Of a stretch of DNA of 64,000 nucleotides, positions 1-64,000 are shown piece after piece. A model generated the notes under the pieces. The model did not search any database. It worked only from the letters and a program-made list of their open reading frames with translations, and was not told the DNA's origin. Position 1 is the first letter of the stretch. The number at the start of each line of letters is the position of its first letter. Made by a program: the position numbers and the translations under genes. The stretch spans positions 1-64,000 of the forward strand of contig NZ_AUBN01000003.1 in NCBI RefSeq assembly GCF_000429265.1, given 5' to 3'. Source of the DNA: Actinomyces gerencseriae DSM 6844 (GTDB taxonomy: Bacteria > Actinomycetota > Actinomycetes > Actinomycetales > Actinomycetaceae).

Positions 1-368
1 AGAGTCCGGGCAAGAACGGTAAGGCCAAGAGGACAACCGTTGAGGTGGTCTACCTGGTCTGCTCGCTGCCTATGGAGCAGGCTCAGCCCGAGCAGGTTGC
101 GGCCTGGGTCCAAGGGCACTGGGGAATCGAGAACCGGCTCCACTGGGTCAGGGACGTGGTCTTCGATGAGGACCGCCACCAGCTGCGCACCCGTAACGGC
201 CCCGAGATCATGGCCGCCCTGCGCAACCTGGCCATCGGCCTCATCCGCCTGGTCCACGGCCCCGGCGCCGGTATCGCCTCGACCACCAGATCCCTGTCAC
301 GACGCCCAAAACGAGCCATCAAGCTCATCACCCAGCCAAGCACCTGACCCGACTTTGCCGACCCCCTG
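1..368 (+). mobile_element. Right end of an ISAs1-type insertion sequence (left part outside window)
   Basis: The transposase C-terminus is followed about 20 bases later by a sequence whose reverse complement reads CAGGGGGTCGGCAAAGT, the CAGGG-type start typical of ISAs1 terminal repeats. I place the element's right end near 368. The left end and the other repeat are not in the window, so the boundary is an inference. Immediately beyond it lies what looks like the beginning of an unrelated, interrupted reading frame. Confidence 0.6.
3..347 (+). CDS. ISAs1 family DDE transposase, C-terminal part (5' end outside window)
   Basis: The frame is open from the first bases of the window. It reads through HWGIENRLHWVRDVVFDED, the signature of the last catalytic block of ISAs1/IS4-like transposases, in which the glutamate of the DDE triad sits in the GIENRLHW context. 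The product then continues through NGPEIMAALRNLAIGLIRL to its stop. About 115 residues are visible; full-length members have roughly 350-400, so most of the protein lies upstream. Nothing in the visible part shows decay, so the copy may be intact. It would catalyse cut-and-paste transposition of its own element. Confidence 0.85.
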   Translation, partial: SPGKNGKAKRTTVEVVYLVCSLPMEQAQPEQVAAWVQGHWGIENRLHWVRDVVFDEDRHQLRTRNGPEIMAALRNLAIGLIRLVHGPGAGIASTTRSLSRRPKRAIKLITQPST

Positions 369-571
369 TGGCCCGTGTACTCGACGACGAGGGTGGCGAA
401 CCCATCGGAGTGCGTGAGATGGAACAGGCCGACGAACCTCTTTTCCCGCTCTTCGTGCCCGCGCCCACGAATCAGGACGGTCAGGAATCCGTGTCGCAGC
501 CGGAAACTGTAACCGGTCGGCGTGACGGGCCTGAGAGAGATCGGGGCATCGGCCCAACGGGGTACGATCAC
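369..571 (-). pseudogene. N-terminal remnant of an unidentified gene cut by the ISAs1 element
   Basis: Reading leftward from a GTG at 571 there is a frame of about 67 codons with mostly G or C third positions, including LRPVTPTGYSFRLRHGF and RFVGLFHLTHSDGFATLVVEY. It then runs into the terminal repeat of the ISAs1 element. The codon pattern and the abrupt entry into IS sequence suggest a real gene truncated by the insertion. I do not recognise the family. It could also be a chance open frame. Confidence 0.3.
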
Positions 572-637
572 TGGCCTCGAGTTTTCATTGTTGGGGTGTT
601 GAAGGCGGGGTGGGGGTGTCGCTTCGCTTGGAATAGT

Positions 638-1600
638 GAGGTTTTCTCGCTGGGGTGGTGGTGCTGGTGGTCTGAGCGCTGGGATGGCTGAGAAGGGGGG
701 CCGGGGTGTGTCGGAGCGGGGTGCACGCGGAGCCGTGCGTCAGAGTTGTTTTCGACCAAGAAAACCTGCTCGCAAGAAAGGCTCCGCGCGGGTGTCCTAT
801 CGTGCCGCTCCCGACGTACCCATCGCCACCGCGCGTACCGTCAACGGCTGGCCGACCACCCACCACCGCACCCACGACGCCCGACCCCATCAACGGACCG
901 TCACCACCCGGGTCCAGACAGCCCCGGTGCTGCGGCGGCCCAAGGACGGCACCGATGCGCGGGCCCTGACCCGCGACGCCGGGGTCCCGCGGGCCACCGC
1001 CCACCGCTACCGCCCGCGAGGCCCTGGAGGTCATCGCCCAACGATCCCCCGACATCACCGACGTCCCGAACAGGCTCCGGCGCAGAGGTGAGCCTTTTGC
1101 GCGCCTGGACGCCACCCTGGTGCGCACCGACCGGGTCGCAGCCCGCACCCAGGCCGGCAACCACCTGTGACACTCGGGTAAGCACAAGGCCTTCGGCGGC
1201 AACATGCAGGTCCTGACCGATCGCACTGGCTTCCCGGTGCGGACCGCGCCCATGGAGCCCGGCTCGACCCATCTTCATCACCGCCGCCCGGGCCCACGCC
1301 CCGCCGGCACTGCACCGGGCGGCCTCACCGGGACTGCCCACCCCCCGGCGGACAAGAGCCGCACCGGGGCCGGCATCGGCATCAAGGCCCCGGCCAAGAA
1401 CCCCGCCCCGGACCCCGACACCAGACGGCACGGGCAAGCCGATCGCCCGCATACGAGCCCCGGCCGAGACAGCCAACACCCTACTCAAGCACTTCAAGGC
1501 CCTACGACACGCCACTCCCACCCCCACAGCCATCACCACCATCACCGCCACAGCCCCGGCCACCCTCACCCTCCACAAAAACCCCTGGCGAGAAAACCTC
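638..1600 (+). mobile_element. Decayed IS5-type insertion sequence with inverted repeats and target duplication
   Basis: A 13-bp terminal sequence GAGGTTTTCTCGC at 638-650 is matched by its exact reverse complement at 1588-1600. The bases AGT occur just outside both ends (635-637 and 1601-1603), consistent with a 3-bp target-site duplication as made by some IS5 subgroups. The element is 963 bp, normal for a single-gene IS5-type element. It lies inside an IS3-type transposase gene: the reading frame of that gene resumes directly after the right duplication. Confidence 0.75.
800..1600 (+). pseudogene. IS5 family transposase, broken by frameshifts and stops
   Basis: Fragments of one transposase can be followed through shifting frames: RALTRDAGVPRATAHRYR, EALEVIAQRSPDITDV, then FARLDATLVRTDRVAARTQ, a TGA stop at about 1168-1170, and HSGKHKAFGGNMQVLTDRTG followed by TAPMEPGST. 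The helix-turn-helix block and the D.TLVRTDR / SGKHKAFGGN context are typical of actinobacterial IS5-like DDE transposases. The C-terminal tail (LLKHFKALRHATPTPTAI... LHKNPW) is in another frame and reads through the IR into the neighbouring IS3 remnant. At least two frame changes and one internal stop make it non-functional. Confidence 0.75.
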
Positions 1601-1603
1601 AGT

Positions 1604-1768
1604 GAGAGGGTCCACCGAATGGTGTACCCCGCGCAGAGCAGGGCGATCAACGATATGGCCTCATGGATCGAGCTGAGATACAACCATGTCCGCCTTCACT
1701 CAGCCCTGGTGTACCGCAACCCTGACGAGGTGGAACGCGAGTTCCTGGGCCTGACCAAGGCGGCCTGA
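1604..1768 (+). pseudogene. IS3 family transposase OrfB, C-terminal fragment
   Basis: The frame encodes ERVHRMVYPAQSRAINDMAS followed by WIELRYNHVRLHSALVYRNP, the familiar integrase-core end of IS3-type OrfB, including the final glutamate region and the YNHxRLHSAL motif. The upstream part of the gene is separated by the IS5-type insertion; only a short uncertain stretch before 635 may belong to it. The fragment is under 60 codons and cannot be active. A plausible right end of the IS3 element follows at about 1788-1814, where the sequence begins TGTCCGAAAAAC. Confidence 0.75.
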
Positions 1769-1827
1769 AGCACAAAACAAGTAATGTCCGAAAAACACAT
1801 AGCAGTCCACCGGATCAACTCACAGCA

Positions 1828-2457
1828 TTACGGAACATTCCCCGCCCGTCGCGGCGATCGGGGACCCAGGGCCGCGCGCAGCGCCGGGGCGAGCTGCGCG
1901 ACGATCTCGTTCGGGGTCAGCGAGGCCACCGGTTCGAGCCGCAGCAGGTGCCGGGTCAGGAAGAGCCCGCTCATGATCGTCGCCGCCGCGGCCGCCCGCT
2001 GCTGCGCGTCCGGCCCCTCGATGTGGTCGGTCAGGCGCCCGATCATCTCGGACTGCAGATATTCCCGCAGGACCCGTGAGGCGGACTGCGAGGCGAGTGC
2101 GTCGGCGAACAGGCGCGTCAGGCCGGTGCGGTACTCCGGACGGTCCCACAGGGTGAGGGCCGCCCGCAGCAGTGCCTCGGGCAGGTGCTCGGGGGCGACC
2201 TTCGCGGCCACGACGTCGAAGCCCTGCGCCGGGCTGAGTGCGAGCGCGGCCACGGCCCGGAACAGTCCCTCTTTCGAGCCGAAGTAGTAGGTGACCAGGG
2301 TGTGGTCGACATCCGCCTCGCGGGCGATCGACCGCAAGGAGGTTCCGATGTAGCCATTCGCCTCGAACCCGGCGCGCGCCGCCGTGAGGATCCGCCCCTT
2401 GGCGTTCGAGGATCCGGAGGGGCGCCCCCGTCGTTTATTCACCACGGTTGAAATCAT
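1828..2457 (-). CDS. TetR/AcrR family transcriptional regulator
   Basis: The 209-residue product has a basic start (NKRRGRPSG) and a classical TetR helix-turn-helix: ILTAARAGFEANGYIGTSLR, then IAREADVDHTLVTYYFGSKE. The C-terminal ligand-binding part is variable, as usual. It lies back-to-back with a three-gene ABC exporter, only about 20 bases apart, so it probably represses that operon and itself and responds to an exported compound. An ATCATGAT palindrome overlaps the start codon and could be part of an operator. A start at GTG 2442 or 2445 would leave more room for promoters and cannot be excluded. The frame stays open far upstream, but that extension lies antisense to the exporter gene. 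Confidence 0.85.
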   Translation of the reverse strand: MISTVVNKRRGRPSGSSNAKGRILTAARAGFEANGYIGTSLRSIAREADVDHTLVTYYFGSKEGLFRAVAALALSPAQGFDVVAAKVAPEHLPEALLRAALTLWDRPEYRTGLTRLFADALASQSASRVLREYLQSEMIGRLTDHIEGPDAQQRAAAAATIMSGLFLTRHLLRLEPVASLTPNEIVAQLAPALRAALGPRSPRRAGNVP

Positions 2458-2475
2458 GATGCTCCGACGCGTCCC

Positions 2476-3480
2476 ATGGCAACCATGAGCACTCACCACG
2501 ACCCCGGACCGCCCGCCTGCTCCGACGCCCCCGCCGTCAGCTTCCGCGACCTGCGCATGGAGTTCCGACGACGCCGTCGCGAGCCCCTGACGGCGCTCGA
2601 CTCCCTGACCCTCGACGTCGCCCACGGCCAGGTCTTCGGCCTGCTCGGCCCCAACGGCTCGGGCAAGACGACCTCCGTCAACCTCCTGTGCGGGCTCCTG
2701 CGCCCCACCCGCGGGACTGTCCTGTGCGAGGGCATCGACGTGCGCACCGACGTCACCGCAGTACGCACCCACCTGGGCGTCGTCCCCCAGGAGACCGCCC
2801 TGTACAACGACCTGTCCGCCGATGAGAACCTCTCCTTCCATGCCCGCCTGTACGGCGTCCCCCGCGACGAGCGGCGCGGCCGCATCGACGAGGCTCTCGA
2901 GCTCGTCGGACTGGCCGAGCGCCGCCGCGACCGGGTCGGCACCTACTCCGGCGGCATGCAGCGCCGCCTGGCCCTTGCGCGCGCCCTCCTGACCGAGCCG
3001 AGCGTCGTCGTCCTGGACGAGCCCACCCTCGGCGTTGACGTCCAGTCCCGGGCCGCCCTGTGGGACCGGGTGCGGCGCATCGCCTCCGGGGGCGGCACGG
3101 TGCTGTTGACGACCAACTACATGGAGGAGGCCCAGGCGCTCGCCGACAACCTCGCCATCCTCGACCACGGCGTGCTCGTGGCCACCGGTACCCCCGACGA
3201 GCTGCGCGGGCGGTTGGGCCGGACCTTCATCGACGTGCGCGCCTCCCGCCCGGACGCGGCCGGCCGACTCGCCGGCCTGCCCGGCGTCACCGGCGTCACC
3301 TGGCACGACGGCGTCGCCTCCGTGGCCGCCGACGCCGCACCGGCGACCACCCGCGCCGTGCTCGACTGGTTCGTCGAGCGCGACCCCGACGCCGCACTCG
3401 TCGGCGTGCGGCGCCCCGACCTCAATGACGTCTTCCTGGCCCTGACCGGGACGGCGCTGCGCGACGGGGGCCGAGCATGA
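2476..3480 (+). CDS. ABC-2 type exporter, ATP-binding subunit (DrrA-like)
   Basis: The 334-residue protein carries a complete nucleotide-binding domain: Walker A GPNGSGKTT, signature YSGGMQRRLALARAL, Walker B VVVLDEPTLGVD and a switch region TTNYMEEAQ. The last 90 residues form the C-terminal domain seen in DrrA/NodI-type exporters. ATG codons at 2476 and 2485 are both possible starts; neither has a clear ribosome site. The gene overlaps the next permease by 4 bases (ATGA), so the subunits are translationally coupled. It should power export of a hydrophobic compound or drug; the substrate is not predictable from sequence. Confidence 0.9.
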   Translation: MATMSTHHDPGPPACSDAPAVSFRDLRMEFRRRRREPLTALDSLTLDVAHGQVFGLLGPNGSGKTTSVNLLCGLLRPTRGTVLCEGIDVRTDVTAVRTHLGVVPQETALYNDLSADENLSFHARLYGVPRDERRGRIDEALELVGLAERRRDRVGTYSGGMQRRLALARALLTEPSVVVLDEPTLGVDVQSRAALWDRVRRIASGGGTVLLTTNYMEEAQALADNLAILDHGVLVATGTPDELRGRLGRTFIDVRASRPDAAGRLAGLPGVTGVTWHDGVASVAADAAPATTRAVLDWFVERDPDAALVGVRRPDLNDVFLALTGTALRDGGRA

Positions 3481-4607
3481 AGGGCGCGAGCGCGGCCGTC
3501 GCGATCGCGGTCAAGGACTGGACGAGGTTCGCCCGCCAGCCGTTCCTCATGGTCATCAGCGTCGTCATCCCCCTGGTCTTCATCTTCTTCTACTCACTGA
3601 TCATCCCCGTGTCCAACAACAACCCGATCATGGTCGCCGACCTCGACGGCGGCCCGGTCTCCTCGCGCCTGATCGAGACCATGCGGACCATCCACTCCGA
3701 GGAGGGGCCCTACTACGACGTGCGCACCACCGATGCGACCGCTGCGCTGGAGGCGTTCGACGACGGCGACGCCCTGGCGGTCATCGTCATCCCGGAGGGC
3801 TTCTCCGACGCCGCCGAGGCCGGGAGCGCGCAGGTGGAGCTGCGGCTGAACAACATCAACTCCGACTACTCCAAGAACCTGCGCCTGCGGCTGGACGATG
3901 CGGTCCGCCAGCTCGATGACGGCCTGGCCCAGCCCGTGGCGAGCGTGGAGGAGACTGGCTGGCTGCCGACGGACCCCACCATGCTCGGCTACATCTCCAC
4001 TAGCCTGCTCCTGTTCGGCTGTCTGTACGCCGCCATGGTGGGCGCTGGCCTCCAGGTGGCCTGCGAGTGGAATGACAGGACGGTCAAGAACCTGCTGCTG
4101 GCCCCGCTGGGACGCGGCGCGCTCGTGGCCGGCAAGGTGCTCGCCGGCCTGGGGCAGTCCCTGGCCTCTGTGGCACTCGTCCTGCTCGTGCTCGTCGTCG
4201 GCTTCGGCTTTCACCCCACCGGGAACCTGCTGGCCATGACCGGCATCGTGGCGGCGGCGCTCCTCATGGGCTCGGGGATCGGCACCGTCGTCGGCGTCGC
4301 GTCGAAGAAGACGCTCGCGACGGCATCGGGTCTGATCGCCCTGGCCGTCATGTTCTTCCTCGTCTCCGGCAACGAGGAGTCCATGCGCGGCTTGGCCTGG
4401 GGTGAGCCGATCACGACGCTGTGGCGCCTCTCGCGGGCGCTGCCCACCACGTACGCCTTCATGAGCGCGCGCAGCATTTTCTTGACCGGCGACACATCGG
4501 ACCTGGCCGGGAACCTGGTCGTCGTGCTGGCCTCCACCGCGGTGATCCTCGCCCTCGCCGGATGGCTGCTGCGTCGAGCCTACAGCCGCCTGACCGGAGG
4601 ACAGTGA
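3477..4607 (+). CDS. ABC-2 type exporter, permease subunit 1
   Basis: This 376-residue membrane protein has the ABC-2 layout: one N-terminal membrane helix (PFLMVISVVIPLVFIFFYSL), an extracytoplasmic region of about 150 residues (NNNPIMVADLDGGPVSSRL... LNNINSDYSKNLRLRL), then five hydrophobic segments in the C-terminal half. It overlaps the ATPase by 4 bases and the second permease by 1 base, and would form a heterodimeric channel with it. This is the YhgE/NatB-like architecture used for drug or lipid export. Confidence 0.88.
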   Translation: MKGASAAVAIAVKDWTRFARQPFLMVISVVIPLVFIFFYSLIIPVSNNNPIMVADLDGGPVSSRLIETMRTIHSEEGPYYDVRTTDATAALEAFDDGDALAVIVIPEGFSDAAEAGSAQVELRLNNINSDYSKNLRLRLDDAVRQLDDGLAQPVASVEETGWLPTDPTMLGYISTSLLLFGCLYAAMVGAGLQVACEWNDRTVKNLLLAPLGRGALVAGKVLAGLGQSLASVALVLLVLVVGFGFHPTGNLLAMTGIVAAALLMGSGIGTVVGVASKKTLATASGLIALAVMFFLVSGNEESMRGLAWGEPITTLWRLSRALPTTYAFMSARSIFLTGDTSDLAGNLVVVLASTAVILALAGWLLRRAYSRLTGGQ

Positions 4608-5764
4608 TGACGGTGATGACAGCGCAGACGGCGCAGGGGCCGCGGACGACGATGGGCCGGCACCTCGACCGTGTCGGGGCGGTCGCCCGCAAGGACCTGC
4701 ACCAGTGGGCCCGAGACCGGCAGGCCCTGGCCGGGCCTGTGCTCATCCCCCTGGTGCTCATGTTCCTGTGCGGCGTCCTGTTCGGGTTCGGCGGGGACGA
4801 TTGGAACATCGGCCTGGTCAATCGGGGCACCGGCCCGCACGCGGCCGCCCTCGAGCAGGAGATCCGCGACCTGCGCAGCAACATCTCCCCGTACTTCCAT
4901 GTCGTGACCACCGACCCCGACGAGGCCGACCGCCTGGTCGCCGAGGGCCGCCTGCACCTGGTGGTCACCATCCCCGAGGACTTCGACGCCCAGGTGGACG
5001 CCGGGCGGACCCCCGTACTCAGGACGAGGGCCTACAACATCAACACTGACATGATGAAGAACGCCCGCCTGCGCCTGACCCGGGCCGTCCAGGACTACGC
5101 CGCGGGGCACGTCCCCGACGCGGCGCCGGTCACCGTGACCCAGACGACCACACGCACCGACGACGTGCGGCGGCGGGTCTTCATCGCCCACAGCGCCGTC
5201 GTCCTGGCGGTCATGGTCGGCTCCGCGCTCAACGCCGCGATCATGGTCGCTCGCGAGTGGGAGCACCGGACCGTCAAGGAGGTTCGGCTCGCGCCGCGGC
5301 CCCTGGCCGATCTCACTGCCGGTACCCTGACCGCCTCGGTCCTCGCCGGCTGCATCAACACCCTGGTCACGCTCGCCGTGGCGCTCCTCCTCTTCGGGGT
5401 GCGCCTGCCGGTGGGGCGGCTGCCCGTCTTGCTGGCGGTCGCCGCCCTGACGAGCGTGGCCTGCTCCGGGGTGGGGGTGGCCATCGGGGCGTGGCTGCGC
5501 GACTACCGCACCGTCCAGCCGCTGCTCATGATCACTTTTGCCGGTTCCTTCTTCGCTTCGGGCGGGTTCTCCTCTGTCGCCACTCTGCCGCGGAACGTTC
5601 AGGTCTTCGACCGGTTCTGGCCGCCGTCCTACATCTTTGAGACCATGCAAGCGCAGGCATGGATGGTGGAGCCGCCCTCGGTCGTGCCCGTGCTGGCCGG
5701 ATGCCTTGTCGCCGCCGCCTGCGGAGTGGGGCTGGGCGCCTGGGCGCTGGGCAGGAGGCTGTAG
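4607..5764 (+). CDS. ABC-2 type exporter, permease subunit 2
   Basis: The 385-residue product repeats the architecture of subunit 1, with an N-terminal helix (LAGPVLIPLVLMFLCGVLFG), a large outer domain containing YNINTDMMKNARLRLTRAV, and a C-terminal membrane bundle. The two permeases share the NIN(S/T)D...KN.RLRL block and so are paralogues. I start it at the ATG sharing one base with the preceding TGA; an earlier in-frame start would lie wholly inside the first permease. It is the last gene of the exporter operon and ends 26 bases before the convergent purU. Confidence 0.88.
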   Translation: MTVMTAQTAQGPRTTMGRHLDRVGAVARKDLHQWARDRQALAGPVLIPLVLMFLCGVLFGFGGDDWNIGLVNRGTGPHAAALEQEIRDLRSNISPYFHVVTTDPDEADRLVAEGRLHLVVTIPEDFDAQVDAGRTPVLRTRAYNINTDMMKNARLRLTRAVQDYAAGHVPDAAPVTVTQTTTRTDDVRRRVFIAHSAVVLAVMVGSALNAAIMVAREWEHRTVKEVRLAPRPLADLTAGTLTASVLAGCINTLVTLAVALLLFGVRLPVGRLPVLLAVAALTSVACSGVGVAIGAWLRDYRTVQPLLMITFAGSFFASGGFSSVATLPRNVQVFDRFWPPSYIFETMQAQAWMVEPPSVVPVLAGCLVAAACGVGLGAWALGRRL

Positions 5765-5790
5765 AGGGCCGACGGCGGGAGGGGCCGTCC

Positions 5791-6714
5791 TCAGGCGAAG
5801 ACGACGGTGCGGCGGCCGTTGAGCAGGACGCGGTGCTCGGCGTGCCACGTGACGGCCTGGGCGAGGACCCGGCGCTCGACGTCCCGGCCCTTGCGCTGGA
5901 GGGCGAGGGCCGAGTCGGCGTGCGACGCCCGGGTGACGTCCTGCTCGATGATCGGGCCCTCGTCGAGGTCGGCCGTGACGTAGTGGGCCGTCGCCCCGAT
6001 GAGCTTGACGCCGCGGTCGTGGGCCTGGTGATACGGCTTGGCGCCCTTGAAGCTGGGCAGGAAGGAGTGGTGGATGTTGATCACGCTCCCGTGAAGCCGT
6101 TCGCACAGGGCGGGGGAGAGGATCTGCATGTAGCGCGCCAGCACGACGAGCTCCACGCCCAGGGAGTCGACCAGGGCGAGCAGCTCGGACTCGGCCGTCG
6201 CCTTGGTGTCCCTGGTGACCGGGATGTGGTGGAAGGAGGCTCCGTAGAACTCGGTCACGCTGCGCAGGTCCTCGTGATTGCCGACGACGCCGACGACGTC
6301 GATGGGCAGGCCCTGGCTGGTGGCGCGGAACAGCAGGTCGGACAGGCAGTGGGCCTCCTTGGACACCATGAGGAGCGTGCGCAGCGGGCGGTCGACCTCG
6401 TGCAGCGCCCAGTGCATCTCGTACTGCTCGGCCATCTCGGCCAGATCCGCCTCCAGCTCGGGGCGCGGCACCCGGGTGACGACGGAGACGCGCATGAAGA
6501 ACAGGCCGGACTCGGGGTCGCCGAACTGCTGGGACTCGGTGATATTGCCCCCGCGTCGCGCCAGTGCCCCGGAGACGGCGTGGACGATGCCCGGCCGGTC
6601 CGGACAGGACAGCGTGAGGACGAGGTGCTGCGGCGCCGGGGGTGAGGGGGCGACGGTCGCAGGGGCTTCGACGGTCCCGGGGGCTCCGGCGGTGTCGGCG
6701 GTCTCGGAGGTCAT
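5791..6714 (-). CDS. purU: Formyltetrahydrofolate deformylase
   Basis: PurU hydrolyses 10-formyltetrahydrofolate to formate and tetrahydrofolate, balancing one-carbon pools and supplying formate for purine synthesis. Residues about 30-110 form the N-terminal ACT domain (LVLTLSCPDRPGIVHAVSGA). The formyltransferase-like domain follows and contains NIHHSFLPSFKGAKPYHQA, with the catalytic His, and a downstream TADLDEGPII block with the catalytic Asp. At 307 residues it is a little longer than usual because of a Pro/Ala-rich leader of about 28 residues. A start at 6774 is possible but would add more non-conserved sequence. glyA and folD, which act on the same cofactor, lie 3 kb away. Confidence 0.93.
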   Translation of the reverse strand: MTSETADTAGAPGTVEAPATVAPSPPAPQHLVLTLSCPDRPGIVHAVSGALARRGGNITESQQFGDPESGLFFMRVSVVTRVPRPELEADLAEMAEQYEMHWALHEVDRPLRTLLMVSKEAHCLSDLLFRATSQGLPIDVVGVVGNHEDLRSVTEFYGASFHHIPVTRDTKATAESELLALVDSLGVELVVLARYMQILSPALCERLHGSVINIHHSFLPSFKGAKPYHQAHDRGVKLIGATAHYVTADLDEGPIIEQDVTRASHADSALALQRKGRDVERRVLAQAVTWHAEHRVLLNGRRTVVFA

Positions 6715-6779
6715 GTCCGCAGGGTAGTCGGAGGAGCGCGACGGCCGCGCGGCATCCCGATGGGGCCGCCTCACGCGGT

Positions 6780-6859
6780 GGCGACCTCCGCGAGCGGGAG
6801 GGGCCCAGGAACCGCCCCGGTGGTTGGCGCCACCGGGGCGGGCGACCTCCGCGTGCGGG
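6780..6859. repeat. Pair of 19-bp direct repeats, 61 bp apart, flanking a hairpin
   Basis: GGCGACCTCCGCG followed by A or T and GCGGG occurs at 6780-6798 and again at 6841-6859, with 18 of 19 bases identical. A 12-bp perfect stem-loop lies between the copies. The offset equals that of three other direct repeats in the window. Confidence 0.5.
6812..6841. terminator. Stem-loop terminator after the rpmJ end of the zinc-free ribosomal cassette
   Basis: CCGCCCCGGTGG and its exact complement CCACCGGGGCGG enclose the loop TTGGCG. The structure lies between the stop of rpmJ and the start of purU, both on the minus strand. It has no T-run, which is common for actinobacterial terminators. Confidence 0.65.
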
Positions 6860-6864
6860 CCCTC

Positions 6865-6987
6865 TCAGCCCTGACGGGCCTTGAAGCGGGGGTTCTTCCT
6901 GTTGATGACGTAGGTGTGGCCGCGGCGGCGCACCACCTTGCTGCCGGGCTGCTTGGCGAGCGACCTGATGGAGGCGCGAACCTTCAT
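6865..6987 (-). CDS. rpmJ: 50S ribosomal protein L36, zinc-independent paralogue
   Basis: The 40-residue product begins [20 protein letters not shown] and ends [12 protein letters not shown]. This is L36 without any of the Cys/His zinc ligands of the primary copy (no cysteine at all), i.e. the C-minus type. Such copies replace the zinc-binding protein in the 50S subunit when zinc is scarce, freeing the metal. It is the last gene of a row of five C-minus ribosomal genes on this strand and lies 77 bases after rpmE2. Confidence 0.93.
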
Positions 6988-7064
6988 GGGCTGGTCCTCT
7001 ATCTTCCTTATCTTCGTTCGGATGCGGGTGATTCCTGGGGTGCTCCCTGGATGCGGTCGGCGTC

Positions 7065-7316
7065 TCAGCGCCGGCGCCTCCCGTAGCGGCGCTCGAACTT
7101 CTCCACCCGGCCGGCCGTGTCCAGGATCCGGCCCCTGCCGGTCCAGAAGGGGTGCGAGGCGCTGGAGACATCGACGTCCACGACGGGGTAGGTATTGCCG
7201 TCCTCCCACTCGATGGTCTGAGAGGACGTCATGGTGGAGCGGGTCAGGAAGGCGAAGTCCGCGCTCTTGTCGCGGAAGACGATCGGGTGGTAGTCGGGGT
7301 GGATTCCGGGGCGCAT
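7065..7316 (-). CDS. rpmE2: 50S ribosomal protein L31 type B, zinc-independent
   Basis: [20 protein letters not shown] is the standard start of type B L31. The product has 83 residues and no cysteines; the zinc form has a CxxC pair. The block [23 protein letters not shown] is well conserved in the family. I chose the ATG at 7316 because the family begins M-K/R-P-G-I-H. It sits between rpsN and rpmJ in the cassette and should be induced with it in low zinc. Confidence 0.93.
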
Positions 7317-7332
7317 GAGGATGACGCACTCC

Positions 7333-7638
7333 TCACCAGGACGACTTCGAGATGCCGGGCAGCTCGCCGCGCAGGGCCATCTCGCGGAAGCGGACGCGCG
7401 AGATCCCGGCCTTGCGCAGGAAGCCGCGCGGGCGCCCGTCGACGCCGTCGCGGTTGCGCACGCGAGTGGGGGAGGCGTTCCGGGGCAGGGCGTGCAGGGC
7501 CGCCATGGCGGCATCCCGCTCGGCGACGGTCAGCGCCGGGTCGACCGCGGCCCGTTTCAGCTCGGCGCGGCGCTCGGCGTATCGCGCCACGGTCCGGCGA
7601 CGGCGCCTGTCGGCCGCGATCTTGGACTTCTTGGCCAT
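7333..7638 (-). CDS. rpsN: 30S ribosomal protein S14, zinc-independent paralogue
   Basis: The 101-residue protein starts [20 protein letters not shown] and ends [13 protein letters not shown]. This is the long, cysteine-free S14 form; the zinc form is about 61 residues with a CxxC...CxxC knuckle. The block [20 protein letters not shown] is typical. Its start codon shares one base with the rpmG stop, so translation is coupled. It would replace zinc-binding S14 in the 30S head during zinc limitation. Confidence 0.93.
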
Positions 7639-7817
7639 CAGCGGGACTCCTTGAACTCGACGTGCCGGCGCACGACCGGGTCGAACTTGCGCAGGACGAG
7701 GCGGTCCGGCGTGTTGCGCCGGTTCTTGCGGGTGACGTAGGTGCAGCCGGTGCCGGCGGTGGAGACCAGCGTGATGACGGGCCTCAGGTCCTTGGATCTC
7801 CCGGTCCTGGCGGGCAT
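7638..7817 (-). CDS. rpmG: 50S ribosomal protein L33, zinc-independent paralogue
   Basis: The 59-residue product reads [20 protein letters not shown], then [20 protein letters not shown]. It has a single cysteine in place of the two CxxC pairs of the zinc form, so it should not bind zinc. Start and stop codons overlap those of rpmB and rpsN by one base each, showing a tight rpmB-rpmG-rpsN unit. Confidence 0.93.
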
Positions 7818-8053
7818 CAGATCCTCTCCCCTCTGGCGCGCATCTGCGCCACGACGACGTCGATGCCCTTCTTGTCGATGATCTTGATGCCCTTGGCGCT
7901 CACGGTCAGGCGCACGGTGCGGCCCAGGGAGGGCACCCAGTAGCGCTTCCTCTGCAGGTTGGGCAGCCACCGGCGCTTGGAGCGGCGGTGGGAGTGGGAG
8001 ATCGAGTGACCGGTGACCGGCCGGGCTCCCGTGACTTGGCAATAGCGGCTCAT
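7817..8053 (-). CDS. rpmB: 50S ribosomal protein L28, zinc-independent paralogue, first gene of the cassette
   Basis: The 78-residue product [20 protein letters not shown]... keeps the L28 core [19 protein letters not shown] and [18 protein letters not shown]. It has one cysteine where the zinc form has a CxxC motif. It is promoter-proximal: its start lies 13 bases from a Zur-type palindrome shared with the divergent CobW-like gene. This order (rpmB, rpmG, rpsN plus L31/L36) is known from Zur regulons in other actinobacteria. Confidence 0.93.
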
Positions 8054-8065
8054 GGGGCCACTATA

Positions 8066-8080
8066 TGCAAATGATTCTCA
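8066..8080. promoter_or_regulatory. Zur box between the zinc-free ribosomal cassette and the CobW-like gene
   Basis: The 15 bases TGCAAATGATTCTCA form a 7-1-7 imperfect palindrome close to the actinobacterial Zur consensus (TGAAAATGATTTTCA type). It is the most AT-rich spot of the 49-bp divergent spacer, so one bound repressor could silence both directions when zinc is sufficient. The match to Zur is from memory of the motif and not tested. Confidence 0.8.
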
Positions 8081-8102
8081 GTACAGTCAATTGGGAGGTG
8101 CC

Positions 8103-9266
8103 GTGCACTGCCTCGCACTCATCAGCGTCGTCGATCCGCTGCTGGTGGACCTGGTCGGCCTCGCTCTCCACGGCGAGGACGCCCTCGTCCTGACGGCCTC
8201 GCTCCACGCCGGCCCCGATGCCGGTCCCGGCACCGATCTCAGCGCCGCCCCCGGCTCCGTCACCGCTGCCGACGCGCCCGGCGACCCCGGCCTCGCCGAC
8301 GGCTTCATCCGACTGACCGCCGCGCAGGTCCCCCTCGACGCGGGCACCGCGCCCGTCCTCGACATCGCCCGCACGACGGACTGCTGGACCTGCTCCCTGC
8401 GGGAGGTGCTGCTGGCCGTCGTCGAGGACCGCGCGCGCCTGGACCCCGACGGCGCCACCGTCGTCCTGCTGCCGCCCGGCGTCGAGCTCATCCACCTCGC
8501 CCCGCGCCTGGCCGACGACCTCGCCCGGCTGCCCGGCGTGACGCTCGCCGGCCTGGCCCACGTCATCGACGTCGACGCCGCGGCCCGCGACCTGCTCACC
8601 CACCGCCCTGCGCCCGAGTCGGTCGCCGTCGTCGAGGACCAGTGCGCGGGCGAGCTGCACATGGTGGCCCTCGGCTACGCCGACGCGGTCGTCGCCCTCG
8701 GCCGGGACCCGGTCGGCCGCGACCTGGTGGAGCACCTGCGCCCTCACGACACCCTCCTGCTGCCCGGCCTGGACGCGCCGCTCCTGCCCGAGCTGCTCGC
8801 CCTGCGCCACGACGCCGCCCGCGCGGTGGCCCGCGTCCACCCCGCCACGACCCGGGCCTGGGGCGGTCCGGCCGAGCACGGGGTGCGCACCCTGGATCTG
8901 TTCAGCGAGATGCCCTTCCACCCCGGGCGCCTGCGCGAGCTGGTCGAGGACCTGGCGGGGCGCGGCATGCTGGCGCGCGGCTGCTTCTGGCTGCCGAGCC
9001 GCCCCGGGCGCGTGTGCACCTGGGAGGTCGCCGGGGGCGCGGTCAGCGTGGGGGACGCCGGCCCCTGGACGGAGAGCCCGGACGATCCGGACGGCCCGGA
9101 CGGGCCCCGGTGCCACCTCGTGGTCACCGGCGTCGCCGATGACGACGCCTGCGAGCGCGTGCGCGCCGCCTTCGGCAGCATCCTCCTGCGCGCCGACGAG
9201 CTCGCCGAGGCCCTCGCCTGGGCCGGCGCGCCCGACGGCCTGGAGGACTGGCTCGGCCGGGGGTGA
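8103..9266 (+). CDS. CobW/COG0523-like protein lacking the GTPase P-loop, possible Mrf-type ribosome factor
   Basis: The C-terminal third matches the CobW C-terminal domain ([19 protein letters not shown]... [16 protein letters not shown]), and residues near 98 hold [14 protein letters not shown], a CxxC in the position of the CxCC metal motif of COG0523 proteins. The N-terminus begins directly at [19 protein letters not shown], with no GxxGxGKT Walker A, so it probably cannot hydrolyse GTP. In mycobacteria a COG0523-like factor, Mrf, linked to zinc-free ribosomal genes recruits a hibernation factor to ribosomes; I recall this but cannot check homology. GTG 8103 is chosen for its GGGAGG site a few bases upstream. 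It shares the Zur box with the ribosomal cassette. Confidence 0.75.
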
Positions 9267-9344
9267 CCCGCCCGCACCCCGGGGCGTCCGCGCCGCGGGC
9301 GGTTCCGCGCCCGAGCCTCCCGACGGCGGTAGCATGGACATCGT

Positions 9345-9450
9345 CGTCGCGACTGGCGCAGAGGTGGTCACCACCGGGGAGCGACGGCGCCGCACCGGAC
9401 CGCGCCGGAGCGGCCGTCACGGGAACCTGGTCGCCCGCCTGGGCCGGAGT
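9345..9450 (+). ncRNA. ZTP (pfl) riboswitch upstream of glyA-folD
   Basis: The leader contains the conserved pfl elements in order: GACTGGCGCA at 9351-9360, GGTGGTCACCACCGGGGAGC at 9363-9382, a variable GC-rich linker stem, and CCGCCTGGGCC at 9435-9445. The last block is the 3' pseudoknot half that contacts ZTP/ZMP. ZTP riboswitches sense purine-pathway intermediates that build up when 10-formyl-THF runs short and then switch on glyA, folD, purH and similar genes. A TAGCAT -10-like element at 9330-9335 could start the transcript near 9342. The exact fold was not computed. Confidence 0.85.
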
Positions 9451-9493
9451 CACCGCCCCCGCACGGCGCCGCCGTGCCGACACGAGGAGAACC

Positions 9494-10804
9494 ATGACTG
9501 GACCAGCCGGCACCACGCTCAACAACCTGCCCCTGGCCGAGCTCGACCCGGAGATCGCGTCCGTCCTGGACGACGAGCTCGCCCGTCAGCGCGGCACCCT
9601 GGAGATGATCGCCTCGGAGAACTTCGTGCCCCGCGCCGTGCTCCAGGCCCAGGGGTCGGTGCTGACCAACAAGTACGCCGAGGGCTACCCGGGCCGCCGC
9701 TACTACGGCGGCTGCGAGGTCGTCGACGTCGCCGAGACCCTCGCCATCGAGCGCGCCAAGGCCGTCTTCGACGCCGAGTGGGCCAACGTCCAGCCCCACT
9801 CCGGCGCCCAGGCCAACGCCGCCGTCCTCCACGCCCTGGCCGACGCCGGCGACACCATCCTCGGCCTGTCGCTCGCCCACGGCGGTCACCTCACCCATGG
9901 GATGAGGATCAACTTCTCCGGCAAGAACTACCACGCCACCGCCTACGGCGTGGACGAGACCACCATGCGCGTCGAGATGGACCAGGTGCGCGAGGCCGCC
10001 CTGCGCGAGCGCCCCAGGGTCATCATCGCAGGCTGGTCCGCCTACCCCCGCCACCTCGACTTCGAGGCCTTCCGCGCCATCGCCGACGAGGTCGGCGCCT
10101 CCCTGTGGACCGACATGGCCCACTTCGCCGGGCTCGTCGCCGCCGGCCTCCACCCCAGCCCCCTGCCCGCCTCCGACGTCGTGTCCACCACCGTCCACAA
10201 GACCCTCGGCGGCCCCCGCTCCGGCATGCTCCTGACCAACCGCGCCGAGCAGTGGGGCAGGAGGCTCGACTCCGCCGTCTTCCCGGGCCAGCAGGGAGGC
10301 CCCCTCATGCACGTCATCGCCGCCAAGGCCGTGGCCATGAGGGTCGCCGGTACCGAGGAGTTCAAGGACCGCCAGGTGCGCACCCTCGAGGGCGCCGCCA
10401 TCCTGGCCGAGCGCCTCCTGGCCGACGACGCGCGCGCGGCCGGGATCCGGCTGGTGACCGGCGGCACCGACGTCCACCTCGTCCTGGTGGACCTGCGCGA
10501 GGCCCCCCTGGACGGCCAGCAGGCCGAGGACCTCCTCCACGAGGCAGGCATCACCGTCAACCGCAACGCCGTCCCCTTCGACCCGCGTCCGCCGCGGGTC
10601 ACCTCGGGCCTGCGCATCGGCACCCCCGCCCTGGCCGCCCGCGGCTTCGGCGCCGCCGAGTTCACCGAGGTCGCCGACATCATCGCCACCGCCCTCGTCC
10701 ACGGCGCCGCCGGCACCGCCGACGACGAGACCCTGGCCGCCCTGCGCGACCGCGTGCGCGCCCTGACCGACGCCTTCCCCCTCTACCCGGGGCTGGCCCA
10801 GTGA
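9494..10804 (+). CDS. glyA: Serine hydroxymethyltransferase
   Basis: GlyA interconverts serine and glycine, charging tetrahydrofolate to 5,10-methylene-THF, using pyridoxal phosphate. The 436-residue product has the family start [20 protein letters not shown], the [17 protein letters not shown] region, and the PLP-binding lysine K236 in [18 protein letters not shown] 9494 follows a GAGGAGA ribosome site; the frame is open further upstream but that part is riboswitch RNA. It overlaps folD by 4 bases (GTGA), so the two are made together under ZTP control. Confidence 0.95.
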
Positions 10805-11700
10805 GGGCCCCCTGGGGCGGGCCCGCCCGGATCCTGGACGGCAGGGCCACGGCCGCCGCCCTCAAGGCCGAGCTCGCCGAGCGCGTCGCGGCGCTGCGCG
10901 AGCGCGGCGTCGTGCCGGGGCTCGGCACGGTGCTCGTGGGCGAGGACCCCGGAAGCCTCACGTACGTCGCCGGCAAGCACGCCGACTGCGCCGAGGTCGG
11001 CATCGACTCGCTCCGCATCGACCTGCCCGCCACCGCGACGCGGGCCGAGGTCGAGGCCGCCGTCGACCGCCTCAACGCGGATCCCGCCTGCACCGGCTAC
11101 ATCGTCCAGCTCCCGCTGCCGGCCGGCGTGGACACCAACGCCGTCCTGGAGCGCATCGACCCGGGCAAGGACGCCGACGGCCTGCACCCCACCAACCTGG
11201 GCCGCCTGGTGCTGCGGACCTCGGGGCCCATCGCCTCCCCGCTGCCGTGCACGCCCCGGGCCTGCATCGAGCTGATCGCCCGCCACGGCATCGACCTGGC
11301 GGGGGCCGACGTGTGCGTCATCGGTCGCGGCGTCACCGTGGGGCGCAGCATCGGCCTGCTGCTGGGCCGCAAGGACATCAACGCCACCGTCGATGTCTGC
11401 CACACGGGCACTCGCGACCTGGCCGCGCACGTGCGCCGCGCCGGCGTCGTCGTCTCGGCGGCCGGCAGCCCCGGCATCATCGCCGCGGACATGGTGGCTC
11501 CCGGTGCGGTCGTCCTGGACGTCGGGGTCGCCCGGGTCACCGACCCCGCCACCGGCAGGGGGAGGATCGCCGGGGACGTCGCCGACGGCGTCGATGAGGT
11601 CGCGGCCTGGCTCTCCCCGAACCCCGGGGGAGTGGGGCCCATGACGCGGGCCCTGCTGCTGGCCAACGTCGTCGAGGCCGCCGAGCGGCGCGCCGGTTGA
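10801..11700 (+). CDS. folD: Bifunctional methylene-THF dehydrogenase / methenyl-THF cyclohydrolase
   Basis: FolD oxidises 5,10-methylene-THF with NADP and hydrolyses the product to 10-formyl-THF. The 299-residue protein has the catalytic [14 protein letters not shown] block (Tyr and Lys), the [15 protein letters not shown] motif, the [14 protein letters not shown] segment and the Rossmann motif [16 protein letters not shown]. It ends [20 protein letters not shown], the usual signature. The GTG start overlaps the glyA stop. Together with purU nearby it sets the 10-formyl-THF level that the riboswitch indirectly senses. Confidence 0.95.
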
Positions 11701-11715
11701 GCGCACGGCCCGGGA

Positions 11716-12078
11716 TCAGTTGCCCGGTCGGAAATCCCTGCGGGACAGGCTGCCCGGTGGCATCTCGGTGAGCCGGACGTCGTCGACCCGCGCCCACCGG
11801 GGGCCGTGGTGGAGCCAGGAGACCAGCCGCGAGACCGCGTCGGCCGGTCCCTGGGCCACGACCTCGACGTCGCCGTCGGAAAGGTTGCTCACCCGGCCGA
11901 CCAGCCCCAGCTCCTGCGCCTCCTCGGTGCAGTACCAGCGGAAGCCGACGCCCTGGACCTGCCCCGACACGCGCGCGCGGATGGTGCGCACGCGGGCGGT
12001 GCTCGCGTCCGCCGGTGCGCCCGGGCCGCCGGGAGGGCGCGATGAGCCGGAGCCGCGCAGGCGGGAGAAGAGACTCAT
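11716..12078 (-). CDS. Acylphosphatase
   Basis: The last 90 residues are a complete acylphosphatase domain: VSGQVQGVGFRWYCTEEAQE, with the phosphate-loop Arg, followed by GLVGRVSNLSDGDVEVVAQG, with the catalytic Asn, and an edge strand ending in PPGSLSRRDFRPG. The enzyme hydrolyses acyl phosphates such as acetyl- or carbamoyl-phosphate. A Gly/Pro/Ser-rich leader of about 28 residues precedes the domain. It begins just after xth on the same strand and may be cotranscribed with it. Confidence 0.9.
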   Translation of the reverse strand: MSLFSRLRGSGSSRPPGGPGAPADASTARVRTIRARVSGQVQGVGFRWYCTEEAQELGLVGRVSNLSDGDVEVVAQGPADAVSRLVSWLHHGPRWARVDDVRLTEMPPGSLSRRDFRPGN

Positions 12079-12089
12079 GGTTCCGTCCC

Positions 12090-12938
12090 TCAGAAGACGT
12101 AGTCGATGACCAGCGGGGCGTGGTCGGACCACCTGGCGTCGTAGGAGTCGGCGCGGTCCACGGTCAGGGAGGCGGCGCGTCTGGCCAGGCGCGGTGTGGC
12201 CACCTGGTAGTCGATGCGCCAGCCCACGTCGTTGTCGAAGGCCTTGCCGCGCTGGGACCACCACGTGTAGGGGCCCTGCCGGTCGGGCGCCAGGGAGCGC
12301 GCCACGTCCACCCAGCCGGCGGCGAACCAGCCCTCCAGGTGGGCGATCTCCTCGTCCAGGACGCCCGCGGACTTGTTGTGGTTCGGCTTCCAGTTCTTGA
12401 TGTCCCTCTCGGAGCGGACCACGTTGAGGTCGCCGGCCATGACGACCTGGGGGCCGCCCGACTCGCTGGAGTCCAGCAGCTCCGCCATGCGCGCATCCAC
12501 GAGCTCCAGGTGGGCGTACTTCTGATCCATCTTCTCGGTGCCGACCCGGCCCGAGTGCAGGTAGGCCGAGACGATGGTGAGCGTGTGGCGGCCGGCTCCG
12601 TCCGAGCCCGGCGTGCCCTCCACGCCGAGGTCCACTTCGAGCCACCGGCCCGAATCGACATCGGGCTCGGCGGTGTCCGGGGGCGCCACGCCCCGGCGCA
12701 CCTCCCCCGCGGTGACCGGGATGTCCTCGCGGACGGCGACGGCGACCCCCGCGCGGCCCTTGATGCGGCACGGCCAGATCTCCGAGCGGTACCCGGGCAG
12801 GAGGGAGGAGGCGGTCGTCTCGTCCGCGCGGACCTCCTGGAGCACGAGGACGTCGGGCGCGCTGGCCTCCAGCCACCCCGAGATGCCCTTGCGGGCCGCT
12901 GCCCGAATGCCGTTGACGTTGACGGTGGCGATACGCAT
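12090..12938 (-). CDS. xth: Exodeoxyribonuclease III (AP endonuclease)
   Basis: The 282-residue product shows the full EEP nuclease fold: MRIATVNVNGIRAAARKGIS, the metal-binding LQEVRA, YLHSGR, the active-site AGDLNVVRSERDIKN and the terminal YDARWSDHAPLVIDYVF with the catalytic SDH. It cuts at abasic sites and removes 3' blocking groups in base excision repair. The start is the natural family start. Its stop lies 12 bases before the acylphosphatase start. Confidence 0.93.
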   Translation of the reverse strand: MRIATVNVNGIRAAARKGISGWLEASAPDVLVLQEVRADETTASSLLPGYRSEIWPCRIKGRAGVAVAVREDIPVTAGEVRRGVAPPDTAEPDVDSGRWLEVDLGVEGTPGSDGAGRHTLTIVSAYLHSGRVGTEKMDQKYAHLELVDARMAELLDSSESGGPQVVMAGDLNVVRSERDIKNWKPNHNKSAGVLDEEIAHLEGWFAAGWVDVARSLAPDRQGPYTWWSQRGKAFDNDVGWRIDYQVATPRLARRAASLTVDRADSYDARWSDHAPLVIDYVF

Positions 12939-13007
12939 GATCTCAGAGTACGGCCTGCCGCGATGACACCGCGGCTGGACACTCGCTGTCGGGGGCGCTG
13001 ACGATGA

Positions 13008-13025
13008 GGAGCTCCGGCGAGCTCC
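13008..13025. terminator. Weak stem-loop downstream of the MacAB-like operon
   Basis: GGAGCTC and GAGCTCC pair around a CGGC loop. It lies just past the stop of the minus-strand permease gene and before the xth gene. The stem is only 7 bp, so the assignment is tentative. Confidence 0.35.
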
Positions 13026-13042
13026 GACGGGCGCCGACGGGC

Positions 13043-14506
13043 TCAGTAGCGGATGGCGTCGATGGGGCGGATGCGCACGGCCACGATCGCCGGGATGATG
13101 CCCGACAACGCGCCCACGGCGGTCGCCGCCAGCAGGCCGATCACGGCGGCCAGCATGGGGAAGGGCGGGTTCGAGGGCATCGGCAGCCCATCGAACACGA
13201 CGCTCAACGGCACCCAGCGGAGCGCCACGATGGCGATGCCGACGCCGACGACGCCGGCCACCACGGTCGCCACGACCGACTCCAGCATGATGGAGAAGAA
13301 TATTCGCCGGCTCGTCGCCCCGAAGGAGCGTCTCACCCCGATCTCGTGGATGCGCTGGCGCACCGTCACCAGCGAGATGTTGACCAGGCTCAGGGCGCCC
13401 AGGATCATGACGAAGACGCCGGAGCCGGTGACCACGGTGGTGAAGGCGTCCGCGCTGACGTTCGAGCTTCCGCTGACGTTGTCGGTCGTCTGCGTGGATC
13501 CCTGCCCGAACTGGGCGTCCAGGCTCGCCTTGGCCAGGTCCTTGACCTGCTGGGCCTCGGCTTTGCCGGCCCAGATCTCGAGCGTCGGTATGGGGCGCTC
13601 GCTCTCCTCGGGCAGCTGCTGCTCGTAGGAGTCCGCCAGGACGAAGGCCGACAGCGGCTGCGGGCAGGGGATGTTGTTGCCCTCGGCGTCGGTGGTGGTG
13701 CAGTAGCTCAGATTCTCGGGCTCGAGCACGCCCACGATGGTGAAGGTGGTGCGCACGGGGGTGTAGGAGGTGACGGTGACCGGCTCCGTGAGCTCGGAGA
13801 TGCCGAGGTCCTCGAGGAATCCCTGGGAGACGACCAGTGTCGGGGAGAGGTCGTCGGCGTCGTCGGACCTGAACCACCGGCCCTGGGACACGGACGTGTG
13901 GTGCAGGGTCCCGTACCCCTCGCTCACCGCCTGGGTGGAGATCTGGCGGGGGCCGTCCGGGAAGGCGAAGCGCACCTTCGTGGTGTAGGTGGTCGCCCAG
14001 GAGCTCGCCTCGTAGCGGGAGACGAAGGACGCCATGGCGCGGTTCACCCTGTCCGAGGTGGCGGCCGACGCCGTGGCCCCCGACGACCCCGCGCCGCCCC
14101 GTCCCGAGCCGGCGGAGCCCTGCCCGGAGCCCGACTGCCCGGAGCCCGACTGCCCGGAGCCCTGACCCGAGCCGGACTGGCCCGAGCCCGCCGTCGGAGC
14201 GCTCGAGGCCCCGGCGTCATCGTCCCCGGGGTCGTCCTGACCGCGGACCGTCACGTCCTTCCCGGTGGGGGAGACGTTGATGGTGACGGTGCCGGGGCGC
14301 CCGACGCCCTGCTCGATCTCGGAGTTGATCGCGGACACCGAGACCTGCCCGACGGCGATGACGAAGGACATCGCGGCCACGGCCGCCGCCACGCCGACGA
14401 GGGAGAGCAGCACCCGGAGCTTGCCGATGCGCAGCTGCGCCCACGCCTCGATGACGGCGCCGACGAATCCGGTGAGCAGGCCGCCCGCTCCTGCGAATAT
14501 GCTCAC
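13043..14506 (-). CDS. MacB/FtsX-family ABC transporter permease with a Gly/Ser/Gln-rich insert
   Basis: The protein has an N-terminal membrane helix (LLSLVGVAAAVAAMSFVIAV), a large extracytoplasmic MacB_PCD domain, and three C-terminal helices forming the FtsX domain (FVMILGALSLVNISLVTVRQ; EIGVRRSFGATSRRIFFSIM). The stalk domain contains a 30-residue GSGQ-type low-complexity stretch not found in MacB proper. Its GTG start overlaps the ATPase stop by 4 bases. With the ATPase and the adaptor it forms a MacAB-like exporter for peptides, lipids or antibiotics across the membrane. Confidence 0.88.
   Translation of the reverse strand: MSIFAGAGGLLTGFVGAVIEAWAQLRIGKLRVLLSLVGVAAAVAAMSFVIAVGQVSVSAINSEIEQGVGRPGTVTINVSPTGKDVTVRGQDDPGDDDAGASSAPTAGSGQSGSGQGSGQSGSGQSGSGQGSAGSGRGGAGSSGATASAATSDRVNRAMASFVSRYEASSWATTYTTKVRFAFPDGPRQISTQAVSEGYGTLHHTSVSQGRWFRSDDADDLSPTLVVSQGFLEDLGISELTEPVTVTSYTPVRTTFTIVGVLEPENLSYCTTTDAEGNNIPCPQPLSAFVLADSYEQQLPEESERPIPTLEIWAGKAEAQQVKDLAKASLDAQFGQGSTQTTDNVSGSSNVSADAFTTVVTGSGVFVMILGALSLVNISLVTVRQRIHEIGVRRSFGATSRRIFFSIMLESVVATVVAGVVGVGIAIVALRWVPLSVVFDGLPMPSNPPFPMLAAVIGLLAATAVGALSGIIPAIVAVRIRPIDAIRY
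14109..14190. repeat. Short tandem repeats encoding a Gly-Ser-Gln linker in the permease
   Basis: Units close to CCCGGAGCCCGACTG repeat several times within the coding sequence and give GSGQSGSGQ-type protein repeats. Such repeats change length by slippage; the encoded linker is extracytoplasmic. Confidence 0.6.
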
Positions 14507-15312
14507 TTCGGACCCCCTCCCGCGTCGGCCGGCTCGGGTGCGCGGGAGGCGTGCGCCCCGGGCGCCCGGCCGAGCTGGACCTCGCCGAACTCCTCCAGGG
14601 AGCCCACCCGCCGGCGGGTCACCGAGATCGGGGTGAGGACCCCGTGCTCCAGGCGGTACTGGGTGTGCGCCCGCCCGGCCACCGCCAGGTCGTGGGTGAT
14701 GAGGATGAGTGCCGCACCGGTGTCGCGGCACTGCCTCTCCAGCAGCTCCATGACGGCGTTGCCGGTATCGACGTCGAGGGCGCCGGTCGGCTCGTCGGCC
14801 AGGATGACGTGGGGGCGTCGTGCCAGGGCCCGGGCGATGGCGACCCGCTGCTGCTCGCCGCCCGACAGGCGCCCGATGGAGAAGCCCCTCTTGCTCCCCA
14901 GCCCGACGGCGTCCAGAAGCCCCTCGGCCCGGGAGGTGCGGCTCCAGAAGGCCGTCCCGTGGTCGTACAGGAGGGGGGCCGCGATGTTCTCGGTGGTCGT
15001 CAGCCCGTTGATGAGGTTGAAGGACTGGAAGACGAAGCCGAAGGTCTGCCCGCGCAGGTGGGCGCGGCGGCCCTCGCCCAGCCCCGCCGTGTCGATGCCC
15101 ATCAGGTGATAGCTGCCGGAGGTCGGGGTGTCGATGAGTCCGAGGGTGTTGAGCAGGGTCGACTTGCCGGTGCCGGAGCGCCCGACGATGGCCACGTGCT
15201 CCCCGGGGTGGACGTCCAGGTCGACGCCGGTGAGGATGTTCAGCGGCGGGCTGTCGGGGACCATGAAGGTGCGCGTGATGCCGCGCAGGCTGATCAGCGG
15301 GTCCGGGCTCAC
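14503..15312 (-). CDS. MacB/LolD-type ABC transporter ATP-binding protein
   Basis: The 269-residue product has Walker A GRSGTGKST, Q-loop FGFVFQSFNLINGLTTTENI, signature LSGGEQQRVAIARAL, Walker B VILADEPTGALD and a switch histidine in LILITHDLAVAG, all of the MacB/LolD subfamily. GTG 15312 overlaps the stop of the adaptor gene (GTGA), so I prefer it to the longer in-frame ATG at 15363. A 40-residue tail after the domain is not conserved. It powers the adjacent FtsX-type permease. Confidence 0.9.
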   Translation of the reverse strand: MSPDPLISLRGITRTFMVPDSPPLNILTGVDLDVHPGEHVAIVGRSGTGKSTLLNTLGLIDTPTSGSYHLMGIDTAGLGEGRRAHLRGQTFGFVFQSFNLINGLTTTENIAAPLLYDHGTAFWSRTSRAEGLLDAVGLGSKRGFSIGRLSGGEQQRVAIARALARRPHVILADEPTGALDVDTGNAVMELLERQCRDTGAALILITHDLAVAGRAHTQYRLEHGVLTPISVTRRRVGSLEEFGEVQLGRAPGAHASRAPEPADAGGGPK

Positions 15313-16322
15313 AGGATCTCCTGGCCGTTCTCGTCGTAGCAGGCCGAGTTGTCGGGCTCGCACGTGTTGGGCGTGCCCGTGCGGACGATGTCCTTGCCGG
15401 GCACGTACTGGAGGATCGTCTCGCCCCCGGTCAGGCCGTCGGTGACCTGGATGCTGGTGCCGTCGTTGATACCCAGGGAGACCTCGCGCTTCTCGGCCCC
15501 CCTCGGGTTGTCCGGGTCGGTGACGACCCAGACATTCCCCGCCGTCACGGATCCCTCGACCGCCGTGACGGGGACCAGGACGGCGCCCGAGGCCGAGCCC
15601 GCGTCGATGCCGATGGTGGCCTTGAGACCGGCGAAGACCTGCTGCTCCGCCGGCACGGAGCAGCGCACCTCCACCGAGGTGCCGTCCCCGGCCTTGGTCG
15701 TGGGCTGCCCGTCCTGGCCGGTGGTGGTGGAGGTGTTCTCCTTCGTGCCGATCTTGAGGCTCAAGCAGGAGAAGGGCGCGGGGCCGTCGTTCGTCGAGAC
15801 GGTCGCCGTGGCCGGGGCGTTGGTGAGCCGGTACTGCTGGGAGGCGGTGATGGTGCCCGTGGCCGAGTAGGTCTGGGGGGTCACCGTGGCCACGACCATG
15901 CCGACGCTCGTGTCCTGGTTCTCGATGACGCTGAAGGACACCTTGCCGCTCTCCGGGGCGGTGACCGTGCCCCAGGTGGTCTTGTCCCCGCCGTCGGCGC
16001 TCGGCTCGGTCTTCTTGATGTACAGGAGGGGCTCCCCCTGGGTGACCAGGGCGTCCTTGGCCACGGCGAGGGAGTCGACGGTGCCGGTCAGGGTGGCCTT
16101 CGCCTCGACGGCCTTGTCCTGGACGATCTGGCCCTTGATCTCCACCGTGCTGGTGATGTCCCCGACCGTGGCGGTGGTCGTCCTCGTGGAGACCTCCAGC
16201 CCGGAGGAGATGTCCGCGCGTTCCTGCCCCTGCTGGCTGGGGAAGAAGGCGATCTTCGTCAGCGCCAGGGCGATGACGACGGCGATGAGGACCTTGAGTG
16301 TCGGTAGGGCGTATTTCTTCAT
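15309..16322 (-). CDS. Membrane-fusion (HlyD/MacA-like) adaptor protein of the ABC exporter
   Basis: The product starts with a short positive tip and a membrane helix (LPTLKVLIAVVIALALTKIA) and is otherwise extracellular. It shows beta-barrel and lipoyl-like hairpin halves (VGDITSTVEIKGQIVQDKAV; GTVTAPESGKVSFSVIENQD) and a C-terminal membrane-proximal domain with VLVPVTAVEGSVTAGNVWVV. The long alpha-hairpin of Gram-negative MacA is missing, as expected where there is no TolC. It is the first gene of the three-gene exporter operon. ATG 16322 begins MKKYALP, a natural signal-anchor. Confidence 0.85.
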   Translation of the reverse strand: MKKYALPTLKVLIAVVIALALTKIAFFPSQQGQERADISSGLEVSTRTTTATVGDITSTVEIKGQIVQDKAVEAKATLTGTVDSLAVAKDALVTQGEPLLYIKKTEPSADGGDKTTWGTVTAPESGKVSFSVIENQDTSVGMVVATVTPQTYSATGTITASQQYRLTNAPATATVSTNDGPAPFSCLSLKIGTKENTSTTTGQDGQPTTKAGDGTSVEVRCSVPAEQQVFAGLKATIGIDAGSASGAVLVPVTAVEGSVTAGNVWVVTDPDNPRGAEKREVSLGINDGTSIQVTDGLTGGETILQYVPGKDIVRTGTPNTCEPDNSACYDENGQEIL

Positions 16323-16420
16323 TCGAGTCTCCGGTTGTGCCCGGGTGCGCGGGCGCCTGGAACGGGGCGCAACGGGACGACGATGCGCCTGGCAGGGGGT
16401 TGTGCGGAGCCTATAGTCCT

Positions 16421-16468
16421 TGGTCTTAGGGGCGGTTCCTCCTCCAGGAGGAACCGCCCCTAAGACCA
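16421..16468. terminator. 23-bp perfect hairpin between galK and the exporter operon
   Basis: Bases 16421-16443 and 16446-16468 are exact reverse complements with only two bases (CC) between them; the arms contain GGTCTTAGGGGCGGTTCC. There is no T-run on either side. It probably ends galK transcription before the next operon on the same strand. The arms are much longer than a typical terminator. Confidence 0.7.
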
Positions 16469-16508
16469 CGGAATGAGAAGGAATTGAGACAGGTGGGGCC
16501 GGGGGGCC

Positions 16509-17810
16509 TCAGACCAGGCGGCCGGCCGGCGCGGAGGGGACCGCGTTCAGGAACGCCGGGGCCGCGAAGCCGGTCTCGGCGTAGGCGTCGACGACGGCCC
16601 GGGCGACGGCGCCGGCGGCGGTGGCGTCGATGAGCGCGATCGCGGAGCCTCCGAAGCCGCCGCCGGTCATCCGCGCCCCGTGGGCGCCGGCCGCCCGGGC
16701 CGCCTCCACGGCCGTGTCCAGCTCGGGACAGGTGCACTCGTAGTCGTCGCGCAGCGAGTCGTGGCTGGCGTCCATGAGGGCGCCGACCTCCTCCAGCTTC
16801 GCGCCGGCCAGCGGGCGGTCGTCGCGCAGCAGCGCGACGAGACGGCGGGTGCGCTCGATCTCGGTCACCACATGGCGGGTGCGCTTGACCAGCTCGTCGG
16901 CGTCCGCCTCGCCCGATCCCGACAGGCGGGTCAGGTGCGCGTCCAGCTCGCCCGGCGGGACGTCCGCCAGCAGGTCGACGCCGAGCACCCGGGCGGACCT
17001 CTCGCAGGAGGCTCGGCGCGCGCCGTACTGCCCGTCCACCAGGGAGTGCTTGGCCCTGGTGTCGATGACCAGCAGCGCCAGTCCGGCGGCGTCCAGGTCG
17101 AAGGGGACCTGCTCGACCGCGCCTGTGCGGCAGTCCAGTCTCAGGGCGTGCCCGGCGCGGCAGCGCAGGGAGGCGGACTGGTCCATCCCGCCCGTGGGCG
17201 CGCCCGCCACCTCGTTCTCCGCGCGTACGCAGGCCGTCACGAGGCGCGCGCGGCCGGCATCGTCGGGCGCATCCGCCGTGCCCGCCAGCCCGAGGCCGTT
17301 GACCTCGTCCAGGGCCACCGCGGTGGCGCTCTCCAGGGCGGCCGAGGAGGACAGGCCGCCGCCCAGGGGCACGCAGGAGTACAGGGCGGCGTCGAATCCC
17401 GACAACGGGCCCACCCCGTCGTGCTCCAGGGCCCAGGCCACGCCGGCGATGTAGGCGTTCCAGTTGCGCACCTCGCCGGGCGTCCCCTTGGGCCCGATGG
17501 CGTCCAGGTCCAGGACGTCGATGCTCTCCCGCGTCTGGGAGGACACGAGCCGGATCGTGCGGTCCGTGCGGCGCCGAAACGCCAGGTGGGCGCGGTGCGG
17601 CAGGGCGATGGGCAGGGCGAGCCCGCCGTTGTAGTCCGTGTGCTCGCCGATGATGTTGACGCGTCCCGGCGCGTACCAGACGCCGTCGGGCTCGCCGCCG
17701 AGGGTCTCGCGGAACAGGGTGGTGGCCGCGGTCACGCCCTCCTCGGGGCTCATGGCCGGGGAGAAGGCGGGGGCGCCGCTGGCGGTGGCGGGGGTCGGGG
17801 TGTCGTTCAT
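16509..17810 (-). CDS. galK: Galactokinase
   Basis: GalK phosphorylates galactose at C1 with ATP, the entry step of the Leloir pathway. The GHMP-kinase motifs are all present: PGRVNIIGEHTDYNGG (residues 49-63), the phosphate-binding PLGGGLSSSAALE, GMDQSASLRCRAGHAL, and the C-terminal GARMTGGGFGGSAIALI. The product is 433 residues, with a poorly conserved leader of about 25. ATG 17810 follows an AGGAG site; the frame continues upstream through the CRISPR-like array, which I exclude. No galT or galE is adjacent. Confidence 0.94.
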   Translation of the reverse strand: MNDTPTPATASGAPAFSPAMSPEEGVTAATTLFRETLGGEPDGVWYAPGRVNIIGEHTDYNGGLALPIALPHRAHLAFRRRTDRTIRLVSSQTRESIDVLDLDAIGPKGTPGEVRNWNAYIAGVAWALEHDGVGPLSGFDAALYSCVPLGGGLSSSAALESATAVALDEVNGLGLAGTADAPDDAGRARLVTACVRAENEVAGAPTGGMDQSASLRCRAGHALRLDCRTGAVEQVPFDLDAAGLALLVIDTRAKHSLVDGQYGARRASCERSARVLGVDLLADVPPGELDAHLTRLSGSGEADADELVKRTRHVVTEIERTRRLVALLRDDRPLAGAKLEEVGALMDASHDSLRDDYECTCPELDTAVEAARAAGAHGARMTGGGFGGSAIALIDATAAGAVARAVVDAYAETGFAAPAFLNAVPSAPAGRLV

Positions 17811-17869
17811 GGCGGGCTCCTGGTGCTGCGGGTCGGCGATGACGGGCTTCGAGCGCCATCCTGCCAGAG

Positions 17870-18019
17870 GACGGGCCCGCGCACGCGGGATCGCGCGTAC
17901 CAGTGGTGGCCCCGGAGCCCCAGAAGGAGAGACGGGCCCGCGCACGCGGGATCGCGCGGCGGGTAGCCTGCGTCTACGCCGACCTGGACGGGACGGGCCC
18001 GCGCACGCGGGATCGCGCG
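17870..18019 (+). CRISPR. CRISPR-like mini-array: three identical 28-bp repeats, two 33-bp spacers, no cas genes nearby
   Basis: Identical 28-bp repeats start at 17870, 17931 and 17992, giving a strict 61-bp period; the two spacers (17898-17930 and 17959-17991) are unrelated to each other. Each repeat holds the perfect hairpin CCCGCG-CA-CGCGGG followed by the eight bases ATCGCGCG, the same plan as type I-E repeats (hairpin plus 8-nt handle; 28/29-bp repeat and 32/33-bp spacer). No AT-rich leader and no cas gene is in the window. It occupies the promoter side of galK. A non-CRISPR intergenic repeat remains possible. Confidence 0.6.
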
Positions 18020-18124
18020 AGCCCGTCCGGGCCCGGGCGCGGGGCGGACGGCGAGCGGACGGCGGAGGACTGCACTTCGTGCGGTAGTGTCCCCCTGACA
18101 CGTCCCCGGCCCGACGGAGGTGAC

Positions 18125-18739
18125 ATGGACGTACCCGTGCCGACCCCCTTCCAGTGCGTCGTGGGGCTGACCATCCCCCTGCCGGAGCCCTGGGCGGCTC
18201 AGGTCCGGATCGTCCGCGCTGACGCCGGCGACCCGCTGGCCCGCGTCATCGCGCCGCACGTCACCCTGCTGCCGCCCACCGCCGTCGAGCGGGACGACGT
18301 GCCGGTCATCGCGGCGCATGTCGAGCAGGTGGCCGCCGGCACCGCGCCGTTCGTGGTGCGCGCGTGCGGGGTCGGCACTTTCCGCCCGGTCAGCCCCGTC
18401 GTCTACGTCGCGCTCATGGACGGCGGGCCCCAGTGCGACGCCCTCCAGCGGGCGCTGCGGGAGCGGGGCGGGCCCCTGGCCACGGCCCTGCGCTTCCCCT
18501 TCCACCCGCACATCACCCTCGCCCACGAGGTCGATGACGACGCCCTCGATGCGGCGGCCCGGGACGGCGCGGGCATCGACGCGCGCTTCGTGGTCGAGCG
18601 GATCCGCCTGCACCGTCTGGCCGACGACGGCTCCTGGCAGGTGCTGGCCGCCCCGGCGCTGGCCGGTCGGGCGCAGCGCGCGGGCACCGGGAGCGGGACG
18701 GCCGGGTCGGGCCGCGCACCCGCTAGCCTGGGGGCGTGA
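18125..18739 (+). CDS. 2H phosphoesterase / 2'-5' RNA ligase family protein
   Basis: The two HxTx motifs that define the 2H superfamily are present: HVTLLPP near residue 42 and HPHITLAHE near residue 126, spaced as in LigT/ThpR-like proteins of about 180 residues. Such enzymes hydrolyse cyclic phosphodiesters or join 2'-5' RNA ends; the physiological substrate here is unknown. A GGAGG ribosome site lies 4 bases before the ATG. It overlaps the mannose-1-phosphate guanylyltransferase gene by 4 bases, so they form an operon. The last 25 residues are unconserved. Confidence 0.85.
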   Translation: MDVPVPTPFQCVVGLTIPLPEPWAAQVRIVRADAGDPLARVIAPHVTLLPPTAVERDDVPVIAAHVEQVAAGTAPFVVRACGVGTFRPVSPVVYVALMDGGPQCDALQRALRERGGPLATALRFPFHPHITLAHEVDDDALDAAARDGAGIDARFVVERIRLHRLADDGSWQVLAAPALAGRAQRAGTGSGTAGSGRAPASLGA

Positions 18740-19911
18740 CCGACAAGCCGATCCACGCGATCATCCCCGCCGGCGGCGCCGGCACCCGGCTGTGGCCGCT
18801 CTCCAGGCGGCGCCGCCCCAAGTTCCTCCTCGACCTCACCGGCGCCGGCCGCACCCTCATCCAGGGCACGGTGGCGCGGCTGGAGCCCGTGGCCGCCACG
18901 ACGACGGTCGTCACCGGCGCCGCCCACGTGGCGGCGGTCGCCGATCAGCTGCCCGACGTTCCGCGCGAGAGCATCCTGGCCGAGCCCGCCCCCCGGGACT
19001 CCATGGCGGCCATCGCCCTGGCCGCCGGGGTCGTCGCCGGACGCCACGGCCGCGACGCCGTGGTCGGCTCCTTCGCCGCCGACCACGCCATCGCCGACGA
19101 GGCGGCCTTCGTCGACGCCGTCCGGCAGGCCGCCGCGCTGGCGCGCGAGGGATGGGTCGCGACCATCGGCATCGAGGCGACCGGTCCATCGACGGCCTTC
19201 GGCTACATCCACTCCGGCGAGGCCGTCGACGTGCCCGGGGCCCCCGACGGCCGCCGCGTGCTCGACTTCACCGAGAAGCCCGACGCCGCCACCGCGGCCG
19301 CCTACCTGGCCACGGGCGACTACCGCTGGAACGCCGGCATGTTCGTGGCCCGCGCGGACGTCCTGCTGGACCATCTCGCCGCCCGGAGGCCCCGGCTCGC
19401 CGCGGACGTCGAGGCGATCGCGGCCGCCTGGGACGCCCCCGCGCGCGAGGAGGTTCTCGCCGCGCTCTGGCCGGGCCTGGAGGGGATCTCCATCGACCAC
19501 GCCATCGCCGAGCCCGTGGCCGCGGCCGGGGGCGTGGCCACGGTGCCCGTCTCCATGGGCTGGGACGACGTCGGCGGCTTCGACTCCCTGGCGGCCCTCG
19601 TGGCCGCGCGCACCCGCGGGAGGGCCGACGGCGTCGCCGTGCTGGAGGGGATCATCGGCTCCGACAACGCTCCGGCCGACCCCGCGGACGGCTCCTCGGA
19701 CGGCGGGCCGGCGGCCGGGGTCGAGGCCGTGTCCTCGTCCGGTGCGCTCGTGGCCTCGACCACCGGACGCAGGATCGCCCTGCTGGGCGTGCCGGGCATC
19801 GTCGTCGTCGACACGCCGGACGCCCTGCTCGTGACGACTCCGGAGCGGGCCCAGGCGGTCAAGGACGTCGTCGATCGGCTGCGGGCCGAGGGGCGCGACG
19901 AGCTCCTGTGA
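18736..19911 (+). CDS. manC: Mannose-1-phosphate guanylyltransferase
   Basis: The enzyme makes GDP-mannose from mannose-1-phosphate and GTP for mannosylated glycans. The nucleotidyltransferase signature IIPAGGAGTRLWPLSRRRRP is followed by KFLLDL; VGSFAADHAI, the sugar-binding FTEKPD, YRWNAGMFV and the C-terminal SMGWDDVGGFDSL are all as in the family. It has 391 residues with no C-terminal isomerase domain, so it is the monofunctional type. An insert near residue 310 (DNAPADPADGSSDGG) is low complexity. It starts at a GTG overlapping the preceding stop. Confidence 0.92.
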   Translation: MTDKPIHAIIPAGGAGTRLWPLSRRRRPKFLLDLTGAGRTLIQGTVARLEPVAATTTVVTGAAHVAAVADQLPDVPRESILAEPAPRDSMAAIALAAGVVAGRHGRDAVVGSFAADHAIADEAAFVDAVRQAAALAREGWVATIGIEATGPSTAFGYIHSGEAVDVPGAPDGRRVLDFTEKPDAATAAAYLATGDYRWNAGMFVARADVLLDHLAARRPRLAADVEAIAAAWDAPAREEVLAALWPGLEGISIDHAIAEPVAAAGGVATVPVSMGWDDVGGFDSLAALVAARTRGRADGVAVLEGIIGSDNAPADPADGSSDGGPAAGVEAVSSSGALVASTTGRRIALLGVPGIVVVDTPDALLVTTPERAQAVKDVVDRLRAEGRDELL

Positions 19912-19918
19912 CTCCTGC

Positions 19919-19942
19919 GGGCCTCCGCGAACGCCGAGGCCC
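19919..19942 (+). terminator. Stem-loop after manC
   Basis: GGGCCTC and GAGGCCC pair around a 10-base loop, 8 bases after the manC stop. No T-run follows. Modest stem, plausible terminator. Confidence 0.45.
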
Positions 19943-20023
19943 GTCGCCCCGCCCGCTCGGCCGGCTCGACCGGGTCCGGCCCGCGCGGCTGCTCCCGCGG
20001 GAGTCGTGCGGAGCGTTCTCGAC

Positions 20024-20052
20024 TTGAGAATTTCGGATGCCCGAAATAATCT
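20024..20052 (+). promoter_or_regulatory. Promoter of the metal-import operon with a palindromic operator in its spacer
   Basis: TTGAGA (-35) and TAATCT (-10) are separated by exactly 17 bp. That spacer starts with the perfect inverted repeat ATTTCGG-ATGC-CCGAAAT (20030-20047). A repressor bound there would block RNA polymerase. The palindrome does not look like the Zur box at 8066; a manganese regulator of the DtxR/MntR type is a reasonable guess. The predicted transcript start falls at or next to the ATG at 20061, so the mRNA is probably leaderless. Confidence 0.75.
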
Positions 20053-20060
20053 CGCCTCTC

Positions 20061-21269
20061 ATGAGAACCATGATCACCGGTCGGCGCCGCGCGGCGACCG
20101 CGCTCGCCTCCCTCGCCATCGCCGCGGCGGCCCTGCCCCTGACCGCCTGCAGCGCGTCCACGTCGTCGGGCACCGACGCCTCCACCATCAAGGCCGTGGC
20201 CTCCACCACCCAGATCTGCGACTACATCACCCAGCTCGCCTCCGGCGGCCAGGACGACGGCCTCTCCTTCGAGCGCACCGCGGCCGACGGCACCACCGAG
20301 CACATCGGCGCCGACGACGCCGGCGCCAAGACCCGTCTGAAGCTCACCTGCCTGCTCGCCCCCAACGCCTCCGCCCACGAGCACGACATGACCCCCGCCC
20401 AGTCCAAGGCCCTGTCCGAGGCCGACCTCTTCTTCGTCTCCGGGGTGGACCTGGAGCACTTCCTCGACGACGCCGTCACCTCCACCGGGTTCAAGGGCTC
20501 CATGGTCGTGACCTCCGGGGTGGCCGGCGCCGCGGACATCGACGACCTCGACGCCCAGAAGGCCGAGGAGAAGGACCTGCCGTACACCATCGACCGCGGC
20601 ACCGCCACGGTGGAGGTCGCCCGGTGGCCCTTCCCGCCCGAGGACGGCGAGAGCGAGCCCGAGTTCCGCTTCGACCCGCACGTGTGGACCTCGCCGAAGA
20701 ACGCCATCGCCCAGGTCACCAACATCGGCGCCGCCCTGGAGGAGGCCTCGCCCGAGTCCGCCGAGCTCCTGGGCTCCCACGTCCAGGCCTACGTCGACCG
20801 CCTGAACGACCTCGACGCCTGGGCCCGCACCAGCCTGGAGACCGTCCCCGCCGACAAGCGCGTCCTGTTCACCAGCCACGACGCCTTCGGCTACTTCTCC
20901 GCCGAGTACGGCGTGGCCTTCAAGGGCGCCGCCCTGTCCGACTTCAACGACCAGCAGGACGCCACCGCCCAGAAGATCCAGGACACCGCCGACGAGGTCA
21001 AGGCCTCCGGCGCCGTGGCGATCTTCGCCGAGAACTCCAACAACCCCAAGTCCGTCCAGAAGGTCGCCGAGGTCGCCGGCGTCAAGGCCATCATCGGGGA
21101 CGAGGCCCTGTACGGGGACTCGCTGGGCGACCCCGGCTCGGACGGCGAGACCTACATCGGCTCGATCCTCCACAACGTCACCAACCTCACCAAGGCCTGG
21201 GACGGCTCGGTCGCGGACATCCCGGACTCGCTGAAGGACTGGACGCCCATGCAGACGGAGGTTCGATGA
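20061..21269 (+). CDS. Metal (Mn or Zn) ABC transporter substrate-binding lipoprotein
   Basis: A lipoprotein signal ends LPLTAC with the lipidated Cys at residue 30. The mature part is a cluster 9 (TroA/ZnuA-type) binding protein: AHEHDMTPAQSKALSEADLF, DPHVWTSPKNAIAQ, FTSHDAFGYFSAEYGV and GDEALYGDSLG supply His, His, Glu/His and Asp ligands. It has no His-rich loop of the kind found in many zinc-specific members. ATG 20061 fits the promoter position; ATG 20070 is an alternative. It leads a four-gene operon with 4-bp overlaps throughout and captures the metal outside the membrane. Confidence 0.9.
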   Translation: MRTMITGRRRAATALASLAIAAAALPLTACSASTSSGTDASTIKAVASTTQICDYITQLASGGQDDGLSFERTAADGTTEHIGADDAGAKTRLKLTCLLAPNASAHEHDMTPAQSKALSEADLFFVSGVDLEHFLDDAVTSTGFKGSMVVTSGVAGAADIDDLDAQKAEEKDLPYTIDRGTATVEVARWPFPPEDGESEPEFRFDPHVWTSPKNAIAQVTNIGAALEEASPESAELLGSHVQAYVDRLNDLDAWARTSLETVPADKRVLFTSHDAFGYFSAEYGVAFKGAALSDFNDQQDATAQKIQDTADEVKASGAVAIFAENSNNPKSVQKVAEVAGVKAIIGDEALYGDSLGDPGSDGETYIGSILHNVTNLTKAWDGSVADIPDSLKDWTPMQTEVR

Positions 21270-22108
21270 CCGTCGACGGCGAGCCGGTCGTCGCTCTGGA
21301 GGAGGCGGCCTTCGCCTACGCCTCCCGCCCCGTCCTGACCGGGGTCACCGGAACCGTCGGGGCCGGTGAGGCCCTCGCCCTCATCGGCCCCAACGGGTCG
21401 GGCAAGACGACGCTCCTGCGCGGCCTGCTCGGCATGGTCCGGCTCGCCGCGGGGGCCCTGCGCGTGGTCGGCGCGGCGCCCGGCCGGGCGCCGCGCGGAT
21501 CGATCGGCTACGTCCCCCAGGTCGCCGACCTCGACCCGAGCTTCCCCGTCACCGTCCTGGACGTCGTCCTCATGGGCACGTACTCCCGCCTGGGTCTCCT
21601 GCGCCGCCCCGGACGCGAGGAGCGCCGGCGCTGCCGGGAGGCCCTGGAGGGCGTCGGGCTGGACGACCTGGCCTCCCGGCGCTTCGGCACGCTGTCGGGC
21701 GGCCAGCGCCAGCGCGTGCTCGTGGCCCGCTGCATCGCCGCCGACCCGCGTCTCATCCTCCTGGACGAGCCCTTCAACGGCCTCGACCAGCCCAACCGCA
21801 CCGCCCTGCTCGGCATCATCGAGCGGCTCAAGGAGCGCGGCATCGGTGTGGTCGTCTCCACCCACGACCTGGTTCTGGCCCGGCGGACCTGCGAGAAGGC
21901 CGCCCTGCTGGCCGGGCGGCAGATCGCCTTCGGGCCGCGCGAGGAGGTCCTGGTGCCCGCCCTGGTCGAGCAGGCCTACGGCGGGCCGGGCTCGGACCTC
22001 CTCATCGGGCTCGGTCCCCTCCCCGCCGCGCCGGGCGGCGGCGCGGCGGACAGCGACCGGGGGAACGACTCGGAGAGCATCCCGGGGAATGACGAGGAGA
22101 GGCCATGA
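21266..22108 (+). CDS. Metal ABC transporter ATP-binding protein
   Basis: The 280-residue ATPase has Walker A GPNGSGKTTLLRGLLG, Q-loop IGYVPQVADLDPSFPVTVLD (the Mn/Zn subfamily pattern), signature LSGGQRQRVLVARCI, Walker B LILLDEPFNGLD and switch histidine VVVSTHD. About 30 unconserved residues follow the domain. It starts at the ATG inside the ATGA overlap with the lipoprotein stop. It energises the two permeases that follow. Confidence 0.92.
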   Translation: MTVDGEPVVALEEAAFAYASRPVLTGVTGTVGAGEALALIGPNGSGKTTLLRGLLGMVRLAAGALRVVGAAPGRAPRGSIGYVPQVADLDPSFPVTVLDVVLMGTYSRLGLLRRPGREERRRCREALEGVGLDDLASRRFGTLSGGQRQRVLVARCIAADPRLILLDEPFNGLDQPNRTALLGIIERLKERGIGVVVSTHDLVLARRTCEKAALLAGRQIAFGPREEVLVPALVEQAYGGPGSDLLIGLGPLPAAPGGGAADSDRGNDSESIPGNDEERP

Positions 22109-23007
22109 CGGCCTTCGCCGATCTCGTCGAGGCCCTGCGGCTCCTGGCCGCCCGCGTGCCGGGCCTGGCCCCGCTCGCCTCCGCGCCCTACCTCTTCCGG
22201 CCGCTGCTCATGATCGTGCTGCTCGGCGGCGTGTGCGCCGTCGTCGGCACCCTGGTCAACCTGCGCGCCACCGAGTTCACCGCCGAGGCGATGGTCCACG
22301 CCGTCTTCCCCGGCATCGTGGCGGGCGCCGTCTACGGAGGCATCGACCGGATCGTCCCCGCGGCCGGCGCGGTGGCCGTGCTCGCCGCCGCCGTCCTGAC
22401 GTGGGTGACCCATCGCGCGACCCGCCGCTCCGCCTCCGAGGCGGGCACGGCCGTGGTCCTCACCGGTTTCTTCTCGATCGGGATCATCCTGTCTCTGGCC
22501 GAGGGGGACTTCTCCGGGCAGCTCGAGGCGCTCATGTTCGGCAGGCTCCTGGAGGTCACCGACCTGCGCCTGGCCCAGGCCGTCCTCATGTGCCTGATCG
22601 CCCTGGCCGCGGTGGCGGCGACCTGGAAGGAGCAGGTCGCCTACGCCTTCGACCCCATCGGGGCGAGGGCCGCCGGCATGCGCCTGCTCGTGCTCGACCT
22701 GGTGCTCAACATGGCCGTCGCCGCGGTCGTCGTCTCGGCGTCCACGGCGGTGGGCACGCTCCTGGTCATCGGGTACCTCGTCATACCCGGCGCCACCGGC
22801 CGCATCCTGGCCGGCCGGGTGCCCGCCATGGTGGCCGTGGCCCTCGGCGTGGGCGTCGGCGGCGGCTGGCTGGGGCTGCTGATCATGACCGCGCCGCTGC
22901 CCCGCCCGGTCTCGCCGCAGGCGGCGGTGGCCCTGACCATGACCGTCCTGTTCCTGGTGGCCGCGGCCCATCGCAGCGTGCGCCGCGCCGGAGCGGGGGC
23001 GGCATGA
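22105..23007 (+). CDS. Metal ABC transporter permease 1
   Basis: This ABC-3 family protein of 300 residues has about eight hydrophobic segments and the family signatures EFTAEAMVHAVFPGIVAGAV and GTLLVIGYLVIPGATGRIL. Two permease genes in tandem, as here, are common in actinobacterial and mycoplasmal metal importers and probably form a heterodimer. ATGA overlaps join it to the genes on both sides. Confidence 0.9.
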   Translation: MTAFADLVEALRLLAARVPGLAPLASAPYLFRPLLMIVLLGGVCAVVGTLVNLRATEFTAEAMVHAVFPGIVAGAVYGGIDRIVPAAGAVAVLAAAVLTWVTHRATRRSASEAGTAVVLTGFFSIGIILSLAEGDFSGQLEALMFGRLLEVTDLRLAQAVLMCLIALAAVAATWKEQVAYAFDPIGARAAGMRLLVLDLVLNMAVAAVVVSASTAVGTLLVIGYLVIPGATGRILAGRVPAMVAVALGVGVGGGWLGLLIMTAPLPRPVSPQAAVALTMTVLFLVAAAHRSVRRAGAGAA

Positions 23008-23882
23008 GCGTCAGCTGGGACGTCCTTGCCCTGCCGCTTCTCGAGGTGGTGCTCATGGGGGCGCTGGCCGGCGTCGTGGGGGCCCTGGCACTGGTTCACC
23101 GGCGGATCTTCTTCACCGAGTCCCTCACCCACGCCACCTTCCCCGGCGCGGTCGCGGGAGTGGTCGTGGCCGCGGCGCTGAGCCGCTCCCTGGCCGGTCA
23201 ACGGGCCGACTACGACCTGCTGACCGGCGCCCTGTTCATCGGCGCCGTGCTCATGTGCCTGCCCATGATCGCGCTCATGCGCTGGCTGTCGACCATCCCG
23301 GGGCTGACCTCCCAGTCGGCCGCGGGGATCGTGCTGACCTTCGGCTTCGCACTGGGCTACTTCCTGGTCAAGTGGTTCGCTCCGCTGCCGCTGAAGGTCG
23401 ACGGGTTCCTGACCGGGTCGGTCCTCAACATCGGCCTCGCGGACGTCGCCGTGACGACCGCGGTCCTCCTCGGGGCGCTCGCGGTCCTGGCGGTCGCCGG
23501 CCGTCTCCTGGCCTTCCACGGCTTCGACCCGGTCGGCTACCGGGCCGCCGGGCTGCGCAGTGGACCGGTCGAGGCGGTCCTGCTGATCCTGATCTGCCTG
23601 ACCATCGCGGCGCTGGTGCCGGCCGTCGGCACGATCCTGCCCATCGCCCTGGTCGCGGCGCCCGCCGCCGCGATCGCCCCGTGGTGCTCCTCGATGCGCG
23701 CCCTGGTGGCAGGGTCGGCGCTGCTGGGCGCCGCCACCTGCGTGGCGGGGATGTGGCTGGGAGTGTCCCTGGGCCTGTCGGTGGGCGGCGTCATCGCGGC
23801 GACGGCGGCCGCCGCCTACGTACTGGCCGCCGCCGTGCGCGCCCTCAGATGCCGAGTACTCCGTGCAGATCGGTCGTCATGA
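23004..23882 (+). CDS. Metal ABC transporter permease 2
   Basis: A second ABC-3 permease, 292 residues, with FFTESLTHATFPGAVAGVVV, PVGYRAAGLRSGPVEAVLL and the pore-side motif VGTILPIALVAAPAAAIAPW. It is similar in plan to permease 1 but clearly diverged. I start it at the ATG overlapping the previous stop; the open frame extends upstream only as a shadow. Its last 38 bases overlap the convergent phosphohexomutase gene, so no terminator separates them. Confidence 0.9.
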   Translation: MSVSWDVLALPLLEVVLMGALAGVVGALALVHRRIFFTESLTHATFPGAVAGVVVAAALSRSLAGQRADYDLLTGALFIGAVLMCLPMIALMRWLSTIPGLTSQSAAGIVLTFGFALGYFLVKWFAPLPLKVDGFLTGSVLNIGLADVAVTTAVLLGALAVLAVAGRLLAFHGFDPVGYRAAGLRSGPVEAVLLILICLTIAALVPAVGTILPIALVAAPAAAIAPWCSSMRALVAGSALLGAATCVAGMWLGVSLGLSVGGVIAATAAAAYVLAAAVRALRCRVLRADRSS

Positions 23883-25614
23883 GCTCCAGACGGTCGGCGG
23901 CGGTGCGGCGCGCCACCTCGACCGGATCCTCGACGGCGACCGGCACGACGACCTCGCAGTAGCACGTCAGTGCCGGCTCGGCCCCCGAGGGGAGCACGAC
24001 GACGCGGTCGTCGGCCGCCGTCTTGATGATCAGGCCGTCGGCCGGCGGCAGGCTCCCGCCGTTGCCGTCCGAGGCCCCGTCCATCAGGTCGAAGACGTCG
24101 ACCACGGGGGAGCCGGCCAGTGAGGCGGGCACGCCGCCGGCGCGCAGGCGGTCCATGGTGCCGGGGATGAGGGACGGATCCTCCACGCGCACGCGCAGGG
24201 GTCTGGTGGCGTGCAGCCCGTGCTCGCGCGCCAGCCGTTCGAGCAGGTCGGCGATCGATCGGCCCTGCTGCTTGAGCACGCTGGCCAGCACCGCCAGGCG
24301 CACGGCGGCCGAGATGCCGTCCCCGTCTCGCACCGAGGCGGGATCCACGCAGTAGCCCAGCGCCTCCTCGTAGCCGAAGACGAGCCCGGGCACCCGGCTG
24401 ATCCACCTGAAGCCGGTCAGCGCGTTGCGGTGGCCGAGCCCGTGGGCCTGCGCGATCCTGCGCAGCATGCGGGAGGAGACGATCGAGCTGGCCAGGATGC
24501 CGGTGCCCGTGAAGGCGGCGAGCTCGGCCGCCTGCTCGCCCAGGACCGTCCCGACCTCGTCGCCGGTGAGCCGACGCCAGCCTCCTGTGACGTGCTTGTC
24601 GGGGATGGCCGCGCAGCAGCGGCCGGCGTCGGGGCCGATGGCGATCACGAGGTCGGCATCGACCTGGCGGGCCAGCGCGAGGGCCGGGTCGAGGCGCCCG
24701 GACTCCTCCGGGGCGGGGAGGACGACGGCGGGGGAGTCGGGATCGGGGTCGAACTGCTCGGGCACGACGACGACGTCGAGCCCCACGCGGCTCAGCGCGT
24801 CGCGGCAGATCCTCCCGCCCTCGCCGCGCATGGCGGCCAGGACCACCCTCAGGGGCGCGGCGGCGCGCATGCGCGCCGCCCTCGCCGCGCTGTCGGTGTA
24901 CTCCTCGACCACCTCGGCGCCGAGGGCCTCCCAGCCGGAGTCCGGCATGGGCACCCCGTCCAGAGAGCCGACCGCGGCGATCCGCTCGGCGATCTCGGCG
25001 TCGTGGGGCGGCACGATCCGCGCGCCCCGACCCGGGCCGGTCACGACCCGTCCGCCCAGGTAGACCGCCCAGCTGCTGAGATCGTCGCAGCCGTTCGCGT
25101 CGGCGCGGTCCTCGCAGCCGCCGCCGTCCCGGGGCGGTCGGCGGGAGGTCGTCGCCATGACCGCGGCGTCGGCCCCCAGGCGCCGCAGCGCGAAGGCGAG
25201 GACCGGAGTGGGGCAATGGGACTCGAACAGGAGAGCGCGGCCCCCCGCACCGGTGATGACGGAGGCCGTGTCGCGGGCGAGGGCGTCCGAGCCGTGATGC
25301 GCGTCGTAGCCGATCACGACGGCGAAGCCCGCACCGAGCCTGTCCCGCAGATAGGCGGCCAGACCCGCGGCGGCGCGGATGACGACGACGCGGTTCATCC
25401 GGCCGGGCCCCGCCCCCGGGCGTCCCCGCAGGCCGGCGGCGCCAAGCCGCAGGACGGTCGAGAACGCGTCGGCCAGGGCGGCGGTGGCCCCGGCGTCGCC
25501 GTTCTCGTGGGCCCTCAGCAGAGCGGCGAGCTCCTCACGGGTCGTGGGATCGGGGTCCTCATCGATCCAGGCAGTCACGGCAACGGTGTCGAGAGAGCGA
25601 TCCGGGGGGGTCAT
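23845..25614 (-). CDS. Degenerate phosphoglucomutase/phosphomannomutase paralogue
   Basis: The 589-residue product aligns over its length with alpha-D-phosphohexomutases: LGAAGLRGRPGAGPGRMN (58-74), IGYDAHHGSD, PTPVLAFALRRLGADAAVM, EEALGYCVDPASVRDGDGIS and PSGAEPALTCYCE. The catalytic motif TASHNPP is altered to TTSRRPP (Ser157 kept, His-Asn replaced by Arg-Arg). The magnesium loop DPDADR reads GPDAGR (327-332), with two of the three aspartates replaced by glycine. The fold should be intact but metal-dependent phosphotransfer is doubtful. It may be inactive, regulatory, or have a new chemistry. It is convergent with the metal-import operon. Confidence 0.85.
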   Translation of the reverse strand: MTPPDRSLDTVAVTAWIDEDPDPTTREELAALLRAHENGDAGATAALADAFSTVLRLGAAGLRGRPGAGPGRMNRVVVIRAAAGLAAYLRDRLGAGFAVVIGYDAHHGSDALARDTASVITGAGGRALLFESHCPTPVLAFALRRLGADAAVMATTSRRPPRDGGGCEDRADANGCDDLSSWAVYLGGRVVTGPGRGARIVPPHDAEIAERIAAVGSLDGVPMPDSGWEALGAEVVEEYTDSAARAARMRAAAPLRVVLAAMRGEGGRICRDALSRVGLDVVVVPEQFDPDPDSPAVVLPAPEESGRLDPALALARQVDADLVIAIGPDAGRCCAAIPDKHVTGGWRRLTGDEVGTVLGEQAAELAAFTGTGILASSIVSSRMLRRIAQAHGLGHRNALTGFRWISRVPGLVFGYEEALGYCVDPASVRDGDGISAAVRLAVLASVLKQQGRSIADLLERLAREHGLHATRPLRVRVEDPSLIPGTMDRLRAGGVPASLAGSPVVDVFDLMDGASDGNGGSLPPADGLIIKTAADDRVVVLPSGAEPALTCYCEVVVPVAVEDPVEVARRTAADRLELMTTDLHGVLGI

Positions 25615-25740
25615 GGTTGCGACGCTACCGTGACGCGCCTGCCCCGAACCGGGACAATGACGGCCCTCACGAGTGGTGCCCAACACAAGGATGTGAGGCG
25701 GCTGATCCCGGCCGGGGAGGCTCGGGGCGCGCCGGTCGCT

Positions 25741-25828
25741 CGGGCCCGGATCCCGCCGTTCGGGCCCGGGGATCTGGAGCCCGGGCCGTGCCGCCGGAGC
25801 GGGCTCGGATCCCGCCGCTCGGGCCCGG
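25741..25828. repeat. Imperfect 29-bp direct repeat upstream of dapE
   Basis: CGGGCYCGGATCCCGCCG at 25741 and 25800 extends to 29 bp with two mismatches; the offset is 59 bp. The 282-bp gap between the mutase and dapE is otherwise GC-rich simple sequence with related CTCGGGGCGCGCCG copies near 25730 and 25839. No gene is visible. Confidence 0.45.
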
Positions 25829-25896
25829 CCGCTCCCGGCTCGGGGCGCGCCGCTCGGGCTCGGCCTCGGAACCGGGCGTCGCCGTACGCTGGGCCC

Positions 25897-27111
25897 ATGA
25901 CCGATGCCCCGCTCCCGCGGCCCCCTCGGGCCCCGCAGCAGCCGCCCGGCGATCCCGTTGCGCTGCCCGATCCCACCGGCGACCTCGGAGCCCTCGCCCT
26001 CGCCCTGGTGTCCGCCCCGAGCGTGTCCGGCGCCGAGGGCCCGCTGGCCGACGCCGTCCAGGCCGCTCTGGCGGCACGGGGGCATCTGGAGGTCCTGCGG
26101 CACGGCAACACGGTCGTCGCCCGCACCCGTCTGGGCCGCCCCGAGAGGATCGTCGTCGCCGGTCACCTGGACACCGTCCCCGTCTCGCGTCGCACCGGCA
26201 ACGTCCCGGGCCGCATGGAGACGCGCGACGGCCGGCCGGTCGTGTGGGGGCGCGGCAGTGTCGACATGAAGGGCGGCGTCGCCGTCGGCCTGCACCTGGC
26301 CGCCACCCTGACCGCCCCGCGCCGCGACGTCACCTGGGTCTTCTACGACAACGAGGAGGTCGTCGATGAGCTCAACGGGCTCGGCCTGGCGCTCGCGGCC
26401 CACCCGGACTGGTTCGAGGCCGACCTGGCGGTGCTCGGCGAGCCCACCGGCGCGGGCATCGAGGGCGGCTGCAACGGCACCCTGCGCCTCATCCTGGACG
26501 TGCCCGGGCTGGCCGCGCACTCGGCACGGGCCTGGCGCGGCGTCAACGCCATTCACGCCGCCTCCACCCTCATCGAGCGGGTCCGAGCCGCTCCGGTGCG
26601 GACCGTCGAGGTCGAGGGCCTGGCCTACCGGGAGTCCTTCAGCGTCGTCCTCATCGAGGGGGGCGTGGCGGCCAACACGATCCCCGACCGCTGCCGCCTC
26701 ACGGTCAACTACCGCTTCGCCCCCGACCTGACGGCCGAGGAGGCCCTCACTCGCGCCCGGCGCGTCCTGGCGGGACTCGCCCCCGACCGTCCCGGCGTCG
26801 ACGACGGGGCGGGCCCGGTCATCGACGCCGGCACCGGGGCGGTCGCGGTCGAGCTCGACGACCTGAGCCCGCCCGCCCGCCCGGGTCTCGACTCCCCCAT
26901 GGCGCGCGAGCTCATCGATCTGGTGCGCGAGCGCGGGGGAGGGGTCGGCCCCAAGTACGGGTGGACCGACGTCGCCCGCTTCTCCGCGGCCGGCGTGCCC
27001 GCGGTGAACCTCGGCCCGGGCGACCCGATGCTGTGCCACACCGACGACGAGCACTGCCCCGTGGACCAGATCGAGGCGGTCGCGGACGCGCTGCGCGCCT
27101 GGCTCGCGTGA
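25897..27111 (+). CDS. dapE: Succinyl-diaminopimelate desuccinylase
   Basis: DapE frees L,L-diaminopimelate for lysine and peptidoglycan synthesis. The M20 di-zinc peptidase motifs are present: VVAGHLDTVPV, WGRGSVDMKGGVAV (bridging Asp), YDNEEVVDELNGLG (catalytic Glu-Glu), VLGEPTGAGIEGGCNGTLR and, at the end, GPGDPMLCHTDDEHCPVDQI (last His ligand). A Pro-rich leader of about 28 residues precedes the domain; ATG 25897 is the first reasonable start after the repeat-rich gap. The order dapE then LOG protein is also found in mycobacteria. Confidence 0.92.
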   Translation: MTDAPLPRPPRAPQQPPGDPVALPDPTGDLGALALALVSAPSVSGAEGPLADAVQAALAARGHLEVLRHGNTVVARTRLGRPERIVVAGHLDTVPVSRRTGNVPGRMETRDGRPVVWGRGSVDMKGGVAVGLHLAATLTAPRRDVTWVFYDNEEVVDELNGLGLALAAHPDWFEADLAVLGEPTGAGIEGGCNGTLRLILDVPGLAAHSARAWRGVNAIHAASTLIERVRAAPVRTVEVEGLAYRESFSVVLIEGGVAANTIPDRCRLTVNYRFAPDLTAEEALTRARRVLAGLAPDRPGVDDGAGPVIDAGTGAVAVELDDLSPPARPGLDSPMARELIDLVRERGGGVGPKYGWTDVARFSAAGVPAVNLGPGDPMLCHTDDEHCPVDQIEAVADALRAWLA

Positions 27112-27175
27112 TGGTCCGGGCGGCGTGTCCGACGGCACCCGCCGGTACCGCCGCGCGATGGGGGATCATGCCCCC

Positions 27176-27949
27176 ATGACGAGCAAGATACGTGAGACCT
27201 ACCGCAAGGGGCCCGTGCTGCTGCGCGGGACTCAGATCCCCGCTCGGACCACCGACGCGCGCCTGCTGGACCGTCGAGGCGACGCCGACTGGCTCCACTC
27301 CGATCCGTGGCGCGTCCTGCGCATCCAGTCCGAGTTCGTCGAGGGGTTCGGCGCGCTGGCCGAGCTGGGGCCGGCGATCGGCGTCTTCGGGTCGGCGCGC
27401 ACCGCCGCCGACGACCCGGCCTACGCCCTGGCCGAGCGGATCGGAGCGGGCCTGGCGCGCAGCGGCTACGGCGTCATCACCGGCGGGGGCCCCGGAATGA
27501 TGGAGGCCGCCAACAAGGGCGCCCATGAGGCCGGCGGCGCCTCCGTGGGACTCGGCATCGAGCTCCCCCGGGAGCAGGAGATGAATCAGTACGTCGACCT
27601 GGGCATCGACTTCCGCTACTTCTTCGCGCGCAAGACGATGTTCCTGAAGTACTCGGACGGCTTCGTCGTCATGCCGGGGGGCATGGGCACGCTCGACGAG
27701 CTCTTCGAGGCAGTCACCCTGGTCCAGACCGGCAAGGTCTCCTCCTTCCCGATCGTACTGGTGGGCTCGGCCTACTGGGGCGGACTGGTGGACTGGATCC
27801 GCGGCACCGTTCTCGACACCGGCACGATCTCGCCCGAGGACCTCGATCTGCTCCCCGTTGTCGACACGGCCCGGGAGGCCGTCGACTACGTCGTCGATGG
27901 CGCGCGGCGGCTGCGGGCCGGTCGGGTCGCCCGGGATCGCGAGGCCTGA
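27176..27949 (+). CDS. LOG family (TIGR00730) protein, possible cytokinin riboside 5'-monophosphate phosphoribohydrolase
   Basis: The Rossmann-fold motifs of the family are clear: GVFGSARTAADDPAYALAER, GGGPGMMEAANKGAHEAGG and MPGGMGTLDELFEAVTLVQT. Members such as mycobacterial Rv1205 release nucleobases from N6-modified AMP. At 257 residues it is of the longer type. An ATG at 27158 is an alternative start. It is separated from dapE by 64 bases and probably cotranscribed. Confidence 0.88.
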   Translation: MTSKIRETYRKGPVLLRGTQIPARTTDARLLDRRGDADWLHSDPWRVLRIQSEFVEGFGALAELGPAIGVFGSARTAADDPAYALAERIGAGLARSGYGVITGGGPGMMEAANKGAHEAGGASVGLGIELPREQEMNQYVDLGIDFRYFFARKTMFLKYSDGFVVMPGGMGTLDELFEAVTLVQTGKVSSFPIVLVGSAYWGGLVDWIRGTVLDTGTISPEDLDLLPVVDTAREAVDYVVDGARRLRAGRVARDREA

Positions 27950-28069
27950 CGAGGCGCGAGGCGGCCCGGCGGATGACCCGACGACCGGGCGGCGACGAAG
28001 CGGAACCGGGCATAGTTGAGCATTCGTGGACTTAACCACGTTCTCCTGAGGATCGGCGTCGTCGTGCCG

Positions 28070-28075
28070 TAGAAT
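28070..28075 (+). promoter_or_regulatory. -10 element of the DUF3117 gene
   Basis: TAGAAT lies 52 bases before the ATG, followed by an unusually AT-rich leader for this genome and an AAGGGGAG ribosome site. A -35 match (about TGAGGA at 28047) is weak. Confidence 0.5.
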
Positions 28076-28127
28076 GAACTGGGCAGTGCGGTGATGAATC
28101 CGCGATACAGCACTGAAAGGGGAGCTC

Positions 28128-28295
28128 ATGGCTGCCATGAAGCCCAGGACCGGCGACGGGCCTCTCGAAGTCGTCAAAGAAGGCCGCTCGATTATTATGC
28201 GCGTACCGCTGGAGGGCGGTGGCCGTCTGGTCGTCGAGATCACACCCAATGAGATCAAAGAGCTCCAGGAGGCGCTGGCCTCCGTGAAGTACTGA
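28128..28295 (+). CDS. DUF3117 family protein
   Basis: The 55-residue product (MAAMKPRTGDGPLEVVKEGR..., ending NEIKELQEALASVKY) belongs to a tiny family found in nearly all actinobacteria, including Rv1211. Its function is unknown to me. It is predicted soluble: a beta-rich core with a C-terminal helix. AAGGGGAG lies 5 bases before ATG 28128. A hairpin follows, so it is probably a single-gene transcript. The near-universal conservation in the phylum points to a housekeeping role. Confidence 0.92.
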   Translation: MAAMKPRTGDGPLEVVKEGRSIIMRVPLEGGGRLVVEITPNEIKELQEALASVKY

Positions 28296-28340
28296 TTCTC
28301 GAGCCGTGCATCGTATGCGGTGCCGACCGCGGTAACGGCA

Positions 28341-28369
28341 GGAGCCGGGTCCCCACGGGCCCGGTTCTC
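28341..28369 (+). terminator. Terminator after the DUF3117 gene
   Basis: AGCCGGGTCC and GGGCCCGGTT pair over 10 positions (two G-U pairs) with loop CCAC, followed by TCTCGT. The remaining bases up to 28535 are GGCCGG-rich simple sequence in which I see no gene. Confidence 0.65.
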
Positions 28370-28535
28370 GTATGAGGGCGCAGGAGCACCAGTCCACTAC
28401 TACTACTCCGGTAACAGGTCCTGCGCCAGTCGGGGCCGGCCCGAATCGGTCCGGGCCGGCATGGGCCGGTGCGAACCGGTCGAGAACCGGTTCGATTCAG
28501 GGGTCGGTCCGGGCGGCCCGGGGCCGGCACCGGGC

Positions 28536-29171
28536 TCAGGCCCGGCGGACGGCCACCAGCAGCCCGTCGCCCACCGGCAGGAGCGAGACGAGCACACTGT
28601 CGTGATCGCGCAGGGACTTGCCGAGCTCGCGCGCGGCGACCGTCGCGGCGTCGCGGCGGGCGGGGTCGGCGACATGATCGTTCCACAGGGCCCGAGTGAC
28701 GGCGAGGACGCCGCCGATGCGCAGCATGCGCAGCGCCGCTCCGGCCAGCGCGGCGGACTCCTCCGGCTCGACGTCGAGGACGACCATGTCGTAGGAGCGG
28801 GCGGCCATGCGGGGCATGACGTCGGAGGCCCTGCCCCGGATGATCCGCGTGCGCGCCCCCGGGTAGCCGGCGGCGTCGAAGGCCCTGCGCGCCTCCCTCT
28901 GGAGCTCGGGCTCGACGTCGATGGTCGTCAGCACGCCGTCCGAGCCCATGCCGCTGAGCAGGCACAGCCCCGAGACGCCGGTGCCGGTGCCGATCTCGGC
29001 GACGGACTTCGCGGCCACGGCGGCGGCGAGCATCCTCAGTGCCGCGCCGGTCGCCGGGGACACGGGCGCGATGCCGAGCTCGATGCCGCGCAGCCTGGCC
29101 TCGGCGGTCTGCTCGTCCTCGCCGGGGAACTCCTCGGTGTAGGACCAGCTCAAGGTCTTGTCGGCGCTCAC
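28536..29171 (-). CDS. O-methyltransferase family 3 protein
   Basis: The 211-residue product has the catechol O-methyltransferase-like plan: GIELGIAPVSPATGAALRML, the SAM-binding glycine loop VAEIGTGTGVSGLCLLSGM, TTIDVEPELQREARRAFDAA and YDMVVLDVEPEE. It resembles mycobacterial Rv1220c, which sits in the same relation to tatB and mrp. The substrate is unknown; the family methylates small phenolics and related compounds. It is divergent from tatB across a 254-bp gap in which I see only the tatB promoter. Confidence 0.85.
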   Translation of the reverse strand: MSADKTLSWSYTEEFPGEDEQTAEARLRGIELGIAPVSPATGAALRMLAAAVAAKSVAEIGTGTGVSGLCLLSGMGSDGVLTTIDVEPELQREARRAFDAAGYPGARTRIIRGRASDVMPRMAARSYDMVVLDVEPEESAALAGAALRMLRIGGVLAVTRALWNDHVADPARRDAATVAARELGKSLRDHDSVLVSLLPVGDGLLVAVRRA

Positions 29172-29413
29172 CGTTCCACCTTCCGTGCTGCGACCGGTGG
29201 TCGCGTGGGATCGGGTCTGCCCGTGCGGGGCCCGAGGCGGGGCGGGCGCGGGCGACTGCTCTCATTGTTCCAGGTTGCGAGCCCATCAGCGGTATCGCCC
29301 CTGGCGATGCGCACGCCGCCGTGATGCTACGCGGGCGTGCGGGATCGCCGTGCGGCACGCCGCGGCCCCGTCCGCCGTGCGCCGGGCCCGTGCTCGGTGT
29401 CGTCCTCGTTCCC

Positions 29414-29419
29414 TATACT
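29414..29419 (+). promoter_or_regulatory. -10 element of a leaderless tatB transcript
   Basis: TATACT is a near-perfect -10 box only 6 bases before the GTG of tatB, so transcription should start at the start codon. No good -35 is visible. Confidence 0.65.
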
Positions 29420-29425
29420 GGTCGC

Positions 29426-30280
29426 GTGCTAGGCATCTCGGGTTCCGAATTCCTCGTCATCATCCTGGTGGTGGTCATCGTCGTCGGGCCGCAGCGCCTG
29501 CCCGAGTACGCCCGCAAGCTGACCCAGGCCGTGCGCCGTCTCAGGGTGTTCCTGGACGACGCCAAGGAGCAGATCGCAGAGGAGGTCGGTCCGGAGCTGG
29601 CCGACCTCAACCTGACCGACCTCGACCCCCGCAACTACGACCCGCGCAAGATCGTGCGCGACGCCCTGGGCGAGGACCTGGACGCCATCCGCAAGGACCT
29701 CGCCACCCCGTTCCAGTCCGTCGCCAAGGAGGCCAGGGAGACGGCCGACGCCGTCGCGACGGGGACGGCGCCCCGCTCGACCAAGTCCCTGACTCGGATG
29801 ATCGATGGCAAGGCCGAGGAGACGCGCAGGGAGCGCGAGGCGCAGGCGGAGCCGTCGCCGTCCGGCGCTCCCGACGGAGACGGCTCCGGGGGCTCCTCCG
29901 AGAGCTCTTGCAGGGACTCGCACGATGCCGATGACACCACGGGCGGGACGACCGCCGGCGTCCCGGTGGATGCTGGCGGGGCCCCCGCCGACGACGGTGG
30001 GAGGGCCGCCGACGGGGATTCGGTCATCCAGGCCCCGGCGGCCGATGAGACCCTGGATGAGATCCCGGCGGCCGGGGCGGCCGATGAGGGCCCGGGTGGT
30101 CGGGCCCCGGATCCGGTTCCTTCGAGCCTGGTCGAGGACGCCGCCCAGGATGATGGGGACGCCGAGCGGTCGATCGGGAGGACCCGGGTGCGCCCGGTGT
30201 CTCCCCGCGACATCGTGCGCGCGGCCAACGCCGCCGCGCGCACCCGCGCCGAGGCCGCAACGGCCGTCGTCGATGCCTGA
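29426..30280 (+). CDS. tatB: Sec-independent protein translocase subunit TatB
   Basis: TatB is the substrate-receptor partner of TatC for export of folded twin-arginine proteins. The start VLGISGSEFLVIILVVVIVV followed by GPQRLPEYARKLTQAVRRLR gives the single membrane helix, the conserved Glu and Gly-Pro hinge, and the amphipathic helix. It is 284 residues long; the acidic Gly/Asp/Ala-rich tail of over 150 residues is much longer than in E. coli but common in actinobacteria. The GTG is set by the promoter and by the family start. It is convergent with mrp across a strong hairpin. Confidence 0.9.
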   Translation: MLGISGSEFLVIILVVVIVVGPQRLPEYARKLTQAVRRLRVFLDDAKEQIAEEVGPELADLNLTDLDPRNYDPRKIVRDALGEDLDAIRKDLATPFQSVAKEARETADAVATGTAPRSTKSLTRMIDGKAEETRREREAQAEPSPSGAPDGDGSGGSSESSCRDSHDADDTTGGTTAGVPVDAGGAPADDGGRAADGDSVIQAPAADETLDEIPAAGAADEGPGGRAPDPVPSSLVEDAAQDDGDAERSIGRTRVRPVSPRDIVRAANAAARTRAEAATAVVDA

Positions 30281-30340
30281 GGCCCGGGAGGTTTGAGATC
30301 CGGCTGACCGAGGATCGGGGCCGGCCGAGGCGACTCACTC

Positions 30341-30392
30341 ACGACCGCCGACCGCCGGGAGCCCCTCGGGGCTCCCGGCGGTCGGCGGTCGT
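30341..30392. terminator. 25-bp perfect hairpin between convergent tatB and mrp
   Basis: Bases 30341-30365 and 30368-30392 are exact reverse complements with a two-base spacer (TC); the arm centre reads GCCGACCGCCGGGAGCCCC. Its last base is the first base of the mrp stop codon. It can end transcription from both sides. Confidence 0.8.
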
Positions 30393-31537
30393 CAGGTCGC
30401 GACCTTCAGGCTGAGCCTGCGACCGGCCAGCCCGCGGGAGCGGTGGGAGAGCCTGCTCGCGACCCCCGCCAGCTCCAGGGCCGCGGGCGCATCGGCGGCC
30501 GGCCTGCCGCCCTCGGAGACAGTGGTGGGCACACCGCCGTCGGAGCCCTCCCGCAGGCGGATGTCCAGGGGGAGTTGGGCCAGGAGCGGCACCTCGTACC
30601 CCAGCGTTCGCGTCAGTGAGTCGCTGACTCTCCCGCCCCCTCCCGAGCCGAAGATCTCCAGGCGCGAACCGTCGGCCTGCGGCATGTAGGACATGTTCTC
30701 GATGACGCCGACGACCTTCTGATTGGTCTGGGTGGCGATGAGCCCGGTGCGCTCGGCGACCTCCGCCGCGGCGGTCTGCGGCGTGGTCACCACCAGGATC
30801 TCGGCGTTCGGCAGGAGCTGGGCCACCGAGATCGTCACGTCCCCGGTTCCGGGGGGCAGGTCGAGCAGGAGGACGTCCAGGTCGCCCCAGAAGACGTCGG
30901 AGAGGAACTGCTGGACCGCCCGGTGCAGCATGGGACCGCGCCAGACGACCGGCTGCTTGTCCTCCACGAACATGCCGATGGAGATGACCTTGACCCCGTA
31001 CGCCACCGGCGGGACGATCATGCCGTCCAGCTGGGTGGGGACCCGGTCCACGCCGAGCATGCGGGGGATGGAGAAGCCGTAGATGTCGGCGTCGACGACG
31101 CCCACGCTCAGGCCCTGGGCGGCCATCGCCGCCGCGAGGTTGGCGGTCACCGAGGACTTGCCGACCCCGCCCTTGCCGGAGGTCACCGCGTACACGCGCG
31201 TGAGGCTGCCCGGCTGGGTGAAGGGGATGACCGGTTCGGCGGCGCCGCCGCGCAGCCGGGCGCGCAGCTCCGCCTTCTGCTCGTCGGTCATGACGCCCAG
31301 GCGCACGCTCACCCCGGTGACGCCCTCGACACCACCGACCTCGCGACGCGTGTCCTCCGTGATCGTGTCCTTGAGCGGACAGCCGGCGACAGTCAGCAGG
31401 ACGCCGACGGTCACGGCCCCCGCGTCGTCGATCTCGACCGATTCGACCATGCCGAGATCGGTGATCGAACGGCGGAGCTCGGGGTCGATGACTCGGCCGA
31501 GGGCCTCACGAACTGCGTCTTCGGTGGGTGCGGACAT
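30392..31537 (-). CDS. mrp: Mrp/NBP35-type iron-sulfur carrier P-loop ATPase
   Basis: The N-terminal 95 residues are a MIP18/DUF59 domain (EALGRVIDPELRRSITDLGM; VAGCPLKDTI with a Cys). The ParA-like domain has the deviant Walker A VTSGKGGVGKSSVTANLA, switch GVVDADIYGFSIPRML and LLLDLPPGTGDVTISV. The protein should load or transfer Fe-S clusters. The CxxC cluster motif that follows ENMS in many homologues is absent (ENMSYMPQADGSRLEIFGS), as I recall for mycobacterial Mrp too. It has 381 residues, and its start leaves an upstream gap of about 145 bases. Confidence 0.92.
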   Translation of the reverse strand: MSAPTEDAVREALGRVIDPELRRSITDLGMVESVEIDDAGAVTVGVLLTVAGCPLKDTITEDTRREVGGVEGVTGVSVRLGVMTDEQKAELRARLRGGAAEPVIPFTQPGSLTRVYAVTSGKGGVGKSSVTANLAAAMAAQGLSVGVVDADIYGFSIPRMLGVDRVPTQLDGMIVPPVAYGVKVISIGMFVEDKQPVVWRGPMLHRAVQQFLSDVFWGDLDVLLLDLPPGTGDVTISVAQLLPNAEILVVTTPQTAAAEVAERTGLIATQTNQKVVGVIENMSYMPQADGSRLEIFGSGGGGRVSDSLTRTLGYEVPLLAQLPLDIRLREGSDGGVPTTVSEGGRPAADAPAALELAGVASRLSHRSRGLAGRRLSLKVAT

Positions 31538-31682
31538 GACACCATCCTAAGTGGCCGCGTGCGGTGGCCGTCGTGGTGCGCAGCACGTTGGAGGGGGCCT
31601 TCGCGCTCCGGGCGCGGCCTCGGGGCGGGATCGGGCGCCGGCCGGGTCCGAGGCCCGTGCTGCGCTCCGGGCGCGCATGGCC

Positions 31683-32264
31683 TCAGGCGTTCCGTGGCGG
31701 CGCCCCCTGCCCGTCCGGCTCCTCGGAGAGCTCCTCCATGAGCTCGCCGACGATCTCCTCGCGCGAGCGGCGCTCCTCGGTGAGCAGCTCCTCCAGGACG
31801 TCGCGCAGCTCGGAGCGCACGAAGTCCCGGGTGGCCACCTCGTTCATCGCCAGGCGCAGCGAGGCGATCTCGCGAGTGAGGAACTCCGTGTCCTCCAGGT
31901 TGCGCTGGGCGCGCTGGCGGTCCTGCTCGGCGGTGACGCGGTCGCGGTCGTCCTGGCGGTTCTGGGCCAGCAGGATCAGCGGCGCGGAGTAGGACGCCTG
32001 GGTGGAGAAGGCCAGGTTGAGCAGGATGAAGGGGTACGGGTCCCAGGCGGCTCCCTCGTTGATCTTCACCAGGAGCATGTTCGCCGCGATCCACGCCACG
32101 ACGAACACCGTCATGTAGAGGACGAACTTCGGCGAGCCCATGAACCGGGCCGTCGCCTCGGCGAAGCGCCCGAAGCCGTCGGAGCGGGAGGCGCGCGCGG
32201 GATGGAACCAGCGCATCCACCGCGAGCGGGACCGGTTCAGCGGCTGGTCGAGCTGGTCAGGCAT
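31683..32264 (-). CDS. DUF1003 family membrane protein
   Basis: The DUF1003 core is present: MGSPKFVLYMTVFVVAWIAA, then PYPFILLNLAFSTQASYSAP and LILLAQNRQDDRDR, giving two membrane helices and the conserved QNRQ..RD motif. A charged helical tail (RNLEDTEFLTREIASLRLAM...) likely forms a coiled coil. The 193-residue start is chosen at ATG 32264, which overlaps the stop of the CBS-domain gene by 8 bases; the pair is cotranscribed. A DUF1003 and CBS/MgtE_N pair near mrp is also seen in mycobacteria. Function unknown; a magnesium link is a guess from the partner. Confidence 0.87.
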   Translation of the reverse strand: MPDQLDQPLNRSRSRWMRWFHPARASRSDGFGRFAEATARFMGSPKFVLYMTVFVVAWIAANMLLVKINEGAAWDPYPFILLNLAFSTQASYSAPLILLAQNRQDDRDRVTAEQDRQRAQRNLEDTEFLTREIASLRLAMNEVATRDFVRSELRDVLEELLTEERRSREEIVGELMEELSEEPDGQGAPPRNA

Positions 32265-33555
32265 TGGCGTTCCTCTCGATCGTCTCGTCGGTGACGGCCT
32301 CATCGGCCTCCCGCCAGTCGTCGGGCATGAGGTGGTCCAGGACGTCGTCGACGGACACCGCGCCGAGCAGCCGACCCGCCTCGTCCAGGATCGGCAGGGC
32401 GGTGAGGTTGTAGGTGGCCAGCAGCCGGGTGACCGTGCCGATCGAGTCGTCGGCGTGGACTGGTTCGAGGGCCTTGTCCAGGATCGAGCCGAGCAGGCGC
32501 TGCGGGCGCTCGCGCAGGGCCTTCTGGAAGTGGACCATTCCCAGGAAGCGCCCCGTCGGGGACTCCAGCGGGGGGCGGCACACGAAGGCGATCGCCGCGA
32601 GCGCCGGCTGGACCTCGGCCTTGCGCGCCTGCGCCAGGAAGGTCGCCACGTTGGCCTCCGGGGGCAGGATGATCGGCTCGGTCGTCATGAGGCCGCCGGC
32701 GGTGTACTCGTCGTACCTCATGAGGCGGCGCACGTCCTCGGCCTCATCGGGCTGCATGAGTCCGAGCAGCTCGGTCGCCTTGGGCAGGGGGAGCTCCGAG
32801 ACCAGGTCGGCGGCGTCGTCCGGCTGCATGGCGTCCAGGACGTCGGCGGCGCGGGCGGCGTCCAGCCCCGACAGCAGGGCGACGGCGTCGTCGGTGGACA
32901 GCTCCTCGACGGCGTCGGCCAGGCGCTCGTCGGACAGCTCGGCGGCCACCTCGATCTGGCGGGGCAGGGGCAGGTCCGACAGGACATCGGCCAGGTCGGC
33001 GGGCTTGAGGTCCTCCATGGTGGCCAGCAGCGCGGTCGCCCCCTGCTGGTCGGCGCTGCCCGCCAGGCCCGTGACCTCCTCGGGGCGCGCCATGAAGGTC
33101 TCCCCGCGGCGCAGTCCCAGGGGGCCGGAGGCGCCGCGCTGGACGAACAGGCGCGTCACCTTCCAGTCCATGCCGCGGTCGCGCTCGATGGCGACGTCGC
33201 GGACCGTGACGGGCCCCGTGCCGTCGCGCATGGTGACCACTCGGTCGAGCAGCTCGCCCACGACGAGCGTCTCGACGTGGCGCTGCTCGAAGCGGCGGAT
33301 GTTGACCAGGCCGGTGGTGATGACGGCGCCCGGCTCGATGGCCGTCACCCGTGACAGCGGCAGGAAGACGCGGCGGCGGCCGGGCACCTCGATGACCAGT
33401 CCCACCGCTCGCGGCTCCCCGCGCATCTGGATCAGGACGATGACGTCGTGGACCTTGCCCACCGCGTCCCCGAGCGGATCGAAGACGGTCGTGCCCACGA
33501 GACGGGCGACGAAGACCCTTGATATAGTGCGCGTCCTGGTGTTCTCCACGAGCAC
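32257..33555 (-). CDS. PRC-barrel / MgtE N-domain / CBS-domain protein without a transport domain
   Basis: The 432-residue protein starts with a PRC-barrel-like region (FVARLVGTTVFDPLGDAVGK). An MgtE intracellular superhelix follows, with its repeats (ATMEDLKPADLADVLSDLPL; DAMQPDDAADLVSELPLPKA), then YDEYTAGGLMTTEPIIL and two CBS motifs (DKALEPVHADDSIGTVTRLL; ALPILDEAGRLLGAVSVDD). The membrane part of the Mg channel MgtE is missing altogether, so it is a soluble sensor or regulator, probably of magnesium or nucleotides. The start is GTG 33555; GTG 33549 is equally possible. Confidence 0.85.
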   Translation of the reverse strand: MLVENTRTRTISRVFVARLVGTTVFDPLGDAVGKVHDVIVLIQMRGEPRAVGLVIEVPGRRRVFLPLSRVTAIEPGAVITTGLVNIRRFEQRHVETLVVGELLDRVVTMRDGTGPVTVRDVAIERDRGMDWKVTRLFVQRGASGPLGLRRGETFMARPEEVTGLAGSADQQGATALLATMEDLKPADLADVLSDLPLPRQIEVAAELSDERLADAVEELSTDDAVALLSGLDAARAADVLDAMQPDDAADLVSELPLPKATELLGLMQPDEAEDVRRLMRYDEYTAGGLMTTEPIILPPEANVATFLAQARKAEVQPALAAIAFVCRPPLESPTGRFLGMVHFQKALRERPQRLLGSILDKALEPVHADDSIGTVTRLLATYNLTALPILDEAGRLLGAVSVDDVLDHLMPDDWREADEAVTDETIERNANA

Positions 33556-33627
33556 AGACTATGCGCCCCGAGCATGATGGGCCGGTATGCGGCCCTGATC
33601 GGGGGCGTGGCGTGGGACGATGGGGTC

Positions 33628-34428
33628 ATGAGTCAGTTCTCCGCGCGACCCGCGCTCTCGCCCAGGGGCGGCGTCATGCCCCGGGGCGATGAGGTCGCCT
33701 CCTTCGCCAGTTACGCCGAGGCCCAGCACGCCGTCGACTCCCTGTCCGATGATGGCTTCCCCGTGCAGCACCTCACCATCATCGGTACCGACCTGCGGCA
33801 GGTGGAGCGGATCACGGGACGCATGAGCTGGGGGCGCGCCGTTGCCTCGGGCGCCGGGTCGGGTCTGTGGATCGGCCTGTTCTTCGGCGCGATGATGTCC
33901 CTGGTGGGCTCCGAGTCGGCCGGCGGCATGAGCATGGTGACGGCGGTGCTCCTGGGCGTGGTGTGGGGGATCGTCTTCCAGGTGGGCTCCTACGCGCTGA
34001 CCCGCGGGCGGCGCGACTTCACCTCGGTGAGCCAGGTCGTGGCCTCGCGCTACTCGATCATCGCGTCGTCCAGAGCCGCCGAGGCGGCGCAGGCCCTGGC
34101 CGGCGTGCCCGGCAACCTCTCCCGGGGCGGCGACGCGGCTCGTCGGGCCGAGGAGCGGCGAGCCGCTCGGGAGCAGGCGCGCGGCGGCGGCCCCACGGCC
34201 TTCGGGTCGCGCCTCGACGAGCGGCCGCGCTACGGCGTCCGCGTGCCAGAGGGGGTCGATCCCTCCGAGTACTCCGACGCCGGCGGCCCCGGGGGTCCCG
34301 GCGGCTCCGGCGCGGCGGAGGGGGAGGAGGTCGACCCCTACCTGCGGCCGGCGGACGACCGGGGGCCCCGTGCCCGGGGCGAAGAGGGCTCGGGGCGCTC
34401 CGACGAGCACGGGGCTGACGAGGCATGA
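33628..34428 (+). CDS. General stress protein 17M-like domain membrane protein
   Basis: The N-terminal half is a YflT/GSP17M-type domain (VASFASYAEAQHAVDSLSDD, then HLTIIGTDLRQVERITGRMS) followed by two membrane helices (GLWIGLFFGAMMSLVG; VTAVLLGVVWGIVFQVGSYA). The C-terminal 90 residues are charged and Gly-rich (GGPGGPGGSG) and likely disordered. I prefer ATG 33628 to the upstream in-frame ATGs because the family begins near there. It overlaps the next gene by 4 bases. The biochemical role is unknown. Confidence 0.8.
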   Translation: MSQFSARPALSPRGGVMPRGDEVASFASYAEAQHAVDSLSDDGFPVQHLTIIGTDLRQVERITGRMSWGRAVASGAGSGLWIGLFFGAMMSLVGSESAGGMSMVTAVLLGVVWGIVFQVGSYALTRGRRDFTSVSQVVASRYSIIASSRAAEAAQALAGVPGNLSRGGDAARRAEERRAAREQARGGGPTAFGSRLDERPRYGVRVPEGVDPSEYSDAGGPGGPGGSGAAEGEEVDPYLRPADDRGPRARGEEGSGRSDEHGADEA

Positions 34429-35282
34429 GCATCCCCATCGGCCTGTCCAATGCCTGCCTCATGCCCGCCGGCGTCGAGACGACCTTCGCGCTGGCGGCCG
34501 AGCTCGGGTACGACGGCGTCGAGGTCATGGTGTGGTCCGAGCGCACCACGCAGGACTCGCGGCTCCTGTCCGTGCTCGCCGAGCGCTACGAGCAACCGGT
34601 CCTGGCCGTGCACGCCCCCACGCTGCTGCTCACCCGCGGGGTCTTCGGCGCCGATCCCTGGGACAAGGTCGATCGCTCCATCGAGCTCGCGTTCGCCCTG
34701 GGGGCGCCCAACGTCGTTCTCCACCCGCCCTTCTTCTGGCAGACCCGCTACGCCCGCGGCTTCGTGGCCGGGGTGGCTCTGCGCGAGACCACCACCGGCA
34801 TGCACCTGTGCGTGGAGAACATGTTCACCTGGCGCCCCCGCGACGCCCGCTCCTCACGGGAGTTCCAGGCGTACTCCCCGACCTGGGACCCGGTGGGTCA
34901 GGGCTACCACTCGGTCACCCTGGATATCTCCCACGCGGCGACCTCGGGCTCGGACGCCCTGGCCATGGCCCGTGCGCTCGGCCCGACCCTGCGCCACCTC
35001 CACCTGACGGACGGGGTGCCGGGGTTCCGCGACGACCACCTTCTGCCCGGCCAGGGCAACCAGGACTGCGCGGGCGTCCTGGCGCACCTGGCGGACACCG
35101 GCTTCGAGGGCCGCGGCGGCCAGGTCGTCGTCGAGGTCAAGGCGGGATCCATGACGGCCGCCGAGCGCCGCGAGGGCCTGACCAGCGCCCTGGCGTTCGC
35201 CCGCGAGCACCTCGAGGGGGAGGGGCGCACCGAGAACGTCCACGTCCCCGCTCCCACGCGCAGGCGCTACCGCACGGGCTGA
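34425..35282 (+). CDS. Xylose isomerase-like TIM-barrel (sugar phosphate isomerase/epimerase family)
   Basis: The 285-residue product shows AP endonuclease 2 / xylose isomerase-like barrel blocks: ALAAELGYDGVEVMVWSERT, VLAVHAPTLLLT, LCVENMFTW, VTLDISHAATSG and LRHLHLTDGVPGFRDDHLLP with GQGN. The His, Glu and Asp metal ligands (HAP, VEN, LDISH, HLTD) are in place for a divalent-metal isomerase or epimerase. The substrate is unknown. Translationally coupled to the stress-protein gene (ATGA). Confidence 0.83.
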   Translation: MSIPIGLSNACLMPAGVETTFALAAELGYDGVEVMVWSERTTQDSRLLSVLAERYEQPVLAVHAPTLLLTRGVFGADPWDKVDRSIELAFALGAPNVVLHPPFFWQTRYARGFVAGVALRETTTGMHLCVENMFTWRPRDARSSREFQAYSPTWDPVGQGYHSVTLDISHAATSGSDALAMARALGPTLRHLHLTDGVPGFRDDHLLPGQGNQDCAGVLAHLADTGFEGRGGQVVVEVKAGSMTAAERREGLTSALAFAREHLEGEGRTENVHVPAPTRRRYRTG

Positions 35283-35307
35283 TGCGCCGCCGCGCCGCCG
35301 GCTCGGC

Positions 35308-36285
35308 TCAGCAGGGGCTCTCGAGCTCGCGGTGGGCGGCGGGCTCGAGCTGGAAGGTCGCGTGCTTGATGGGAACCGGGAAGTGCTCGGCGACGCACGT
35401 CTGGAGCATGTCCAGGATCGCCGCGGCGTGCCCGTCGCGCAGGCACTCGTCGCGCACGACGACGTGGGCGGTCAGCACCGGCAGGCCGGAGGCGATCGTC
35501 CAGGCGTGCAGGTCGTGGACGTCCTCGACGTGGTCGACGTCCAGGACGTGGCGGCGCACCTCGGCCAGGTCGAGGGTCTCGGGCGTGAAGTCCATCAGCA
35601 CGCGTCCGGCCGAGCGCAGCAGGCTCAGCGCCCGCGGGAAGATGAGGGCGACGATGAGGAGCGATGCGATGGCGTCGGCGCGGGTCCATCCCGTGAGCGC
35701 GACGACGCCCGCGGCCACGATGACCCCGACCGAGCCGAGCGCGTCGTTGGCGACCTCCAGGAAGGCCGCGCGGGTATTGAGGCTCGACCCGCGGCCGCTC
35801 GCCAGGACGAGCATGGAGACGACGTTGGCGGCCAGGCCGATCACGCCCATGACGAGCATGCCGTCGGCCCCGATCTCGCCCGGCGCGAGGAGGTCGATGA
35901 TCGCGCGCACGCCGACGACGATCCCGACGACGGCGAGCATCCCGGCCTGGAGGGCGGCGCCGATGACCTCGGCGCGCCGCATGCCCCAGGTCGAGCGGTC
36001 CGTGGGCGGGCGGGTGGACAGGTGCGCGGCCGTGAGCGCGATGACCAGGCCGATGGCGTCGGTGAGCATGTGACCGGCGTCCGCGAGCAGGGCGAGGGAG
36101 CCGGTGAGCAGGCCGGTGACGACCTCGGCGACGAGGACGGTGGAGGTCAGGGCGAGGACGAGGGCGAGCCGGCCCCGCGAGGCGCCGGCGGAGTGGTCGT
36201 GGGCGTGATGGGGACGGTGGTCGTGCGGGTCGTGCCGGCCATCGTGGTCGCGGTGGTCGGGGAGGGGGCGGTCGGCGGCGCTCAT
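35308..36285 (-). CDS. Cation diffusion facilitator (CzcD/ZitB-like) metal exporter
   Basis: A His-rich cytosolic leader (HRDHDGRHDPHDHRPHHAH) precedes six membrane helices and a C-terminal metallochaperone-like domain (HVEDVHDLHAWTIASGLPVL). The transport site in helix 2 is HMLTD (HxxxD). In helix 5 the usual HxxxD is ExxxD (EVANDALGS), which may alter metal choice. It exports zinc, cobalt or cadmium in exchange for protons. It overlaps the ArsR gene by 4 bases and is controlled with it. Confidence 0.9.
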   Translation of the reverse strand: MSAADRPLPDHRDHDGRHDPHDHRPHHAHDHSAGASRGRLALVLALTSTVLVAEVVTGLLTGSLALLADAGHMLTDAIGLVIALTAAHLSTRPPTDRSTWGMRRAEVIGAALQAGMLAVVGIVVGVRAIIDLLAPGEIGADGMLVMGVIGLAANVVSMLVLASGRGSSLNTRAAFLEVANDALGSVGVIVAAGVVALTGWTRADAIASLLIVALIFPRALSLLRSAGRVLMDFTPETLDLAEVRRHVLDVDHVEDVHDLHAWTIASGLPVLTAHVVVRDECLRDGHAAAILDMLQTCVAEHFPVPIKHATFQLEPAAHRELESPC

Positions 36286-36671
36286 TCGATCCTCTCCGTC
36301 TCCTCCGGCTCATCGCCGGCGTTATCAGGGGCGACGGCGACCGCGCGGGCGAGGGTCCCGGCGGCGACGAGGACGGCGGTCAGCTCGTCGGCGTGCTCCA
36401 GGACGCTCACGCGGGCTCGGCCGTGGGCGTGTGTGGAGATGAGTCCGGCGCCGCGCAGGATGGCGAGGTGCTGGGAGACCGTCGACTGGGCCAGGCCCAG
36501 GTGCTCGGCGAGCTCGCCGACGCGGTGCTCGCCGCCGCGCAGGTGGGACAGGACGGCCAGACGCGTGGGATCCCCGAGGACGGACAGGACCGCCGCCTGG
36601 GCGGTGGCGTCGTGGACGGCGGAGGTGTCGTCGGTGATATCGGTGGGCAGGATCTCATGAATGATCGGCAC
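36282..36671 (-). CDS. ArsR/SmtB family metal-sensing repressor
   Basis: The 129-residue product has the ArsR winged helix: VLSVLGDPTRLAVLSHLRGG, ELAEHLGLAQSTVSQHLAIL and RGAGLISTHAHGRARVSVLE. The recognition helix follows the usual pattern. There is no N-terminal CVC motif; candidate ligands are His residues near the ends (MPIIHE; STHAHG; EHADEL), in keeping with zinc or cobalt sensing. The start is a GTG that lies inside the operator palindrome, and the transcript is probably leaderless. It represses itself and the exporter until metal binds. Confidence 0.9.
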   Translation of the reverse strand: MPIIHEILPTDITDDTSAVHDATAQAAVLSVLGDPTRLAVLSHLRGGEHRVGELAEHLGLAQSTVSQHLAILRGAGLISTHAHGRARVSVLEHADELTAVLVAAGTLARAVAVAPDNAGDEPEETERIE

Positions 36672-36708
36672 CCACCGATGATATCGGTGGGTGCCGAAAT
36701 GATGTCAA
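36666..36708 (-). promoter_or_regulatory. Promoter and 14-3-14 operator of the ArsR-CDF operon
   Basis: On the minus strand TTGACA (forward 36703-36708) is followed after exactly 17 bp by GATATC (36680-36685). CGGCACCCACCGAT at 36666-36679 and its perfect complement at 36683-36696 flank GAT. The palindrome therefore covers the -10 region, the predicted transcript start and the GTG start codon (36669-36671), an ideal position for autorepression. Confidence 0.85.
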
Positions 36709-36755
36709 GAGGTGTCAGAATCCTCGTGATTCGCGTGCTGCTCGTGCTGCGCGGC

Positions 36756-38519
36756 TCAGCTCTCGATCAGGCCGTTCACCCAGGCCTCGACGTCATCGGC
36801 CGTGCGCGGGATCGCCGCGGTCAGGTACTCGGCGCGGCCGTCGGGGCGCATGACGACGTCGTCCTCGATCCGCACCCCCATGCCGCGCAGCTCGGCGGGG
36901 ACCCGCAGGTCGTCCGCCCTGAAGTACAGGCCCGGCTCGATCGTGAAGACCATGCCCGGGACGAGCTCGGCGTCCATGGACATCTCGCGGCGCGCCTGGG
37001 CGCAGTCGTGCACGTCCAGGCCCAGGTGGTGGCTCGTGCCGTGCACCATCCAGCGCCGGTGGTACTGCCCCTCGGGGCCGAGGGAGTCGGCCGCCGTGAC
37101 GCCGTCGGGCAGCAGCCCCCACTCCTCCAGCCGGGCGGCGATGACCTCCATGGCCGCGGCGTGCAGGTCCTTGAAGCGGCAGCCGGGCTCGTTGGCCCGG
37201 GCGAAGGCCGCGTCGGCGGCCTCGAGCACCGCCTCGTAGACGCGGCGCTGCTCGGCGGTGAATCGCCCGTCCACCGGGATCGTGCGGGTCACGTCGGCCG
37301 TGTAGAGGGAGTCGATCTCCACGCCGGCGTCCACCAGCACCAGCTCGCCGGGCTGGACGCGCCCGTTGTTGTCGATCCAGTGCAGGGTGTTGGCGTGGTC
37401 CCCGGCCGCGGCGATCGTGTCGTAGCCCAGGCCGTTGCCCTCCTCGCGGGCCCTGGCCCCGAAGGCCCCCTCGAGCACGCGCTCGCCGCGCCAGTGGCCC
37501 TTCGCGCGGGGGATGGAGCGGATGAGGTCGTCGAAGCCGGCCTTGGTGGCGTCCACCGCCTTGCGCATCTGGTCCACCTCCCAGGCGTCCTTGACCAGGC
37601 GCAGCTCACTGGTCGCCTCGGCCAGCGCGTCGTCGACCTGCTGGGCCTCCTGCCCGGCGGCCAGGCCGGCGCTGCGCCGCACCCGGTCGACCAGCGCGGT
37701 GACGGCCGCGTCGGCCTCGGCGACCACTCGCAGGCCGACCCCGCCCGCGCCCGCGTCCTTGGCCAGGACGTCGGGCAGCGAGTCGATGTGGGCGCAGCGG
37801 ATCCCGGTGGCGGCCTCGACCTCCTCGACGGAGGGGCGCACACCCACCCACAGCTCGCCGTAGCGCGAGTCGGCGTAGAACCCCTCGCTCGTCCGCGAGG
37901 CGCGCGGACGGAAGTAGAGCACGGACTCGTGCGTGGGCTCGCCCGCGGCGATCCGCTGGCCCGGCACGGTGAGCGGCTCGAGGACGAGGACCGCGTCGGG
38001 CTCGAAGTCGGTGCCCGTGCCCGCCAGGTGGGCGAAGGCCGAATGGGGCCGGAAGCGGTAGTCGCAGTCGTTGTTGCGGGTCACCAGCGTCCCGGCGGGG
38101 ATCACCAGGCGCTCGCCGGGGAAGAGCGCTCCCAGGGCGCTGCGGCGCGTCGCGGCCCACGGCGCGGCGTCGCTGCGCTCCGGCAGGTCGGAGGGGCGCG
38201 GGCCCCAGCCCGAGCCGATGAACTCCCGGAAGGCCTTGTTGGTGGGCCGGCGGGAGCGGTTGCCGCCGCGCTGGCTCAGCGGCTGACTCGTCGGCTGGTT
38301 CGAGGGTCGAACCGAGGGGCCGTCGGTCGGTCGGTCGGAGGGGCGGGCCGGGGACTGCGGGGCCGCGGCGGACTCGGGCGTGGATCCAGCAGCCGGTTCA
38401 GTGGCTGATTCAGTGGCTGATTCAGTGGCTGATTCAGTGGCTGATCCGGTGACGGTCTCGGCGGCTCGCTCGCCGGCCGGCGCGGGGGCGACGGGGGAAG
38501 GACGGTTCGTCTCACTCAT
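36756..38519 (-). CDS. pepP: Xaa-Pro aminopeptidase (aminopeptidase P, M24B)
   Basis: This cytosolic metallopeptidase removes an N-terminal residue before proline. The N-terminal creatinase-like domain (FIGSGWGPRPSDLPERSDAA... IPAGTLVTRNNDCDYRFRPH) is followed by the pita-bread domain with the metal ligands in LVDAGVEIDSLYTADVTRTI (two Asp), HGTSHHLGLDVHDC (His), VFTIEPGLYF (Glu) and GVRIEDDVVM (Glu). At 587 residues it is about 90 longer than usual because of a low-complexity leader with four SATE repeats. The true start may lie downstream, but ATG 38519 is the only good one. Confidence 0.9.
   Translation of the reverse strand: MSETNRPSPVAPAPAGERAAETVTGSATESATESATESATEPAAGSTPESAAAPQSPARPSDRPTDGPSVRPSNQPTSQPLSQRGGNRSRRPTNKAFREFIGSGWGPRPSDLPERSDAAPWAATRRSALGALFPGERLVIPAGTLVTRNNDCDYRFRPHSAFAHLAGTGTDFEPDAVLVLEPLTVPGQRIAAGEPTHESVLYFRPRASRTSEGFYADSRYGELWVGVRPSVEEVEAATGIRCAHIDSLPDVLAKDAGAGGVGLRVVAEADAAVTALVDRVRRSAGLAAGQEAQQVDDALAEATSELRLVKDAWEVDQMRKAVDATKAGFDDLIRSIPRAKGHWRGERVLEGAFGARAREEGNGLGYDTIAAAGDHANTLHWIDNNGRVQPGELVLVDAGVEIDSLYTADVTRTIPVDGRFTAEQRRVYEAVLEAADAAFARANEPGCRFKDLHAAAMEVIAARLEEWGLLPDGVTAADSLGPEGQYHRRWMVHGTSHHLGLDVHDCAQARREMSMDAELVPGMVFTIEPGLYFRADDLRVPAELRGMGVRIEDDVVMRPDGRAEYLTAAIPRTADDVEAWVNGLIES
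38397..38444. repeat. Four perfect 12-bp tandem repeats in pepP
   Basis: TTCAGTGGCTGA is repeated four times without change, then breaks to TCCGGTGACG. On the coding (minus) strand it gives SATE repeats in the leader of the peptidase. The unit is a multiple of three, so length changes keep the frame. Confidence 0.9.
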
Positions 38520-38546
38520 GACCGCATCCTCCCACCGGGCGGCCCC

Positions 38547-39686
38547 TCAGGCCGAGCGGGTCGGCTCCTCGGCCCGGGCACCCGACCGACGGCGGGCCCG
38601 CGACAGCACGTCGGCCGCGGCGACGGACGCCGCCAGCGGGTGAAGGTCGGATTCCCGCGCCCCGGAGGTCACGAGACGGCAGACCTCTGCCAGCTCCCGG
38701 GCGAGCACGGGCGCGCCGTCGTCGGGCACCGACAGGTCCTCCTCGCCCTCCGGGCCCGTCAACCGGATGACGCGGGGCCACTGGGGGTCGTCGAAGCTCA
38801 GGACGCGGTGATCGGAGGTGATGCAGCTGCCGGTCCCGGTGGGCGAGGTCTTCGAGTGCAGGCAGACCACCTGCAGATCCGTGAGCAGGGCGGCCCCGTC
38901 CGCGGCGCAGGCGCCGGTGATCCGGTCGTAGTCGAGCACCACGACGCCGTGGGAGTCGGCCGCATCCGGCAGGTTCCGCCCCGCGGCGGTGATCCGGCTC
39001 GGCGTCCCGAACAGGTGGATGGCCAGCGACACCGGGTAGATGCCCAGGTCCATGAGGCTGCCGCCTCCCAGGGCCGGGTCGAAGGCGGGCGGCAGCTCTC
39101 CGGCGCGCAGGTGATCCATGCGGCTGGAGTACTGCTCCCTGATCAGCACCGCGCGGTGCGGGCCGCTCCCATCGGCGAGCAGCTCGGGCAGGGCACGACG
39201 GATCGCCGCGGTGCCCGGCTCGAAGGCGGTCAGCCATCCCTCCATGAGGAAGCGGTCGTGGCGCCCGGCGGCGACGACCATCGCCTCCGCCTCGGCGGCG
39301 TCGAGTGCGAACGGCTTCTCCACCAGGACGTGGAAGCCGGCCTCGAGGGCGGCGATCGTCTGGGGGGCGTGCAGGGCGTTCGGGGAGCCGATGTAGACGA
39401 CGTCGATGGGGGTGGGGCCATCGGGACGGCCCGCCGCGAGCATCTCCTCCAGCGTCGCGTACGACGCCCCGATGCCGTGCTCGGCGGCGAAGGCGGCCGC
39501 GCGCTCGGGGTGCGCCGAGGTCACGGCCACCACCCGGGCCTGCGGCATGACGGCGGCCGCCTGGAGGAACCACCGGGCGATGAAGCCGGCTCCCACGATC
39601 CCGAAGCGCACGATCGGCGGATCGGCCCCGGGGACCGCGGCGGTGCCGTCGGAGCGGGCGGACGCGATGGGAGTGAGAGAACTCAT
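38547..39686 (-). CDS. Gfo/Idh/MocA family oxidoreductase
   Basis: The NAD(P)-binding start is VRFGIVGAGFIARWFLQAAA, followed by IDVVYIGSPNALHAPQTIAA and the catalytic EKPFALDAAEAEAMV (Glu-Lys-Pro). The C-terminal alpha/beta domain includes GGGSLMDLGIYPVSLAIHLF with the usual Asp/Gly/Tyr. The 379-residue enzyme likely oxidises or reduces a sugar or trans-dihydrodiol. ATG 39686 is preferred to an ATG at 39704. It ends 27 bases before the pepP start, so the two may be cotranscribed. Confidence 0.88.
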   Translation of the reverse strand: MSSLTPIASARSDGTAAVPGADPPIVRFGIVGAGFIARWFLQAAAVMPQARVVAVTSAHPERAAAFAAEHGIGASYATLEEMLAAGRPDGPTPIDVVYIGSPNALHAPQTIAALEAGFHVLVEKPFALDAAEAEAMVVAAGRHDRFLMEGWLTAFEPGTAAIRRALPELLADGSGPHRAVLIREQYSSRMDHLRAGELPPAFDPALGGGSLMDLGIYPVSLAIHLFGTPSRITAAGRNLPDAADSHGVVVLDYDRITGACAADGAALLTDLQVVCLHSKTSPTGTGSCITSDHRVLSFDDPQWPRVIRLTGPEGEEDLSVPDDGAPVLARELAEVCRLVTSGARESDLHPLAASVAAADVLSRARRRSGARAEEPTRSA

Positions 39687-39814
39687 ACCGGCATCGTCCC
39701 ACACTCCGCTGCGCTCATGCCGGCGTTCGCCCCCGAATCGAGTCCGCGCGCCCGGGGGCCGCCCTCCCGCAGTCCTCCCGCACTGTCCATCCGCGCCCTC
39801 CCTACACTGTGCTC

Positions 39815-40666
39815 GTGAGCGCGCGCATCGATCCCCACACCCACTCCACCTGCTCGGACGGAACCGACACGCCCACGGAGCTCATGGCCGCGGCCGCGCG
39901 CGCGGGGCTCGACGTCGTCGGGCTGACCGACCACGACACGACGGCCGGGTGGGCCGAGGCCGCCGCGGCCGTGCCGCGGTGCGGCGTGACCCTGCTGCGG
40001 GGCGCGGAGATCTCCTGCGCCGCCGATGGCGCCGTCCTCCATCTGCTCGCCTACCTCTTCGATCCCGAGGACGCGGCTCTGCGGGACGTCCTGGAGCACG
40101 CCCGCGCCTCGCGCGACGGCCGGGCCCGGCGCATGGTCGAGCGCCTCGCGGCCGACTACCCGATCACCTGGCAGGACGTCGTCGAGCAGGCCTCGCGGGA
40201 GGCCACCATCGGGCGGCCCCACATCGCGGACGCGCTCGTGTCCGCGGGCTGCTTCCCGGATCGCTCGGCCGCCTTCGCGGGTCCGCTGGCCACGGACTCG
40301 CCGTACTACGCGCCCCACTGGGCGCCGGATCCCGTCGAGGCCTGCGGGCTCGTGCGCGGCGCCGGGGGCGTGCCCGTCGCGGCCCACCCGCGCGCCGTCC
40401 GGCGGCAGCGCCGTCCCGTGCCCGACGAGACCTTCGCCGCCATGGCCGAGGCGGGGCTGGCCGCCCTCGAGGTCGATCATCGCGACCACGACGCCGCCGG
40501 ACGCGAGGCGGCCCGCACCCTGGCACGCGCCCTCGGTCTGGGAATGTCCGGATCCTCCGACTACCATGGCACCGGCAAGCCCAATCGCCTGGGCGAGAAC
40601 CTCATGGCGCCCGAGCTGCTCGACCGCGTCGTCGGCGAGGGCGCCCTGCCTCTTGTCACCGCCTGA
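39815..40666 (+). CDS. PHP-domain phosphoesterase (RNase AM / nucleoside 3',5'-bisphosphate phosphatase-like)
   Basis: The PHP metal motifs are present: RIDPHTHSTCSDGTDTPTEL (HxH), LTDHDTTAGW (DHD), RGAEISC (Glu), VAAHPRA (His), EVDHRDHD and GMSGSSDYHG (final D-H). This places it with YciV/RNase AM and related phosphatases that cleave 3',5'-bisphosphonucleotides or trim RNA 5' ends. TACACT (39803-39808) lies 6 bases before GTG 39815, so I choose that start as leaderless; GTG 39809 adds two residues. Confidence 0.87.
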   Translation: MSARIDPHTHSTCSDGTDTPTELMAAAARAGLDVVGLTDHDTTAGWAEAAAAVPRCGVTLLRGAEISCAADGAVLHLLAYLFDPEDAALRDVLEHARASRDGRARRMVERLAADYPITWQDVVEQASREATIGRPHIADALVSAGCFPDRSAAFAGPLATDSPYYAPHWAPDPVEACGLVRGAGGVPVAAHPRAVRRQRRPVPDETFAAMAEAGLAALEVDHRDHDAAGREAARTLARALGLGMSGSSDYHGTGKPNRLGENLMAPELLDRVVGEGALPLVTA

Positions 40667-40697
40667 CCCGCTCCACCGGACATCCGCTCCCACGCCC

Positions 40698-41327
40698 ATG
40701 CTCGACTCCCTCTTCAGCCTCAACCTGTTCGCCACGTCCTTCACGACGGTGCTCGTCATCCAGGACCCGCTCGGGGCCATCCCGATCTTCCTGTCGCTGA
40801 CCAGCCGGCAGAGCACCGATGAGCGCAAGCGCTCGGCCAGGGAGGCCACCCTGGTCTCCCTGGCGGTGATCCTGGTCTTCGCGATCTTCGGGCGGTACAT
40901 CCTGAAGTTCCTCGGCATCTCCGTGCCGGCCCTGCAGACCTCCGGCGGACTGCTGCTGCTGCTCGTGGCCCTCGAGCTGCTCACCGACAAGGCCGATGAG
41001 AGCCCCGACCCGGAGGCCGTGAGCACCAACGTCGCACTGGTGCCCCTGGGCACGCCCCTGCTGGCCGGGCCGGGGGCCATCGTCGCGGCCATGGTGGCGG
41101 TCGAGTCCGCATCGGGCTCCATCGTGGGGTGGACGTCGGTGACCGCGGCCATGATCGCCACTCACGTCGTCATCTGGCTCACCCTGCGCTTCTCCGTGGC
41201 GCTGCACCGCTTCCTGGGCGACTCCGCGATCCGCGTCCTCACCCGGATCTTCGGTCTGCTGCTCGCGGCGATCGCGGTGCAGATGATCGCGGCCGGCGTC
41301 CTCGCGTTCATCGCCGACATGCTCTGA
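40698..41327 (+). CDS. MarC family integral membrane protein
   Basis: The 209-residue protein has six hydrophobic segments and the MarC blocks VIQDPLGAIPIFLSL, LQTSGGLLLLLVALELL, VPLGTPLLAGPGAIVAAMVA and TRIFGLLLAAIAVQMIAAGV. MarC/UPF0056 proteins have no settled function; despite the name they are not shown to cause drug resistance. It starts 31 bases after the PHP gene and is probably cotranscribed. Confidence 0.88.
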   Translation: MLDSLFSLNLFATSFTTVLVIQDPLGAIPIFLSLTSRQSTDERKRSAREATLVSLAVILVFAIFGRYILKFLGISVPALQTSGGLLLLLVALELLTDKADESPDPEAVSTNVALVPLGTPLLAGPGAIVAAMVAVESASGSIVGWTSVTAAMIATHVVIWLTLRFSVALHRFLGDSAIRVLTRIFGLLLAAIAVQMIAAGVLAFIADML

Positions 41328-41450
41328 GAGCCGACATCGACATGCTCAGAGACGCTCTCCGATAGTCCTGCGGGTCCCCACGGCCCCGGGCGCTCCGCGA
41401 CCGGTCGTGCCCGATCGCGCCGGGGCGGGCTCCGGCGGGGGCAGCTCGGC

Positions 41451-43154
41451 TCAGTCCTCGCGAGGAGGGACGGGCCTGCCCCCGCGGGTGCGTTTGCGGG
41501 AGCGGCGGCGCCCGTCATGCGCCGTCGTCCCGCCGCGGCGCGCGCGGGCGCCGTCGAGCCACCGCGCGTCGTGATCGTCGTGCCCGTCGGAGCGGGAGGC
41601 CCTGCCGCCGCCACTGCGCCCGGCGCGCGCGCCCCGCCCGCCCCTCGGTCGCCGCGATCCCTGCGAGCCGCGCTCGCGCCTGCCGGTCTCGCCCAGGTCC
41701 TCGATCTTCTCCGCGTCCAGTCCCGCCAGCACGCGCTTGGAGCGCGGCAGGGTGCCGGTCGCGTCATGGGCGATGCCCAGGTCGGTGTAGAGGTGGTCGC
41801 TGGTGTGATAGGTCTCCACCGGCTCCTCGACGGGCAGCCCCAGGGCCTTGGCGATCATCCTCCACCGGGGGATGTCGTCCCAGTCCACGAAGGTGACCGC
41901 CGTGCCCGAGTGGCCCGCGCGCCCGGTGCGGCCGATGCGGTGGACGTAGATCTTCTCGTCCTCCGGGCACTGGTAGTTGATGACGTGGGTGACGTCGTCG
42001 ACGTCGATGCCGCGCGCCGCGACGTCGGTGGCGACGAGCACATCGACCTTGCCGTTGCGGAAGGCCCGAAGCGCCTGCTCGCGGGCCCCCTGGCCCAGGT
42101 CCCCGTGCAGGGCCGCCGTGGCGAAGCCGCGGGCGGACAGGTCCTCGGCGACGCGCGCGCAGGTGCGCTTGGTGCGCGCGAAGATGATGGTGCGCCCGCG
42201 TCCGTCCGCCTGGAGGATCCGCGCGACGACCTCCACCTTGTTCAGGGCGTGGGTGCGGTACACGACCTGCCGGACGGTCGTGACCGTCATGCCCTCGTCA
42301 CCGGGGTCCTGGGCGCGGATGTGCGTCGGCTTGGTCATGTAGCGCCGTGCCAGGGCGACCACGGCGCCGGGCATGGTGGCGCTGAACAGCATGGTCTGCC
42401 GGTCGCTGCGCGTGCGGGCCAGGATCTTCTCGACGTCGGGCAGGAAGCCCAGGTCGAGCATCTCGTCGGCCTCGTCCAGCACGACGGTGGTCACGTGAGT
42501 CAGATCCAGCACGTCGCGGTCCATGAGGTCGATGAGCCGGCCGGGCGTGCCCACGACGATCTCGGCTCCCCGCTCCAGGGCCTCGATCTGCGGCTCGTAG
42601 GCGCGCCCCCCGTAGACCTGCACGATGCGCACCGTGCGCCTGGCCGCCGCCATGGCCAGCTCCTCGGCGACCTGCTTGGCCAGCTCGCGGGTGGGCAGGA
42701 CGATGAGCGCCTGCGGGGATCCCGACGCCGGATCCTCCTCCCAGCCGTCCTCGCCCGGGCCCAGGGTGTCCATGAGCAGGGGCAGGGCGAAGCCGAGCGT
42801 CTTCCCGGTGCCGGTCTTGGCCTGGCCGATGATGTCCTGGCCCTCCAGGGCCACGGGGAGCGCGAGCGCCTGGATGGGGAAGGGATGGGTGACGCCGTGC
42901 TCCGCCAGGGCGCTGCAGAGCTCCGGCTCCACCCCGAGGTCGGCGAAGGTCCTCCCGGTCAGATCGGCGTCGCCGTCCTCGTCGGTGATATCGGGAGTGG
43001 CCTCGTCCAGGACCGGGGCGTGGGCGCCGGAGGTGCGCAGGACGCCCGAGGCATCGGGGGCGTCATCGGGGACCGGTCCCTTCCGGGGGGCCCGCGCGGT
43101 CTGCGCGATGGGGGCCCCGAGCGCGCTCGGGGCGGCGGTGCTGTCGTCGGTCAC
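41451..43154 (-). CDS. DEAD-box ATP-dependent RNA helicase (RhlE-like)
   Basis: All helicase motifs are visible: Q motif THPFPIQALALPVALEGQD, Walker A AKTGTGKT, PTRELAKQVAEE, GTPGRLIDLM, DEAD in VVLDEADEMLDLG, SAT, IIFARTKRTCARV, ATDVAARGIDVDDVTHVIN and HRIGRTGRAGH. The N-terminal 70 residues are acidic and unconserved. The C-terminus is Arg/Gly-rich (RRPRGGRGARAGRSGGGRAS) and binds RNA non-specifically. It remodels RNA or ribosome precursors. Start GTG 43154 has a GGAAGG site upstream. Same position as Rv3211 relative to the ferritin-like gene in mycobacteria. Confidence 0.92.
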   Translation of the reverse strand: MTDDSTAAPSALGAPIAQTARAPRKGPVPDDAPDASGVLRTSGAHAPVLDEATPDITDEDGDADLTGRTFADLGVEPELCSALAEHGVTHPFPIQALALPVALEGQDIIGQAKTGTGKTLGFALPLLMDTLGPGEDGWEEDPASGSPQALIVLPTRELAKQVAEELAMAAARRTVRIVQVYGGRAYEPQIEALERGAEIVVGTPGRLIDLMDRDVLDLTHVTTVVLDEADEMLDLGFLPDVEKILARTRSDRQTMLFSATMPGAVVALARRYMTKPTHIRAQDPGDEGMTVTTVRQVVYRTHALNKVEVVARILQADGRGRTIIFARTKRTCARVAEDLSARGFATAALHGDLGQGAREQALRAFRNGKVDVLVATDVAARGIDVDDVTHVINYQCPEDEKIYVHRIGRTGRAGHSGTAVTFVDWDDIPRWRMIAKALGLPVEEPVETYHTSDHLYTDLGIAHDATGTLPRSKRVLAGLDAEKIEDLGETGRRERGSQGSRRPRGGRGARAGRSGGGRASRSDGHDDHDARWLDGARARRGGTTAHDGRRRSRKRTRGGRPVPPRED

Positions 43155-43581
43155 GACGTTCCTTCCGGTCGGACCGCGCGTGCTCCCCGCGCGCACCGGC
43201 GCGGTCGGGCCTCGGCCCGCCGGGGGCGCGCGACATGGGGGCGCCGGGCGCTGCTGGGCACGGGCCCGGCGCGCCGAACTCCTTGCGGTCGCGGTGCGGC
43301 AGCCGATCGTGAATCGTGTCCCGCACCGGGCCGGAGGGCCTGCGGGACCAGGCTGCGGGACGACCGGTCAGCCATGGACTCCGCCAGGCTAGCCCCTTGT
43401 CGCGTGATGCGCCGCCGGGACCGGGACCCGAGCGTCGTGGTGGTGGTCGAACTCACGCACTCGGGCGCGTCTCGTGCTCTCCCGCTCACCGATGATCGTC
43501 GCCCGTCCGCCCCGCCGCGCTCCCGCGGGCCCGCCGCGCGCGACCCTACGCGCCCCGCGCCGGCGGCCTACGCTTGTTCTC
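43155..43581. other. 427-bp divergent gap without a recognisable gene
   Basis: This region separates the helicase from the ferritin-like gene. I see GC-rich sequence with several short GCGGGAC-type repeats near 43317-43360 and a TACGCT -10-like element at 43569-43574, which would give a leaderless start for the plus-strand gene. The frames that cross it look like shadows. The helicase mRNA may have a long 5' leader, as in other DEAD-helicase genes, but I find no known RNA motif. Confidence 0.4.
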
Positions 43582-44235
43582 ATGACCAGCCCGATGCCCC
43601 CCTATCCGTCGTCGTCCCCCGCCTCCCACGTGCAGTCCGTCCTGGGCATGGCCGCATTCATGTGCTCCATCGCCTGCACGCGCTACGCCAAGGACGCCGA
43701 CAAGGCCCCCTCGATGGGGCCGCGGGTGGAGCTGCTGCGGATGAGCGCCGAGCGCGTGGCCGCCTTCGACGCCGTCAACGCCCTCGCCCGGGAGGCCGGG
43801 GTGGACGCCAGCGCCGGTGCCGAGCCCTTCATCGGCTCCCTCGGGGACTTCGACGAGCGACTGCGGCCGTTGGACTGGGAGGAGCGGCTGATCAAGACCT
43901 ACCTCGCCTTCGGCCTGCTCCTGGACTTCTCCGAGGCGCTGGTGGACGCCCTGGACGAGCCGCTGCGCACAGCGGTGCTCGACGTGCTCGGGGCGGACCG
44001 CTTCGGCGCCATGGCCGCCACGGAGCTTCTCGACGACGTGGCCGGCGATCCCCAGCTCGCCGCCCGGCTCGGCCTGTGGGGACGACGGGTCGTGGGGGAG
44101 GAGATCGGCACCCTCCGGCGGATGCTGTCGGCGCATCCCGAGCTCCTGGGCGGCGGCGCCGATGCGGAGGCGCTGTACGAGGTCCTCTCGCAGGGGGCGA
44201 CCAGCCGCATGCGCGGCCTGGGCCTGCGGGCCTGA
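43582..44235 (+). CDS. Ferritin-like fold protein (MiaE-like/Rv3210c-type), function unknown
   Basis: The 217-residue helical protein contains RVELLRMSAERVAAFDAVNA, DFDERLRPLDWEERLIKTYL, AFGLLLDFSEALVDALDEPL and GRRVVGEEIGTLRRMLSAHP. The repeated E...E/H-type positions on long helices suggest the ferritin-like four-helix bundle of tRNA hydroxylase-like proteins, but I cannot pin a full di-iron set of ligands. It neighbours a DEAD helicase in many actinobacteria, which suggests an RNA-related role. The ATG follows a TACGCT box by 7 bases. Confidence 0.75.
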   Translation: MTSPMPPYPSSSPASHVQSVLGMAAFMCSIACTRYAKDADKAPSMGPRVELLRMSAERVAAFDAVNALAREAGVDASAGAEPFIGSLGDFDERLRPLDWEERLIKTYLAFGLLLDFSEALVDALDEPLRTAVLDVLGADRFGAMAATELLDDVAGDPQLAARLGLWGRRVVGEEIGTLRRMLSAHPELLGGGADAEALYEVLSQGATSRMRGLGLRA

Positions 44236-44408
44236 CCCCGGGCGGCACGATCGGGAGCCCCGGGGGGCCGGGGCGCCGCCGCCGGGACGGCCGGGGCTCC
44301 GCCGATCGCCGTCATCCGCGCGCTCTGACCGGCCCCTCGGTCCCTCGGCCCCGGCCGGCGGGGAGGAGAACCGGTGGCCGAGGAGCCCGGTCGGCCCCGG
44401 CCGGCTGC

Positions 44409-44451
44409 GGGGGAAGAAGAAGAGAGAAGAGAAGAAAGAGGAGCAAGGAGG
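44409..44451 (+). promoter_or_regulatory. 43-base purine-only tract ending in a strong ribosome binding site
   Basis: From 44409 to 44451 the sequence is almost entirely A and G and ends in AAGGAGG, a full anti-SD match 7 bases before the ATG of the RNA repair gene. It is AT-richer than its surroundings and contrasts with the leaderless starts of many neighbours. It may favour translation or bind a protein; its function is not known. Confidence 0.6.
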
Positions 44452-44458
44452 TGCGCGC

Positions 44459-46723
44459 ATGCGCACGATGTTCATCCTGCGCGGGGCGCCCGGCGCGGGC
44501 AAGTCGACTCTGATCCGCCGGCATCGGCTCGGCGATCTCGCCATCGGTCTGGACGACTTCCGACGCCTGTACTCCACTCCCTTCACGGACCTGGACGGCG
44601 TTCCCACCCTGTCCATGACCTTCGGCGCGGAGAAGCAGGTCGTGACGGCCTTCAGGGCCGCCGTCGCCAACCGGATCCGGCAGGGCGGCACCCTTCTGCT
44701 GGACTGCACCAACCCGACGCGCAAGAGCTACCGGGAGTTCGCCTCCCTGGCGCGGCGCTGCGGCTACGAGGTCCGCGTCATCGACGTCCAGGGCGAGCTC
44801 GACGACGCCGAGCTGGTCGAGCGCAACGAGTCCCGCCGCGGCGAGATCGGATACGTCGAGCCGCGCGTCGTGACGGACATCGCCGCCCGCGTGCGGGCCG
44901 GGGCGGGCTCGGTCGTCGAGCCCGTCGTGGGCATGGACGACGTGCGCCGCCTCAGCACCGTCGAGGAGATCGACGCCACCGGCTACGAGCGCCTCGTCAT
45001 CATCGGCGACGTGCAGAGCTGCTCCGGGGCACTGGCCCGGGTCAAGGAGCGCTTCGGCGGCTGGGACCCCGCCACCCTGTTCGTCTTCGTCGGCGACCTG
45101 TTCGACCGGGGTCCCGACGCCGCGGGCGTCTTCGACCTCATCGCCGGTGAGACCGGCGAGGTGCCGGACAACGTCGTCCTCGTCGAGGGCAACCACGACG
45201 AGCACCTGCGCATGCTCTGCTCCGACGTGCGCGGCGGCAGCTGGCCGGACACGCGCGAGTCCCGTCGCCGGATCCTGGACTCGGGGCGGAGCAACGGGGA
45301 CATCGAGGCGCTCCTGGCGCGCATGGTCCCGCTGGCCGGTCTGCGCTTCGCAGGCGAGCACGTCCTGGTCACCCATGCGGGCCTCGACCCGGCCACCATC
45401 GACCGGATCGTCACCGAGCGCGAGGATGGCCTCCTGGCCTGGGACCTCACGGAGGTCCCCATGCTCCAGCTCCTGCTCGGCTCCTCCTGGCGGTCCGCCA
45501 CCTTCCAGGGGCGGTCCAGCTACGAGAGCGCCGTCGAGACCCGCCTGTCCCACCCGCGGATCCTCCAGGTCCACGGGCACCGCAACGGCACCCGCTCCGA
45601 GGAGCCGGGGCCCGCGCGGGCCGCGCCCAACGTCTACACCCTCGAGCACGGGGTCGAGCACGGCGGCCATCTCGCCGTCCTGCAGATCGACGCCGACGGC
45701 ACGCGCACCCTTCACGCCTTCGAGGAGGATCACCCGGCGGTCGCCGGCGCGGCCGCCGACCCCACCAGCCTGGTGGCGCGCATGAGCGCCCACCCCGAGG
45801 TCCGCGTGCGCGAGGTGACGGGCCTGCCCGGCGTGCTCGCCTGCAACTTCTCCAGGCGGGCCTTCACCAAGCGCCTGTGGGACGAGACCAGCTGCAGGGC
45901 CCGCGGCCTGTTCCTGCGCGCCGCGGACGCCGCGGTCGTCGCCCGCGGCTACGACAAGTTCTTCAACATCGGCCAAGCCCCGGGCCCGGCCAGCGCGGAG
46001 GAGATCGTGCGCGTCGGCGTTGGACGGCCCCTGACCGCGCGCCGCAAGTGGAACGGCTACCTCGCCATCGTCAGCGTCATCGATGGTCGGCTGCGCGTCT
46101 TCTCCAAGTCCGGCGTCACACCCTTCTCCGAGCACGCGGAGGCCCTCCTGGTCGCTCACGTGGGGGATCGGGCCGACGAGCTCGCGGGGATCATCGCCGG
46201 GGCCGGAGTCTCGCTCACCTTCGAGGTCATCAGCCGCCGCGATCCCCACATCATCGACGAGGGCGATGACAAGGTCGTGCTGCTCGACGCCATCCGCAAC
46301 CAGGAGGACATGGAACTGGTCGATGACCTGCGCCTGCGCCTGGCCGACGACTTCGGCTTCGTCTCCCCGGAGGTGGAGGTCCTGTCCGAGGCCGCGGACG
46401 ACGGTGCGACGGCGGCGCTGGCAGCCCGGTCCCGCGTCGCCGAGGAGCGAGGGGAGGAGGGATTCGTCATCACCTACGCCGACGGCGCGATGGCCAAGTA
46501 CAAGTCCCGGGTCTACAGCGAGATCAAGGCCTTCCGCTCCCAGCTGTCCCGTTACCTGGAGGGGGGCCGGGTGCGCGCGACGGGGCCGGGCGCCGGGCTC
46601 ATGCGCACCTACCTCGATAGGGCCGCCGGCGAGGGCTCCGGCGGGGGGCTCGTCGGGGACTTCATGGTCGATGGCCTGATCGGGCCGGTGATCGACATCC
46701 CGGCACTGGTCGCCGCCATGTGA
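44459..46723 (+). CDS. Three-domain RNA repair enzyme: polynucleotide kinase - metallophosphatase - Trl1/Rnl1-like RNA ligase
   Basis: The 754-residue protein has three modules. Residues 1-170 are a P-loop 5'-OH polynucleotide kinase (LRGAPGAGKST at 7-17; GLDDFRRLY; LLLDCTNPTRKSYREF; lid ERNESRRGEIGY). Residues 178-400 are a calcineurin-type phosphatase (IIGDVQS with D184, VGDLFDRGPDA, EGNHDEH at 243-249, VTHAGLD, VHGHRNG). Residues 460-754 are an RNA ligase: ARGLFLRAADAAVVARGYDK then FFNIGQ, nucleotidyl motif KWNG with K530, EVISRRDPH, EGFVITY with E667, and KYK at 680-682. The ligase resembles fungal tRNA ligase Trl1 and T4 Rnl1 more than the ligase of bacterial Pnkp/Hen1. It should heal and seal broken RNA in one polypeptide. 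No hen1 gene is adjacent. Confidence 0.88.
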   Translation: MRTMFILRGAPGAGKSTLIRRHRLGDLAIGLDDFRRLYSTPFTDLDGVPTLSMTFGAEKQVVTAFRAAVANRIRQGGTLLLDCTNPTRKSYREFASLARRCGYEVRVIDVQGELDDAELVERNESRRGEIGYVEPRVVTDIAARVRAGAGSVVEPVVGMDDVRRLSTVEEIDATGYERLVIIGDVQSCSGALARVKERFGGWDPATLFVFVGDLFDRGPDAAGVFDLIAGETGEVPDNVVLVEGNHDEHLRMLCSDVRGGSWPDTRESRRRILDSGRSNGDIEALLARMVPLAGLRFAGEHVLVTHAGLDPATIDRIVTEREDGLLAWDLTEVPMLQLLLGSSWRSATFQGRSSYESAVETRLSHPRILQVHGHRNGTRSEEPGPARAAPNVYTLEHGVEHGGHLAVLQIDADGTRTLHAFEEDHPAVAGAAADPTSLVARMSAHPEVRVREVTGLPGVLACNFSRRAFTKRLWDETSCRARGLFLRAADAAVVARGYDKFFNIGQAPGPASAEEIVRVGVGRPLTARRKWNGYLAIVSVIDGRLRVFSKSGVTPFSEHAEALLVAHVGDRADELAGIIAGAGVSLTFEVISRRDPHIIDEGDDKVVLLDAIRNQEDMELVDDLRLRLADDFGFVSPEVEVLSEAADDGATAALAARSRVAEERGEEGFVITYADGAMAKYKSRVYSEIKAFRSQLSRYLEGGRVRATGPGAGLMRTYLDRAAGEGSGGGLVGDFMVDGLIGPVIDIPALVAAM

Positions 46724-46746
46724 GAGCCCCGTGAGGGGACGACGGC

Positions 46747-46775
46747 GCCGCGCCCCGCTTCTCGCGGGGCGCGGC
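46747..46775. terminator. Bidirectional stem-loop after the RNA repair gene
   Basis: GCCGCGCCCCGC and GCGGGGCGCGGC form a 12-bp perfect stem with loop TTCTC, between two convergent genes (RNA repair enzyme and DUF3107). Confidence 0.8.
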
Positions 46776-46818
46776 TGTGCTCATGCGCTCATATGCTCGT
46801 ACGGCTGACTCGTACGGC

Positions 46819-47034
46819 TCACACGCCGAAGCCGACGCGGCGCGGGGAGGCCTCCCCGACCTCGACGTAGGCGAGCGAGCCGGCCGGGATGAAGACCTTA
46901 CGACCCTTGTCGTCGCTCAGTGTGACGTCCGCCTCGGCGGCGCCGGCCACCGCGGCGAGCACCTCCTCCTGCGAGACGGTGGTGTCGAGGCTCAGCTCGC
47001 GGGCGACGTGCTTGATGCCGATCGTGACCTGCAT
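46819..47034 (-). CDS. DUF3107 family protein
   Basis: The 71-residue product MQVTIGIKHVARELSLDTTV...DDKGRKVFIPAGSLAYVEVG belongs to DUF3107 (mycobacterial TB9.4, Rv3208A), conserved across actinobacteria and of unknown function. Length and start are typical. In M. tuberculosis the family lies in the same neighbourhood as adnAB and the DEAD helicase, as here. Divergent from adnA across 239 bp that hold no visible gene. Confidence 0.9.
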   Translation of the reverse strand: MQVTIGIKHVARELSLDTTVSQEEVLAAVAGAAEADVTLSDDKGRKVFIPAGSLAYVEVGEASPRRVGFGV

Positions 47035-47273
47035 GATGACTCCTTCGTTCCTGCCGGCGGCGCGCCGCCGGTCGGTCGTTCCTGTCGTTCCTGGCCGTAT
47101 TCCAGGGCGATCCTAGGGCGGGCCCGTCGCCCGCATCGCGGTCGGTGCGGGTTCGGCGCGGTGTTTCGCGTCGCGCGGACGGTGAGGAAGGCGACCGCGC
47201 GATCCGGTCGCTGATCGGTCGCCGGGGCCGGGACGTGGCCGTACGTGTCGCACCCCCGTGGTGTCATGGGACC

Positions 47274-50200
47274 ATGCACGACGACGGCGCCCCGACTCGG
47301 GTCCGGCTCCTCCCCGCCCGGGAGGCGCCGCCCCTGCCCGCCCCGGACGCCTCCGGGCGCGCGGTCCTGGAGCGCGCCGCGGCGGGCGCCGACCTCGTGG
47401 TCCTCGGCGCGGCCGGCACGGGCAAGACCTCCCTGGCGCTGCGCCTGCTCTCAGACGCCGTCGCCGCCGGCCGCGACGCCCTCCTGCTCGCCCCCACCCG
47501 GGCCCGCGCCGATGCCCTGCGGCAGCGCTCCGCCCACCTGATGCGCGAGCGCGGCGTCGGGGACGGCGCGGTGAGGGTGCGCACGCCCGCCGGATACGCC
47601 TTCATGGTGCTCACCACCTTCCTCACGCGCCGCCGTGATCCGCTGCCCGCCCCGGTCCTGCTCGCCGGGGCCGAGGAGGACGCGGCGCTCGCCGATCTCA
47701 TCGATCCCCGGCAGTGGCCGGGCCTGCCGCCCGAGGCCGTCGCCTCCCGGGCCTTCCGCACCGAGGTGCGCAACCTCCTGGCGCGCGCCGGGGAGCTGAA
47801 GGTGGACGCCGATCGCCTCGCCGCCCTGGGACGCGAGCTCGGGATCCCGGTCTGGGGCCCGGCCTCGGCCCTCCTGCGCACGTGGGACGCGCAGGGCAGG
47901 CCCACCGCCCGGCGGCGCTCGGAGACGCGCGGGCTGGACACCGCTCGCATCCAGGACCGCGCCGTCGAGGCCCTGGAGGACTGGGACGCCCCGGGCGTCC
48001 TCGACCGGCCCCCCGTGCCCGATCTGGTCGTGGTCGACGACTACCAGGACTGCACCGCCGCCACGGCGCGACTCCTGTCCGCCCTGGCCCGTCCCGACGC
48101 CGCCGGGCGCCGCGCCCGGGTCGTCGTGCTGGGGGACCCCGACGTCGCCGTCGAGACCTTCCGCGGCGGGACCCCGAGCCTGCTCGTGGAGGCCGAGGAC
48201 GACTCGGGCCTGGCCGCCGAGCGCCTGACCCTGGACGCCGTCCACCGGGGCAATCCCGCGCTGCACGCCGTGTGGAGGGATCAGGCCGGAAGGGTCCCGG
48301 TGACCGGCACCGCCTCCCACCGCGGGGCGCTGATGGCCGCGGCGCCGGGCGAGCCGGAGGCGCCGGTCGCCGGGGCGGATGAGGCGGACTCCGGGGGCCC
48401 GGGAGGAGCCGAGGTCGTCGTCGCCTCCTCGCCCGCCCAGGAGGCCGCGCACGTCGCCCGCATGCTGCGCGGCGAGCGCATCCACCGCTCCACGCCCTGG
48501 GACTCCATGGCCGTCATCGTGCGCTCGGCGGGGCGTGCCCAGGTCGTGGCCCGCGAGCTGCGCCGCCGCGGCGTGCCCCTGGCGACCACCGCACCGGCGG
48601 TGCTGCTGCGCGCCGAACCGGCCACCGGGGCGATTCTGGCGACCGCCCGGGCCGCGCTCGCCGGGCGCCTCGGCGGTGCGGACGCGCCGCCCGAGCGGCC
48701 CAGCGCCCTCGACCTGCTCACCAGCCCCCTGGTCGGCCTGAGCTCGCTGGATCTGCGACGCCTGCGCCGTCGTCTGCGCCTGGATCGCCCCGCCGAGGCC
48801 CTCCCCGATGAGAATCTGCTCGCCGCGCTGGACTCGCCCGGAGCCGCCTCGGCTCTGGCGGAGGGGCTCGCCCGGGAGCCCCTGGCGGAGCAGGCCGCGC
48901 GCCTGGCGGCCGCGGCGCGCATCGTGTCCGCGGCGCGCGCGGCCTGCGGGACCGGCGACGAGGATGAGACCGGCGGCAGCGGGACCGGCGACGGGGGACG
49001 GCCCGAGCGCATCGACGCGGAGGCGCTCCTGTGGGCGATCTGGGACGCCTCGGGGTGCGCCGAGCGGTGGCGCTCCACGGCCCTCGGGGCGGACTCGGAT
49101 CCGCTCCTGGCCGAGGCCGCCGAACGGGACCTCGACACGGTCACCGCCCTGTTCAAGCGCGCCGAGGTGTGGGCCGAACGGCACCCGGGCGAGGACGCGT
49201 CCTCCTTCCTGGCCGAGCTCCTCGACGAGGTCCTCCCCTCCGACTCGGTCGCCCCGCAGGGGGTGCGCCCCGCCGGCGTCGCGATCCTCACGCCCGCCTC
49301 CGCGGCGGGCGACGAGTGGGACGTCGTCGCCGTCATGGGCGTGGGCCGGGACGCCTGGCCGGACCTGCGCCTGCGGGACACGATCACGCGCTCGGGCCTC
49401 CTCGTCGATGCCGTCACCGGTCGCCTGCCCGCGCCCCCGTCCGGTCGCGGCGGGGCCGCCGTCGACACCGCCGCCGCCCGCTCCCAGGTGCGCGCCGACG
49501 AGCGCCGCATGCTCCTGGCGGCGCTGACCCGTGCGAGACGGCGTCTCCTGGTCACCGCCGTCGCCGACGCCGACAACGCGCCCTCCGCGTTCCTCGTCGA
49601 GGTGGCCCGCGCCGCCCGCGTGCCCGTTCAGGACGCGGACGGCGACCCGGTCATCGCCCCGGACACCGGCGACCTCACCCTGCGGGGGCTGGTCGGAGAG
49701 CTGCGGCGCGCCGCCGTCTCCGGCCTGCTCCCCGGTGCCTCGCCCGCTGAGCGGGAGCGCGCGCGCTCCGCGGCGGCGCTCCTGGCCGAGCTGGGCCGCG
49801 ACGGTCCCGGCCCCGGCGTGGCCGGCGCGCTGCCGGAGGACTGGGCCGGCATCGCCGCACCGACCTCGACGGCCCCGCTCGTCGGGCGGGACGACGCCGT
49901 GCGCATCAGCCCCTCCGACGTCGAGGCCATCGCCGCCTGCCCGCTGCGCTGGTTCCTGCTCCGCCAGGGCGGGGGCACCGGCCCGTCGACCCCGCAGACC
50001 CTGGGCCTGCTCGTCCACGACGTCGCCGAGCAGGCCCAGCGCGAGGGACTGCGCGGCGAGGCGCTCAGGGCCCGCTTCGAGGAGCGTCTGCCCGACCTCG
50101 CCTACCCCGACACCTGGCTCGGCGATCTCGCCGCCGACCACGCGAGGCAGCTCATCGACCGGCTCGACTCCTATCTGTCGGGCGTGTCCGGGCGCGTCGA

Positions 50201-50783
50201 CGTCGAGAGGCGCGTCGATGTCCGGCTCGATCTGCCCGTCCCAGCCGGCGCCGGTGATGCCGCTGGCGCCGGTGATACCGCCGGCGCTCGCGGGAGCGTC
50301 GCGGTGCGGCTGCGCGGTCGGATCGACCGCATCGAGTACGTCGACGGCGCGCCGTCGTCCACCGGCGAGCAGGATCGGCCCGACGACCCCCTGCCCGACG
50401 GGCGCGGCGAGCGCGTTCGCCTCATCGACCTCAAGACCGGTGCGAGGAGGCCGAAGGACGAGGACGCCGCCCGCAACCCGCAGCTGGCCGCCTACCGTCT
50501 CGCCCTGGAGACCAAGGGGTACGTCGTCGCCGGTGGGGCGCTCGTCCTCCTCGGAGCACCGCCGCTCAGGGACGGACTGACCATCCTGGCCCCCAAGGGC
50601 GCCGCGCTCGCCGACAGCCCCGACCCGCGGACCGGTCGGGACTGGGCGCGGGAGCTCGTCGCCTCCGCGGCGGCCGACGCCCGCGGCGCCCGGCTGACCG
50701 CCCGGACCGGGGCGCACTGCGCCCGCTGCATCGTCAGGGACTCCTGCCCGGCCGTCCCCGAGGGGAGGAGGACCGCATCATGA
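47274..50783 (+). CDS. adnA: AdnA subunit of the AdnAB helicase-nuclease (UvrD-like motor plus Fe-S nuclease)
   Basis: AdnAB processes double-strand DNA ends in actinobacteria. The 1169-residue subunit has Walker A GAAGTGKT (45-52), a variant Walker B VVVDDYQDC, further SF1A motifs (DAVHRGNPALHAVWR; ALTRARRRLLVTAV) and a RecB-like nuclease domain at the C-terminus with LIDLKTGARRPKDEDAARNP. Cysteines in IAACPLRWFLL and HCARCIVRDSCPA fit the AddB-type iron-sulfur clamp around the nuclease. Several helicase motifs are less canonical than in AdnB, as known for AdnA. It overlaps adnB by 4 bases. Confidence 0.9.
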   Translation: MHDDGAPTRVRLLPAREAPPLPAPDASGRAVLERAAAGADLVVLGAAGTGKTSLALRLLSDAVAAGRDALLLAPTRARADALRQRSAHLMRERGVGDGAVRVRTPAGYAFMVLTTFLTRRRDPLPAPVLLAGAEEDAALADLIDPRQWPGLPPEAVASRAFRTEVRNLLARAGELKVDADRLAALGRELGIPVWGPASALLRTWDAQGRPTARRRSETRGLDTARIQDRAVEALEDWDAPGVLDRPPVPDLVVVDDYQDCTAATARLLSALARPDAAGRRARVVVLGDPDVAVETFRGGTPSLLVEAEDDSGLAAERLTLDAVHRGNPALHAVWRDQAGRVPVTGTASHRGALMAAAPGEPEAPVAGADEADSGGPGGAEVVVASSPAQEAAHVARMLRGERIHRSTPWDSMAVIVRSAGRAQVVARELRRRGVPLATTAPAVLLRAEPATGAILATARAALAGRLGGADAPPERPSALDLLTSPLVGLSSLDLRRLRRRLRLDRPAEALPDENLLAALDSPGAASALAEGLAREPLAEQAARLAAAARIVSAARAACGTGDEDETGGSGTGDGGRPERIDAEALLWAIWDASGCAERWRSTALGADSDPLLAEAAERDLDTVTALFKRAEVWAERHPGEDASSFLAELLDEVLPSDSVAPQGVRPAGVAILTPASAAGDEWDVVAVMGVGRDAWPDLRLRDTITRSGLLVDAVTGRLPAPPSGRGGAAVDTAAARSQVRADERRMLLAALTRARRRLLVTAVADADNAPSAFLVEVARAARVPVQDADGDPVIAPDTGDLTLRGLVGELRRAAVSGLLPGASPAERERARSAAALLAELGRDGPGPGVAGALPEDWAGIAAPTSTAPLVGRDDAVRISPSDVEAIAACPLRWFLLRQGGGTGPSTPQTLGLLVHDVAEQAQREGLRGEALRARFEERLPDLAYPDTWLGDLAADHARQLIDRLDSYLSGVSGRVDVERRVDVRLDLPVPAGAGDAAGAGDTAGARGSVAVRLRGRIDRIEYVDGAPSSTGEQDRPDDPLPDGRGERVRLIDLKTGARRPKDEDAARNPQLAAYRLALETKGYVVAGGALVLLGAPPLRDGLTILAPKGAALADSPDPRTGRDWARELVASAAADARGARLTARTGAHCARCIVRDSCPAVPEGRRTAS

Positions 50784-53700
50784 GCGCGCCGACGCCCGAC
50801 GGGCTCGCCGAGGCCCTCGGCCTGCCTCCGCCGACGCCCGAGCAGGCCCGCGTCATCGCGCACCCGCTCCGCCCCCTCCTCGTCGTCGCGGGCGCCGGCA
50901 GCGGCAAGACCGCCACCATGAGCCAGCGCGTCGTCCACCTCGTCGCCCGGGGCGAGGTCGCCGCCGACCAGGTCCTCGGCCTGACCTTCACCCGCAGGGC
51001 CACCGCCGAGCTGGCGCAGCGCGTCTCCGCCCGGCTCGGCCGACTCGCGGCCTCCGGCCTCGTCCCCGACCCGCAGGAGGCCCCCGAGCCCACCGTCGCC
51101 ACCTACAACGCCTTCGCGGGCTCCCTCGTGCGTGACCATGGCCTGCGCGTGGGCGTCGACCCCGACTCCGCCCTCATCACCGAGGCCAGGGCGTGGCGGA
51201 TCGTCGCCGACCTGCTCGAGGCCCGAACCGAGCCCCTGCCGGTCGACAGGCTCTCCACCGCGGTCAGGGCCGTCCTCGCTCTCGACTCCGCGCTGTCCGA
51301 GAACCTCCTCGACGTCGAGGAGGCCGCCTCCGGCCTTGAGGACCTCTCGGACCTGTTCGAGGGACTCTCCTCGGTGCGCGGGCTCAAGAGCCTCGTCGGC
51401 AGGGCGTCGACCGCCTCTCGTCAGCGGCTGGGCATGCTCCAGGTCGTCGCCGACTACCGCGAGCACAGGCACCGCCGCGGCCTGCTGTCCTTCGGGGACC
51501 AGATCGCGCTCGCCTGCCGCATCGCCGAGCGCGTCCCCGAGGTCGTCGAACAGGTGCGCGCCCGGTACCCGGCCGTTCTCCTCGATGAGTTCCAGGACAC
51601 CTCAGTCGCCCAGGCGCGCCTCCTGTCCGCCCTCTTCGCGGACAGCGGGGTCACGGCCGTCGGCGACCCGAACCAGGCGATCTACGGGTGGCGCGGCGCC
51701 AGCGCCGACGCCCTCGACGACTTCCACCGCCGCTTCAACCCCGACGGCGCGGCCGCCGTGCGCTCGGGGGCGGTCGCGGCGGACGACCCCGCGGGCGCGC
51801 CCGTCCTGCCCCTGTCGACCGCCTGGCGCAGCGACCGGGCCGTCCTCGCGGCCGCCAACGCCGTCTCGGAGCCGCTGCGCCGCCACGTTCCGCGGGCGGG
51901 GGACGCCGAGGTCGAGCACGTTCCCGTGGAGGAGCTGCGCGCCCGACCCGCGTCGGCCGGACTCGCCGACGGGCACGTCCTGGGACTGCGCGTCGGCGAC
52001 CCGCTCGCGGAGGCCGAGGCCGTCGCCGACTTCATGGCGGAGCGCTGGAGCGCCACGGCCGAGCTCGCGGTGCTCGGTCGCGTCCGCTCGGCCTTCCCGG
52101 TCGTCGCCGAGGCGCTGGAGGCGCGCGGCATCCCCTACGAGGTCGTCGGGCTGGGCGGAATGCTCTCGGTGCCCGAGGTCGCCGACGTGCGCGCCCTCAT
52201 CACCGTGGCCGCCGATCCGGAGCGCGGGGACCGGCTCATGAGGCTGCTCACCGCCGCCCGCATCGGCGCCACCGACCTGCGGGCGCTGAGCGACTACGCC
52301 GGGGCGATCGCGCGGGGGCCGTCCCCCGTCGGTGGCCCGGACGGTGCGCGCACCGCCGACGCGCCGGACGGGGAGAGGGGCGCGCCGCTGCTCGCCGAGG
52401 CGATCGAGGCGATCGCACGGCGCGCCGACGCCGCTACCGGGAGCGGAGTCGGCGTCGATGACGTCGGCGTCCCGGGCCTGACCGCGGCGGGCGCGCGCGC
52501 CGCCGACCGCGTCGCCCGGGCCGTGCGCCGGGTCCGCGCCGTCCTGGCGCTGCCGCCGGCGGAGGTCGTCATGGCCGCCGAGCAGGCCCTCGGACTCGAT
52601 GTCGAGCTGACGGCACGGGTCGGCGACCGCATGGGGCGCCGCGCCCTCGACGCCCTCCGGGCCACCGCCGAGCGCTACGCCGCGGACACGGAGGCCCCGG
52701 ACGTCGCCGACTTCCTCGCCTGGCTCGACGACGCCGCCGAGCACGAGCGCGGTCTTGAGGCGCCCGAGGTCGAGCCGGAGCCCGGTGCCGTCCAGATCCT
52801 CACCGTCCACGCCGCCAAGGGCCTGGAGTGGGACCACGTCGCCGTCATCGGCATGGTCGAGGGCGTCCTCCCGAGCTACTCGACGTCTCCGGCGGACGAC
52901 CTCAGCGTCAGGGACTGGGCGTGGATGACGAGGCTCGACGAGTTCCCCCACCCCCTGCGCGCCGATGCCGGCACGCTCCCGCCCTTCGAGCTCGGCGCGC
53001 TGGAGCCGCCGGACGTCGACAAGGACGAGGTGAAGGACCTGCTCGACTCCTACCGGCTCGCCCTGGGGCGGCACGGCCTGGCCGAGGAGCGCCGTCTCGC
53101 CTACGTGGCGATCACGCGGGCCCGCCACGACGTCCTCCTCGCCTCCAGCCACTTCGCCGGCGGGGCCGGCAGGAGCCGTCCCATGTCGCGCTTCCTGGCC
53201 GAGCTGCGGCGCCGCGAGCTGGTCGAGCCCCGGGGGGAGGGCTTCACCGAGCCGGCCCCCGACGCCGTCAACCGGCTGGCGGACCGCTCGATGACGGCCC
53301 AGTGGCCCGAGCCGGCCGCGGACGACGACGTCGCCCTGGCCCGTAGGCGGGCGGCGGACGCCGTCACCGCGTTCCTCGCGCCCTCCGCCACGGTCCCGGT
53401 CACGCCCCTCGATGTCTCCTCGGCGGAGGGCGGCGACGCGGCGTCCGAACCTCGGGGGGATCCCGTCGTGCGTCGTTGGCGCGAGGAGGCGGCCCTGCTC
53501 CTGGCGGAGCGGACCCGCAGTCGCGGGGAGTCCCCGGCCGTCCGGATGCCCCCGCACCTGCCCGCCACCAGGCTCGACGACCTGCGCGCGGACGGGGACC
53601 GCTTCGCCCTGGACCTGCGTCGCCCCCTGCCCCCGGAACCGCGCCCGGCGGGGCGGCTGGGCACCGTCTTCCACGAGGCCGTGGCCCTGCGTCTGAGCGG

Positions 53701-54136
53701 GCAGGGTCAGCTGCTGACCCTGGAGCAGGCGGGCGTGCCCACCTCGCTGACGCCCGGAGATCGCGAGCAACTCGACCGGTGGCTCCAGGTCGCCGAGAAC
53801 CTGCCCCTGTTGGACGGCTATGCGCTCGACGGCACCGAGGTCGAGCTCGAACTGGCGCTGGAGCCCGTCGCCCTGCGCTGCCGCCTCGACGCCGTCTTCC
53901 GGGGGCGCGACGGCACCTGGCTCATCATCGACTGGAAGACGGGAGGTCGACGGGTGCCCGTCGACCAGCTCAGCACCTACGTCCACGCCCTGGCCGCCTC
54001 CCGGGGCGTGGCGACCGGCGCCGTGCGCGCAGCCTACGTCTACGTGAACAGCCCCGGCGGGCGGGTCGACGAGCTCACCGCCGAGGACCTGCTGCCCCTG
54101 GCCGAGATCGAGGCCGCCCTGCGGACGGAGACGTGA
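50780..54136 (+). CDS. adnB: AdnB subunit of the AdnAB helicase-nuclease (lead motor plus nuclease)
   Basis: The 1118-residue protein is a full UvrD/PcrA-type helicase: Q motif PPPTPEQARVIAHP, Walker A AGAGSGKTATM (37-47), GLTFTRRATAELAQR, DEFQDT, GDPNQAIYGWRGASADAL, STAWRSDRAVL, ILTVHAAKGLEWDHVAV and YVAITRARHDVLL. The C-terminal nuclease has GTVFHEAVALRL and WLIIDWKTGGRRVPVDQLST with the catalytic Asp-Lys. No Fe-S cysteine set is seen in this subunit. With AdnA it unwinds and resects DNA ends, the actinobacterial counterpart of RecBCD/AddAB. Confidence 0.92.
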   Translation: MSAPTPDGLAEALGLPPPTPEQARVIAHPLRPLLVVAGAGSGKTATMSQRVVHLVARGEVAADQVLGLTFTRRATAELAQRVSARLGRLAASGLVPDPQEAPEPTVATYNAFAGSLVRDHGLRVGVDPDSALITEARAWRIVADLLEARTEPLPVDRLSTAVRAVLALDSALSENLLDVEEAASGLEDLSDLFEGLSSVRGLKSLVGRASTASRQRLGMLQVVADYREHRHRRGLLSFGDQIALACRIAERVPEVVEQVRARYPAVLLDEFQDTSVAQARLLSALFADSGVTAVGDPNQAIYGWRGASADALDDFHRRFNPDGAAAVRSGAVAADDPAGAPVLPLSTAWRSDRAVLAAANAVSEPLRRHVPRAGDAEVEHVPVEELRARPASAGLADGHVLGLRVGDPLAEAEAVADFMAERWSATAELAVLGRVRSAFPVVAEALEARGIPYEVVGLGGMLSVPEVADVRALITVAADPERGDRLMRLLTAARIGATDLRALSDYAGAIARGPSPVGGPDGARTADAPDGERGAPLLAEAIEAIARRADAATGSGVGVDDVGVPGLTAAGARAADRVARAVRRVRAVLALPPAEVVMAAEQALGLDVELTARVGDRMGRRALDALRATAERYAADTEAPDVADFLAWLDDAAEHERGLEAPEVEPEPGAVQILTVHAAKGLEWDHVAVIGMVEGVLPSYSTSPADDLSVRDWAWMTRLDEFPHPLRADAGTLPPFELGALEPPDVDKDEVKDLLDSYRLALGRHGLAEERRLAYVAITRARHDVLLASSHFAGGAGRSRPMSRFLAELRRRELVEPRGEGFTEPAPDAVNRLADRSMTAQWPEPAADDDVALARRRAADAVTAFLAPSATVPVTPLDVSSAEGGDAASEPRGDPVVRRWREEAALLLAERTRSRGESPAVRMPPHLPATRLDDLRADGDRFALDLRRPLPPEPRPAGRLGTVFHEAVALRLSGQGQLLTLEQAGVPTSLTPGDREQLDRWLQVAENLPLLDGYALDGTEVELELALEPVALRCRLDAVFRGRDGTWLIIDWKTGGRRVPVDQLSTYVHALAASRGVATGAVRAAYVYVNSPGGRVDELTAEDLLPLAEIEAALRTET

Positions 54137-54194
54137 GCGAGAGGTGACGGCTCTCCGCGCTCCCGGGCGAGGCCGGGGGCGCATCGGCGGGCGG

Positions 54195-54285
54195 TGGCCC
54201 GGTACTCCCGGGCGCGGCGCGGTCCTGGAAGGCCAGGTGATGCATCGCGCTCGCTTGGCCCGGTGCTCCCGGGCGCGGCTCGGTC
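54195..54285 (+). repeat. 30-bp direct repeat pair, 61 bp apart
   Basis: TGGCCCGGTACTCCCGGGCG at 54195 and TGGCCCGGTGCTCCCGGGCG at 54256 continue to 30 bp with only two mismatches. Period 61 bp, as for the CRISPR-like array near galK, but the sequence is different. Confidence 0.6.
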
Positions 54286-54340
54286 GTACGCCGGGCGTTC
54301 TCCTGGTTTCTCGTCGGAGTCGGGCTCGCCGTCATCCGGA

Positions 54341-54490
54341 GCTCGCGCGGTCGTACGTGGGCTCGCGCAGTCGTACCCTCCTGCGCCGGGTCGTACCTTG
54401 GGGAGGCTTTAAGGCACGACCGTGCGCGCTCGGGTACGACCGCGTGGATCTGGATACGACCGCGTGGCGATGAGTACGACCGCGCGCGGG
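54341..54490. repeat. Mirror-symmetric array of seven GTAC-type sites at 20-bp spacing
   Basis: TCGTAC occurs at 54351, 54371 and 54391, each usually preceded by GCGCGG or similar. Its inverse (G/A)(T/C)ACGAC occurs at 54414, 54434, 54454 and 54474, each followed by CGCG or CGTG. All spacings within each half are exactly 20 bp, and the two halves mirror each other about position 54405 in the TTTAA-containing centre. One more TCGTACG lies out of phase at 54284. Twenty bp is about two helical turns, so sites lie on one DNA face. Multi-site protein binding is likely; the protein is unknown. Confidence 0.8.
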
Positions 54491-54694
54491 GCTCTCGCAG
54501 CGTCGCGGCACTGGACGGCCCGGCCCGACACCGATCGCGCGGGGACGGACCGGGCTCGATCGCTCCGGGGAGACCCCGCACGGTCCCGCGGAGGCCGACA
54601 ATGGATGCCAGGGGCACTCGGGCGCCGCCCCCGTCGTCCCCGGACACGACGAGCCGGTTGACCTTGCCACTGTGACAACCCGGAAGGTGAATGC

Positions 54695-55564
54695 ATGCCC
54701 GAGACACCCGTCCGACCGTGCTGGACCATCGGCCAGTTCTCCCGTATGACGCGCCTGAGCGCCAGGATGCTGCGGCACTACGACAGCCTGGGCCTCCTGC
54801 GCCCCGGCGAGGTCGATCCGTGGAGCGGCTACCGGTACTACTCGGACGTCGAGCTCGGTCCCGCCATGATGCTGCGTCGTCTGCGGGACGCGGGCCTGGG
54901 CCTGGACGACATAGCCCGGGTCCTGCCCGCCCTTCTCGCCGACGACGAGAGCCTCTGGAGGCCCGCGCTGGAACGGCATCTCGACCGCCTTGAGGCCGAG
55001 GCCGAGGCGCTCGGGCAGCGGCGCGAGCTGACGCTCGCCCTGCTCCGTCACCGAGAGGAAGAAGAGGAACCAGTCATGACAGCGTCAACCGCATCCGCCA
55101 CGATCCTCACGATCCCGGCGCACACGATCGTCGCCCGGCGCGAGACCATTCCCACCTACGCCGACGAGGCCGCCCTGTTCGAGGAGTTCGAGGCCCAGCT
55201 CCACGAGGTCCTGGCCTCCACCGGTACGGCCCTGAGCGGAGAGCCGTGCGGCGCCACCTTCTACGAGGACGGGTACGTCGAGCGCGACGTCGATATCGAG
55301 GTCTGGGAGGTCGTCGCCTCCCCGGTCGAGGTCGTCCCTCCGCTGACCTGCCGCGCCGTGGAGGAGCGCACGGTCGCCATGGCCGAGCACGCGGGCTCGT
55401 ACGAGAGTCTCTCGGAGACCTACACGGCGCTCCTGCGGGAGGTCGGCGAGCGCGGGCTCACGCCCTGCGGTCAGATGTTCGAGCGCTACCTCGTGGGTCC
55501 GATCCACAACCCCGATGCCACCACGTGGCGCACGCAGGTGTGCTGCCCGATCGTCGTCGGCTGA
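54695..55564 (+). CDS. MerR family transcriptional activator with GyrI-like effector domain
   Basis: Residues 8-80 are a MerR DNA-binding domain (WTIGQFSRMTRLSARMLRHY then DSLGLLRPGEVDPWSGYRYY). A coiled-coil linker (LERHLDRLEAEAEALGQRRE) and a C-terminal GyrI/AraC-type effector domain (ILTIPAHTIVARRETIPTYA; AEHAGSYESLSETYTALLRE) follow. Such BmrR/TipA-like proteins sense small cationic or drug-like ligands and activate by untwisting a long-spacer promoter. A GGAAGGTG site precedes the ATG. Its target may be its own promoter; no transporter is adjacent. The repeat array lies about 200 bp upstream. Confidence 0.88.
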   Translation: MPETPVRPCWTIGQFSRMTRLSARMLRHYDSLGLLRPGEVDPWSGYRYYSDVELGPAMMLRRLRDAGLGLDDIARVLPALLADDESLWRPALERHLDRLEAEAEALGQRRELTLALLRHREEEEEPVMTASTASATILTIPAHTIVARRETIPTYADEAALFEEFEAQLHEVLASTGTALSGEPCGATFYEDGYVERDVDIEVWEVVASPVEVVPPLTCRAVEERTVAMAEHAGSYESLSETYTALLREVGERGLTPCGQMFERYLVGPIHNPDATTWRTQVCCPIVVG

Positions 55565-55674
55565 CGTCCCTCGCGGGTCGGCGGGGCCGGCCGGGTGAGG
55601 TCGCCGGGCCGTGTCGATCGGCCGGGTCGGCCCGCTCGGGCTCCGTCGATCTGCTCGCCCGGCCCGGCCCGCCC

Positions 55675-55760
55675 TGCCCCGTCGGGCGAGGGCGCCGGGG
55701 CCGACGGCAGCAACCTCTTCGCCGTTCTGTCCTCATGCCCCGTCGGGCGAGGGCGCCGGG
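55675..55760 (+). repeat. 25-bp perfect direct repeat pair, 61 bp apart, overlapping a gene end
   Basis: A sequence starting TGCCCCGTCGGGCGAGGGCG and extending to 25 bp begins at 55675 and at 55736. The second copy forms the last codons of the minus-strand kinase-like gene (encoding PAPSPDGA), the first is outside it. Confidence 0.6.
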
Positions 55761-57001
55761 CCGTGAACCGGGCGCAGCGGCGTGACCCGCGCCGTGCCCC
55801 GCTCGGCGCGGGCGTCGTCGGCCTCCTCGTCGTCGGAGTCGGCGGCGTCGATGTCGTCGTCGAGCGCGACCATGGCGACCTCGTGGGTGATCGCCTCCGG
55901 CCCGGCGGGCACCCGCTCGCCCGGCACCGGGGCCAGGCGGGGCTCGCGCGGCTCGACGAGCGGCTCGTCGCCGACCTGGTCGGCCAGGTCGGCGAGCATG
56001 GTCACGGCGTCCTCGACGATCCCGTCCCGGCCGGCGCGCACCCCGTGCAGGAGCCACCGCGCCAGGCTCAGTTCGCTGACCAGCTCGGCGCGATCCCGCA
56101 GGTGCTTGTCGACGCCCTCGGTGCGCGCCAGGTCGTAGGCGCCCTCGATGGAGTCCAGGCAGTCGACCGGGACGGAGGCGTAGATCCAGGCCATGTCCTC
56201 CGCGGGGTCCCCGACGTGGGCCTGGCCGAGCCCGCGCATGGCGACGACCGCGCCGCCCGCCGTCAGGACGTTCTCCGCATCGAGGTCCCCGTGCACAACC
56301 ACCGGTCGGAACCTCCACAGCGTGGGATCCTCCAGTGCGGACTCCCACCGGGACAGCAGCGCCGGGGGCACCCTCCCGGTCCCGGCGGCGTCGTCCATGA
56401 GGCTCAGCCAGCGGTCGCGGACCTCCTGGGAGTCGTAGACCGGCATGCCCGCCTCGGAGATGACGGAGGTCGGCAGCTCGTGGAGCTCGCCCAGGGCCCT
56501 GCCCACGCCGGCGGACAGACCGGGGCCCGGGTGCAGGGCGGAGACGTCCACCGGCCGACCCTCCAGATGGGTGCGGACCTGGATGTGGGCCTCCTCGCTG
56601 CGCACCGTCCCGGCCACGCGCGGCACGTTGAAGCTCAGACGGCCGTCGTCGACGATCCGCCCGATGCGCCGCAGCACCTCGGCCTCGGCGTCGAGGCCCG
56701 CGCCGGTGGTGTCGTCGTGGGCCTCGAGGACCTCCCAGTGACGGCCCCTGGTGTCGATCACGCCGACGACATGGAGGGAGGCGGACTCCTCCTGGGGCAG
56801 GGCCAGGCGCGCCGGGTCGAGTCCGGGCACGGCGACGCCGGCCAGGGCGGCCAGCGCCAGCGGGGAGCGCTTGCGGCGGGGCGCCGCGGAGGAGGCCGGG
56901 GCGGGCGCTGAGGACGGCGCAGCGGCGGGCGCGGCGGTAGGCGCGTCCTCCGCGCTCGGCGGTGCGGCGGGGTCGGACGGTCCGGTGGGCGGCTGCGACA
57001 T
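55733..57001 (-). CDS. Aminoglycoside phosphotransferase-like kinase-fold protein, probably catalytically impaired
   Basis: The 422-residue product has an APH/choline kinase-like core: LEGRPVDVSALHPGPG, ALGELHELP, VVVHGDLDAENVL (Brenner catalytic loop, Asp and Asn present) and AHVGDPAEDMAWIYASVP. The second metal-binding Asp, usual in the IDWG-type motif, is replaced (AMRGLGQ). Both ends are low complexity: an Ala/Pro-rich leader and an acidic tail (DDDIDAADSDDEEADD). Similar proteins neighbour adnAB/uvrD2 loci in other actinobacteria, by my recollection. The function is unknown and not necessarily drug resistance. Confidence 0.72.
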   Translation of the reverse strand: MSQPPTGPSDPAAPPSAEDAPTAAPAAAPSSAPAPASSAAPRRKRSPLALAALAGVAVPGLDPARLALPQEESASLHVVGVIDTRGRHWEVLEAHDDTTGAGLDAEAEVLRRIGRIVDDGRLSFNVPRVAGTVRSEEAHIQVRTHLEGRPVDVSALHPGPGLSAGVGRALGELHELPTSVISEAGMPVYDSQEVRDRWLSLMDDAAGTGRVPPALLSRWESALEDPTLWRFRPVVVHGDLDAENVLTAGGAVVAMRGLGQAHVGDPAEDMAWIYASVPVDCLDSIEGAYDLARTEGVDKHLRDRAELVSELSLARWLLHGVRAGRDGIVEDAVTMLADLADQVGDEPLVEPREPRLAPVPGERVPAGPEAITHEVAMVALDDDIDAADSDDEEADDARAERGTARVTPLRPVHGPAPSPDGA

Positions 57002-57074
57002 GGCTCAACCGTAGGCGAGTAGCGGGTTATCGGGGTACTGCCGCGCCCTATTGCGACGGGTCGAGGTCCCCGTG

Positions 57075-57083
57075 TTATCCACA
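57075..57083 (+). promoter_or_regulatory. Consensus DnaA box upstream of the Tad operon
   Basis: TTATCCACA, the strict DnaA consensus, stands alone in the 256-bp divergent gap. Chance occurrence is uncommon at this GC content. No cluster of boxes is present, so it is not an origin; a titration or regulatory site is possible. Confidence 0.45.
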
Positions 57084-57257
57084 GGGCGCCGCCGGGGGCT
57101 GGCGCGGAGGGGAGAACGTGCTCTAGGCTCCGAATCGCGGAGCCGCCCGCCCGTCCGCGGTACCGCCGCCCCGGTCGACCCTGATCGCATCTGATCGCGC
57201 AGCGGTCGCCTGGGCCGACCATCCCTGCCCACCCCTGACCCACAGCGAGGCCCGACC

Positions 57258-58514
57258 ATGGATGCAGCGGCGCTGCTGCACGACGAGATCCGCGAGCTCG
57301 TCCGCCTGCGGGGCGTGGACCCGCTCACCGAGACCGCGGCGCTGGAGGCCCTCGTCGCCGAGGCCTCCGCCGACTACGTGACCCGCGCCGACGCCGGGCT
57401 CGTCCCGCCCCTGCGCGATCCCGACGACGCCCGGGCGCGGGCGGTCGATGCCCTGGCGGGGCTCGGCCCCCTGCAGCGCTACCTCGACGACGACTCGATC
57501 GAGGAGGTCTGGTGCAATGCGCCCGGGCGGGTCTTCGTGGCGCGCTCCGGCAGGCCGGAGCTGACGACGACGATTCTGGAGGACGAGGACCTGCGCGTGC
57601 TCGTCGAGCGCATGCTGCGGGTCTCGGGGCGCCGCCTCGACCTGTCCAGTCCCTTCGTGGACGCCCAGATGCCCGACGGCGAGCGCCTCCACGTCGTCAT
57701 CCCGCCCATCACCGCCCGGCACTGGGCCGTCAACATCCGCAAGCACTCCTCGCGGGCCTGGCGCACGGCCGACCTCGTGCGCCTGGGCTCCCTGACGCCG
57801 CGGGTCGCCGCCTTCCTGGACGCCTCCGTCCAGGCGGGCCTCAACATCCTCGTCTCGGGCGCCACCCAGGCCGGCAAGACCACCATGGTCCGCGCGCTGG
57901 CCGGGGCCATCCCCGCGGGTCAGCGCGTGATCACCTGCGAGGAGGTCTTCGAGCTCTCCCTGCGCAACCGCGACTGCGTCGCCATGCAGACCCGGGCCGC
58001 CAACCTCGAGGGGGTCGGCGAGATCAGTCTGCGCCGTCTGGTCAAGGAGGCTCTGCGCATGCGTCCCGACCGCCTCCTGATCGGCGAGGTCCGCGAGGCC
58101 GAGGCGCTCGATCTTCTCATCGCCATGAACTCCGGGCTGCCCGCCATGAGCACCCTGCACGCGAACTCCGCGCGCGAGGCCGTCGTCAAGATCTGCACGC
58201 TCCCGCTGCTGGCGGGGGAGAACGTGTCGGCGGCCTTCGTGGTGCCCACGGTCGCCGGCGCCGTGGACCTCGTCGTCCATCTCGACCTCGACTCCAAGGG
58301 CCGTCGGCGCGTGCGCGAGGTCGCCGCCCTGTCCGGACGGGTCGAGAACGGCGTCGTCGAGCTGGCCGACGTCTTCCATCGCGAACCCGGGGGCGGGCTC
58401 GTGCGCGGCCCCGGCGCTCCGCCGTCGCCCGATCGCTACGCCCGCGCCGGCCACAGCCTGGCGGAGCTCCTCGCCCCCGAGGGCAGCGGTCGTCGCACGG
58501 GGGAGCGGGTCTGA
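57258..58514 (+). CDS. tadA: TadA/CpaF family secretion ATPase
   Basis: The 418-residue ATPase has the type II/IV secretion pattern: N-terminal DSIEEVWCNAPGRVFVARSG, RKHSSRAWRTADLVRLGSLT, Walker A SGATQAGKTTMVRALAG, an Asp-box glutamate pair in VITCEEVFELSLRNRDC, Walker B RPDRLLIGEVREAEALDLL and the His-box AMSTLHANSAREAV. It drives assembly of Flp/Tad pili at the membrane. It starts an operon in which all genes to 62053 are on the same strand and mostly overlap. Confidence 0.92.
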   Translation: MDAAALLHDEIRELVRLRGVDPLTETAALEALVAEASADYVTRADAGLVPPLRDPDDARARAVDALAGLGPLQRYLDDDSIEEVWCNAPGRVFVARSGRPELTTTILEDEDLRVLVERMLRVSGRRLDLSSPFVDAQMPDGERLHVVIPPITARHWAVNIRKHSSRAWRTADLVRLGSLTPRVAAFLDASVQAGLNILVSGATQAGKTTMVRALAGAIPAGQRVITCEEVFELSLRNRDCVAMQTRAANLEGVGEISLRRLVKEALRMRPDRLLIGEVREAEALDLLIAMNSGLPAMSTLHANSAREAVVKICTLPLLAGENVSAAFVVPTVAGAVDLVVHLDLDSKGRRRVREVAALSGRVENGVVELADVFHREPGGGLVRGPGAPPSPDRYARAGHSLAELLAPEGSGRRTGERV

Positions 58515-59365
58515 TGGGCGCGATCGCGGGACTCGCGGGCGGGATCGGCATGGTGCTCGTCTGGCTCGCCCTGACCACCGAGCCTCCCCAGTGGCGCTCC
58601 GAGCGGCAGCGCCGCCTCGCGGACCTCCTGGTCCAGGCCGGGGTCGGGCGCACCAGCCCGGCGGTGTTCGTCGCGGGCAGCGCGGCCCTGGGGGTCGTGG
58701 CCGCTCTGGGCTTCCTCGGCGTCTCCCGCGCCTGGTCCATCGCCATCGTCTTCGGGGCCATCGCCGCCGTCGCGCCCTACGTCGCGGTCTCCAGCCGGGC
58801 CCGCTCACGGCGCACCCGTCTGCGGGAGGTGTGGCCCGAGGCCGTCGACACCCTGGTGTCCGGGGTGCGCGCCGGCATGAGTCTGCCCGAGGCCCTGGGC
58901 AACCTCGGCGAGCGCGGTCCGGATGCGGTGCGCGAGCAGTTCCGCGCCTTCGCGGTCGATTACGCGGCCACGGCGCGCTTCGCCGTGTGCCTGGACCGGC
59001 TCAAGGCGCGCTTCGCCGATCCGGTCGCCGACCGGATCGTGGAGGCTCTCCGTCTGGCCCACGAGGTCGGCGGCAGCGAGCTGGGAGTTCTGCTGCGCTC
59101 CCTGTCGCACATGCTGCGCGAGGACCTGCGCACTCGCGGCGAGCTCGAGGCCCGTCAGTCCTGGACCGTCAACGGGGCCAGGGTCGCCGTGGCTGCGCCC
59201 TGGCTCGTCCTGGCGCTCCTGTCGACCCGCCCCCAGGCGGCCGCGGCCTATGCGACATCGACGGGCGCGCTGATCCTGGCCGTGGGGGCCGTGGCCAGCG
59301 TTCTGGCCTACCGCCTCATGCTGCGGCTCGGGCGCCTGCCCGAGGAGGAGCGGGTGCTGCGATGA
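58514..59365 (+). CDS. tadB: TadB-like type II secretion F family membrane protein
   Basis: The 283-residue protein contains the T2SSF domain (WPEAVDTLVSGVRAGMSLPE; EVGGSELGVLLRSLSHMLRE) between pairs of membrane helices at each end. It shares one base with the TadA stop and overlaps the next gene by 4 bases. It forms the inner-membrane platform with TadC. Confidence 0.9.
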   Translation: MGAIAGLAGGIGMVLVWLALTTEPPQWRSERQRRLADLLVQAGVGRTSPAVFVAGSAALGVVAALGFLGVSRAWSIAIVFGAIAAVAPYVAVSSRARSRRTRLREVWPEAVDTLVSGVRAGMSLPEALGNLGERGPDAVREQFRAFAVDYAATARFAVCLDRLKARFADPVADRIVEALRLAHEVGGSELGVLLRSLSHMLREDLRTRGELEARQSWTVNGARVAVAAPWLVLALLSTRPQAAAAYATSTGALILAVGAVASVLAYRLMLRLGRLPEEERVLR

Positions 59366-60291
59366 ACGTCTCCCTGGGCGCCCTCGCCGGTCTCATGGCG
59401 GCGTGCGGCCTGCTTCTCATCGTCTCGGCGTCACGACGCCGCCACCTCACCCTGGACGACCGGCTCGCCCCCTACACCCACGAGCAGCCCGCGACCTCGG
59501 GCCTGCTGAGCGCCACCGCGCCGGACGCCGACGGGCGCACGATCTCGCTCGTGCTGCTGGCGGCGATCGGCTCGGCGGGCCGTGTGCTCGAGGGCCTGGG
59601 GTCATCGGCGGAGTCGGTGCGGCGCCGGCTGCCGCGAGCGGGCAGCGCCCTGAGCTACGAGGGGTTCCGGCTCCAGCAGCTCCTGTGGGCCGCCTCGGCC
59701 TTCGCCGTCACGATCGGGGCCGGTCTGCTCGTCTCGATGGTGCGTCACGTGAGCGTGCCGCTGCTCGGCGTCGCGGCTCTCGTCGCCCTGGTCGGCGGCG
59801 CGGCCTGCCGCGACTGGCGGCTCAGCCAGGAGGTCGAGCGACGTCGGAGGCGCATCGAGGCCCAGCTGCCCGACGTCGTGGAGCTGCTCGCCCTCGTCGT
59901 CGGCGCCGGGCAGGGCCCCGTCGCCGCCATCGAGCGCGTCGTCGGGCTCGGAACCGGCGACCTGGTCGACGAGCTCTCCCTGACCCTGGCGGACGTGCGC
60001 AGCGGCGCGGTCCTGACCACCGCCCTGCTCCGCCTGGAGAGCCGCGTCGACTCCCTGCACGTGACGCGCCTGTCGGAGGCCATCGCCGTCGCCCTCGAAC
60101 GGGGCACGCCGCTGACCGACGTCATGCGCGCCCAGGCCGCCGACGTGCGGGAGGCCTCCCGACGCGCCCTCATGGAGGAGGGCGGCAAGCGCGAGATCGC
60201 GCAGATGGTGCCGGTGGTCTTCCTCGTTCTGCCGATCACCGTCGTCTTCGCCCTGTTCCCCGGCCTGTTCGTCCTGCGCCTGGGGATCTGA
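59362..60291 (+). CDS. tadC: TadC-like type II secretion F family membrane protein
   Basis: The 309-residue protein has an N-terminal helix, two helices around residue 115-150, the T2SSF core (EAQLPDVVELLALVVGAGQG; TRLSEAIAVALERGTPLTDV) and a C-terminal helix (VPVVFLVLPITVVFALFPGL). It is the second platform subunit, paralogous to TadB. A 125-base gap with a GAAAGGA site follows before the pilin-like gene, which may allow a separate level of expression. Confidence 0.9.
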   Translation: MNVSLGALAGLMAACGLLLIVSASRRRHLTLDDRLAPYTHEQPATSGLLSATAPDADGRTISLVLLAAIGSAGRVLEGLGSSAESVRRRLPRAGSALSYEGFRLQQLLWAASAFAVTIGAGLLVSMVRHVSVPLLGVAALVALVGGAACRDWRLSQEVERRRRRIEAQLPDVVELLALVVGAGQGPVAAIERVVGLGTGDLVDELSLTLADVRSGAVLTTALLRLESRVDSLHVTRLSEAIAVALERGTPLTDVMRAQAADVREASRRALMEEGGKREIAQMVPVVFLVLPITVVFALFPGLFVLRLGI

Positions 60292-60416
60292 GACCGCCGA
60301 CGCCCCGCCCTCACCGACCGACCTCCCCGCCCTCCGCCCGCCCCGACCCGTCGTCCTCGTCCCGTCCAGATCCGCCTTCGACCAGATCCGCCCTTGAAAC
60401 TTGAAAGGACAGTCAG

Positions 60417-60599
60417 ATGATTCATCCCACCTCCTCCGCCCCCGCCGCCCGCCTGCGCGACGAGCGCGGGGACGTCCCCGGCTGGGTGCTGGTCACCCTC
60501 ATGACCGCGGGTCTGGTCGTCACCCTGTGGGCGGTGGCCGGGCCGGCACTGACCCAGGTGTTCAACGATGCGATCGCCAAGGTCACCGGTGCCATCTGA
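60417..60599 (+). CDS. Small single-helix protein in the pilin position of the Tad operon (Flp-like)
   Basis: The 60-residue product has a charged start ending LRDERGDVPG, then one long hydrophobic helix (WVLVTLMTAGLVVTLWAVAG) and a short polar end. Size and place fit a Flp pilin, and G-D after the basic segment could be a prepilin peptidase site. However, the usual E5 and the ..TAEYA.. motif of Flp are absent, so it is atypical. Comparable small proteins occur in mycobacterial Tad loci. A GAAAGGAC site precedes the ATG. Confidence 0.7.
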   Translation: MIHPTSSAPAARLRDERGDVPGWVLVTLMTAGLVVTLWAVAGPALTQVFNDAIAKVTGAI

Positions 60600-61038
60600 C
60601 GGCGGGGCCCGCGGACGTCCCGACCCGCGGGCCGCCGAGGCCGGCTCCGCCGTCGTGGACTTCGCGCTGGTGGGCGTGCTCGTGATCGCCGTGTCCGTCG
60701 CGCTCCTCCAGCTCGCCCTGGGCCTGCACGTGCGCAACATCCTGACCGACGCCGCCGGTGAGGGCGCCCGCAGGGCCGCTCTTGTCGGCGGCAGCGAGGC
60801 CGAGGCCGCGGCGCGCGTGTCCATGCTGGCCGATGCCGCGCTGGCGGACGGCTACGTCGAGGACGTGGTCGTGTCCCGGACCGCGATCGACGGCGTCCCG
60901 GTGGTGCGGGCCGAGGTGACGGCGCCCCTGCCGGTGCTGGGGCTGCTCGGACCCTCGGGCGCGCTGCGGGTGACCGGCCACGCCGTCGACGAGGCCGCGC
61001 TCGTGCGTCGGGCGAGCGGCGCCCGGGAGGAGCCATGA
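60589..61038 (+). CDS. TadE-like pseudopilin
   Basis: The product has a short basic start, then the TadE signature EAGSAVVDFALVGVLVIAVS with the Glu before a hydrophobic helix, and an extracellular domain ending in VTGHAVDEAALVRR. The GTG at 60589 overlaps the previous gene by 11 bases; an ATG at 60568 would add 7 residues. TadE-type minor pilins are cleaved by the prepilin peptidase and help start or shape the pilus. Confidence 0.82.
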   Translation: MPSDGGARGRPDPRAAEAGSAVVDFALVGVLVIAVSVALLQLALGLHVRNILTDAAGEGARRAALVGGSEAEAAARVSMLADAALADGYVEDVVVSRTAIDGVPVVRAEVTAPLPVLGLLGPSGALRVTGHAVDEAALVRRASGAREEP

Positions 61039-61457
61039 GCGGCGGCGAGGACGGCAACGCGCCCGTGGAGTTCGTCGGCTGGACGCTGCTGATGGTCGTT
61101 CCGCTCCTCTACCTGCTCGTGGCCCTCGCGAGGATCCAGGCGGCGTCCTTCGCCGTCGCCTCCGCCGCCGACGCCGCCGGCCGCGTCCTGGAGGTGGAGG
61201 AGGGCGACGGCGCCCTGACGCATGCCCGCGTCGCGGTCGGCCTGGCCCTGTCCGACCAGCGCATCGACGCCGATCCCGCGAGCGCCCTGAGCCTGACGTG
61301 CTCGGACGACGCGTGCGCCGCGGGCGTCGTGCGCGTCGAGGCCGGGGTCGATCTGCCGGTCCTGGGGGCGGCCGGCGTGGGCCGCGGCGTCGTCGTGCTC
61401 GACGCCGAGCGCGCCGTGACCCGGGCCGGGTCCGAGAAGTCCGGGAGACCCGGGTGA
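61035..61457 (+). CDS. TadE/TadF-like minor pseudopilin
   Basis: The 140-residue protein begins MSGGEDGNAPVEFVGWTLLM, again a Glu at the beginning of the single helix (VVPLLYLLVALARIQAASFA), with an outside domain holding two nearby cysteines (TCSDDACAAG) likely in a disulfide. It overlaps the preceding gene by 4 bases. A second minor pilin of the same system. Confidence 0.82.
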   Translation: MSGGEDGNAPVEFVGWTLLMVVPLLYLLVALARIQAASFAVASAADAAGRVLEVEEGDGALTHARVAVGLALSDQRIDADPASALSLTCSDDACAAGVVRVEAGVDLPVLGAAGVGRGVVVLDAERAVTRAGSEKSGRPG

Positions 61458-61558
61458 GGCGCGGGCCGCGGCCTCCAGCGGGAGGGCCGGCGCCCCACGA
61501 GGGCGGTGCGGTGGGCAAGCAGTGCGATGGGCGAGTCGACGAGCGGGGAAGGCGACGG

Positions 61559-62053
61559 ATGCAGTCGGTGAGACGCGGCGGGGCGCGTGAGGGCCGCGGT
61601 GACGAGGGCCGCGGCGATGCGCACGAGGAGGGGCAGGTCCTGCTGCTGGGCGTCGGGGCGATCGCGGTGGTGGCCGCGCTCGTCCTGGTGGTGGCCAGCG
61701 CCACCGCCGTCCACCTGGACCTGAAGACCCTGACCTCGCTGGCCGACTCGGCGGCCGCGGCCGCCGTCGACGGCATGGACGAGGACGGCTACTTCGGGGG
61801 AGTCGAGGCCGGCGGCGCGCCCGGGCGCCTCACGGACGCGGGCGTGCGCGCGGCGGCGCTCGACGATCTCGGGACCCAGCCCGAGCGCCCGGAGTCGCTG
61901 CAGCTGCGTCAGGCGGTCAGCCCCGACGGCGTCACCGCCGTCGTCACGCTCACCGCCCGGTCTCGTCCGCCCTTCCTGCCGTGGGGCGTGATCCCGGCCC
62001 AGGGGTTCACCATCACCGCCACCGGCTCGGCGCGGGTCTCGACGGCGCCGTGA
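61559..62053 (+). CDS. TadG/Rv3654c-like pilus-associated secreted protein
   Basis: The 164-residue product has a basic, Gly-rich start and then EEGQVLLLGVGAIAVVAALV, the Tad-like N-terminal helix with a Glu-Gly-Gln start, followed by the helix-loop LDLKTLTSLADSAAAAAVDG typical of these proteins. ATG 61559 has a GGGGAAGG site; a GTG at 61454 overlapping the previous stop by 4 bases is an alternative that adds 35 Arg/Gly-rich residues. It ends the Tad operon. Confidence 0.78.
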   Translation: MQSVRRGGAREGRGDEGRGDAHEEGQVLLLGVGAIAVVAALVLVVASATAVHLDLKTLTSLADSAAAAAVDGMDEDGYFGGVEAGGAPGRLTDAGVRAAALDDLGTQPERPESLQLRQAVSPDGVTAVVTLTARSRPPFLPWGVIPAQGFTITATGSARVSTAP

Positions 62054-62105
62054 GGCGGCGGCGAGAGCACGATCCGACCGGGCCGTTGAAGAGCGGCCGC
62101 ATATC

Positions 62106-62115
62106 TCCATATGGA
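62106..62115. promoter_or_regulatory. AT-rich palindrome upstream of lysR
   Basis: TCCATATGGA lies within a symmetric AT-rich patch (ATATCTCCATATGGACCATAT, 21 bp, 62101-62121 in part) that stands out in this genome. It is about 40 bases before the lysR ATG and 30 before its TACTGT -10-like box (62144-62149). Likely the autoregulatory LysR site. Confidence 0.5.
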
Positions 62116-62156
62116 CCATATAGATGATCTGAACCGAGGTCGGTACTGTCGATCCC

Positions 62157-63068
62157 ATGGACATCTCCGCTCATCGCATCGCCGTCCTCCTCGCCGTGCA
62201 TCGCGCCGGAGGCGTTGTGGCGGCCGCGGATCTGCTCCGCCTCAGCCCGTCGGCGGTCAGCCAGCAGGTCCGTCTGCTGGAGAAGGAGGCGGGCGTGCGC
62301 GTGCTCGACCGCACGCCCACGGGCGCCGTCCTGACCGAGTCCGGCCGGGTCCTGGCCGAAACCGCCGAGCGCATCGAGTCCGAGCTGGCCACGGCCCGGC
62401 GGGAGCTCGCGCTCGTCGATGGCGACGTCCCCGCCGGCATCGTCCGCATCGGCTCCTTCGCCACGGCGATCCGGGCGCTCCTTTTGCCGCTGCTGCTCGC
62501 ACTGGAGGAGTCGATGCCCGGCATCGAGGTGATCATCGAGGAGGTCGAGGAGCGCGCGGCCCTGGCGCGGCTGCGGCAGGGGGCGCTCGACCTGGCCCTG
62601 CTCGAGCGCGATTCCCACACCCTGCCGGCGCCTCCGCGCGCCATGAACGACGTCCCCCTGCTGGACGAGTCATGGCTGGTGGTCGTCCCGCCCGGGCGGG
62701 CCGTCCCGAGCACGCTGGCCGACCTGGCGAGCGCCACCTGGATCGATCAGGATCCCTCGTCCGCCGGCGCGTTCGCGCTGGCCCGTCTCTCGCGCCGGCT
62801 GGGCGCGCCCCTGACCGTCCGCCACGTGGTCCACGACGACGACGTCGTCCTGGCGATGGTGGGCCAGGGCCTGGGCTACGCGCTCCTGCCCGAGCTGGCG
62901 GTGCACTCCGGCGCGGTCCCCGACGGCGTCGTCGTCTCCAGCCCGCCCGGCCTGGGCACCCGGCAGCTCGTCGTGCGCCACCGCGTCACCCGCACCGAGC
63001 CGACCAGCGCGGTGCGCGCGGTCCTGGAGGCGCTGCTGGCGCGCGCCCAGGCCCTCGAGCTGGGCTGA
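62157..63068 (+). CDS. LysR family transcriptional regulator
   Basis: The 303-residue protein has an N-terminal winged helix ([20 protein letters not shown], then AADLLRLSPSAVSQQVRLLE) and a periplasmic-binding-like effector domain (VRIGSFATAIRALLLPLLLA; VGQGLGYALLPELAV). The start follows a -10-like TACTGT by 7 bases, so translation is probably leaderless. It is not next to a divergent target, so its regulon cannot be guessed. It sits between the Tad operon and prfB. Confidence 0.9.
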   Translation: MDISAHRIAVLLAVHRAGGVVAAADLLRLSPSAVSQQVRLLEKEAGVRVLDRTPTGAVLTESGRVLAETAERIESELATARRELALVDGDVPAGIVRIGSFATAIRALLLPLLLALEESMPGIEVIIEEVEERAALARLRQGALDLALLERDSHTLPAPPRAMNDVPLLDESWLVVVPPGRAVPSTLADLASATWIDQDPSSAGAFALARLSRRLGAPLTVRHVVHDDDVVLAMVGQGLGYALLPELAVHSGAVPDGVVVSSPPGLGTRQLVVRHRVTRTEPTSAVRAVLEALLARAQALELG

Positions 63069-63104
63069 GCCGCGGGGGTCCGGCCGCCGCGGGGACTCTG
63101 CCGT

Positions 63105-63110
63105 AGACTC
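63105..63110 (+). promoter_or_regulatory. -10 element of a leaderless prfB transcript
   Basis: TAGACT lies 6 bases before the GTG of prfB, the same geometry as at tatB and the PHP gene. Confidence 0.65.
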
Positions 63111-63116
63111 GCGGCG

Positions 63117-64000
63117 TGGCCACCGACTTCCCCGCCGAGATCGAACGACTCCGACACACCTACGCCTCCATCGCGGCGGTGACGGATCCCGAGGCGCTGC
63201 GGGCGCGCATCGCCTCCCTGTCCGAGAGGGCCGCCGCCCCGGACCTGTGGGACGATCCGGACGCCGCCCAGGCGGTCACCTCGGCGCTGTCGCACGCCCA
63301 GGCCGACCTGGGGCGCGTCGAGGAGCTCGGGGGGCGTCTCGACGACCTCGAGGCCATGGTCGAGATGGCGGGGGAGGAGAGCGGTGAGGACGCCGATGAG
63401 CTGCTCGCCGAGGCCGAGTCGGACCTGGCCGCCATCGACAAGGACCTGTCCGACCTGGAGATTCGCACGCTGCTGAGCGGCGAGTACGACCAGCGCGACG
63501 CCGTCGTCACCATCCGGTCCGGGGCCGGCGGGGTGGACGCGGCCGACTTCGCCGAGATGCTCCTGCGCATGTACACCCGCTGGGCCGAGCGCCATGACTA
63601 CCCCGTCAAGGTCCTCAACACCTCCTACGCCGAGGAGGCGGGCCTGAAGTCCGTCACCTTCGAGGTCCACGCCCCCTACGCCTACGGGACGCTCTCGGTG
63701 GAGGGCGGCACGCACCGGCTGGTGCGCATCAGCCCCTTCGACAATCAGGGGCGCCGGCAGACCTCCTTCGCGGCCGTCGAGGTCATCCCGCTCATCGAGT
63801 CCACCGACCACATCGACGTCCCGGAGACGGACATCCGCGTCGACGTCTTCCGATCCTCGGGGCCCGGCGGGCAGAGCGTCAACACGACCGACTCGGCCGT
63901 GCGCATCACCCACATCCCCACCGGCCTGGTGGTCTCCATGCAGGACGAGAAGTCCCAGATCCAGAACCGCGCCGCCGCCATGCGCGTCCTCCAGTCGCGC
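63117..64000 (+). CDS. prfB: Peptide chain release factor 2 (3' end outside window)
   Basis: RF2 ends translation at UGA and UAA. The visible 294 residues include the N-terminal helical domain ([20 protein letters not shown]), the SPF codon-reading tripeptide in [11 protein letters not shown] and the GGQ catalytic motif in [20 protein letters not shown]. The frame is open from GTG 63117 with no internal UGA in the early codons, so the programmed frameshift used by many bacteria is absent, as in other actinobacteria. The C-terminal 70 or so residues lie beyond the window. Confidence 0.93.

Follow-up and report, generated by a model that had tools for sequence, protein, structure and literature searches.

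What kind of RNA repair enzyme is encoded by a single long open reading frame of Actinomyces gerencseriae, and to which ligases is its sealing part related? The gene lies at 44459..46723 on the forward strand of the window, the whole stretch of 64,000 nucleotides that was analysed. It is an open reading frame of 754 codons for a kinase-phosphoesterase-ligase, an assignment based on domain matches and orthologues. A Shine-Dalgarno-like aaggagg was located 7 nt 5' of the ATG (44445..44451, forward strand), and a GC hairpin with a 12-bp stem, without a following T-run, was located shortly 3' of the stop codon (46747..46775, forward strand). The 3.42-Mb genome of A. gerencseriae contains one copy of the gene, on contig 2. 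Searches for Rfam RNAs and tRNAs within the window found none, and PADLOC was negative.

The original prediction held that a 5'-OH polynucleotide kinase, a calcineurin-type phosphatase and an RNA ligase are joined in one polypeptide, and Pfam bore this out with three domains, each over its cut-off: AAA_33 at residues 4-129 (1.5e-14), Metallophos at 178-319 (1.9e-10) and RNA_lig_T4_1 at 481-681 (1.7e-19). From these matches and the conserved columns, the kinase part was assigned to residues 1-165 (44459..44953, forward strand). It contains the P-loop GAPGAGKST (residues 9-17), D32 and R35, and K15, D32 and R35 are conserved in the family. Loci L013, L014, L032 and L033 were entered without the P-loop end because of start choice; in genomes G025 and G036 the P-loop is intact, as seen from the longer ORFs L182 and L183. 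The calcineurin-type phosphoesterase part spans residues 178-376 (44990..45586, forward strand) and includes D184, D213, R217, N245, H246, H306 and H374, which were identified from alignment columns and are conserved in nearly all members. The ligase part spans residues 440-754 (45776..46720, forward strand), and the ligase motifs that had been named were all present: ARGLF at 481, ARGYDKFFN at 495 and KWNG (46046..46057, forward strand), in which K530 is the predicted adenylylation site. All three parts keep their catalytic positions, apart from Q186. The domain order of kinase-phosphatase-ligase, said in the original prediction to be unlike that of Trl1, was also recovered by Pfam; Trl1 is a ligase-kinase-cyclic phosphodiesterase of the 2H type. 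However, the order cannot be regarded as new, because bacterial Pnkp is likewise arranged kinase-phosphatase-ligase and many phage proteins have the same order.

Kinship of the ligase was assessed by comparison with profiles of Trl1, Rnl1 and Pnkp. This comparison had been set beforehand as the one on which the proposed parallel with Trl1 could fall, and the Pnkp profile was not the better match. When a profile of 21 family ligases was searched against the PDB, the top match was Trl1 (9qw7; 126.7 bits, 9.2e-36) over profile positions 14-308 of 312, and four other Trl1 sequences scored 107-113 bits. The match as far as position 308 points to the presence of the Trl1 C-terminal domain in the family ligases. 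T4 Rnl1 was second (58.1 bits, 6.8e-15) over positions 51-270, the core only, and none of the 15 PDB matches was a Pnkp chain. An HMM of 89 family rows, made without the Variovorax row and with L118, scored two Trl1 sequences at 137.7 and 116.0, T4 Rnl1 at 69.0 and 14 other Rnl1 types at 59.0-135.8; the highest of these, L113, was about at the Trl1 level and the next scored 94.1. None of 14 Pnkp ligase domains was found by this HMM, and hhalign gave only 0.6% for Pnkp ligases against the family. Between Trl1 and Rnl1, however, hhalign leaned the other way, with 264.6 for a 15-row Rnl1 profile (229 columns) and 211.8 for a 2-row Trl1 profile (286 columns).

A total of 107 ligase rows were aligned (L084, L103 and L112 yielded no row), and 61 and 58 rows were used for a quick and a careful tree, respectively. 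Near-duplicates and the Variovorax row were left out of both trees, L051, L088 and L100 were also left out of the careful tree, and 3 of the 15 stand-alone Rnl1-type rows (L115, L117 and L124) were outside the trees. In the careful tree, the family plus Trl1 (46 rows, only two of them Trl1) was separated from the 12 Rnl1 rows with 100/100 support. The A. gerencseriae ligase fell within a 10-row actinobacterial clade (98/89). A topology in which the family forms a clade to the exclusion of Trl1 had an AU p of 0.328, so that Trl1 may branch inside or outside the family. The expectation that the ligase would be closer to Trl1 than to bacterial Pnkp was therefore upheld, and these sequence comparisons support grouping the ligase part with fungal tRNA ligase and with a large set of enzymes from phages.

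The ligase of Trl1 has reportedly been named Rnl6, and the sulfate in the ctTrl1 structure is said, in the paper on Rnl6, to stand for the 2'-phosphate. As described in the accessible portion of the structure paper, Arg334, Arg337, His227 and Asn150 of ctTrl1 hold this sulfate, which its authors interpret as marking a phosphate of the substrate; of the four residues, Arg337 and His227 are essential (PMC6592678). In our alignment, Arg334 and Arg337 correspond to K690 (Lys for Arg) and R693 of the A. gerencseriae protein (46526..46537, forward strand), His227 to H597 (46247..46249, forward strand) and Asn150 to N532, the Asn of KWNG. Of 89 family ligases, 85 have this N-H-(K/R)-R tetrad, as do both Trl1 sequences, and none of the 15 stand-alone Rnl1-type ligases (12 of which are in the trees) has it; near-duplicates were kept in these counts and in those for motif I below. 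The exceptions were Variovorax, with A at the last position and an adjoining R, and L051, L088 and L100, with D for N (L051 also has L for R). L118, a stand-alone ligase, has the tetrad and was placed inside the family on the tree. Because the family and Trl1 share ancestry, the tetrad counts as one inherited trait and not as independent proof of function. Nor is the tetrad alone proof of a 2'-phosphate route, because phage relatives mostly have the tetrad and the motif I His together.

Motif I of the phosphoesterase reads GDVQ in A. gerencseriae, within GDVQS, and GD(V/I/L)H in most phage relatives. The residue concerned is Gln186 (codon CAG, 45014..45016, forward strand), which replaces the His of nearly all phage relatives; we take this His to be a metal ligand. 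Mutation at the motif I His in a study of CthPnkp H189D reportedly led to 2'-phosphate ends that were sealed by yeast Trl1. Gln was found at this position in 15 of 16 Actinomycetaceae proteins, and the syntenic orthologue in A. oral taxon 448 has His, with CAC for CAG. Among the 12 phage and plasmid proteins with a phosphoesterase domain, the Tsukamurella and Erythrobacter plasmid proteins have Gln. IMG/VR proteins with His or Gln at motif I, among the matches listed, had His in 60 of 63 and Gln in 3 of 63; in this count 60 of the 79 IMG/VR loci had an ORF of at least 690 aa, L084 being entered by the shorter of its two ORFs. The motif in the IMG/VR fragment L112 is GDLQG. Rows with DxQ were scattered in the ligase tree, occurring in the actinobacterial clade, in G024 with G179, in the virus loci L060 with L080, in L091 and in Erythrobacter. 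Since one position has changed repeatedly and the rest has been kept, DxQ looks like tuning and not decay. The GNH histidine (H246) was present in 91 of the 92 proteins having a residue in that column. According to the available sections of PMC3407115, work reported there tied the GNH histidine to 2',3'-cyclic phosphodiesterase activity, this histidine was unimportant for 2',3'-cAMP in that paper's own enzyme, and CthPnkp, with its motif I His intact, yields only 2'-AMP from 2',3'-cAMP. On that account a motif I His does not necessarily imply a bare end, and the choice between His and Gln may be less important than supposed.

The kinase-phosphoesterase-ligase fusion is already known from phage annotation and PHROGs. 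Residues 1-702 aligned to positions 1-686 of 737 of PHROG 8238, "RNA ligase" (1.8e-100), and members of this type occur in Staphylococcus and Brochothrix Herelleviridae, in SPbeta-type Bacillus phages and in others. The phage proteins agree with it in domain content and domain order, and in the tetrad in the rows examined; they differ in being phage-borne and in having the motif I His in nearly all members. In the phage collection, 131 records matched, and in 99 the match extended over 80% or more of the protein; identity was below 60% throughout (25-27% among the 60 matches listed). Plasmids gave 19 matches, 8 of which covered at least 80% of the protein, and at least 252 relatives were confirmed in IMG/VR; the best 80 or so of these were taken (79 loci), 61 of the 79 with a frame of at least 690 aa. 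A Bifidobacterium plasmid has a split form, in which a phosphoesterase gene adjoins a kinase-ligase gene. Across the order, an even sample of 347 genomes gave 55 matches to the whole-protein profile, of which 2, both from the genus of A. gerencseriae, were full-length and 52 comprised the kinase-phosphatase part only. The remaining match, in genome G435, was to the ligase: this genome has a kinase-ligase protein by Pfam, with a nearby ORF that by eye resembles a phosphoesterase and has no NCBIfam match. Across the phylum, the ligase profile found four proteins in 396 genomes: the A. gerencseriae enzyme and three of stand-alone type, whose residues are those of Rnl1. Because no more than 2 to 5 candidates per genome were scored at the order and phylum levels, some proteins may have been missed in these counts.

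Within the Actinomycetaceae, 16 of the 213 genomes searched were carriers, defined by a match at E of 1e-10 or better. Seven carriers belong to the same genus (A. gerencseriae, A. massiliensis, A. israelii, A. oral taxon 448, A. dentalis, G034 and G013), and the orthologues are 61-83% identical to the A. gerencseriae protein. Because six other genomes of the genus have orthologues at this identity, the 754-aa fusion is not a product of chance. In another genus, G089 has a copy that is 53-64% identical and divided between two contig ends; the copies of the remaining eight carriers are approximately 27-40% identical. Kinase-phosphoesterase-only proteins were found four times, in G129 (by Pfam), G130 and G131 and as a second protein in G132. 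With orthologues in the genus and relatives in phages, the family enzyme is not peculiar to A. gerencseriae.

The gene is preceded in A. gerencseriae by a MiaE_2-like gene and a DEAD helicase. Past the hairpin is a convergent DUF3107 gene, and genes for two proteins having UvrD-helicase and PD-(D/E)XK domains also lie downstream, presumably AdnB-like and AdnA-like from their gene order. The MiaE_2-like gene was directly before the ligase gene in six of the seven same-genus carriers and about 9 kb upstream in A. massiliensis. Likewise, the AdnB-like gene followed the ligase gene in six of seven, G013 having CRISPR-associated genes there. In 3 of 30 same-genus MiaE_2-like loci searched with 1.5-kb flanks (L203-L205), the AdnB-like gene came next with no ligase gene between, from which we conclude that the ligase gene has been gained or lost at this site. 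The copies in G024, G025 and G036 are far from the MiaE_2-like gene. Third-position GC of the G024 copy was 0.47, and 14 of 19 other ORFs there had values of at least 0.70. Comparison with the six same-genus orthologues gave a dN/dS of 0.36-0.53 (NG86), versus 0.20-0.23 for the neighbouring DEAD helicase (three pairs); the MiaE_2-like gene gave 0.27 and 0.49 (two pairs). The ligase gene is thus under purifying selection, which is weaker than that on the DEAD helicase.

Possible partners were sought in the same genomes. Hen1_L had no match anywhere in the A. gerencseriae genome, in agreement with the earlier observation that no Hen1 methyltransferase is adjacent, and no RtcB was found in this genome. 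KptA/Tpt1 was absent from the A. gerencseriae genome and from all 16 carriers. In the 213 Actinomycetaceae genomes, there was one KptA match over cut-off (G035) and one below (G182), both in non-carriers, and none was found in the 36 records from phages, plasmids and viruses that contain relatives, a number of these records being fragments. With KptA missing, nothing known would remove a 2'-phosphate scar in A. gerencseriae; if the 2'-phosphate route is right, either the scar stays or something else removes it. No linked nuclease gene was recognised. A BREX-1 locus of A. gerencseriae (BrxC, PglX, PglZ and BrxL) contains an 805-aa AAA_13 protein, a candidate RloC. Its sequence includes a CxxC and, on counting by eye, Arg-X3-Glu-X44-His, the His being preceded by Ser; this fits the RloC motif Arg-X3-Glu-X36-52-His given in PMC2610378. 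AAA_13 (PrrC/RloC-type) proteins over cut-off were not enriched in carriers (2 of 16 versus 34 of 197 other genomes), and for this reason no link between RloC and the ligase is claimed. The enzyme may repair tRNAs cut by anticodon nucleases, as the original prediction suggested.

Taken together, these data make it probable that the protein is a one-chain RNA repair enzyme with a Trl1-clade ligase. The split Bifidobacterium form, which keeps the parts adjacent, and the genome without RtcB were both counted for repair by one chain. We infer all of the activities, the substrate and a role in the host rather than in a phage. The enzyme would act on RNA that a metal-independent nuclease has cut, probably in a tRNA anticodon loop, leaving 2',3'-cyclic phosphate and 5'-OH ends. 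Phosphorylation of the 5'-OH would fall to the kinase part and opening of the cyclic phosphate to the calcineurin-type part, and the ligase would take AMP onto K530 and then seal the ends. We prefer, without regarding it as secure, a version in which the phosphoesterase, with Gln186 for His, would leave a monophosphate on and the ligase would take the remaining 2'-phosphate through N532, H597, K690 and R693, as is thought for fungal Trl1. Both the tetrad and the motif I Gln fit such a fungal-type route, and we hold the 2'-phosphate-keeping route in A. gerencseriae as a tentative reading.

Chemistry of the T4 type is a serious possibility, somewhat short of an even chance: the phosphoesterase would leave a 2',3'-OH end, the ligase would seal as T4 Rnl1 does and the tetrad would just grip the RNA backbone. 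The intact DxH in 60 of 63 IMG/VR relatives among the matches listed, the lack of a KptA partner and the assignment of the ligase to RNA_lig_T4_1 by Pfam all suit this alternative. However, the ligase groups in the tree with Trl1, whose C-terminal part it also matches, all 15 stand-alone Rnl1-type ligases lack the tetrad, and the motif I His is replaced in 15 of 16 Actinomycetaceae proteins. That replacement, at a presumed metal ligand, could also mean that the DxQ phosphoesterase is inactive, the Actinomyces enzyme just phosphorylating and sealing while another enzyme opens the cyclic end. We consider this unlikely, as D184, D213, R217, N245, H246, H306 and H374 are all retained and rows with DxQ are spread over the ligase tree at several places.

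The chance that the gene is captured phage cargo for anti-defence tRNA repair, with no role in the host, seems rather small. Phages and plasmids, including phage-like plasmids, account for many of the relatives, and the low third-position GC of the G024 copy suggests the same, but the gene occupies one chromosomal neighbourhood in seven same-genus genomes under purifying selection. A plain bacterial Pnkp of the Pnkp/Hen1 system shares the domain order and has a related kinase and calcineurin-type phosphatase, and TIGR04075 does match. The match is confined to residues 4-251, however, at 45.6 bits versus a cut-off of 750, the ligase looks unrelated by profiles and the genome has no Hen1_L, so that this identity is extremely improbable.

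Among known repair systems, fungal Trl1 gave the best PDB profile match. The A. gerencseriae protein shares with it the clade and the sulfate-binding tetrad, and differs in that its 3' healing part is a central calcineurin-type domain within the order kinase-Metallophos-ligase. The baculovirus ligase-kinase-phosphatase also has three activities in one polypeptide, in a different order. T4 Rnl1 and T4 Pnkp follow the same repair logic, and Pfam puts both ligases in RNA_lig_T4_1, but T4 uses separate genes, T4 Rnl1 has D-I-H-K instead of the tetrad, and the T4 phosphatase belongs to another type, as stated in the available part of PMC3400036. Membership in the T4 Rnl1 group proper was set aside at 17.7 bits versus a cut-off of 242.25 for TIGR02308, with the broader Pfam model matching over its cut-off.

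Two features appear to be new: the Trl1 kinship with its shared tetrad, which is a candidate anion pocket, and the replacement of the motif I His by Gln in the actinobacterial branch. In the titles and abstract openings surveyed, no Trl1-type ligase was named for phages or bacteria, although a 2016 survey of RNA repair may describe the architecture. It is conceivable, if still short of probable, that phages and some bacteria carry fungal-type sealing, making junctions with an internal 2'-phosphate by way of the Trl1 pocket, and that Actinomycetaceae and a few others are tuned by the motif I His-to-Gln change to leave the 2'-phosphate. If true, the family would be a source of the RNA substrate hitherto lacking for bacterial KptA/Tpt1, and the Trl1 ligase may have originated within this bacterial or phage group of kin. 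The authors of the Tpt1 structure describe the widespread occurrence of Tpt1/KptA among bacteria as a longstanding conundrum. A yeast-like RNA ligase in many phages and some bacteria, with its candidate phosphate pocket conserved, bears on this puzzle, and the family may help explain why many bacteria retain an enzyme that removes a fungal-style RNA 2'-phosphate. It also supplies phage and bacterial relatives of the fungal tRNA ligase, together with a natural His/Gln difference between orthologues.

A MiaE_2 (tRNA-hydroxylase-like) gene (window 43531-44232) lies directly 5' of the focal kinase-phosphoesterase-ligase gene and was found in all 46 same-genus genomes searched. In G013, of the same genus, CRISPR-associated genes encoding Cas_GSU0053 and a Cas3-like protein are located directly downstream of the kinase-phosphoesterase-ligase orthologue on the same strand (region L187:2534-8094).

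The window's own genome possesses a BREX-1 locus (BrxC, PglX, PglZ, and BrxL) at G000:C6:208500-228000 (L242). An 805-aa AAA_13 protein within this locus has a CxxC and an RloC-type Arg-X3-Glu...His pattern. This protein is a candidate anticodon nuclease.

Third-position GC of the diverged copy in the family genome G024 (L184:8757-10937) was 0.47. Of the 19 further ORFs called at this locus, 14 had values of at least 0.70, and the copy is perhaps a recent arrival.

The three-part enzyme also occurs as natural splits. On a Bifidobacterium plasmid, a phosphoesterase gene adjoins a kinase-ligase gene (region L041:3565-6068; both by Pfam). In G435, a genome of the same order, an ORF judged by eye to be phosphoesterase-like is near a kinase-ligase gene (region L191:9102-12385), and a second RNA ligase (PF09414) is present at L191:14577-15662.

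The ligase part is absent from kinase-phosphoesterase proteins of three family genomes, G129, G131, and G132 (L188, L189, and L190), which also have Gln in phosphoesterase motif I where most phage relatives have His. Their neighbors are ordinary-looking, with an IleS-like ORF, identified by eye, in L188 and L190. Could these proteins heal RNA ends that are not then sealed?
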